Positions 1 through 36,478 of a stretch of DNA of 36,478 nt are shown one piece after another. Made by a program: the position numbers and the translations under genes. Source of the DNA: Methanothermococcus okinawensis (GTDB lineage: Archaea > AGJL01 > Methanococci > Methanococcales > Methanococcaceae); NCBI GenBank assembly GCA_015662355.1, contig DQUI01000027.1:1-36478 (forward strand). The letters are read 5' to 3'. Under the pieces are notes generated by a model. It searched no databases. It worked only from the letters and a program-made list of their open reading frames with translations, and was not told where the DNA came from. Every line of letters starts with the position of its first letter. The stretch's first letter is position 1.

Positions 1-6
1 AAAAAA
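1..6 (-). terminator. T-run terminator after tRNA-Arg(UCU)
   Basis: Reading the minus strand, a run of six T lies a few bases past the encoded CCA of the tRNA at 11-88. T-runs of this kind are the usual termination signal of archaeal RNA polymerase. The window edge cuts off anything further, so the signal may be longer. Confidence 0.5.
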
Positions 7-10
7 GCAA

Positions 11-88
11 TGGCGGACCCGGGGGGATTTGAACCCCCGACCCCCGGCTTAGAAGGCCGGTGCCGTATCCAGGCTAGGCCACGGGCCC
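11..88 (-). tRNA. tRNA-Arg, anticodon UCU
   Basis: The minus strand folds into a full cloverleaf. Acceptor GGGCCCG pairs with CGGGTCC (one G-U). The anticodon stem closes a CTTCTAA loop, giving anticodon TCT, which reads AGA codons. The T loop is TTCAAAT. CCA is encoded at 11-13, and the mature tRNA without CCA is 14-88. AGA and AGG are the dominant arginine codons in the genes of this window, so this should be a major tRNA. Its GC-rich stems suit a thermophile. Confidence 0.95.
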
Positions 89-130
89 ATAAAAAACACT
101 TCGAAGGCATAAATTAGAATATAGGTTATC

Positions 131-145
131 CTATATATACTTTTC
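131..145 (-). promoter_or_regulatory. BRE/TATA box for tRNA-Arg(UCU)
   Basis: On the minus strand this reads AAAAGTATATATAG, a purine-rich BRE followed by a TATA box, about 45 bases upstream of the tRNA 5' end. The spacing fits transcription starting near 110-115 with a short 5' leader removed by RNase P. Very similar A-rich TATA elements precede the tRNA-Sec gene. Confidence 0.6.
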
Positions 146-167
146 GTTGATCAATATATCCAAATAT

Positions 168-1382
168 TTATGTGGTATACTGGGAATTCAAGGTTACGTA
201 CTCATGTCCTAGATCGCAGCCGTAGGCGGTGTTCTCATACTCCCCCATCTTTAGATCTACAACTATCTTCACCATCTTGTTCTTCATAATCTCTCTAGCT
301 ATCTTCAACTCCTCACCTTCCTCATCTACAGGATCACCGTCTTTCACTAGATATACCTCTCTCCTATAGTCTGAGATGGCAATGTCCATAACCTTCATGT
401 CCATCTCTGCCCCACTGTATCCCACTGCAGCGGCTATCCTTCCCCAGTTTGGATTTGCCCCATAGAGGGCTGTTTTTACAAGTAAAGATCTTACAACACT
501 CTTTGAGGCCTTAATGGCGTCCTCCTTTGAGGCGCATCCTTTAACTGTAACTTCCATTATCCTAGTACTCCCCTCCCCATCCATTACAATCATCTTGGCC
601 AGTTCCCTACATATGTAGTGAAGAGCCTCCTTGAACAACTCAGGACACTCCTCGTATCTCACTCCACTCTCCCCATTTGCAAGGATAAACACAGTATCGT
701 TGGTACTTGTATCCCCGTCTACAACGGTGTTGTTGAAGGTTTCATCTACTGCACCTTGGAGTATCACCTTTAAATCCTCTGGATCTATCTTTAAATCTGT
801 TGTAATAAAGGATAGCATCGTTGCATGGAGCATATTAGGTGCTATCATTCCAGCACCCTTTCCAGTACCTCCTATCCTCACCTTTTTATTGTTCACCTCA
901 AATTCCAGGGCAAGGGTCTTTGGGAATCTGTCTGTAGTAAGTATAGAGGTGGCAAAGTTGTAGTTGTTACTCTCCCTCTTCAGCTTTCTACAGGTCTCCT
1001 CTATTCCAGAGAGTATTATATCCATAGGCATCCTTCTACCAATAACTCCAGTAGAGGCTATTAAGATAGAGTCCTCTGGGATGTTTAGAAGCTCTGCAGT
1101 TTTCCTTATCATCTTTATTCCATCCTCGTACCCATGTTTAGTAAAGCAGTTGGCATTTCCACTGTTTACCACTATACACCTTAACCTATCCCTGTTCTTT
1201 CTCAGTATTTCCCTGGATATTACAACAGGATGGGCAACAACTTTGTTAGTGGTGAAGGTCCCTGCTCCAGTACACTCTTTTTCAGAGTACACTATACCTA
1301 CTCCATACTTTCCCTTCCTACAGCCGTTTGCCCTGAAACCTTTAGGGGCTGCAACACCGTTGTCGATTATTCTGAAGTTCAT
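168..1382 (-). CDS. argJ: Arginine biosynthesis bifunctional protein ArgJ
   Basis: Glutamate N-acetyltransferase / ornithine acetyltransferase. It moves the acetyl group from N-acetylornithine to glutamate in the cyclic arginine pathway, and some members also act as N-acetylglutamate synthase. The 404-residue length is typical. The oxyanion-hole motif STGVIG is at residues 110-115. The self-cleavage site APNMLHATM is at 181-189: family members cut before the Thr, here T188, which becomes the catalytic nucleophile of the beta chain. The ATG start is preceded by GGTGA five bases upstream. It stands alone downstream of a small lipoprotein gene on the same strand. Whether it also has synthase activity cannot be read from sequence. 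Confidence 0.96.
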   Translation of the reverse strand: MNFRIIDNGVAAPKGFRANGCRKGKYGVGIVYSEKECTGAGTFTTNKVVAHPVVISREILRKNRDRLRCIVVNSGNANCFTKHGYEDGIKMIRKTAELLNIPEDSILIASTGVIGRRMPMDIILSGIEETCRKLKRESNNYNFATSILTTDRFPKTLALEFEVNNKKVRIGGTGKGAGMIAPNMLHATMLSFITTDLKIDPEDLKVILQGAVDETFNNTVVDGDTSTNDTVFILANGESGVRYEECPELFKEALHYICRELAKMIVMDGEGSTRIMEVTVKGCASKEDAIKASKSVVRSLLVKTALYGANPNWGRIAAAVGYSGAEMDMKVMDIAISDYRREVYLVKDGDPVDEEGEELKIAREIMKNKMVKIVVDLKMGEYENTAYGCDLGHEYVTLNSQYTT

Positions 1383-1414
1383 ATTTTCACCTTACTATAT
1401 AAAATTAAAAAAGA

Positions 1415-1711
1415 TTAAGTTAAACTGAAGTTAGTTGAATTGGAGTTCTGGGAGGATTCCCTTGCATTCTCCCTTGACAATATTCTAACGACTTGAGGTT
1501 GGATCATCTCCTTTTCCCCTTTTTCTATCTCTTTAGAGGTTACTGTTTTAACTGGGGCAGGAGTTACTAATTCATCTCCCCCATCTTTCACTACTTTAGA
1601 AATTTTTTTACCCTTAGCAAATTTACTTAACCCCTTAACACAACCACTGATAGATACCATACCTATAATCAAGACTAATATTATCCCTAGACTAACAAGT
1701 TTTTTATTCAT
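1415..1711 (-). CDS. Small putative lipoprotein, unknown function
   Basis: The predicted protein has 98 residues. It has a lysine-bearing N-terminus, a hydrophobic stretch of about 17 residues and a lipobox-like SISGC with Cys24, so it is probably lipid-anchored outside the membrane. The remainder is short, charged and Ser/Asn-rich at the end, with no recognisable domain. I chose the ATG at 1709-1711 because GGTGA lies five bases upstream; a GTG at 1718-1720 is part of that ribosome site. The gene begins nine bases after the stop of the decayed gene at 1721-2249 on the same strand, so the two may once have formed an operon. I do not recognise a family. Confidence 0.65.
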   Translation of the reverse strand: MNKKLVSLGIILVLIIGMVSISGCVKGLSKFAKGKKISKVVKDGGDELVTPAPVKTVTSKEIEKGEKEMIQPQVVRILSRENARESSQNSNSTNFSLT

Positions 1712-1720
1712 TCTAGTCAC

Positions 1721-2249
1721 CTATTCTATTGAGTCTCTTTCTCCTTTATACTCACAGGATACATACTTTAACGGACATGCCTTACAGTTAGGTCTATCAG
1801 TTTTGGCGAAATTTTGAATATCTGGCCAGTAGTATAGGAAGGTCTCTCTAGGAGGAGTTCTAATAAATCCCCTGTTAGTCTACTGTATACTTTAACAACC
1901 TGGACATCCACTGGGACATCACTACAAAGTTTATCCCCTGCTCATCTAATCTTCTCTTCAACCCCCTGTACCAGGCCCCTCCCCTCTTACAAAATCTTTT
2001 ATCCTCATGGAGGCTTCTTAGGTCCAATAGTAGGTAGTGCCCTAAGGATAAAGTAGACCTATAGTACTATATATCTAGCTTCTTTAAACAATAACACCTA
2101 TAATAGGTGCCAGAGGATTCTCCTCTAAGAATCTCTCCTCCCTCTTCCCTATGACAAACCCCTCAGTAGGGATATAACTTTTCACTATAATCTCTAAACG
2201 TCTTTTAAACTCTTCAAACCCTAGCTTCCTATAATATTTTTCTTCTCCT
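1721..2249 (-). pseudogene. Decayed gene with CxxC-x6-C tail
   Basis: This stretch has no intact ORF, but three minus-strand segments in different frames read like one protein. The first segment (about 2092-2249) includes FEEFKRRLEIIVKSYIPTEG. The middle segment (about 1877-2058) includes LRSLHEDKRFCKRGGAWYRG. The last segment (1721-1876) includes RTPPRETFLYYWPDIQNF and ends with CKACPLKYVSC, a CxxC-x6-C group. Stops and at least two frame changes separate the segments, and no start codon is left. The three-cysteine tail resembles the Fe-S or zinc clusters at the end of several nuclease families, but I cannot name the family. The lipoprotein gene follows immediately on the same strand. Confidence 0.6.
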
Positions 2250-2301
2250 TATTTAATATTTTTTTATCTAAAAAAGCTATAGTTACTAATGGTGTATAAC
2301 T

Positions 2302-3303
2302 ATGATAACCCTTAAGTCTCCCTCTAGAATACATATAGGATTGATAGACCTTAACGGAAGTCTAGGTAGAGTAGACGGAGGACTGGGAGTTGCACTGGAC
2401 TATCCCAACTTCTACATCCAGGGAAAAGAGAGCTCAGAGGTTGAAATAGAGATAAGGTGTAGAGGGATTCAGGAGGACATCTTAGAGAGTATAAGGGAGA
2501 GGTTGTTCCAGGTGTCTAAGAGGGTCTTAGACTATCTTGGGGAAGAGGGGATCTATATTAAAGTGAGAGATATTATTCCCCTACACAGTGGATTGGGAAG
2601 TGGCACCCAGATGGCGCTCTCTACTGGCATGCTGATAGGGAAGATATACAACAGGGATATAGACGTTAAAACCTTAGCCAGTATTACCTCTAGAGGTGGA
2701 ACCTCAGGAATAGGGGTCTACGCCTTTGAGAGGGGAGGTTTCATAGTAGACGGGGGGCATACCTTTGGGAGAGGTAAGGATAAGGAGGTATTTGCCCCAT
2801 CCTCCGCCTTAAAAAACGTTAGAATACCTCCCCTCATATTCAGGCACGACTTCCTCTGGGATGTGGTACTTACAATACCTAGAGGGGAGAACATCCATGG
2901 TGATAGAGAGGTAGATATTTTTAGAAGGTACTGTCCTGTGCCTCTAGAGGAGACTGAGAGGATATGCCACATCATCCTTATGAAGATGTTACCTGCTATA
3001 GTTGAAGGGGATATTAACTCCTTCGGTGAAGGTATCAACAAACTTCAGTACCTAGGGTTTAAAAAGATAGAGTTGGAACTTCAGAGGGATACAGTTAGGG
3101 ATCTTCTAAGGGAGCTTCAGAGAGTAAGTTACAGCGGGTTATCCAGTTTTGGGCCTACTATATACTCCATATGTAAAGGTAGAGAGGACATTAAAAGGGT
3201 AGTGGAGACGTCCAGGGAGTTTTTTGATAGGACAGGTATAGAGGGGGATATAGTAGTCACCAGGGGGAATAACAGGGGATATGTTTTAAACCCTAGGTAC
3301 TGA
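2302..3303 (+). CDS. mptG: Beta-ribofuranosylaminobenzene 5'-phosphate synthase
   Basis: Beta-RFAP synthase condenses phosphoribosyl pyrophosphate with 4-hydroxybenzoate (or 4-aminobenzoate), releasing CO2 and pyrophosphate. This is the first committed step joining the aromatic arm of tetrahydromethanopterin. The protein has 333 residues and a GHMP-kinase-like fold. The N-terminal PSRIHIGLIDLNG (residues 7-19) and the glycine-rich HSGLGSGTQMALS (95-107) are characteristic of this family. The ATG start has GGTG a few bases upstream. It is monocistronic, facing the DUF366 gene with a six-base gap between their stops. Methanopterin is needed for C1 transfer in methanogenesis, in keeping with the mcr and mfnB genes in this window. 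Confidence 0.92.
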   Translation: MITLKSPSRIHIGLIDLNGSLGRVDGGLGVALDYPNFYIQGKESSEVEIEIRCRGIQEDILESIRERLFQVSKRVLDYLGEEGIYIKVRDIIPLHSGLGSGTQMALSTGMLIGKIYNRDIDVKTLASITSRGGTSGIGVYAFERGGFIVDGGHTFGRGKDKEVFAPSSALKNVRIPPLIFRHDFLWDVVLTIPRGENIHGDREVDIFRRYCPVPLEETERICHIILMKMLPAIVEGDINSFGEGINKLQYLGFKKIELELQRDTVRDLLRELQRVSYSGLSSFGPTIYSICKGREDIKRVVETSREFFDRTGIEGDIVVTRGNNRGYVLNPRY

Positions 3304-3308
3304 AGTTT

Positions 3309-3923
3309 TTATAGACATCTAGTCTTTCTTATATCCTCCTCTATCTTATCTATCTCCTCACAATATCTTCTCCCTATACTCTCCATAATATGGATTACAT
3401 TCTCCTCCCCCATATCTATCCCTAGATCCTCCAGGGAGGATGTTTTAACATAGGGAGGTGTACCTTCCCTGGAGAGGTTTATACCTAGGTGAATCTTTCC
3501 TGAGGATACACCTCTAGAGGCTATAGATACTGATAACTTATTACCTCTGTAGTACAGGTCGTCACCTCTCCTTACTATCCTCCTTCCAGATATCTCCTCA
3601 AGTATATCCTTTGCTATAACTACTAGGAGTCTCTGTCTTAAGTATGTCATCTTTAGATCTGGGTTGTCGAAGTGTTCAACGATGAAGTTTATAGCATCTG
3701 AAGAGGTGATCAGTACATTACCTCTAAAACCCTCCTCCTTTACATCTTTCAGATCCTTCATATTCTCCAGGGGCACCTCTATCTCCCCTCTAAATGCTAC
3801 AATACTATCCCTCTGGATGTTGTACCTTTCAAAGGCCCACAGAGGTTCCAGCTCCCGCCCTGTGTACTTTAGTCTCTTATCCTCTAAGATAAAAGAAATA
3901 CTGTTAAAGTGTAGGATCTTCAT
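3309..3923 (-). CDS. DUF366 family protein
   Basis: A 204-residue protein matching, by my recollection, the archaeal DUF366 family of unknown function. Landmarks are the N-terminal MKILHFNSISFILEDKRL and YTGRELEPLWAF (residues 20-31), and a central R-Q-R-L-L-V-V-I-A segment. There is no signal peptide or membrane segment, so it is likely cytosolic. The start is well supported by GGTGAGGGGATG. It lies 36 bases downstream of mbf1 on the same strand and could share its transcript. No function can be assigned from sequence. Confidence 0.75.
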   Translation of the reverse strand: MKILHFNSISFILEDKRLKYTGRELEPLWAFERYNIQRDSIVAFRGEIEVPLENMKDLKDVKEEGFRGNVLITSSDAINFIVEHFDNPDLKMTYLRQRLLVVIAKDILEEISGRRIVRRGDDLYYRGNKLSVSIASRGVSSGKIHLGINLSREGTPPYVKTSSLEDLGIDMGEENVIHIMESIGRRYCEEIDKIEEDIRKTRCL

Positions 3924-3959
3924 CCCCTCACCGTGATAAGAGAAATTACCTCTTAATCT

Positions 3960-4409
3960 TTATGAAGTCCCCCCAGTGCCCTGGCTATCATGCCCTTCAC
4001 CTCCTTCCTCGTAGAGGCTTATATTCAGCTCTTTTTCCAGTCTCCTTATATACTTCTCCTCAGGCTCCAACTGACCACTTTCTATCTTATGAAGGGTAGA
4101 CACCCTTATACCTACCCTACGGGCCAACTCCTCTATACTCATACCTCTCTTTATTCTCCCCTCTCTTATTATCTCCCCGTAGTCCTCCACGATAGTTTTT
4201 AACGAGTCAAATACATCCCTCTTAGGTCTATATACTCTCCTCCCTCTAGAACCCCTTGGAATACTTTTTTTCCCTAACTTAGGTTTTCTAGAGTAGGTCT
4301 TGGGGGTCACACCGTATTTGGCACAGTTACTACATACTAGCATCTCTACCCCTTCTACCTTTACAGGTAGAAGTTTCTCTACCTCCCTGCCACATAGTTC
4401 ACACTGCAT
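3960..4409 (-). CDS. mbf1: Archaeal multiprotein bridging factor MBF1
   Basis: DNA- or ribosome-associated HTH protein. The 149-residue protein has an N-terminal zinc ribbon (Cys3, Cys6, Cys26, Cys29). A basic linker rich in Lys and Arg spans about 40-65, and a Cro/C1-type HTH spans roughly 78-132 ([20 protein letters not shown]). This order, ribbon then linker then HTH, is that of archaeal aMBF1, which in some archaea is linked to ribosomes and translation rather than to transcription. A GGTGATC site lies two bases before the ATG. It diverges from the PAN gene across a shared AT-rich promoter region. Confidence 0.9.
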
Positions 4410-4439
4410 AGGATCACCAGATTTCCTGTACTAATAAAC

Positions 4440-4465
4440 TATATATATTCACTAATTTATAACTA
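4440..4465. promoter_or_regulatory. Divergent TATA boxes, mbf1 and PAN
   Basis: The 96-base gap holds ACTATATATATT (minus-strand TATA for mbf1, about 35 bases from its ATG). It also holds AATTTATAACTATA (plus-strand TATA for the proteasome ATPase, about 45 bases from its ATG). Both predict short leaders that include the ribosome sites. Confidence 0.45.
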
Positions 4466-4505
4466 TATTTGTTATCACTTATCAATTATTCAGGAGGTTG
4501 TAGTT

Positions 4506-5735
4506 ATGGTATTTCCAACTTATGAGAATGAGGATGTTGAAGAGAAGAAGAATAACGTAGATCCTGTAAAGGACTTTGAGAAGACCTATATTGCAGAGTT
4601 GGAGAGTAAGATCCTAAAGTTGGAACTGGAGAATAAGAACCTCCAGCGAGAGATCATCCAACTAAAGAAGGAGAACGAGATATTAAAGAGGGAGTTAGAT
4701 AAACTTAGGATACCTCCTCTCATCCTAGGTACTGTAACTGACAAGGTGGGAAAGAGGAAGGCTGTTGTTAAAAGTTCCACCGGTCCAAGTTTCCTGGTAA
4801 ACATCTCCCAGTTCGTAGATCACGAGGAGATAGTACCTGGTGCAAGGGTTTGTCTAAACCAGCAGACCCTAGTTATTGTAGACGTACTTCCAAGGGAGAA
4901 GGACTACAGGGCCATGGCCATGGAGGTAGATGAGAAACCAGATGTATCCTTTAAAGATATCGGCGGTCTAGATGAGCAGATAAGGGAGATAAGGGAAGTT
5001 GTTGAACTCCCACTAACTCACCCTGAGCTCTTTAAGAAGGTAGGTATAGAGCCACCTAAGGGAGTACTCCTCTATGGACCACCAGGGACAGGTAAGACAC
5101 TCCTTGCAAAGGCTGTAGCCCACGAGACCAATGCAACATTTATTAAGATAGTAGGATCTGAACTAGTGAAAAAGTTCATTGGAGAGGGGGCTAAACTTGT
5201 AAAGGATGTATTTAAACTGGCAAAGGAGAAGGCTCCGTCTATCATCTTCATCGATGAGATAGACGCTATAGCAAGTAAGAGAACAGAGGCCTTAACAGGG
5301 GGAGACAGGGAGGTCCAGAGGACCCTTATGCAGCTCCTTGCTGAGATGGATGGATTCGACTCTAGAGGTGACGTAAAGATCATCGCCGCTACAAACAGGC
5401 TAGATATACTAGACCCTGCAATACTGAGACCTGGTAGATTCGATAGAATAATAGAGGTACCACCTCCAGGGGAGGAGGGTAGACTGGAGATACTGAAGAT
5501 ACACACTAGAAAGATGAACCTGGCTAAGGACGTAGATCTAAGTAAGATAGCAAAGATGACAGAGGGCTTTGTAGGTGCAGAGTTAAAGGCAGTATGTACA
5601 GAGGCTGGTATGTTTGCAATTAGGGAGAACAGGGAATACGTAACAATGGAGGACTTCATAAGGGCAGTGGAGAAGATAAAGAAGAAGAAGGGCAGTGGCT
5701 CAACTACTCCAGCACTTAACGTAATGTACGGATAA
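4506..5735 (+). CDS. pan: Proteasome-activating nucleotidase PAN
   Basis: Hexameric AAA+ unfoldase that feeds proteins into the archaeal 20S proteasome. Its 409 residues run in this order: a coiled coil (about 25-68), an OB-like domain (70-130), then the AAA module. Within the AAA module are Walker A GPPGTGKT (191-198), the pore loop KFIG (223-226), Walker B IIFIDEID (246-253), and the second region of homology with arginine fingers Arg308 and Arg311. The C-terminus is Met-Tyr-Gly, an HbYX motif, known in the family to dock into the proteasome alpha ring and open its gate. A strong GGAGGT site precedes the ATG. A T-run follows the stop. The proteasome genes are not in this window. Confidence 0.97.
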
Positions 5736-5738
5736 AAA

Positions 5739-5750
5739 CTCTTTTTTTAT
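5739..5750 (+). terminator. T-run terminator after PAN gene
   Basis: Seven consecutive T at 5742-5748 lie a few bases past the PAN stop codon, a typical archaeal oligo-T stop. No strong hairpin is evident upstream. Confidence 0.5.
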
Positions 5751-5776
5751 TATAACCTTAATTATTAGGAGGGAAT

Positions 5777-7000
5777 ATGCGAATAGGGATAGTTGGAGGA
5801 GGATTAGGGGGATTACTAGCTGGGGCACTACTTTCAAAAAATAACCATGTAGTGATATACGAGAAGTTACCCTATCTCGGTGGGAGATTTACAAACATCC
5901 CCTATAGAGGTTATCAACTTAGTACTGGAGCTCTCCATATGATACCCCATGGAGCAGATGGTTATCTTGCACAGCTCTTATCCAGGGCAGGTTGTAACGT
6001 ATCTATTGTAAATTCCAATCCAGATGGTTTATTTAGAATAAACAGAAGAAATTACACTTACAGGGAGTTGTTCAAGATAGTTAATCTCAGGGATAGGTTA
6101 AAGTGTCTAAAGATGGCTGCCAACTTAAAACTAGGTAGGGTAGATAAGGATATATCCTTTGGAGAGTTCTTAGAGGATGTACCTCTGGCGTTGAAGGTGG
6201 GAAACTCCTTCACTGGATGGGCCTTAAGTTTAGATGCCTACAGTGTCTCTATGGATGAGATAGTTGAGATAGCTAAGAACTATCATAAATTTGGAGGTCC
6301 TGGTGTACCTCTCGGGGGATGTAAAAAGGTAATAGATGAACTCTCCAGGGTTATACTGGAAAATGAGGGGAAAATATTTACAGGTTGTGAAGTTGAGAGG
6401 ATAGAGATAGAGGAAGATAGAGGTTATATATACACAGGGGAGGGGTGTTCAGAGTTTGACGTAGTAATAAGTAATATCTCCCCTAGACTTACTGAGAGGA
6501 TATCCAATATAAAGATCATAGGGAGGAAAAAACCTGTACCCTCTAGAGGTATAAAGATATCTATAGGGTGTAGGGAGAGGTTGATTAAGCATAACGGGGT
6601 ACTCTTTACCCCAGAGTGTGAGAGGTTATGTGGTTTAAACTGTCCATCTAACGTAGATAGATCCTTGGCAAAGGAGGGCTATAACCTAATAATGGCCCAC
6701 GCCCTCCAAGTTAAAGAGGATGTAAAGAAAGAGATAGATATAGTATTGGAGGAGATAGATAGGTTGTTCAGGGAGGAGAATATAGGGGATTACCAGATAC
6801 TTCATATTCAGACCTTTAGGGATGACATCCCAGTAAACCACGCCTCAAATGGTACAGATGTTGACCCTATAGTGAATAAGAGGTTATACCTTGTAGGAGA
6901 TGGAGCTAAGGGAAAAGGGGGAATGGAGGTGGAAGGTATTGCACTTAATGTCTCCAAGGTAGTTGATTGGATAGAGAAGAGAAAGTTGTTTTATAGATAG
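5777..7000 (+). CDS. Phytoene-desaturase-like FAD oxidoreductase
   Basis: A 407-residue flavoprotein of the CrtI/amine-oxidase-like superfamily. The N-terminal Rossmann motif is GGGLGG (residues 7-12), with an acidic residue ending the second strand (IYEKLPYLGGR). A C-terminal FAD-contact segment is RLYLVGDGAKGKGGMEVEG (about 375-394). The substrate is unknown. Archaeal members are often annotated as phytoene dehydrogenase, but methanococci do not make ordinary carotenoids, so a role with isoprenoid lipids or another polyene is only a guess. AGGAGG lies seven bases before the ATG. It follows the PAN terminator and is followed by TnpB debris. Confidence 0.75.
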   Translation: MRIGIVGGGLGGLLAGALLSKNNHVVIYEKLPYLGGRFTNIPYRGYQLSTGALHMIPHGADGYLAQLLSRAGCNVSIVNSNPDGLFRINRRNYTYRELFKIVNLRDRLKCLKMAANLKLGRVDKDISFGEFLEDVPLALKVGNSFTGWALSLDAYSVSMDEIVEIAKNYHKFGGPGVPLGGCKKVIDELSRVILENEGKIFTGCEVERIEIEEDRGYIYTGEGCSEFDVVISNISPRLTERISNIKIIGRKKPVPSRGIKISIGCRERLIKHNGVLFTPECERLCGLNCPSNVDRSLAKEGYNLIMAHALQVKEDVKKEIDIVLEEIDRLFREENIGDYQILHIQTFRDDIPVNHASNGTDVDPIVNKRLYLVGDGAKGKGGMEVEGIALNVSKVVDWIEKRKLFYR

Positions 7001-7029
7001 CAACAAATGAAATATTTAAATATTTTTCG

Positions 7030-7367
7030 AACATAGTCCTAGTTACTAGGAGGGAATATAACCACCTGTTTAAGCTAGATCTGGAGAAAGGTGTTGTTAA
7101 ACTCTCAACTCCTAGGGGGAGGGTTCAGTTGGAGTTTTATCTTCCTAAGTATCACCAGAAGTTTAAAGACTGGGAAGTTGGACAGGTTTGACTCGTTAAA
7201 ACACCTAAGGTGTTTTCCTTCACGTTGTTTTCTCCAAAGAGGTTGAAATTAAAGAACTAGAAACCTTTGTTGGTGTGGATTTAAACGAGAATAACGTTAC
7301 TCTATCCCTCCCAAATGAGGAGTTCCTCCAAATTATCACCCACGAGGGGGAGATTAGGACAGGTTGA
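7030..7367 (+). pseudogene. TnpB (IS200/IS605 orfB) remnant, forward piece
   Basis: Two plus-strand segments in different frames read as the middle of a TnpB-type RNA-guided nuclease. The first (about 7042-7191) includes REYNHLFKLDLEKGVVKL and ends in TGA. The second (about 7219-7367) includes VEIKELETFVGVDLNENNV and ITHEGEIRT. The VGVDLNENNVT stretch is the RuvC-I motif with its catalytic Asp. The N-terminal part and start codon are missing, there is a frameshift near 7190-7220, and the frame stops at 7365. It cannot make a working protein. The next part of the same kind of protein lies inverted at 7364-7526. Confidence 0.8.
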
Positions 7368-7526
7368 CAAAAACAGTTTTTATTCCTTTCAATTCCCCAG
7401 GCAAGACCACCGTATCTCTCTGCCAGCTCAACGATTTTATTGGCTATTCTATGATAAAGATCTTTCAGCCTGTTCCTCTCCCTTTGCCCGTACTTCTCCA
7501 GGAGTTTATCCTTCTTCTTTCCAGTC
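7364..7526 (-). pseudogene. TnpB remnant, inverted middle piece
   Basis: On the minus strand this reads as about 53 residues including DKLLEKYGQRERNRLKDLYH and IANKIVELAERYGG. In TnpB proteins this helical segment follows directly after the RuvC-I region found on the other strand just to the left. The piece therefore appears to be the continuation of the same gene, turned around. It starts after an in-frame stop at 7527-7529 and has no start codon. Bases 7527-7575, up to the end of the LarE-like gene, show nothing I can identify. Confidence 0.7.
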
Positions 7527-7575
7527 TAGGAGGGAAGGTTATCCAAGTAGGGATAAGCAGAAGGGATATGTTATC

Positions 7576-8358
7576 TTAACCTATATCTAAAACACATCTC
7601 TCAAACCCTATCTCCTTAAATCTCTTACTTATCTTTCTAAACTTCTTCACATCCATTATCTTCTCTATCTCCTCTCCCTTTATCTCGATAACAGCTATAC
7701 TGTGGAAGTCCCTAACTCTAAAGTATCCCTTCAACCCTAGATAGGAGGCTAAAAATCTCTCACCTTCGTATACCCTTTTCAACCTCTCCCCTGTAATAGG
7801 GGGATTCAATATCCTCGTTGCTAGACAGGAGTCCTCTCTAGGGATCTCTACACCTAAAAATCTAAGTATCTCCTTAACGTCCTCCTTTCCTATCTTCAAC
7901 TCTGCCAGAGGAGACCTTATACCATACTCCCTGTAGGCCCTTATACCTGGCCTATCCTTAAAGAGGTCGTCGTAGTTAGTTCCATCTACTATCGTTACCT
8001 CCCTTTTAAAGGTATCCCTTAACCTGTTCCTCTCCTCTACAAGTATCTCAGCCATGTATCTCTTACATATGTAGCATCTATTTTTCAGATCCCTGTTTAT
8101 CTCACACACTACATTATTCTCTAGATAGTTAAAATCTACAACCTTGTGATCAATGTTGTACTTCCTAGCTAGTTCAACACCTCTTTTAATACTCTCCTTA
8201 GAAAAGAATCCGTTATCTACAGTTAGGGCTAGAGTATAGGCCCCCCAGTAATTACTTACAAGGGCTATCAGTAAACTGTCCATCCCTCCAGAGTAGGAGA
8301 CAAGAGATATCTTTCCCTTAAAGTACTCCTTCAATTTTTTTAACTTCTTCATCAACAT
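7576..8358 (-). CDS. LarE/ExsB-type PP-loop sulfur transferase
   Basis: A 260-residue ATP-pyrophosphatase. The PP-loop SGGMDS is at residues 23-28, and the family motifs VDGTNYDD (124-131), RPG (136-138) and the SPLAE region follow. Cys178 in SCLATR aligns with the sulfur-donating Cys of lactobacillar LarE. There is also a CxxC pair (Cys95, Cys98). LarE proteins with three such cysteines are known to bind a [4Fe-4S] cluster that carries the sulfur instead of sacrificing a Cys. The gene overlaps the end of the BioB-like gene (ATGTTGATG around its TGA), which implies translational coupling. No larB or larC is nearby, so a role in the nickel-pincer cofactor is not supported. Sulfur supply to the neighbouring radical SAM enzyme is my inference. 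Confidence 0.8.
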   Translation of the reverse strand: MLMKKLKKLKEYFKGKISLVSYSGGMDSLLIALVSNYWGAYTLALTVDNGFFSKESIKRGVELARKYNIDHKVVDFNYLENNVVCEINRDLKNRCYICKRYMAEILVEERNRLRDTFKREVTIVDGTNYDDLFKDRPGIRAYREYGIRSPLAELKIGKEDVKEILRFLGVEIPREDSCLATRILNPPITGERLKRVYEGERFLASYLGLKGYFRVRDFHSIAVIEIKGEEIEKIMDVKKFRKISKRFKEIGFERCVLDIG

Positions 8359-9323
8359 GTGAAACCCATGTCCCTTATCATTCTTATATCGTCCTCTAGA
8401 GATCGTCCCTGGGTTGTTAGATAGTTACCAACCATAAGGCCATCAACTGCCAGGAGAGATAGACATTGAAGATCCCTTAACTTGTATAACCTCCCTCCAC
8501 ATAGACGTATCTCCCTATCTGGCAGTATGATCTTACTCAGTGCAATGGATTTCAGGGCCTCTTCTGGAGTGATCTCTTTTATCGCCCCTTTCTCTATTAG
8601 AGTGTATATCTTAGTACCCCTTATAGGGTGAAGTATATTCAGGGCTACACTATCTACATTTAAATCTTTTAATTCCTTTAACATCTTTATTCTATCTATG
8701 TAGGATTCTCCTAGTCCAAATATACCACCACTACATACCTCCAATCCTAATTTTTTTGCATATCTAATAGTTCTTATCTTCTCCTCATAGCTGTGGGTAG
8801 TGCACACCTGTTCAAAGTACTCCTGTGAGGTCTCCAAGTTGTTGTGTATTCTAACACCTAACTCCTTTAACTCCTTTAGTTTGTCCCTCTCTAGTATGCC
8901 CAGAGAAACACAGATATTTAATTTTGTTCTCTCCTTCAACTCCCTTACAGTATCTACTATCCTCTCAAAATCCCTGTCCTCTATAGATCTCCCACTGACT
9001 ACTATGGAAAATCTACTACAGTAGTTCTCCATGTATTTTGCATACTTAAGGATCTCCTCCTTAGGTTTCAATCCATATGTTTTTACAGATGTGTTATGAT
9101 AGATAGACTGGGAGCAGAATATACAGTTCTCGGGACATCTTCCAGATCTTGCATTTACTATGGAACATAGATCTATTTTACGGGGATTACCTCTATAGTA
9201 TCTCTTCACTGAGTAAGCCAGATATAGTAGATCGTATGTGTCTCCTTCATTCCAGAGATCTAAGATATCCTTAAAAGAGATTTTCCCCCTTATCACCCTC
9301 TCGTAGTACTTCGTTATATCCAT
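8352..9323 (-). CDS. bioB: Biotin synthase-like radical SAM protein
   Basis: A 323-residue protein of the BioB family, which inserts sulfur into dethiobiotin. The radical SAM CxxxCxxC is Cys63-Cys67-Cys70 (RCPENCIFC). Other BioB landmarks are SGR (110-112), NICVSLG (Cys138), EVCSGGIFGLGE (Cys197), IRLCGGR (Arg273) and the C-terminal GNYLTTQGRS. Of the classical [2Fe-2S] ligands (Cys97, Cys128, Cys188 and Arg260 in E. coli), the first is replaced by Ser106 in RFSIVVSGR. Extra cysteines occur at 53, 102, 275 and 287. It sits two bases after the DUF2226 gene and overlaps the LarE-like gene. bioW is 9 kb away; bioF, bioA and bioD are not in the window. A related sulfur-insertion role other than biotin is possible. 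Confidence 0.82.
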   Translation of the reverse strand: MDITKYYERVIRGKISFKDILDLWNEGDTYDLLYLAYSVKRYYRGNPRKIDLCSIVNARSGRCPENCIFCSQSIYHNTSVKTYGLKPKEEILKYAKYMENYCSRFSIVVSGRSIEDRDFERIVDTVRELKERTKLNICVSLGILERDKLKELKELGVRIHNNLETSQEYFEQVCTTHSYEEKIRTIRYAKKLGLEVCSGGIFGLGESYIDRIKMLKELKDLNVDSVALNILHPIRGTKIYTLIEKGAIKEITPEEALKSIALSKIILPDREIRLCGGRLYKLRDLQCLSLLAVDGLMVGNYLTTQGRSLEDDIRMIRDMGFTC

Positions 9324-9324
9324 G

Positions 9325-10215
9325 TTATCCCTTAACTTTAATATCTTTAAAATCTCTAAACATCCTGTACTCTTCGCTGTTAAGGGAATATATCTTTATC
9401 TCCATGTCCCTGAAGAGGCAGTAGTTCTTTATATACCTATAGGCTTTATCCCCCCTGTAATCTCCAAAAAAGGCGTAAACAACCTTCCTATCCTTGGAGA
9501 CTATATACATACTTCCGTTGATCTCAATTAGTGAAGGTTCTTCAGTTAGAATATCCATGAGGGAGTCGTTGTATAGAACTTTATCAGGGGCTCTACTTTT
9601 TATCTCCTTTAACAGATCCTCCAGGGAGATAAATCTCTTCAAAATTCCCTTGGGATAGGTTCTCATGTACTCCTTTATCTCCTCCTCTGATATCTCCCTT
9701 ATAAGGCCCTTTACCTCACTTACTGCAAATATAGCCTTTATTTTACTTAGGGCTCTACTGCCCTCTAAGGTTTTATCCTTAGAGTGATATACTCCCAGTA
9801 TCTCCTCCCTATCTTTGAATATTACAATACCCCTGTCACTACTGTATCTCTTTGGTATAACAGTTACCTCGTAACTGTTTGAGTCAATATAGTTGTAGAT
9901 AGTGTTGTAGGAGTCTAGTAAAACTCTCCTAACAGAAGTTTCCTCCTCTACCTCAGGTAGTATACCCCTCCCTAACATCTCCTTTAACTCCCCTCTAGAA
10001 CATTGATACACCTCGATTAAAAACTCCCCTGGTAATCTCCTAAAGATATCCCTTATATCTACAGTTTCCCCCTTCCACATTGAGGCTATCAACTTTGAAT
10101 CTAAATAAAATAGTATCCCCTGATCAACCTTTATAAATCCAGTGAAGTCCTGTAAAAAATCTGCAACCCTTTTAAGATCTGCTAACCTCCCTAACTTAGA
10201 GTAGATCTTCTTCAT
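9325..10215 (-). CDS. DUF2226 family protein
   Basis: A 296-residue protein that I place, from memory, in the methanogen DUF2226 family of unknown function. The N-terminal half (KLGRLADLKRVADFLQDF, then GFIKVDQGILFYLDSKLIAS) looks like an effector-type beta module, and the C-terminal half is mixed alpha/beta. No catalytic motif, signal peptide or membrane helix is visible. I start it at the ATG at 10213-10215. The longer open frame runs through the tRNA-Sec gene and cannot be coding. Only 27 bases separate it from the tRNA 3' end and I see no convincing TATA there, so it may be transcribed from the tRNA-Sec promoter. It is followed after one base by the BioB-like gene. Confidence 0.65.
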   Translation of the reverse strand: MKKIYSKLGRLADLKRVADFLQDFTGFIKVDQGILFYLDSKLIASMWKGETVDIRDIFRRLPGEFLIEVYQCSRGELKEMLGRGILPEVEEETSVRRVLLDSYNTIYNYIDSNSYEVTVIPKRYSSDRGIVIFKDREEILGVYHSKDKTLEGSRALSKIKAIFAVSEVKGLIREISEEEIKEYMRTYPKGILKRFISLEDLLKEIKSRAPDKVLYNDSLMDILTEEPSLIEINGSMYIVSKDRKVVYAFFGDYRGDKAYRYIKNYCLFRDMEIKIYSLNSEEYRMFRDFKDIKVKG

Positions 10216-10242
10216 AATTTCCCAGTGGAAAATAGTAGATAA

Positions 10243-10330
10243 CGGCGCCGAGGGGGAATCGAACCCCAAGTTCATAAGAACTGACGGATCTGAAGTCCGC
10301 CCCGTGCCACCAGGCACGGCACTCGGCGCC
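10243..10330 (-). tRNA. selC: Selenocysteine tRNA (anticodon UCA)
   Basis: The minus strand folds into the archaeal tRNA-Sec shape. A nine-base-pair acceptor stem pairs GGCGCCGAG perfectly with CTCGGCGCC. The T stem has four pairs (GGGG/CCCC) with loop TTCGATT. The long D stem has seven pairs (CCGTGCC/GGCACGG) with a four-base loop. The anticodon loop CTTCAGA gives TCA. A long variable arm has stem AGTTC/GAACT. The discriminator is G, and CCA is not encoded, unlike the two arginine tRNAs in the window. It is charged with serine, then converted through O-phosphoseryl-tRNA (PstK, SepSecS) in archaea. Its presence means the organism makes selenoproteins, although none is seen in this window. Confidence 0.96.
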
Positions 10331-10354
10331 ACCTTTTATTTTCTACTCCCTCTC

Positions 10355-10380
10355 GTTATATATACTTTTTTCTTTATAAA
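10355..10380. promoter_or_regulatory. Divergent TATA region, selC and tfrB
   Basis: The block CGTTATATATACTTTTTT contains TATATATA. On the minus strand this gives AAAAAAGTATATATAACG, about 28 bases from the tRNA-Sec 5' end and like the tRNA-Arg box. On the plus strand the same nearly palindromic core lies about 40 bases before the tfrB ATG. A second plus-strand TTTATAAA (10373-10380) is only about 20 bases from that ATG. One core element may thus serve both directions. Confidence 0.45.
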
Positions 10381-10400
10381 ATTTAAAACAGGTTGATAGG

Positions 10401-11855
10401 ATGAAATGGGTAACTATAACTGTAAATAGAAATGGAATCCTCAAGAGGTATAAGGTTCCAGAGGGTATAACTGTACTAGAGGCTCTAGAGTATATCAACA
10501 GCAACTACGGAGAGGGAATACTCTACAGGGCCTCCTGTAGATCTGGACAGTGTGGAAGTTGTGCCATGACTATAAACAATGAACCAAGGTTAGCCTGTAA
10601 AACCAAGGTGGAGGATGGAATGTTAGTGGAACCTCTAGAGGGATTCAATGTAGTAAAGGATCTGATAGTGGACAGATCCCCCTACTACAAGAAAACACAG
10701 AATTTACAGAACTACTTAGTGTGGGAGGGGGATGAAGATATCCCCAAGATCACCCCTAAGGATATAAAAGAGTTCAAAGGTGTTAGAAACTGTATAGAAT
10801 GTCTCTCCTGTCTCTCCAAGTGTCCTGCTAGAAAGTTCTCCCACTATCCAGGACCTACATTTATGAGACAGTTGGCCAGGTTTGCATTTGATCCAAGGGA
10901 TAAGGGAGATAGGGAGAAAACTGCCTACTTTGAGAACCTTCACAACTGTACAACCTGTGCCAAGTGTGTGGAGGTATGTCCCAAGGAGATAGATATAGTC
11001 CATAGGGCTATAGAGAGGTTAAGGGAACTGGCCTTTAAAAAGGGATACTATCTAAAAAACCACCTGACAGTTAGGGAGAATATACTCAAGGGGTGCAGGT
11101 CTGTAAAGAAGGAGGGAATATCCCTCTTAGAGGAGATAGGGGAGGAGTATACAGTAGATAGGGAGAAGATGAGGGTTGCCCTTTTCACAGGGTGTCTAGT
11201 GGACTACAGGTTACACCATGTAGGAAGAAGTGCTATAAGGGTGTTAAATGCCCATGGTATATCTGTAGTAATACCTAAGGATCAGGTATGTTGTGGATCC
11301 CCTCTTTTAAGAACTGGACAGAAAGACCTTGCAGAGAAGTTGAAGAGGAAGAACCTTCAGGTATTCAACAGTTTAGATGTAGATGGAGTAGTCACTGTAT
11401 GTGCAGGGTGTGGTAGTACTTTAAAGAGGGACTACAGGGAGAGGGAGTTCCAGGTGATGGATATAACTGAGGTATTAGATAGGATACCTATAGAGTATAA
11501 ACCTCTAGACGTTAAGGTAACGTATCACGACCCCTGTCATCTAAGGAGGGGGCAGGGGATATATCTAGAACCTAGGAGGATATTGAAGAGGATACCTAAG
11601 TTGAAACTTGTAGAGATGGAGATAGCTGATCAATGCTGTGGTGCTGGAGGAGGTGTTAGAAGTGGAAGACCTGAGGTAGCGTATGCCATAGGGAGGAGGA
11701 AGGCTAGGATGATATATAAAACTGGAGCAGATTACGTGGTTACAGTGTGTCCCTTCTGTGAGTATCATATAGGAGATACCTTGAAGAGATTCATAGATAC
11801 AGGGGATAATTTAGAGGTGATGAATATAGTCTCACTTTTAGATAGAGTTGTATAA
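10401..11855 (+). CDS. tfrB: CoM/CoB-dependent fumarate reductase subunit B
   Basis: Thiol:fumarate reductase iron-sulfur subunit. With TfrA it reduces fumarate using coenzyme M and coenzyme B and forms the CoM-S-S-CoB heterodisulfide. The 484 residues run as follows. A ferredoxin-like [2Fe-2S] domain comes first (Cys46, Cys51, Cys54, Cys66). Two [4Fe-4S] motifs follow (Cys131/134/137/141 and Cys183/186/189/193). Two CCG domains like those of HdrB come last (CCGSPLLRTG and the later CCGAGGG). Fusion of succinate-dehydrogenase-type and heterodisulfide-reductase-type modules is the mark of TfrB. The catalytic flavoprotein TfrA is not in the window. The fumarase beta subunit at 14141 is the nearest functionally linked gene. 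Confidence 0.95.
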   Translation: MKWVTITVNRNGILKRYKVPEGITVLEALEYINSNYGEGILYRASCRSGQCGSCAMTINNEPRLACKTKVEDGMLVEPLEGFNVVKDLIVDRSPYYKKTQNLQNYLVWEGDEDIPKITPKDIKEFKGVRNCIECLSCLSKCPARKFSHYPGPTFMRQLARFAFDPRDKGDREKTAYFENLHNCTTCAKCVEVCPKEIDIVHRAIERLRELAFKKGYYLKNHLTVRENILKGCRSVKKEGISLLEEIGEEYTVDREKMRVALFTGCLVDYRLHHVGRSAIRVLNAHGISVVIPKDQVCCGSPLLRTGQKDLAEKLKRKNLQVFNSLDVDGVVTVCAGCGSTLKRDYREREFQVMDITEVLDRIPIEYKPLDVKVTYHDPCHLRRGQGIYLEPRRILKRIPKLKLVEMEIADQCCGAGGGVRSGRPEVAYAIGRRKARMIYKTGADYVVTVCPFCEYHIGDTLKRFIDTGDNLEVMNIVSLLDRVV

Positions 11856-11858
11856 GTA

Positions 11859-12251
11859 TTATTTTCTGTTGTGATGTTTCTCTTTATCCTCCCCTTCCTC
11901 CTCCCTGTCCTTACTCTTGTAGAAACCTTTTAACACTGGCATCTTTGGAAGATCCTTCATTAGATGGTGATAAGGTTCGTATCTCTCACTTATTACCACT
12001 ATATGGGCAGGGGGATGTATCTTCCTTATTCTGTCAATGGCCTTTGGAGCACTCTCCTGGACTTTAACAAGACAGGCCCTCTTACAGGGTTTTTTAATAT
12101 CTCCTAGTATATGTTTTAAGATCTCGTCAGCAGCCTCTGGTACTATAACTCTCGGCTTTCCAAGGATTGTAAGTTTCCCATGTCTGTGGATATCTGCAAG
12201 GGCATTTTTAATCTTTTTATAGTTGTCTCCCCTTATCAGCAGTAAAACCAT
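11859..12251 (-). CDS. DUF356 family protein
   Basis: A 130-residue protein resembling the methanogen-restricted DUF356 family. The N-terminal MVLLLIRGDNYKKIKNALAD and the PPAHIVVISERYEPYHHL stretch are distinctive. The last 20 residues are highly charged (REEEGEDKEKHHN). There is no membrane or secretion signal, and the function is unknown. GGTGA lies four bases before the ATG. It is the last gene of a tight minus-strand run starting with the fumarase beta subunit: only nine bases separate it from the Nif3-like gene. Its stop faces that of tfrB with a three-base gap. Confidence 0.75.
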   Translation of the reverse strand: MVLLLIRGDNYKKIKNALADIHRHGKLTILGKPRVIVPEAADEILKHILGDIKKPCKRACLVKVQESAPKAIDRIRKIHPPAHIVVISERYEPYHHLMKDLPKMPVLKGFYKSKDREEEGEDKEKHHNRK

Positions 12252-12260
12252 GATTTCACC

Positions 12261-13007
12261 TTAAAAGTCTAAGCTTACTACCTCTACACCTAATTCTTCC
12301 AGGTACTTTAAAAAATGTCTCAGTCCATAGACCTCAGTGCCGTAGTGTCCCCCGTCTATAACTGAGAGTTTAAGATCCTCTGCCAATATCTTTGAGTGAT
12401 GTGTTAGATCCCCTGATATATACACCTCTGCCACCTTAGATACGTACTCTATGTTTTTCTGGGATAACCCATAACCTGAGAGTACAGCTACCTTTAAGGT
12501 ATCCCTGTCTTCTACAACCTCCCTGTTTATCACTGTAGGATTTTTACATATATACTTCTCTGTAGTTTTTAGTATCTCCTTTAAACTTCCATGATAAATC
12601 CCTAACCTTCCCAGTCCGTTCTCGTATAGAGGCTTTACATCCTTTAAGTTGTAGAGTTCTGCCAGGGCGTCGTTTAATCCTCCCTCACAGATGTCCAAAT
12701 TAGTATGGGCTGAGTAAAGTGGAATATCCCTACTTGCCAGTATCTTCAATTTTTCGTAAATTATCCCATCAAAGGTCCTTATGCTGTCTTTTAAAAGTGG
12801 GTGATGGGTAAATAGAAAATCTACACCCTCTTTAACAGCCCTCTCTATAACCTTTAAGGAGGGATCTAACGCCACGCCTATTTTTTCAACTGATTTCTCC
12901 AAATCTCCTTCAACTTGAAGGCCTGTATTGTCCCCCTCTATCGCCAAAGTGGGAGGGGCAAACTTTTCAATATAGGTTATTACATCCCTTGCCACTACCC
13001 TCTCCAT
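12261..13007 (-). CDS. Nif3-like dinuclear metal center protein
   Basis: A 248-residue member of the Nif3/YbgI family, often labelled GTP cyclohydrolase 1 type 2 homolog. Metal-binding residues are visible: His68-His69 in LFTHHPLL, His101 and Asp105 in SAHTNLD, and His221 and Glu225 in GGHYGTE. Family members form toroidal hexamers with a two-metal site; the reaction is not settled. Its ATG overlaps the stop of the upstream HemK-like gene (TAATG), and its GGTGAGG ribosome site is inside that gene, so translation is probably coupled. By recollection the same gene pair is adjacent in other methanococci. Confidence 0.9.
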   Translation of the reverse strand: MERVVARDVITYIEKFAPPTLAIEGDNTGLQVEGDLEKSVEKIGVALDPSLKVIERAVKEGVDFLFTHHPLLKDSIRTFDGIIYEKLKILASRDIPLYSAHTNLDICEGGLNDALAELYNLKDVKPLYENGLGRLGIYHGSLKEILKTTEKYICKNPTVINREVVEDRDTLKVAVLSGYGLSQKNIEYVSKVAEVYISGDLTHHSKILAEDLKLSVIDGGHYGTEVYGLRHFLKYLEELGVEVVSLDF

Positions 13008-13645
13008 TACCTCACCTTCCAGGCAGTTATCAACTGTATCTCCTCGTAGAAAAATCTTAAAGATGCAGTTTTTTCCCCTTGAAATCCATGTCTCTTTAAC
13101 ATCTCAAAGGTTTTCCTCTCTCCAGTTAGGGAGGACTGCACTATCTGAATTATCCCATCCTCCTTTAAATACCTTCCACTCTCAGAGATAAACCTGTCTA
13201 TCAACTTCCTTCCATCTACTCCTCCGTCAAAGGCATAGTTTATATATCCCTTTAATCTCTCCCCCTGAGATGTGGGAAGATAGGGAGGGTTAAAGAGGAT
13301 AACGTCAAATCTATCTATGTTGAGTTTTTCCAATACCTTATCTATACCCCTAAATAGATCTCCTTGGAAGAAGAACACCTCTCTATCTAGTTTTAAATTG
13401 TTCAACTCTGCATTTTTCCTACTTAGCTCTACTCCGTAGGGATTTATGTCCACCCCCACTGCAGTATCACATCCCCTCTTTAAAGCGTTTATAGCCTGTA
13501 CTCCAGTACCTGTCCCCATATCTAAAACCTTCTTCCCCCTTACATCTGTTATATTATCCATGAGAAGGATACTATCCTCTGCAGGTTCGTATACTAGGGG
13601 ATGGGTCTTTAAAAGGATATCCCCTATTCTAATCCTCCTCTCCAT
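13007..13645 (-). CDS. HemK/PrmC-like class I methyltransferase
   Basis: A 212-residue SAM-dependent methylase. Motif I is DMGTGTG (residues 42-48) and the catalytic NPPY is at 119-122, the signature of enzymes that methylate glutamine or adenine amide/amine nitrogen. It lacks the N-terminal helical domain of bacterial PrmC, matching the shorter archaeal/eukaryal Mtq2 type. The probable substrate is the GGQ glutamine of release factor aRF1, possibly with a Trm112-like partner; that partner is not seen here. It overlaps the Nif3-like gene downstream and follows the PUA-protein gene by eight bases. Confidence 0.85.
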   Translation of the reverse strand: MERRIRIGDILLKTHPLVYEPAEDSILLMDNITDVRGKKVLDMGTGTGVQAINALKRGCDTAVGVDINPYGVELSRKNAELNNLKLDREVFFFQGDLFRGIDKVLEKLNIDRFDVILFNPPYLPTSQGERLKGYINYAFDGGVDGRKLIDRFISESGRYLKEDGIIQIVQSSLTGERKTFEMLKRHGFQGEKTASLRFFYEEIQLITAWKVR

Positions 13646-13653
13646 AGTTATCC

Positions 13654-14133
13654 CTACTTAAGATTCCATATAGGATCTCCCACGTAGTGGAGGGTTTTTA
13701 TGGCCCTACCTCTAGTAGAGTTTTTCATTGTAATCCCGTCCATCAAGGCCCTGCCAACTATGAGAGGTTTGTTGTGAGTTTCATCCACTGCAAAAACTAC
13801 ATCCCCCTCCTTAATACCTTCATCTGCATCTACTATCCCTGGGGCCATAACATCAGCCCCCCTAGCTAAGAACCTTACAGCACCTATATCCACTACAACT
13901 CTCCCCCTCTCTACGTTGTACTTCATTAAACAGTGGAGTGTAGGGTATAACCTATCCTCTAGTTTGAAAAGTGTAGGTTCCCCGTCTATAAGTATTACCT
14001 GATACTTATCTACCTCTATCACTTCACCTTTAACCTTCCTAGGTATTTCCACTCCAAGGATGTTCTTTAACTCCTCTAATATCTTTTTCAACTCCTTCTT
14101 TTTTAAGTGATGTCTCCTCTTTATCTCCAACAT
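13654..14133 (-). CDS. PUA-domain RNA-binding protein (MCT-1/Tma20-like)
   Basis: A 159-residue protein with an N-terminal basic pre-PUA region (residues 1-75, starting EIKRRHHLKKKELKKI) and a C-terminal PUA domain (about 78-155, RVVVDIGAVRFLARGADVMA). The layout is that of archaeal homologues of MCT-1/Tma20, which in eukaryotes act at the ribosome during reinitiation and recycling. RNA or ribosome binding is therefore likely; the precise role in archaea is unknown. The start is ambiguous. ATG at 14131-14133 sits only one base after GGTGAG, whereas the next codon, TTG, has the spacing used by other genes here. It lies between the fumarase beta and HemK-like genes. Confidence 0.85.
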   Translation of the reverse strand: MLEIKRRHHLKKKELKKILEELKNILGVEIPRKVKGEVIEVDKYQVILIDGEPTLFKLEDRLYPTLHCLMKYNVERGRVVVDIGAVRFLARGADVMAPGIVDADEGIKEGDVVFAVDETHNKPLIVGRALMDGITMKNSTRGRAIKTLHYVGDPIWNLK

Positions 14134-14140
14134 CTCACCG

Positions 14141-14710
14141 TTAAATCAACTCTTTAAGTTTTTCCATTACCTCCCTATTTACCCCCTGATAGATACTTCT
14201 CCCCTGGGCATCCATGGCAACTATCAGGGGGCCGAAGTTTTCAACCTCCAGTTCCCATATAGCCTCTGGCATACCTAACTCCTGAAGATATACCCCTTTT
14301 ACCTCTACTACTGCATCTGCAAGTAGTGCTGCACATCCTCCAGGGGCGGCAAGATATACAACCCCATACTCTTTAAAGGTCCTTAGTAGATCTTCCTTCA
14401 TTCCCCCCTTTCCCACTATGGCAGAGATAGCAGTGACCTTTATAAAATCCTCCTCTATTTCGTCCATCCTTGCAGAGGTTGTAGGCCCTATGGATACACA
14501 TTTCCATCTTTTCCCTATCTTCTTCATTATAGGACCAGCGTGATATATTACCCCATCCTTTAACTTATCTACTACCTCTCTACCCTCTCCCCTTATAATA
14601 CTTAGATGGGCCTCATCCCTTCCTGTATAGATCCTACCGGTGAGATAGACTATATCTCCAACCTTCAACTTATACACTTTATCTTTAGATATAGGGGTTT
14701 TTAACTTCAC
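14141..14710 (-). CDS. Class I fumarate hydratase, beta subunit
   Basis: C-terminal half of the two-subunit, oxygen-sensitive [4Fe-4S] fumarase/tartrate dehydratase family, here as a separate 189-residue protein. Recognisable motifs are GRIYTGRDEAH (residues 25-35), YHAGPIMK, SIGPTTSARM and VGKGGM. The alpha subunit, which carries the cluster, is not in the window. Fumarase feeds the partial reductive TCA route and supplies fumarate for the CoM/CoB-dependent fumarate reductase whose subunit B is at 10401. The start is GTG, with GGTGAGA just upstream. It is the first gene of the minus-strand run continuing through the PUA, HemK, Nif3 and DUF356 genes. Confidence 0.93.
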   Translation of the reverse strand: MKLKTPISKDKVYKLKVGDIVYLTGRIYTGRDEAHLSIIRGEGREVVDKLKDGVIYHAGPIMKKIGKRWKCVSIGPTTSARMDEIEEDFIKVTAISAIVGKGGMKEDLLRTFKEYGVVYLAAPGGCAALLADAVVEVKGVYLQELGMPEAIWELEVENFGPLIVAMDAQGRSIYQGVNREVMEKLKELI

Positions 14711-14723
14711 ACTCTCACCATAG

Positions 14724-14733
14724 ATTTATATAT
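14724..14733 (+). promoter_or_regulatory. TATA box for aIF2-alpha operon
   Basis: TTTATATATT lies about 50 bases before the aIF2-alpha ATG, predicting a leader of roughly 25 bases that contains the AGGTGAGAGG ribosome site. Confidence 0.45.
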
Positions 14734-14781
14734 TCCATGGTTGTTATAACTGTTATTTAAAAATGATTTTTAGGTGAGAGG

Positions 14782-15573
14782 ATGAGAAAGGATTTTCCAG
14801 AGGAGGGGGAGTTAGTTATAGGTACAGTTGTGGACGTTAAACCCTATGGGGCCTTTGTACAGTTGTTGGAGTATCCAAACAGGGAGGGGATGATCCATAT
14901 ATCTGAGGTCTCCTCTGGATGGGTAAAGAATATAAGGGATCATGTTAAAAGGGGACAGAGGGTAGTGGCAAAGGTAATGAGAGTAGATAAAAAGAAGGGA
15001 CATATAGATCTATCTCTAAAGAGAGTTACAGAACAGCAGAAAAAGGCTAAAATCCAGGAGTGGAAGAGGTTCCAGAGGGCGGAGAAGTTGTTACAGTTTG
15101 CAGGGGAGAAACTTGGAAAGTCCCTTGAGGAGGCCTGGGAGGAGGTAGGATACAAGTTAGAGGAGGAGTTTGGAGAACTCTATCACGCCCTAGAGTGTAT
15201 AGCCATAGAGGGTAAGGAGATCCTGGAGGAGTTAGATATTCCAAGGGAGTGGAGGGATGTACTATACCAGGTGGCAGTTGAGAACATAGAGTTACCTACT
15301 GTAAAGGTAGACGGTATACTGACAATCACTACAACAGAATCTAGAGGTATTGATGTTATAAAGAAAGTTCTTAAAAAGGCCCTGGAGGCTAACCCCTACG
15401 AGGACGTCCTTGTAGATATAAGATACATTGGAGCTCCAAAGTACAGGATAGAGGTTGAGGCCCCAGATTACAAGAGTGGGGAAGAAGTATTGAGGAGAGT
15501 TGCAGAGACTGCTATAAACTCTATAAAGAAGTACAAGGGGGGAGAAGGGAGTTTCACAAGAGAGTATCATTAA
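14782..15573 (+). CDS. eif2a: Translation initiation factor aIF2, alpha subunit
   Basis: Subunit of the heterotrimer that brings initiator Met-tRNA to the small ribosomal subunit. The 263 residues comprise an N-terminal S1 RNA-binding domain (about 10-86, GTVVDVKPYGAFVQL), a helical middle domain (about 90-175) and a C-terminal alpha/beta domain (about 176-260) that binds the gamma subunit. Length and order are standard for archaea. AGGTGAGAGG immediately precedes the ATG. It is followed at 18 bases by nop10, a pairing common in archaeal genomes. Confidence 0.97.
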   Translation: MRKDFPEEGELVIGTVVDVKPYGAFVQLLEYPNREGMIHISEVSSGWVKNIRDHVKRGQRVVAKVMRVDKKKGHIDLSLKRVTEQQKKAKIQEWKRFQRAEKLLQFAGEKLGKSLEEAWEEVGYKLEEEFGELYHALECIAIEGKEILEELDIPREWRDVLYQVAVENIELPTVKVDGILTITTTESRGIDVIKKVLKKALEANPYEDVLVDIRYIGAPKYRIEVEAPDYKSGEEVLRRVAETAINSIKKYKGGEGSFTREYH

Positions 15574-15590
15574 AAGATTAAGATGAAAAC

Positions 15591-15761
15591 ATGAGGATAA
15601 AAAAGTGTCCAAAATGTAAGAGATACACCTTGAAGGATATCTGTAGTATCTGTGGGGAGAAAACTGTAACTGTTAAACCCCCTAAGTTCTCCCTAGAGGA
15701 CAGATACGGTAAGTACAGGAGGATGTTAAAGAGGAAGTTAAAACATGGGGAAAAATATTAA
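15591..15761 (+). CDS. nop10: H/ACA ribonucleoprotein subunit Nop10
   Basis: A short gene of 56 codons starting MRIKKCPKCKRYTL. It has a zinc ribbon of four cysteines (6, 9, 18, 21) followed by the conserved PPKFSLEDRYGKYRRM segment, which is diagnostic of archaeal Nop10. Nop10 binds the Cbf5 catalytic domain in H/ACA guide RNPs that make pseudouridine in rRNA. No strong Shine-Dalgarno site is visible before the ATG; the 18-base spacing after aIF2-alpha suggests co-transcription. The upstream ATG at 15583 is out of frame. Confidence 0.95.
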   Translation: MRIKKCPKCKRYTLKDICSICGEKTVTVKPPKFSLEDRYGKYRRMLKRKLKHGEKY

Positions 15762-15822
15762 CTCTTTTTATTTTACTATACTTTTCTTCCCTCTAAAGTT
15801 GAGGCTTAAAGGTTGTGAAATT

Positions 15823-17259
15823 ATGGATAGTAGTGTTTTGATCAGAAGATGTAATGAATTTTTAGAGGAGTTGTCAAAATTTAGGGAGGAGATGCGGTCA
15901 AAATTTTCCGATAACTTAGATGACAATTTCTACAGGAATCTAATAGATGTCTTAAGTAGGAATTTAAAGATCCTTGAGGATTTTAAGGAGAAGATGGAAC
16001 TTCAAGGTTTCGATACCCCCTTTATAGGTGTGGGAAAGTTGAAGGGATGTGATGAGGACGATCTCTACGAGATAAAGTCCTACGTCTCCTATTTAAGAAG
16101 GATGGTAGATGAAAAGAAGGGGTTACTAGAGAGGGTAAGATACGCCATGGTGTCCCACAGGATAGCCCTGGGACATTTAAAGGAGAGGGAGGGAAACAGG
16201 AGATTAGTACACTTTCTACCTTACGACGGCTCAAATAAAGATATACTCTTCAACATGCCTACCCTCTTTATCAGGACGTACAAGAGACTTTTAAGTGTAT
16301 TGGAATCTGAGGGTAAAGGGAGTATTAGCTCTGTCACTGTTACCTTTCTAGTGATGGAGGATGGAAAGAGGAAGTTGAAGAGGATGAAGATAGAGGATGA
16401 GGACTTCGAGGAGTATCTCAAGAGGAACTACGGGGAGGTACTTATAACCTCTATTAAGAAGAACTACACCAGGAGTAAACTAATACCTGACGGTTACGTA
16501 AGAAAAACCTTGGCACTGTCTTACTTGCTAGCCTACTGGGACGATATAGAGAGGAAGATATGGGAGGAGTATGAAAAGAGATTGTCTGAACATCAGAGGG
16601 AGCTTATAGAGAAGTACAGAAGTACAGTGTTAGATCTTAGGGAGGAGGTGGAGGAGGGTATGATAGACGTTAGGGCGTTGGAGGAGTTGAAGATAAAGAG
16701 GTTGAAAATGAGGGAGGAGTTAGAGAGGTTAGGACTTTACAGGGAGGGAAAACCTGTAGAGGAGTTAAAGAGTGCCCTTGAGATAGAGAGGGAGATCTGG
16801 GAAGAGATCCCGTACAACATGGCTGTAAAGTATCTATCTCAGGATATCTTCAAGTACTACCTCTACAAGACCCCTGATGAGAGGGACAAATCTAGCATGT
16901 TTCCCTCTATCCTTAATACCCCCTCTCCCCTAAACCTCAGGTGGATGGTAGTAGAGGGAATAGATCCTGTAGCAGTTCTAGATGTTAAATTCCTACTTGA
17001 GAGGGAGCTTCCAAAGTACAGTATCCCCATTAAAAACCTAGGAGGTGTAGCCCTCTATCTAGTCCACGACTGGAATGAGGTAGAGAGGTTTGGATTTAAA
17101 AGGGAGGACGTTGAGAAGATCCTTAAAGACATGGCTCCTATAGATAGAATAAGGTCCCTCCTAAGTAAGAAGGGGATAGATATTAAGAAGTTGGAGAAGT
17201 ATAACTCTATAAAGAAGGAGAGGACAAAGAAGTTCCTAGATGCCCTCAGTAGGTTATAA
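15823..17259 (+). CDS. Large coiled-coil protein, DUF530-like
   Basis: A predicted 478-residue protein rich in Glu, Lys and Arg, with long charged helices (for example around residues 250-330, LRMREELERL-type heptads). I see no catalytic motif, signal peptide, membrane helix or cysteine cluster. By overall composition and recollection it matches DUF530, a methanogen family of unknown function; this placement is tentative. I start at the ATG at 15823 because GGTTGTGA lies five bases upstream. The open frame extends back to 15745, but that part overlaps nop10. It lies 61 bases after nop10 and two bases before cbiB, so it may be in the same transcript. Confidence 0.65.
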   Translation: MDSSVLIRRCNEFLEELSKFREEMRSKFSDNLDDNFYRNLIDVLSRNLKILEDFKEKMELQGFDTPFIGVGKLKGCDEDDLYEIKSYVSYLRRMVDEKKGLLERVRYAMVSHRIALGHLKEREGNRRLVHFLPYDGSNKDILFNMPTLFIRTYKRLLSVLESEGKGSISSVTVTFLVMEDGKRKLKRMKIEDEDFEEYLKRNYGEVLITSIKKNYTRSKLIPDGYVRKTLALSYLLAYWDDIERKIWEEYEKRLSEHQRELIEKYRSTVLDLREEVEEGMIDVRALEELKIKRLKMREELERLGLYREGKPVEELKSALEIEREIWEEIPYNMAVKYLSQDIFKYYLYKTPDERDKSSMFPSILNTPSPLNLRWMVVEGIDPVAVLDVKFLLERELPKYSIPIKNLGGVALYLVHDWNEVERFGFKREDVEKILKDMAPIDRIRSLLSKKGIDIKKLEKYNSIKKERTKKFLDALSRL

Positions 17260-17261
17260 CT

Positions 17262-18188
17262 ATGCTTCACCCTCTAATACTCTGGGGTGCTGTAATATTT
17301 GATAGAGTAGTTGGGGAGCCCCCTGAGAGGATACACCCTGTAGTGTGGATAGGTAAGCTGATCTACATCCTAGAAGATATTTTTAAATCTAGTTATTCCA
17401 AAGACAAGGTTAGGGATCTCCTCTTTGGATCCATTACTACAGTGACTACACTGGCAGTAGTACTTCTAGCGTCCTATTCCCTTGAAATTTTTATATCAAG
17501 ATTACCTGAACTTATCCAGTACCCCCTCTACTCCCTTGTCCTCTCAACTACTATAGGTTATAAGTCCCTCCTAGATTTTTCTAGGAAACCTATTGTGGCT
17601 TTAAGAGAGGGGGACATAGGGAGTGCAAGAAGATATCTCCAGTGTATAGTAAGTAGGGACACCTCAAAGTTAGATAGGGAACATATCCTATCTGCATCGG
17701 TGGAGAGTCTATCTGAAAATATAACAGACAGTATTATAGCCCCCCTTATCTACGGGGCACTCTTTGGGCTCCCTGGAGCCTTCCTCTACAGGGCTGTTAA
17801 CACCTTAGACGCCATGATAGGATATAGAAATGACAGATACGAATACTACGGTAAGTTAGTTGCCTACTTAGACGATCTACTGAATATTATACCTTCCCGT
17901 ATTGCAGGGTTACTCCTAGTAATAACTTCACCTCTATACGGAGGGGATATAAAGGGGGCACTCTACGGTTTCCTCAGAGAGGGCTCTAAAACCCCCTCTC
18001 CAAACTCAGGATATACCATGGCAACAGTGGCTAACAGTTTAGAGATGACCCTTGAAAAGATAGGGTACTACAGATTGGGGAGAGGAAAAATAGATGTTAA
18101 GAAGGCCTATAATGCCTTAAAGGCTGTAGACGTAGTGGTAATATCATTCCTTACGTTCTACACCTTCCTGTTTTACCTTATAATATAG
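17262..18188 (+). CDS. cbiB: Adenosylcobinamide-phosphate synthase CbiB/CobD
   Basis: Membrane enzyme that attaches aminopropanol (or its phosphate) to adenosylcobyric acid in cobalamin biosynthesis. The 308-residue protein begins with a hydrophobic helix ([20 protein letters not shown]), where D-x-x-x-G-E-P-P is the family signature, followed by [10 protein letters not shown]. Further hydrophobic segments lie near residues 55-100 and 190-225, and the C-terminus ends in a helix ([17 protein letters not shown]). Later motifs include [11 protein letters not shown] and [10 protein letters not shown]. It starts two bases after the DUF530-like gene. Its last 16 bases overlap the convergent bioW gene. 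Confidence 0.95.
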
Positions 18189-18886
18189 GGCTTATTCTCC
18201 AGATCCCTTATTAATCTCTCTAGTTTATCCCTGTCCTCCTTAGGGATGGAGACAAAGAATACCCTGCCCCCTGGCTCCCCTCTCTCCTTCAAGTTTGTAA
18301 TTCTAAAGTATCCCCTCTTAGTGGCCACATAACCTGTAGTATATGAGGGGTTATCTGAGATACACAGCTCTCCAATAACCCCTAAATCTATAACCTTAGT
18401 GGCTATTGCTATGGCGTCTACAGTTCTCTCTGTTCCTAACTTCTCCCCTAGTATCCTCTCCTTTAACTCATGAGATGTGGATATACACTTTACCCTCACC
18501 CCCCTCTCCCTGTCAGGTTCTAACCTCTCCCCCTCTAGATTCAGTATACTTGCCCCTCTCATCCCTCCCCTATCTAGTATTTTAAATGCCTCCTCTATAA
18601 CCTCCTCCTTTATCCCCTCCCTCCTAAGTATATCCCTGGCAACCTTCCTCGCCTCCTCCTTACTACTACATTCTACAGTTCTAATAGGCAGAGGATCTAT
18701 ATACTTTATATCCTCTTTAATCTCCTCAATCTTTATATTTATAAAGTCTGGAGTGCCAATCTCATGGGAGAATGCCCTCCTTATAAACTTCACAACATAC
18801 TCCTCTATCTTTTCCCTCTCCACTATAGTTTCTGCCCCTGAGATATGTCTGTTGTTTTTCGACGCCCTCATCTTTATACTGTACAT
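18173..18886 (-). CDS. bioW: 6-carboxyhexanoate-CoA ligase BioW
   Basis: Pimeloyl-CoA synthetase, which activates pimelate with ATP and CoA to start biotin synthesis. The 237-residue protein opens [19 protein letters not shown], the hallmark of the family, and has [20 protein letters not shown] in the middle and [12 protein letters not shown] later. I start at the ATG at 18884-18886, as in relatives beginning M-x-SIKMRAS; another ATG lies two codons upstream but sits inside the purine-rich ribosome site. Its 3' end overlaps cbiB on the other strand by 16 bases. The other pathway gene seen is the BioB homologue at 8352; bioF, bioA and bioD must be elsewhere. Confidence 0.93.
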
Positions 18887-18958
18887 GTCCATCCCTTCTA
18901 AAAGTATATAAATGATAAGTATAATATTTGACTATAAAAACTGATTAGGTGGTAACCT

Positions 18959-19891
18959 ATGATACTCTTTGAGTGGGGTACCTACAACGCCCTCTCTACA
19001 CTGAGACAGGCTGCACTACTAGGTACAAGAATTACAGAGATACCTCCTGCTGTCCTAGCTAGGAGGATGTCACCAGACTACTACGAGAACTACAGGGAGA
19101 TAGGAGAGAGATACTTTACAAAGATTATAGCCCATGGACCTTACTACAACATAACATCTGAGAGGGGATTAAGGGCTCACCTCACAGCGATAGAGAGGGC
19201 AACAATCGCCGGAGCTAAGATATACAACTACCACCTAGGTAGAAGGATAGGGGCAGGGGATTTAAATGTCCACCTGGAGATCCTGAAGAAGTTCAACGAA
19301 ATAAACAGTGAGATGATATACTCCCCAGAACCTGCCACTAACCCAGAGGAGGAGTTTGGTACCTTAGATGAGATCGAGGAGCTTGTTAAAGCTGCAAGGG
19401 AAGAGGGTATAAAGATAACCCCTTCCCTACAGTTGGAGAATATATTCCTAAGTGAGTTGAAGGTCTACGAGACTGGTGATTTCATAGAGGCCTCTGATAA
19501 GGCAGACGCAAAATGGTGGCTAAACATTTTGGAGAGGATGGATAAGATATCTGAGGACATAGTACATCTCAGATTCTCCCAGGTAGTAGGTATTAAGTTT
19601 GGAGACAGATTCTACAAGAAGAGGATGCCACTGGGCATGGGATACCCACCCTTTGAACCATTGGCAGAGGCTCTCTCAACGTACTTCGTAAACAACAGCA
19701 TGGCAGAGGTAGTTAAGAAGATACTCTTCCTCTATACAGGACTGCCAGAGGTTAAGTACAAGGACCTGATAGATATCTACGCTACAGTTATGAAGATGTC
19801 CATAGACAAGTTAATGAGTAAGAAGAACCAGGTTGAGTATGGAAGATTCTACGCCACTACTAGGGGAGAAGGAGAGGACAGCGACCAATAA
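18959..19891 (+). CDS. Endonuclease IV-like TIM-barrel protein
   Basis: A 310-residue protein of the AP-endonuclease-2/xylose-isomerase-like barrel superfamily. Features include an N-terminal LFEWGTYNALS, IIAHGPYYNITSE (a His at the metal-site position), NYHLGRR and SPEPATNPEEEFG. Methanococci carry several such proteins annotated as endonuclease IV-like. Some metal ligands of true endonuclease IV are present (His, Glu), but I cannot confirm all, so DNA-repair activity is uncertain and sugar or cofactor isomerisation remains possible. TAGGTGGT lies five bases upstream of the ATG. It diverges from bioW and is followed by T-run terminators. Confidence 0.65.
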   Translation: MILFEWGTYNALSTLRQAALLGTRITEIPPAVLARRMSPDYYENYREIGERYFTKIIAHGPYYNITSERGLRAHLTAIERATIAGAKIYNYHLGRRIGAGDLNVHLEILKKFNEINSEMIYSPEPATNPEEEFGTLDEIEELVKAAREEGIKITPSLQLENIFLSELKVYETGDFIEASDKADAKWWLNILERMDKISEDIVHLRFSQVVGIKFGDRFYKKRMPLGMGYPPFEPLAEALSTYFVNNSMAEVVKKILFLYTGLPEVKYKDLIDIYATVMKMSIDKLMSKKNQVEYGRFYATTRGEGEDSDQ

Positions 19892-19895
19892 ACTC

Positions 19896-19924
19896 TTTTT
19901 ATTAAATTACATCTTCTCTTTTTT
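19896..19924 (+). terminator. T-run terminators after TIM-barrel gene
   Basis: Five T at 19896-19900 and six T at 19919-19924 follow the stop codon. The next gene starts at 19990, after its own AT-rich promoter stretch. Confidence 0.5.
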
Positions 19925-19989
19925 ATATATCTTATAGTTTTTATAGACTTTTATTATAAATTTTCACAAAAAGTTAAAAGAGTGATAGT

Positions 19990-22284
19990 ATGATAGACAA
20001 GTGTCCAATTTGTAAAGGTAGTGGAAAAAAGATAGTAGATTATAAAACCTGTCCAGAGTGTGAGGGCACTGGTTACATATGTGAGTTCGACACAAAATCC
20101 CACTTTAAAGGTATCTCAAAGAGGTCAAAGTACGACCTAGATCTTGCTGAAGTACCCTGTCCAAACTGTGAAGGCACTGGTAAGATAGGAGTCTACAACA
20201 CCTGTGACTACTGTGGAGGTTCTGGAAAGGTTATAAAGTGTGAGAAGTGTGGGAGATACATTGGGAAGTATCCAGAGTATAAAGATGTTACACTATGTGA
20301 CATATGTAGAAAAGAGGAGGAGGAGAGGAGAAAGAATCTAAAGACTGTATATCAGTTGGACAACCTGTGTAACGTTGGAGATGTAGAGGAGGGTAAGTTC
20401 TACAAGGGGGTTGTATCTAGAAGGGAAAAGTACGGGGTATTTGTCTCCCTCAACGAGCAGACCAGGGGACTACTTAAACCAAGGGAGATGGTTGGAAAGA
20501 GACTAAACGATTTCAAGATAGGAGATGAAGTTATAGTACAGGTTATAGATGTAAGACCTGAGAAGAGAGAGATAGACTTTAGATACATACCTCTAACTAA
20601 CTACACAGTGGAGAAACTGGAAAAGGAGATTCCTCTAACAACTATAAAGGAGATCGTAGACAAGGGACTAGTGGAGATGATTGACGAGATAGTCCATATC
20701 AGAGGGGAGGTTATCCAGATAACCCAGACACCTGGGCCAACTATCTTCACGGTGACAGACGGTACAGAAACTGCATGGGTTTCAGCCCTGGACATTGCAG
20801 GTTTAAGGGCACATCCTGAGGTAGTTGTTGGAGATATTATAGATGTAATTGGATCTGTATCTATTAGAGAGGGGAGGCTCCAGATCGAGAGGTTGAAGTT
20901 GAGGAAGTTGGAAGGGGAAGAGGCTGAGGAGGTTAAAAAGGAGATAGAGAAAAAGCTAGATGAGAAGTCAGAGCCCTATGGAGATATAGAGTTCCTAGTA
21001 CAGTCTCCTGTGTTGGAGAAGTTAAGACCTAGGATGGCCCAGGTGGCAAAAAAGATAAGGAGGGCTATACTAGATGGAAGGCCTATTATCATAAGACACC
21101 ATGCAGATGCAGATGGATACTGTGCAGGTCTAGCCCTGGAGAGGGCCATACTTCCTATACTTAGTAAGTTCTCCATAGATGCAGATGCCCAGTGGCACTA
21201 CTTTAAGAGAAGTCCCTCAAAGGCTCCATTCTATGAGTTAGAGGATGTAACTAAGGATCTAGTATACTCCCTAGAGGACAAGTTAAGGTTTGGCCAGAAG
21301 ATGCCCCTGGTAATACTTGTGGACAACGGTAGTACAGATGAGGACATCCCTGCAATCTCCCAGGCTGTAGCCTTTGGAGCAGATGTAATTGTGATAGATC
21401 ACCACTACCCTGGAGAGGTTGTTGACGGGAAAGTGGAGGTAGACGAGTACATATCTGGTCATGTAAATCCCTATCTAGTAGGAGGGGACAGTAACCTTAC
21501 AGCAGGGGTGTTGGCAACAGAGGTTGCAAGGATGATAAATAAGGATGTAACTGAGGAGATAAATCACCTGCCAGGTATAGCAGTAGTTGGAGATCATGCC
21601 AAGGGAGAGGAGGCAGAGGAGTACGTCAAGATAGCTACTGAGGATCTTACAAAGTGGAGTAAGGAGTACGGAAGTAATAAGGAGTATAGTGTGGAGGATC
21701 TTGAGAAGATCGCCCTATGTATGGATTTCGAGGCCTTCTATCTAAGGTTTATGAGTGGAAGGGGAATAGTGGAGGAGATATTGGCTACAAACAAGAAGGA
21801 GATAGGGAAACATGAGAAGTTAATTGATATTCTCTATAAGAGGGCAACGGAGATGATAGATAGGCAGATGAGGGCTGTACTACCTGCCCTCAAGACTGAG
21901 AGACTGGAGAACGATATAATACTTAGCACCTTAGACGTGGAGAAGTATACCCATAAATTTACATTCCCACCTCCAGGGAAAACCTGTGGATTTGCACACG
22001 ACAGTGTAGTTAAGAAGTATGGGGAGGAAACCCCTATTATAACTATAGCCTACGGTCCAGACTTCCTGGTAGTTAGAGCTACAGATGCAGTAAGTGAGAG
22101 GTTCAACTTCAATCTAAACCATATAGTGGAACAACTTATGAGGGAGATACCTGAAGCCTCCATAGATGGAGGGGGACACGAGTGTGCCGGTAGTATTAAA
22201 TTCGTAGAGGGGTTAAGGGATAAGGTACTCTCCAGGTTCATAGACATACTGAGAGGTATGAAAGGGAGTGCCAATGATACTTAG
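19990..22284 (+). CDS. RecJ-like DHH protein with zinc fingers, S1 and OB
   Basis: A 764-residue multidomain protein. Residues 1-80 hold four DnaJ-type CxxCxGxG repeats (from Cys5, Cys21, Cys57 and Cys72), with two further CxxC pairs (84/87, 103/106). An S1-like domain follows at about 130-200 (FYKGVVSRREKYGVFVSL), then an OB domain at about 235-305. The DHH phosphoesterase core has HHADADGYC (370-378), Asp445 and DHH at 470-472, and the DHHA1 domain ends with GGGH (727-730). This is the archaeal RecJ-like nuclease architecture; relatives act in DNA repair, replication (with GINS) or RNA decay. All core metal residues look intact. A PRMT-like methylase gene overlaps its 3' end by 11 bases. 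Confidence 0.88.
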   Translation: MIDKCPICKGSGKKIVDYKTCPECEGTGYICEFDTKSHFKGISKRSKYDLDLAEVPCPNCEGTGKIGVYNTCDYCGGSGKVIKCEKCGRYIGKYPEYKDVTLCDICRKEEEERRKNLKTVYQLDNLCNVGDVEEGKFYKGVVSRREKYGVFVSLNEQTRGLLKPREMVGKRLNDFKIGDEVIVQVIDVRPEKREIDFRYIPLTNYTVEKLEKEIPLTTIKEIVDKGLVEMIDEIVHIRGEVIQITQTPGPTIFTVTDGTETAWVSALDIAGLRAHPEVVVGDIIDVIGSVSIREGRLQIERLKLRKLEGEEAEEVKKEIEKKLDEKSEPYGDIEFLVQSPVLEKLRPRMAQVAKKIRRAILDGRPIIIRHHADADGYCAGLALERAILPILSKFSIDADAQWHYFKRSPSKAPFYELEDVTKDLVYSLEDKLRFGQKMPLVILVDNGSTDEDIPAISQAVAFGADVIVIDHHYPGEVVDGKVEVDEYISGHVNPYLVGGDSNLTAGVLATEVARMINKDVTEEINHLPGIAVVGDHAKGEEAEEYVKIATEDLTKWSKEYGSNKEYSVEDLEKIALCMDFEAFYLRFMSGRGIVEEILATNKKEIGKHEKLIDILYKRATEMIDRQMRAVLPALKTERLENDIILSTLDVEKYTHKFTFPPPGKTCGFAHDSVVKKYGEETPIITIAYGPDFLVVRATDAVSERFNFNLNHIVEQLMREIPEASIDGGGHECAGSIKFVEGLRDKVLSRFIDILRGMKGSANDT

Positions 22285-23059
22285 ATTAAATGTTCCCCAG
22301 TGGCACTACAGCATGCTCCAGGATAGGGAGAGGTTAGGAGTGTTCAAGTGGGCTATTGAGAGGAGTGTTAAATATAATGACGTCCTCTACGATGTAGGTA
22401 CAGGTAGTGGAGTACTGGCTATGATAGCTGCCAGGATTGCAAGGAAGGTTTACGCCATTGAGTTAGACCCTATAACCTATCAGTACGCCCTGGAGAATAT
22501 AGAGATCAACAGATTTAAAAACATAGAACTGATAGAAGGTGATGCAAGGGAGTACGTTCCAGAGGAGGAGGTGGACGTAGTTGTTATGGAGATGTTAGAC
22601 ACTGCACTTATTACAGAACCCCAGATTCCAGTTATGAACGCTATACTGAAGAAGGGAATTCTCAAGGAGGGGGGAAAGGTTATACCTGAGAGGGTTTACA
22701 ACACTGCCCAGGTGGTGTTCTCCAGGATGGATCATATCTACTACGACGAGGAGATAACATCACAACCACTATCTAAGGAGATACCCTACAGTGTTATAGA
22801 TTTCCACAGGATAAACAGGGAAGAGGTTTCCTATAACTTAGAGTTTAAGATATCCAGTGAGGAGGTTAAGGGAGCTAGAATAGGTATAAGGTTAAACACC
22901 TATACCCAACTCACAGGGGATACAGTTGCTGGAAGTACCCCTATGTTAAACCCCCCACTTGTTATACCCCTTGAGAGTCCAAGAATAGAGGACAACATCT
23001 TAAAAATTAAGCTATCCTATAGAATGGGGGGAGATTTAGAAAGTATTAAAATACGGTGA
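22274..23059 (+). CDS. PRMT-like SAM-dependent methyltransferase
   Basis: A 261-residue Rossmann-fold methylase. Motif I is YDVGTGSGVLAMIAA, and an acidic residue ends strand 2 (YAIELDP). The segment VVVMEMLDTALITEPQIPV resembles the double-glutamate loop of protein arginine methyltransferases. Residues from about 150 on are beta-rich, as in the PRMT barrel. The target is unknown: protein arginine is suggested by the double-E loop, but no substrate can be read. I start at ATG 22274, five bases after GGGAG; a GTG at 22268 is part of that site. It overlaps the RecJ-like gene, so the pair is probably coupled. Confidence 0.75.
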   Translation: MILRLNVPQWHYSMLQDRERLGVFKWAIERSVKYNDVLYDVGTGSGVLAMIAARIARKVYAIELDPITYQYALENIEINRFKNIELIEGDAREYVPEEEVDVVVMEMLDTALITEPQIPVMNAILKKGILKEGGKVIPERVYNTAQVVFSRMDHIYYDEEITSQPLSKEIPYSVIDFHRINREEVSYNLEFKISSEEVKGARIGIRLNTYTQLTGDTVAGSTPMLNPPLVIPLESPRIEDNILKIKLSYRMGGDLESIKIR

Positions 23060-23063
23060 TAGA

Positions 23064-23864
23064 ATTAAAATAGGTATACTCTGCTGTAGGAAAACCCTGG
23101 AGAATATACTTGTCTATAAGTGCCTATCTAGAAGATATCCTACTACTTTTATTGACCCTAGGAATTTAGATCTAGAGGGTGTTGATCTCGTTGTATCCAG
23201 GGTTGAAAGGGATCACTTGGAGGTAGGGTTAAGGGCCCTGGAGCATATAGAGGGGAGAGGTATAGAGGTAATTAACCCTAGGAGCTCTGTGGAAATATGT
23301 CAAAACAAATACCTCACCTATAAGTTACTAAAAGAGTACATGCCAACCTCTATCTTAGTATCTCAGGACAATTTTCAGGATATAGATTACCTAGTAGAGG
23401 AAAAAGATTTAAAATTCCCCCTAGTTGTAAAGCCAGTTTATGGGGGCTACGGTAATGGAGTGTTAAAGTTGGAAAAAATAGAAGAGTTAAAGAATATCTT
23501 AAAAAAACATAACTCTAGCAACTTTATCGTCCAGGAGTATATACCCTATAAACACGATGTAAGGGTTTTCCTTATTGGGGACAGAGTAGTATGTGCCATG
23601 GAGAGAATTCCCAGGAATGACTGGCGGGCAAACTGCTCCCTTGGGGCAGAGACTAGGAGATTTCCTATAAGGGGGGATGTTGAAGATCTTGTATTAAAGT
23701 GTGTTAAAAAAGTAAATGCCCATATAGTAGGGGTAGATGTGTTAATAGATAGGGAGAATAACCACTATATCCTAGAGATGAATATTACCCCTCAGTTTAG
23801 AAACACTATGAGATACGTAAATATTCCCCTGGAGATATTGAAGTTCATAGAGAAGTGCCACTAA
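23064..23864 (+). CDS. RimK-like ATP-grasp ligase, apparent ATT start
   Basis: A RimK-type ATP-grasp protein that joins an amino acid, often glutamate, to a carboxylate. Visible features are a pre-ATP-grasp domain (KIGILCCRKTLENI, then VDLVVSRVERDHLEVG), NKYLTYKLLKEY, FPLVVKPVYGGYGNGV and metal-binding LEMNITPQF. Methanogen relatives include MptN and CofF, which glutamylate methanopterin and F420; I cannot tell which, if either, this is. The reading frame is open from 23040, but the first standard start codon is TTG at 23217, which would delete the first 51 residues of a clearly coding domain. Where relatives start M-K-I-G, this gene has ATT-AAA-ATA-GGT, with GGTGA four bases upstream at 23055-23059. 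I therefore propose ATT as the start (266 residues). Confidence 0.7.
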   Translation: MKIGILCCRKTLENILVYKCLSRRYPTTFIDPRNLDLEGVDLVVSRVERDHLEVGLRALEHIEGRGIEVINPRSSVEICQNKYLTYKLLKEYMPTSILVSQDNFQDIDYLVEEKDLKFPLVVKPVYGGYGNGVLKLEKIEELKNILKKHNSSNFIVQEYIPYKHDVRVFLIGDRVVCAMERIPRNDWRANCSLGAETRRFPIRGDVEDLVLKCVKKVNAHIVGVDVLIDRENNHYILEMNITPQFRNTMRYVNIPLEILKFIEKCH

Positions 23865-24665
23865 TCAGGTCCCAATAACTACAGGTTCTGAGAGATCTTT
23901 AATAAGTCTTATTAGAGAGTAGGCTGCCAGTGCCGAGGTTTTAGGGTTCTCTTTTAAAGGTATATTTTCTACAGTTGTTCTTATAGTAGCTGTGGAACCT
24001 CTAACTATTACCTCATGCCTGTTTACAGAGATCTTTGGATCTGCCACTATCTTAACCTTTGTTGGGAAGTTAGATGCAAGGTAGAGTACTAGGGAGACGT
24101 TTATATTTTGGGGAAACTTCTCTATAGCCTCGGAGAAATTACCTTCAAAGACAGTAGTAGGTTCAGAGATACTATCTACATCAATTCCCAGCTTCTCCAG
24201 GGCATCCCTTAATCCCTCTACAGGTTTTACAGTTATCAACGTTACCTCGTATATCTCTCCCAGGGACGCTGCCTTTATTCCATCTATCCCTGCAATAGCC
24301 CCTGAAGGTATGTATATTCTTCTACTATATCTCTTTGCAAGGTTGTACAACTTTCTATAGAGGTTAAGGTCCTTGAAGGCGCCAACACTCATTATCACTA
24401 CATCCTTTCTATTTTCTAGGGCCTTAGTTGCAACTTCCTCTACTGCCTGGATTGAGGCGCACTCTATCACTAGATCTAGATCTTTACTTACTAGCTCCTC
24501 TATAGAGTGACACACCTGGGCTCCCACTAACTCTCCTAGCTTCTCCGCCTTTTCCATATGTCTGTCGTAGAGGGCTACAACCTTGGAGTTAATAATACCC
24601 TTTAACTGGGCATTAACTATGGAAGTAGCGATAGCTCCACAACCTACCAGCCCTATTCTCAACAT
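23865..24665 (-). CDS. nadX: L-aspartate dehydrogenase NadX
   Basis: NAD(P)-dependent enzyme that converts aspartate to iminoaspartate for quinolinate and NAD synthesis. The 266-residue protein has an N-terminal Rossmann motif [12 protein letters not shown] (residues 5-16), then [23 protein letters not shown] (about 118-132) and the C-terminal [14 protein letters not shown] helix, all typical of the family. It is convergent with the ATP-grasp gene, and the stop codons are back to back. The ATG is 17 bases after the PRC-barrel gene stop on the same strand, suggesting co-transcription. Confidence 0.92.
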
Positions 24666-24682
24666 TTATACCCCAGCAAATA

Positions 24683-24928
24683 CTATTTTTTTGGAAGTTT
24701 TACTAAGATTATATTTCCTATAGCCTCTACAACTCTATAGGGTATAACTACCTTCTTAGAGGGATCGTCTACCTTGTCCTTTAAACATCCCCTGTATACG
24801 TCACTTACCACTATACCACTTACTACAGCCTTGTCAGTATCTATCATGGCGTCGTAGACCTCTCCTACGTAATAACCTTGTGTGGTGTAGATCTTTTTAT
24901 TGAGGATCTCACTAACTTTAATTGCCAT
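24683..24928 (-). CDS. PRC-barrel domain protein
   Basis: An 81-residue single-domain protein with the PRC-barrel pattern. It starts with [20 protein letters not shown], then has [17 protein letters not shown] and a C-terminal [16 protein letters not shown]. Small PRC-barrel proteins are common in methanogens; they are thought to mediate protein or RNA contacts, and no enzymatic residues are seen. AGGGGAT lies four bases before the ATG. It is located between nadX and the C/D box sRNA, all on the minus strand. Confidence 0.82.
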
Positions 24929-24950
24929 AACAATCCCCTAAGTTTTTAAT

Positions 24951-25015
24951 ACCTGTCAGACAGTGCCGGTTTCATCATCTCTTAGATCAGTGGGGGTAAC
25001 TCTCATCATCCAGGT
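24951..25015 (-). ncRNA. C/D box sRNA with two 12-nt guides
   Basis: The minus strand shows every part of an archaeal C/D box methylation guide. In order these are terminal stem ACCTG, box C ATGATGA (25003-25009), guide GAGTTACCCCCA (24991-25002), box D' CTGA (24987-24990) and an 8-nt spacer. Then come box C' ATGATGA (24972-24978), guide AACCGGCACTGT (24960-24971), box D CTGA (24956-24959) and closing stem CAGGT. Both guides are exactly 12 nt. By the D+5 rule, the methylated bases would be the fifth G of target UGGGGGUAACUC and the U of target ACAGUGCCGGUU. It starts six bases past the guaB stop on the same strand, so it may be cut from the guaB transcript. Targets could not be checked here. 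Confidence 0.9.
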
Positions 25016-25021
25016 TTTATT

Positions 25022-26566
<1,545 letters not shown>

Positions 26567-26581
26567 TTATTTTAAGACAGG

Positions 26582-26611
26582 AAAAAAGAGCTTAGAGTTG
26601 TAATTAAAAAA
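26582..26611 (-). terminator. Double T-run terminator after thrS
   Basis: On the minus strand two runs of six T (26606-26611 and 26582-26587) lie just past the thrS stop, as in archaeal oligo-T terminators. Confidence 0.5.
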
Positions 26612-26619
26612 GAAGTAAT

Positions 26620-28500
26620 TCACTTAAAAATAGGTTGTAAGGAGCAGTACATAGGTAGAGTTAGAGGTCTATAGGGATAGTCCTTAGTTTCCTCCTTTAT
26701 TTTCCTGATCAGCTTATCTACATCCATCCTCTCCCTATAACTCCTCTTTAAACTAGATCTCTCCCTAACTGTAACTGTTAGTTTATTCTCCTCTACCTCC
26801 CTATCTCCTACCACTATTACGTAGGGGATCCAGTCCCTCCCAGCATTTCTTATCTTTTTGTTAACACTCTCCTCTCTGTCCTCTAGATCTACCCTGATGT
26901 TGTTCTCCCTTAACCTTTTAACAACCTCTAAGGCGTAGTCCCTATGAGCCTCAGATACAGGTATTACCCTAACTTGAACTGGAGAGAGCCAGAGAGGTAG
27001 CATTGGAAGTTTACCCTCCTCAAGATCTCTATAGGCCTTCTCCAGTAGGGCACAGATTACCCTCTCAATACTTCCAGTTGGGGAGCAGTGAAGTATTACA
27101 GGGTATATCTCCCTCTCTTTATCCTGTACCTTTATCCCAAATCTTTTAGCACTCTCTATATCTATCTGTACAGTGGGGTTCTCAATAGGTCTCCCAAAAC
27201 TGTCTATCGCTGCCATGTCCACCTTTCCAACCCAGTAGTGTTTCCTCTCAGGTAGTAGTTCAATTAATACATCTTTTTTATACTTCTCCCTATAACTCTT
27301 CGCCAGTTTAAAGAACCAGTCTCTGTTCTCCTGGAAGAAGTCCTCTGTAAATCTGAATATCACTGAATAGGGGATATTTAGATCCTCCCCAGTTTTTAGA
27401 CACATCCAGAATTGATTCTCAAACTCCTCCATAGCCTGTTCCATGTTTAAACATACTGTATGCATATCAGGCATTGTAAAGGCTCTAAGTCTCTTTAAAC
27501 CAACAAGTTCCCCTCTCTGTTCATATCTAAAACTGTAGGTTGAGAGCTCGTATAACTTAAGGGGGAGATACTTTGGAAGGATATACATATCTCTCTTCAT
27601 CATAAACTGGCCAAAACATGCTGCAAATCTAAGCATCAACTCCTTATCTCCTTGAATAAATCTATACTGTCTCTCTCCAAACTTATCTGCATGCTCCCTT
27701 ATTGCCCTGTTCTCCAAATTGTACATAACAGGTGTCTCCACTGGCATTCCCCCATACTCCACAACTAGGTTGTAGACGTAATCCCCTAGGAGATCCCTTA
27801 GAAGTTTCCCCTTTGGATACCATCTAAAGTGCCCATGATCTGAGGAGGGTTCGTAATCACAGATCTCCTTCTCCCTTATATATCTCACATGGGGAGGCTC
27901 TCCTCTCCCCTCCTCTTTATTCTTTAAACCAAGTTCTTTATACGCCAGCGCCTTTAAGTCTCCATCTTTTAATATTTCATCTATGTTTTCCCTGTTTAAC
28001 TCTATAAGCCTCTCCCCCTCTACATCTAAGAGATAGAGTGTTGATTCCCTTTTCTCCCTTTCCCCCTCATCCCTTTCAATCCTCTCCCCTGTGATTTTCC
28101 TGGACAACTCACTTAGGGGATGCCCCTTACAACTGATCTTAAAGGATTTATACCATCCAAAGGGTGCTCTCAGTACGTTGTAACCTATTCCCTTTAACCT
28201 CTTCTCCATCTCTACAAGTATCTCCTTTGCAACCTCTGGGGATGCTAAATCACTTGAGAGATGGGCATAGGGGTATAGTACTATGTTGTTAACCTTAAGG
28301 TTTTTGGCAATCTTTGTTATCTCCTCTAAGGCGTTTTTTATAATTCCCTCCACATTTCCCTCGTCCTCCCTTTCAACTGCAGTGAATACTGTTAAACACT
28401 CCTCCATCCTCCCCTCTAACACGTCAGTATCCTCGGCAATCTTTGTTTTCTCTGTAGCTTTAAACTCTAGATAGTCAGCGTGTATCAGTAGCAGTCTCAC
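26620..28500 (-). CDS. thrS: Threonyl-tRNA synthetase, archaeal type
   Basis: Charges tRNA-Thr. The 626-residue protein starts with the archaea-specific editing domain (residues 1-140, MRLLLIHADYLEFKATEKT), which is related to D-aminoacyl-tRNA deacylase and removes misattached serine. The class II core follows, with motif 2 FRYEQRGE and motif 3 GSIERVICALLE. Zinc-ligand positions are Cys in RFAACFGQF, His in MPDMHTVC and His in ILHCSP. A C-terminal anticodon-binding domain (about 505-610, VQVRVIPVSEAHRDYALEV) ends it. The start is GTG with AAGGGA upstream. It is 55 bases downstream of ribL on the same strand. Confidence 0.97.
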   Translation of the reverse strand: MRLLLIHADYLEFKATEKTKIAEDTDVLEGRMEECLTVFTAVEREDEGNVEGIIKNALEEITKIAKNLKVNNIVLYPYAHLSSDLASPEVAKEILVEMEKRLKGIGYNVLRAPFGWYKSFKISCKGHPLSELSRKITGERIERDEGEREKRESTLYLLDVEGERLIELNRENIDEILKDGDLKALAYKELGLKNKEEGRGEPPHVRYIREKEICDYEPSSDHGHFRWYPKGKLLRDLLGDYVYNLVVEYGGMPVETPVMYNLENRAIREHADKFGERQYRFIQGDKELMLRFAACFGQFMMKRDMYILPKYLPLKLYELSTYSFRYEQRGELVGLKRLRAFTMPDMHTVCLNMEQAMEEFENQFWMCLKTGEDLNIPYSVIFRFTEDFFQENRDWFFKLAKSYREKYKKDVLIELLPERKHYWVGKVDMAAIDSFGRPIENPTVQIDIESAKRFGIKVQDKEREIYPVILHCSPTGSIERVICALLEKAYRDLEEGKLPMLPLWLSPVQVRVIPVSEAHRDYALEVVKRLRENNIRVDLEDREESVNKKIRNAGRDWIPYVIVVGDREVEENKLTVTVRERSSLKRSYRERMDVDKLIRKIKEETKDYPYRPLTLPMYCSLQPIFK

Positions 28501-28555
28501 AGTATCCCTTCCTTTAACAGTTATAGACAGTTAATTTAAAAAAAGTTATATTTTT

Positions 28556-29011
28556 CTAATCTTTAAACTCTCCCCTCTTCCATCTCTCTATTATCTCCTT
28601 GACTATGTGGTAGGAACTGTGAAAGGGGCATTTTACATATTCCTCACATTTTACAATATCTACATCTAAGTTGTACCTCTTCAACTCCTCCTTAAGTTGA
28701 TCTGTATCAAAGGTCTGCTGATCAGGGCCTAACACTATAACATCTGGTTTAATATTCAAAATAGGTTCTAACTTGTTATTTAAACTGCCGAGTATAGCCT
28801 TATCTACAGGTTTAAGTGCCTCTACCATAAGTCTCCGTTGCTCCTCTGGTATAATAGGTTTCCTCCCCTTTAATTTTTTAACAGTCTCATCCCTGGCAAC
28901 GATGACGATTAGCTTATCTCCTAAACTCTTGGCATATTTAAGGATGTGATAATGTCCAGGATGTAAAATATCAAAGGTACCTGCAGTTACTACTATCTTC
29001 TCCTTTTTCAT
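28556..29011 (-). CDS. ribL: FAD synthetase RibL (FMN adenylyltransferase)
   Basis: Archaeal cytidylyltransferase-family enzyme that makes FAD from FMN and ATP. The 151-residue protein has the nucleotide-binding [15 protein letters not shown] with [16 protein letters not shown] and the conserved GPDQ segment. Two cysteines near the end ([13 protein letters not shown]) match the C-terminal cysteines of characterised RibL; one is in an unusual CPFHSSYHI context. I choose the ATG at 29011 because GTGAG precedes it by four bases; the alternative GTG at 29020 overlaps that site. It lies between thrS and the UPF0173 hydrolase, all on the minus strand. Confidence 0.88.
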
Positions 29012-29044
29012 AGTACTCACAGAGAGGTTATAAAAAAGTGGTTT

Positions 29045-29698
29045 TTAAATATGGAGAGATTCTCCAACCTTAGGTACAACTACTTTAACCCCCATCTCCT
29101 CTATATCCTTTACAAGACCTGAGATGTCCTGCTCTATGAGGGGGAAGGTGTTGTAGTGCATAGGTATAAAGACCTTTGGATTTAAGAACTCCACTGCCTT
29201 CACCGCCTCCTCTGGTCCCATGGTGTATCTCCCACCTACTGGGAGGAGTGCCACCTTTGGACTGTATATCTCCCCTATAAGCTTCATATCTCCAAAGAGC
29301 CCTGTATCCCCTGCGTGGTAAACCCTGTCGTTAATTATATATCCAGCAGCTACTCCACCAGGTGTATTCTCGTCTATATCTGAGGAGTGCTCCGCCTTAA
29401 CCATTGTTAACTTTGAGCCCTCTATCTCAACAGTTCCCCCTATGTTCATACCCTCTGTATTAACCCCCTGTTTCCCTAGATATACAGAGATCTCGTGGTT
29501 AGATACTACAGGTAGATTGTACCCCTTGGAGATTTCCACTGTACTTCCAATGTGATCACTGTGTCCATGGGTTACAGCTATAACCTTAACCCCTTCTACA
29601 ACCTTGGGATACTCTATATTACAAAGGGGATTTGGAAGGAAGGGATCTATTAATACTTTATCTACTTTGAAGCATGCATGACCGTACCAACATATCAT
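29045..29698 (-). CDS. UPF0173 metallo-beta-lactamase-fold hydrolase
   Basis: A 217-residue metal-dependent hydrolase. The MBL signature THGHSDHIGS (HxHxDH) is near residues 44-53, with further ligands in KAEHSSD, AGDTGLFGDMK and PMHYNTFP. The N-terminal ICWYGHACFKV matches UPF0173 members. The substrate is not known; RNA-processing and phosphodiesterase roles are seen elsewhere in the superfamily. It is 24 bases upstream of ribL and lies just downstream of tRNA-Arg(GCG) on the same strand, so readthrough from the tRNA promoter is possible. Confidence 0.88.
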   Translation of the reverse strand: MICWYGHACFKVDKVLIDPFLPNPLCNIEYPKVVEGVKVIAVTHGHSDHIGSTVEISKGYNLPVVSNHEISVYLGKQGVNTEGMNIGGTVEIEGSKLTMVKAEHSSDIDENTPGGVAAGYIINDRVYHAGDTGLFGDMKLIGEIYSPKVALLPVGGRYTMGPEEAVKAVEFLNPKVFIPMHYNTFPLIEQDISGLVKDIEEMGVKVVVPKVGESLHI

Positions 29699-29723
29699 CT
29701 TAACACCCTCTAAAAGTTATAAA

Positions 29724-29800
29724 TGGTGCCCCTGTCGGGATTTGAACCCGAGTCTGCGAATCCGCAGTTCGCAAGCATATCCAGACTAGCCCACAGGGGC
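29724..29800 (-). tRNA. tRNA-Arg, anticodon GCG
   Basis: On the minus strand the acceptor GCCCCTG pairs perfectly with CAGGGGC. The anticodon stem GCGAA/TTCGC encloses CTGCGGA, giving GCG (reads CGU and CGC). The T loop is TTCAAAT, the discriminator is A, and CCA is encoded at 29724-29726. The mature part is 29727-29800. It serves CGN codons that are rare in the genes here. Confidence 0.94.
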
Positions 29801-29826
29801 GTCTATCTTAATAATTACGTTAATTG

Positions 29827-29838
29827 ATATATTAACTT
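29827..29838 (-). promoter_or_regulatory. TATA-like element for tRNA-Arg(GCG)
   Basis: The minus strand reads AGTTAATATATCAA about 30 bases upstream of the tRNA 5' end. It is a weaker match than the boxes before the other two tRNAs. Confidence 0.4.
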
Positions 29839-29890
29839 TATCCTAGAAGATATCACTGTTCTAGACAGGAAAAAGGATTTTAAAAGAGTT

Positions 29891-30604
29891 TTAATCCTCT
29901 TTACATAACTTTACAAACTCCTCCACTAGCTCCTTTTTTATCCTCCCGTTATTTCTATCTCCATTACTACATACAGCTCCTCTAACACCAACTATGTCAC
30001 AACCAATGTCCTTCAACAGAGGTATATCCTCCCTCTTTATAGAACCTGCCAGTGCACATTTTAATCCGTAGCTATGGACTTCCTCTACAAACTCAGAGAG
30101 TAACTCCTTATCTAAATGATCAAATAGTCTCTTACCGTCCTTAACTGCAGTATCTAACATTGCAACATCACACCCTGAATCCCTGGCGACCTTAGGTATT
30201 ACTAGGGGATCTACAGCACCTACCCTGTAGGCGTCGGCGTACCCTGCAGCTACAACTAACGTGTCCTCCCCAATATCTTTAACCCCCTTTACTACATTCT
30301 TCATTACCTCAACAGCTTCCCTGTAGGATCTTGTTCCATAGAGTCCTACTTTTATATAGTTTGCCCCACTTACAGCAGCTCCAACTGCTGCAAGGGTCAC
30401 TGTCCCTGGTTTGTAAGGTACATCTCCCACTGTTGCACTAACTAGCTGATCCTCTGGAGTAATGTCTCTGATCTCCCTTATAACCCATGGGAAGTTTGCA
30501 CCTAGAGAACCCTCTAAAGGATTTTTAACATCAATAATATCTGCTCCTCCTTCTATAGCTTCTTTAGCCTCCTCTATATCCTTTGGACTGATAAGTACTA
30601 TCAT
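29891..30604 (-). CDS. mfnB: (5-formylfuran-3-yl)methyl phosphate synthase MfnB
   Basis: First enzyme of furan-ring formation in methanofuran biosynthesis, condensing two glyceraldehyde-3-phosphate molecules. The 237-residue TIM barrel has the expected active-site residues: Asp25 and Lys27 in [11 protein letters not shown], Lys85 in YIKVGLYG, and Asp151 with Lys155 in LDTAVKDG. Length and motif spacing match the characterised methanococcal enzyme. The methanofuran product is the CO2 acceptor at the start of methanogenesis. It appears monocistronic, with a T-rich stretch downstream. Confidence 0.96.
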
Positions 30605-30651
30605 TTATTACACCTGAAAATTATTTTAAAAAATTTTTATTAAAATAGTTC

Positions 30652-30792
30652 TTATTTAAGTTTTATATGATACTTCAAGTAGTTGTCTCCACCTGGAAAT
30701 AACTTAGGGTATATTATCCTGGCGTAATCCTCTATATAACCTACAGGATCCCCTGCCACCCAAATACTGTATGGGATGAAACAGGGGCTTTC
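30652..30792 (-). pseudogene. C-terminal remnant of an unidentified gene
   Basis: On the minus strand, between a stop at 30793-30795 and one at 30652-30654, the frame reads as a protein C-terminus of about 46 residues containing IPYSIWVAGDPVGYIEDYAR and PKLFPGGDNYLKYHI. It has no start codon or ribosome site and lies between mmp10 and mfnB on the same strand. Codon use and the dense aromatic/glycine pattern look like former coding sequence. I do not recognise the family. Confidence 0.5.
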
Positions 30793-30816
30793 TCATAGGG
30801 ATCCCTTATAAAGAGA

Positions 30817-32115
30817 TTATCTCTTTCCAAAAACGTTTATCTTTTCTATTAACTCGTTAAAGGCCCTTCTCTCAAATTCTAAAACCTCCTCCTCTGTCAA
30901 GGTACCACTTATTTCTCCATCTAAAGTTAGTTTATCTACACCTCTAACTATCATCCTGTCCCCCTTATCCCTGTTAAGTATCTCCTCTGCTACCCTGTCG
31001 TGAACAAGGGCTAAAGGGGGAATGAATACAGTATCCTTCAACTCCCTGAGATCCACTGTTTTTAAGTCCTCTGCAGTGATAAGATCTGCAATATCCTTAT
31101 CTACCTTAACCACATTAACTGGTGTATCTTGGAATACTTTTTTAAGAAAGTGATAGGCTATTCTCCCAGTGATTACTGTGGCCTCAGCCTCTATCCTGTC
31201 CCTCAATCTTTCAAGGATATGCTCATAATACGTTATTGCAAAAGGTGCCTTTGTTACAGGATCGTAGAGAGGTGTTCCAGTGATCCTTATATCCTCTCCA
31301 AAGTTTTCATGGGCCTCCCTTACTATCCCCTTGAACTCCTCAACAGTATGAGGAGTTATACCCTCTATAACTGGGGCGTTCTTTAGTATAAGCCCCTGAT
31401 CTGTGGTGTTGGCAAACCTCATAAGTATAGCCCCTTTTGCACCCCAATCAACTAAATCTGAAAGGGTCCTCCTTAGAACCTCTCCGTCGTTAACCCCTGG
31501 GATAACAATTATTGCACAGTGTACCTCACAGTGTTCACAGAAGTACTGGAGACACTTTAAAGATATTCTAGGATTTCTGTCATTTAACCACTCCCCTCTC
31601 ATCCTAGGATCTGTGGAGAAGACAGAGAACGTAACCTCCTCTACTCCAGCATCTACTAGGGCCTTTCCAGTATCTAGATCTTTGAAACCCTTTCCAGAGG
31701 TATATCCCAGGTGTATCTTTAACCCCATATTACTGATGTACTCACAGAGAGGTATAAGATCTGGATAGAAACTTATATCCCCTCCCCCTGTAATATTTAC
31801 CTTCCTGTATCGCTGAAAAAAGAGGGCACTTTGAACCTGTTGCACAGCTAGAGGTAGTGGGAGGAAATCTCCGTTCATCTCCCTTACAGCGTATGTACAG
31901 TAGTCACAGCCTATCTGATAGGTACAGTTCTTACATCCAAAAGGGGTAATATTACTCCTATCAACTTTTTTAAAGTAGCAGAATTTACAGAAACCTCCAC
32001 AGTTCTTACCAGGCTCTCCTTTTAAATCCACTAAAAGTTGAGATTTATCCTTGAGTATCTCCTCTTTTTCATCTCTATCCCATATACTTTGAAAACTACT
32101 AAAATCAAAATCCAT
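30817..32115 (-). CDS. mmp10: McrA arginine methyltransferase Mmp10
   Basis: B12-dependent radical SAM enzyme (methanogenesis marker 10) that makes 5-C-methylarginine in the active-site region of McrA. The 432-residue protein has the radical SAM CxxxCxxC at Cys39-Cys43-Cys46 ([11 protein letters not shown]), then a second cysteine group (Cys61, Cys64, Cys70, Cys73). [11 protein letters not shown] contacts SAM, and the C-terminal domain is known in the family to bind cobalamin. I use the ATG at 32115, preceded by GGTTGG; the frame opens with a TTG three codons earlier. It diverges from mcrB, and its predicted substrate McrA is encoded in that operon. Confidence 0.95.
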
Positions 32116-32237
32116 AGATACCAACCTAATTTCCCAAATATTAAAAATTATGAGAACTCTAATAGAAATAATTTAACACTGTAAAAAAGCTGAAACTTCC
32201 CTTTAAATGTCTTAAAAGTACAGGAAATCTTTAAAGT

Positions 32238-32249
32238 CTATATATAATT
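32238..32249 (-). promoter_or_regulatory. TATA box for mmp10
   Basis: The minus strand reads AAAATTATATATAGAC. A start about 25 bases downstream would give mmp10 an untranslated leader of roughly 95-100 bases, longer than those predicted for most genes here. Confidence 0.4.
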
Positions 32250-32270
32250 TTCGATTCTGTTTTGATGGTA

Positions 32271-32281
32271 TATTTATAAAT
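32271..32281 (+). promoter_or_regulatory. TATA box for the mcr operon
   Basis: TATTTATAAAT lies about 60 bases before the mcrB ATG. It is back to back with the mmp10 box, with their centres about 33 bases apart. Expected transcription start is near 32300-32306, leaving a leader of about 35 bases. Confidence 0.5.
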
Positions 32282-32337
32282 ACTCTAGGCCTTAAGAGAG
32301 ATAATGATTGTTAATAAAAAAGTAAAGAGTGATTGCC

Positions 32338-33672
32338 ATGAAGAAGTACAACGACACTGTATGTTTATACGACGCCAAGGGAAACCTTGCAGGGGAGGAC
32401 ATACCCTTGGAGGCTATTAGTCCACTGTACAACCCAGTTATAAAGAAGTTAGTAAAGGACATAAAGAGAACTGTGGCAGTTAACTTGGCAGGGATTGAGA
32501 ACAGTTTAAGAAATGGAACCCTTGGAGGAAAGGGGTGTAAAATACCTGGAAGAACCTTAGATTTACCAATTGTGGAAAACGCTGAGGCTATATTAGAAGA
32601 GGTAGAGAAGATCCTGAGGGTATTCCCTGAGGACGACACTAACATTAGGGCAATTAACGATGGAAAGCAGGCAGCAGTACAGTTACCAACTAGAAGGTTA
32701 GAGATAGCAGCAGAGTACTCTGTATCTGTGTTAAACACTGCTATGGCTTTAAAGGAGGCTATAATAAAGACCTTCGATGTAAATATGTTCGATGTTCCTG
32801 TGATCCATGCTGCAATTATGGGTAGATATCCCCAGACAATGGACTACATGGGAGCTAACATTGCCACCTTATTAGGTCCTCCCTCTCACCTAGAGGGGCC
32901 AGGTTATGCACTGAGAAACATCATGGTAAACCACTACGTGGCAACAACAAAGAAAAACGTAATGAATGCAGTTGCACTGGCGTCCCTTATAGAACAAACT
33001 GCAATGTTTGAAATGGGAGATGCCATTGGATCCTTTGAGAGGTTACACCTGTTAGGTCTTGCATATCAGGGGTTAAACAGTGACAACTTAGTTATCGACT
33101 TGGTGAAGGCAAATAGAAGAGGTACAGTAGGTACAGTTATAGCCTCTCTTATTGAAAGGGCCTTAGAGGACGGTGTAATTGTTAAAGACGAAACCTTAGA
33201 GTCTGGATATACCCTGTATAAACCAGCAGATATGGCTATGTGGAATGCCTACGCTGCAGCAGGGCTAGTTGCAGCAGTAATTGTAAACTGTGGTGCTGCA
33301 AGGGCAGCTCAGAACGTATCTTCAACTATCCTCTACTACAACGACATACTGGAGTACGAGACAGGTCTCCCAAGTGTTGACTTCGGTAGGGCAGAGGGTA
33401 CTGCAGTAGGATTCAGTTTCTTCTCCCACTCCATCTATGGAGGAGGAGGTCCAGGGGTATTCTCTGGGAATCACATAGTTACAAGGCACAGTAAAGGGTT
33501 CGCCATTCCACCAGTATGTGCAGCTATGTGTGTAGATGCAGGTACTCAGATGTTCTCCCCAGAGAGGACCTCAGCACTTGTAGGGACTGTATACGGTGCT
33601 ATAGACGAGTTCAGAGAACCTATGAAGTACGTAATTGAGGGGGCACTTGAGATAAAAGATATGTTCCAATAA
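32338..33672 (+). CDS. mcrB: Methyl-coenzyme M reductase, beta subunit
   Basis: Beta chain of the nickel-F430 enzyme that releases methane from methyl-CoM and CoB. The predicted protein has 444 residues. Recognisable features are the N-terminal [20 protein letters not shown], the [20 protein letters not shown] region and the active-site [20 protein letters not shown] near residues 360-380. I start at the ATG at 32338 (MKKYNDTV), as in other McrB proteins, with GTGATT just upstream; the frame also contains a GTG at 32329. It is the first gene of mcrBDCGA. Confidence 0.98.
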
Positions 33673-33689
33673 AAAAGTAGGTTGTTTCT

Positions 33690-34187
33690 ATGATCGAGGT
33701 TGAGGTGTTTCCCCACAGATACTTAAAGGCAAAAACCACTGAAAAGTTCCTCAACGAGATATACTCCCTAGATACTGTAGAGAGGGTTATTATCCACGGG
33801 CAGCCACTACCAAAAGTTGTATACTACGGCCCTGCAAGGGGTACCCCAGTGAATCACTCTGAGAGGAAGGTAATCAACGTACATGGGGTTCCAGTGGAAC
33901 TTACAGTGATGGCAGGGAGGTTCTGGATTACCTTAAAAGACGACAGTGAAATAGAGAAGATCGAAGAGATCTGTAAATCCCTCTTCCCCTTTGGATACGA
34001 TCTAAAGGTAGGTAAATTTACCAGGGACAGACCTACAGTAACAGACTATTTAAAGTACGGGGAGAAAGTAGTGAATATGATGGACAGATCCCTAATTGGA
34101 CTGATAGATCCAAGGACTAAGTTCCACAGTGGAGTGAAGATAATACCTAGGAAGAAGGATGGGGAGACATCTCCCAAAGAGCAGTAG
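33690..34187 (+). CDS. mcrD: Methyl-coenzyme M reductase operon protein D
   Basis: Accessory protein of the mcr operon, not part of the mature enzyme. The 165 residues begin [20 protein letters not shown] and contain [17 protein letters not shown] and [18 protein letters not shown], typical of McrD. The family is thought to help assemble or activate MCR, but the mechanism is not settled. It is 17 bases after mcrB, and AGGTTG precedes the ATG. Confidence 0.95.
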
Positions 34188-34198
34188 GACGTGATCCT

Positions 34199-34813
34199 AT
34201 GCCTGTAGGAAGAAGGGAACAGATAATCGATTGTAGGGCTGTGATGGGACTAGGGGAAGGAGGAGGTTTAGCCCAGAGGGGAACCTTTGCAGAGGCCCTG
34301 AGGAACGACGTAGTTGTTGTAGCTATGTCTCCAGGGAGGCGACATATTACAAAGCCTGTCTGTGAGATAACCTACGGGATAAGGGAGGCAGGTATTCAGA
34401 CCAGTGTCTTAGTTTTGAATGCAGGTAGTGGTATCCCCCATGACTCCCCTCATGGTAGCTTAGGATCTACATTTGGTATAAAACCAGAGGAGGCAGAGCA
34501 GATCAACAGACATAAGCTCTGTATAGTACACTTTGGAAACGTTAAAAGCCATATCGTGTATAAGGGGAGGTTGTTCCTCAGATACGTGAAGATACCTACC
34601 ATAGTGGTCTGTCAAACCCCTGTAGACATGGAGGATTTTGCAAAGGTAGGTGTAAAGACAAGGGATGTAATGCCCCTTGAACCTGTAACTAAGGGAACTA
34701 TAGTAGACATAGTATCTGGTGTTGTGAGGGGGGAATCTCCCCCTCAGTCAAAAATCGACGAAATTATCACAAAGATTAAAGCTAACCTGAAAGATATAAA
34801 AGATAAGAGGTGA
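34199..34813 (+). CDS. mcrC: Methyl-coenzyme M reductase operon protein C
   Basis: McrC, 204 residues, starting [20 protein letters not shown] and containing [35 protein letters not shown] and [13 protein letters not shown]. McrC is known as a component of the ATP-dependent MCR activation complex in methanogens. GTGATC lies two bases before the ATG. It follows mcrD by 11 bases and precedes mcrG by four. Confidence 0.95.
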
Positions 34814-34817
34814 TCTT

Positions 34818-35600
34818 ATGACATACACTCCTCAGTTCTACCCTGGAACAACTAGAATTGCCCAGAACAGAAGGGACCACATGAACCCAGATGTTCAGTT
34901 GGAGAAGTTGAGAGATATACCAGATGATGACATTGTAATAATTATGGGACATAGACACCCTGGGGAGGACTACAAGACTGTCCACCCTCCACTGGAAGAG
35001 ATGGATCTCCCTGAGGATTACGTAAGGGATCTCGTTGAACCTATAAGTGGTGCCAAGGAGGGGCATAGAATAAGATACATCCAATTTACAGATTCCATGT
35101 ACAACGCTCCAGCACAGCCCTACGACAGGGCAAGGACCTACATGTGGAGATTTAGGGGAGTAGATACAGGTACTCTCTCAGGGAGACAGATCATCGAGAT
35201 GAGGGAGAGTAACCTAGAGGAGGTTGCAAAGAACTTCTGTATAGATACTGCGTTCTACGATTCAGCGATCTGTGGTATAAGGGGGGTAACAGTACACGGG
35301 CACTCCCTGAGACTTGATGAGAATGGACTGATGTTCGACGCACTACAGAGGTACGTATACGACGAGGAAACAGGACATGTACTCTATGTAAAGAATCAAG
35401 TTGGTATACCTCTAGATGAGCCAGTGGATGTTGGAGAGCCCCTACCTCCTGAGAAGGTGGCAGAGATAACCACTATCTACAGAAAGGACAACGTCCCACT
35501 GAGAGAGGACAAGGAGGTTATTAAAGTAGTTAGGAGGATCCACAGGATAAGAACCTTAGGGGGCTACATGCCTACAGATGAGGTATTTAAAAGATTATAA
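34818..35600 (+). CDS. mcrG: Methyl-coenzyme M reductase, gamma subunit
   Basis: Gamma chain of MCR, 260 residues. Conserved parts include YTPQFYPGTTRIAQNRRDHM at the N-terminus, IIMGHRHPGEDYKTVHPPLE, and the active-site region YMWRFRGVDTGTLSGRQIIE. Together with alpha and beta it forms the (alpha-beta-gamma)2 enzyme. AGGTGATC lies two bases before the ATG. It is preceded closely by mcrC and followed 28 bases later by mcrA. Confidence 0.98.
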   Translation: MTYTPQFYPGTTRIAQNRRDHMNPDVQLEKLRDIPDDDIVIIMGHRHPGEDYKTVHPPLEEMDLPEDYVRDLVEPISGAKEGHRIRYIQFTDSMYNAPAQPYDRARTYMWRFRGVDTGTLSGRQIIEMRESNLEEVAKNFCIDTAFYDSAICGIRGVTVHGHSLRLDENGLMFDALQRYVYDEETGHVLYVKNQVGIPLDEPVDVGEPLPPEKVAEITTIYRKDNVPLREDKEVIKVVRRIHRIRTLGGYMPTDEVFKRL

Positions 35601-35628
35601 CAAATAAAAATTTTTTGAGGTGAGCAAG

Positions 35629-36478
35629 ATGGATGCAGAAAAGAGATTATTCCTAAAGGCATTAATGGAGAAATTTGAAGAGGATCCAAAGAAGAAGTAC
35701 ACCAAGTACTACATCTATGGAGGATGGAAGCAGTCTAAGAGAAAGAGAGAGTTCGTAGAGTATGCAAAGCAGTACTTGGAGAAGAGAGGAGGTCTTCCAT
35801 TCTACAACCCAGATATTGGAGTCCCCCTGGGACAGAGAAAGTTGATGCCCTATAAACTCTCAGGTACAGACTATATAGTAGAGGGGGATGACTTACACTT
35901 TATGAACAACGCCGCCATGCAGCAGATGTGGGATGACATAAGGAGAACTGTTATAGTAGGTATGGACACAGCACATGCAGTACTTGAGAAGAGACTAGGG
36001 GTAGAGGTAACCCCAGAGACTATAAACGAGTATATGGAGGTAATCAACCACGCACTACCTGGAGGTGCAGTTGTCCAGGAGCACATGGTTGAGATACACC
36101 CTGGACTGGTATGGGACTCCTACGCCAAGATATTCACTGGAGACGACGATTTAGCAGATGAGATCGACAAGAAATTCCTTATAGACATTAACAAGCTGTT
36201 CCCAGAGGAGCAGGCAGAGCAGTTGAAGGCGGCAATAGGTAAAAAAACCTATCAGGTATCTAGGGTACCTACCTTGGCAGGTAGAGTATGTGACGGAGGT
36301 ACAATAGCAAGATGGAGTGCAATGCAGATAGGTATGTCCTTCATTACCACCTACAAACTATGTGCAGGGGAGGCTGCAATTGCAGACTTCGCCTACGCTG
36401 CAAAACATGCAGATGTTATCGTAATGGGTACAGCACTACCTGCAAGGAGGGCAAGAGGTCCAAATGAGCCAGGGGGAA
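35629..36478 (+). CDS. mcrA: Methyl-coenzyme M reductase, alpha subunit (partial)
   Basis: The first 283 residues are present; the gene runs off the right edge (full McrA is about 550). Residue numbers run three higher than in the Methanothermobacter marburgensis enzyme. Gln150 in [16 protein letters not shown] corresponds to the Gln that coordinates nickel of F430. His260 in AAKHADV corresponds to the N-methylated histidine. Arg274 in [12 protein letters not shown] corresponds to the 5-methylarginine made by Mmp10. These modifications are inferred by position. GAGGTGAGC precedes the ATG by four bases. Confidence 0.98.

Follow-up and report, generated by a model that had tools for sequence, protein, structure and literature searches.

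Known guides and target sites

According to passages of Grosjean et al. (2008, PMC2584109), the 23S rRNA of Haloarcula marismortui has only three 2'-O-methylations, one of which is the Gm at position 1950, corresponding to E. coli 1909. For Gm1934/Gm1950 the same passages predict a C/D box guide in Haloferax volcanii, of which 25 archaeal genomes have homologues, and for base 1909 they suggest the Pyrococcus orphan sR41. Helices 68, 69 and 71 are named as methylation hotspots in part of the text of Dennis et al. (2015, PMC4644070), and a survey of seven archaea reported no methylation site common to all (PMC7994747).

The window, that is, the whole stretch of 36,478 nucleotides analysed here, contains a C/D box guide sRNA at positions 24951–25015 of the minus strand, with its 5' end at 25015. 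We consider it to be, with a probability of about 93%, a double-guide C/D box sRNA for the 2'-O-methylation of 23S rRNA at G1909 and U1841 (E. coli numbering), probably carried in the tail of the guaB mRNA. Like the guide predicted in the cited passages of PMC2584109, it has E. coli 1909 as target base and an identical mechanism, and our analysis finds a box C and D' guide of the window type in halobacterial genomes as well; the second (D) guide, in contrast, differs outside the Methanococcales. The resemblance to Pyrococcus sR41 lies in the target base proposed in those passages alone. The target and mechanism of the window sRNA are already known, as very probably is its family. Added here are this genome's copy and, judged from complementarity, the putative designation of U1841 as the target of the second guide. 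The initial annotation, which presented the locus as a guide RNA lacking annotation, was right about its identity; in kind the RNA is no novelty, given the 2008 predictions of Gm1909 guides in 25 archaeal genomes. With its identification, an intergenic RNA acquires two exactly defined predicted targets for methylation, both in the part of the 23S rRNA at the subunit interface.

Anatomy of the guide RNA

The sRNA is 65 nt long and reads, from 25015 to 24951 on the minus strand, ACCUG-G-AUGAUGA-GAGUUACCCCCA-CUGA-UCUAAGAG-AUGAUGA-AACCGGCACUGU-CUGA-CAGGU. The terminal stem is formed by the 5' arm ACCUG (25011–25015) and its partner, the 3' arm CAGGU (24951–24955), with compensatory changes among relatives. 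Box C (AUGAUGA, 25003–25009) is invariant throughout the order and is followed by the D' guide GAGUUACCCCCA (24991–25002), aimed at G1909, and by box D' (CUGA, 24987–24990). The spacer between boxes D' and C' (UCUAAGAG, 24979–24986) is a K-loop of 8 nt in the window copy and a hairpin in some relatives. Box C' (AUGAUGA, 24972–24978), the D guide AACCGGCACUGU (24960–24971), aimed at U1841, and box D (CUGA, 24956–24959) complete the molecule; all these elements are on the minus strand. The four boxes agree with the archaeal C/D sRNA class, which has RUGAUGA as box C, CUGA as boxes D' and D and a UGAUGA-like box C', and five pairs, with covariation, make up the stem that closes the K-turn. The perfect boxes, the 12-nt length of both guides and the five-pair stem, all proposed initially from the letters of the DNA, are confirmed, and the proposed identity as a methylation-guide sRNA is supported by the boxes, the stem, conservation and the placed 23S targets. 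The minimum free energy of the whole RNA (z = -0.13 for the window copy) is uninformative, because the guides of C/D sRNAs are single-stranded.

Conservation and database matches

Homologues were collected by a DNA search within the genus, aligned and turned into a covariance model (R1), which gives the window sRNA 91.5 bits. The R1 survey covered 36 Methanococcales genomes, the phylum-wide search consisting of the same 36, and the sRNA is present in 35 of them; the exception, G010, has a weak match only and is a genome that is 54% complete. The core of the D' guide, AGUUACCCCC, is invariant in 35 genomes. The window sRNA is a real gene conserved across the order, a deeply conserved guide, contrary to the common view that guides turn over fast.

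In the terminal stem of the relatives, 91% of cells are paired and three of the five pairs have changed on both sides, while none of 500 stem shuffles reached the observed paired cells or covariation score. Since related sequences can beat shuffles without structure, slid controls are the better comparison for the stem, and these contained 0 pairs altered on both sides. The window has a single copy of the complete box motif, and 100 order-2 Markov windows have none. No match to the window sRNA was obtained in a plasmid collection.

Among the Rfam families, sR12 (RF01147), with 38.2 bits, marginally exceeds its gathering score of 38, and snoPyro_CD (RF00095) reaches 39.3 bits, below its gathering threshold of 45. 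RF01147 resembles the window sRNA in the arrangement of its boxes and in the larger part of the D guide (GGCACUGU ahead of box D); its consensus D' guide is different, the alignment needs an insertion, and most genus homologues of the window sRNA score below threshold. The match thus reflects a common layout and D guide and does not prove a shared origin, the D' guide being different. Taken as a whole, the window sRNA is real and well supported and is of an ordinary kind, belonging to a known family of guide RNAs.

A second C/D-like sRNA, with a related C box and different guides, is located at about 1472–1531 (minus strand) of locus L012 in the relative G007, and similar, weaker R1 matches are found in several other genomes. 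The D' box is degenerate (CGGA, CCGA or CTAA) at loci L057 (G002), L041 (G012), L044 (G018) and L048 (G017), with the adjoining guide intact.

Targets in 23S rRNA

The 90 contigs of the host assembly contain neither 23S nor 16S rRNA, so targets were read from the 23S rRNA of relatives, using the 24 for which both the sRNA and 23S were available. In these, the rRNA search suggested along with the annotation gave a properly placed target for each guide. The predicted bases at the fifth position, G and U, held up as G1909 and U1841; the literal 12-nt target sequences did not, being absent from the relatives' 23S, where about 10 of the 12 positions pair for each guide, the predicted modified base included. 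The class is characterised by guides of about 8–12 nt, complementary to rRNA or tRNA, whose fifth nucleotide counted from box D or D' faces the target base, and both guides fit this on the 23S of all 24 relatives. Shuffled guides produced 10-nt pairings for both, no more than 100 nt apart, in 2 of 20,000 trials. In the 16S rRNA of four relatives no target of comparable length is present, and a single 9-nt pairing with the D' guide occurs in one species. None of the 35 predicted tRNAs of the window and loci has a target with at least 8 pairs.

The D' guide forms 10–11 pairs with helix 69 (GGGGGUAACU) in 24/24 genomes tested, and its fifth nucleotide faces a base that aligns with E. coli G1909 in that helix, the base equivalent to Gm1950 of H. 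marismortui in the cited passages of PMC2584109. The D guide pairs over 9–11 nt with CAGUGCUGGU, also in all 24; its target in the relatives is CAGUGC(U/C)GGU, invariably 53 nt upstream of the D' target, and the rRNA base that faces the fifth nucleotide of the guide corresponds in the alignment to E. coli U1841. The fifth-position pair of this guide is kept in all 24 genomes. Guide and rRNA covary between families at one pair, involving the eighth target position of the D guide: in the Methanocaldococcaceae a C in the rRNA faces a G in the guide; in the Methanococcaceae a U in the rRNA usually faces an A in the guide, and G001 retains the G and so forms a G-U pair. The D guide of the window species also has a G there, and its pairing at U1841 may include a G-U pair. 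We found no direct evidence in the literature of Um1841 for any archaeon.

Protein partners and proposed mechanism

The genes for fibrillarin and Nop5 lie side by side on contig C52 of the host genome, which also encodes two L7Ae-family proteins, so that the L7Ae, Nop5 and fibrillarin expected for the class are all encoded. Anatomy, targets and protein genes agree and point to a working guide, which would be expressed, processed and used for methylation in the host organism. The terminal stem with boxes C and D would form a K-turn and boxes C' and D' a K-loop, each of which would bind L7Ae; L7Ae would then recruit Nop5 and fibrillarin. The D' guide, placed on helix 69, would direct 2'-O-methylation of G1909, and the D guide, 53 nt upstream, that of U1841. 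The sRNA is probably carried in the tail of the guaB mRNA and trimmed free once the proteins protect it.

Genomic context

On the minus strand, the sRNA is flanked by guaB (25022–26515), which encodes IMP dehydrogenase (PF00478, E 2.5e-152) and is the probable source transcript, and, downstream, by the gene for an 81-residue PRC-barrel protein (24683–24928, PF05239, E 1.6e-11). It starts 6 nt past the guaB stop codon, as first described, and ends 22 nt ahead of the PRC-barrel gene. The order guaB, sRNA, PRC-barrel gene is found in six members of the genus, the window species among them; in five of these six the first base of the sRNA is at, or at most one base from, the guaB stop, the 6 nt of the window species being the remaining case. 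In two further members the sRNA is found 42–64 nt past guaB with other genes downstream; elsewhere in the order its neighbours are other genes. Inspection by eye of the 3' end of guaB in the guaB-linked species revealed no conserved TATA-like box. Archaeal C/D sRNAs commonly overlap or adjoin the 3' end of a gene and mature from a longer transcript (PMC7994747); release of the sRNA from the guaB mRNA is plausible.

A selenocysteine tRNA gene is also located in the window, at 10243–10330 of the minus strand (Rfam tRNA-Sec, 66.4 bits), which points to selenoprotein synthesis in the host archaeon.

Alternative readings

The part of the main reading that concerns U1841 has one competitor of some weight, in which the D' guide alone directs methylation, at G1909, and the D guide serves as an anchor or chaperone that bridges the helix 68–69 region and leaves U1841 unmethylated. 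In most genomes the D pairing is shorter towards box D, with one or two mismatches beside the box, other Euryarchaea have an unrelated D guide, and chaperone roles for double guides are proposed in part of PMC4644070, all of which would suit such an anchor. The fifth-position pair kept in 24/24 genomes and the covariation elsewhere in the duplex argue against it, and we consider it rather unlikely. The D guide of the window species might also have shifted to a 23S site near U1012 (UAAGUGCCGGUU), with which it can form ten uninterrupted Watson-Crick pairs, a pairing as long as that at U1841. Two mismatches adjoin box D at this site, however, and in comparable relatives the pairing through the fifth base covers only 3–9 nt there against 9–11 nt throughout at U1841, which makes the shift very improbable.

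Other explanations concern the element itself. It could be a K-turn in a guaB-PRC transcript, bound by L7Ae to control both genes, instead of or besides guiding methylation; the tight guaB linkage in eight genus members would fit this, and L7Ae-dependent regulation in archaea is suggested in a portion of PMC5539422. Elsewhere in the order the neighbouring genes are different and the guides are nevertheless conserved, so a regulatory element of this kind is scarcely credible. That the motif is a chance resemblance we regard as negligible, considering its absence from the Markov windows, the stem covariation, the order-wide conservation and the pairing of guides with targets.

Spread of the G1909 half and the D'-C' spacer

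A scan of GTDB genomes for the exact box C and D' guide, a fixed query and hence blind to the rate of loss, returned at least 119 stretches, of which 80 were examined in full (L059–L138). Most of the 80 are from Methanomicrobiales; Methanosarcinales (Methanohalophilus, Methanolobus), Halobacteria (Halonotius, Haloquadratum) and Methanococcales also occur. Among the matches listed, the D guide is unrelated outside the Methanococcales; in Methanomicrobiales, for instance, box D is preceded by GCAGGGG. The same G1909 half combined with differing D guides indicates that this half is very widely conserved and that its partner changes. One contig, L105, is labelled as an Ignavibacteriae bacterium and carries the archaeal sRNA in its Methanomicrobiales form; it is probably a mis-binned archaeal contig.

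The spacer between D' and C' measures 3–11 nt in the window species and in the Methanocaldococcaceae, and 14–41 nt in 13 genomes, which come from the Methanococcus-type genus (g2), some members of the window's own genus (g1) and a third genus (g3), all under provisional genus and family names. Twelve of these 13 long spacers contain a hairpin whose stem starts directly after D' and stops one nucleotide before C', the geometry of the terminal K-turn, and the types of pair in this stem vary between species at nearly every position. K-loops are the usual archaeal form (PMC3608112), and in Pyrococcus sR26 the K-loop has been swapped for an engineered K-turn, for stability (PMC7089733). This construct is an engineered parallel of the hairpin-capped C'/D' of the relatives; it differs in being artificial, and the window's own copy retains a short K-loop. 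In a limited literature search we found no report of a natural conversion of this type, of which the present series would be an instance and thus the natural counterpart of the sR26 swap.

We give even odds to a history in which an ancestral half (box C and the G1909 guide) was kept across the Euryarchaea, the partner guide was exchanged, and the K-loop became a hairpin-capped K-turn in the Methanococcus-type relatives. If true, a single family would combine an exchange of guides with the change from K-loop to K-turn, the window copy being the plain form. In the homologues of relatives at loci L032, L035, L038, L050–L052 and L054–L058, the spacer is 23–41 nt long and its hairpin abuts both D' and C' in K-turn geometry.
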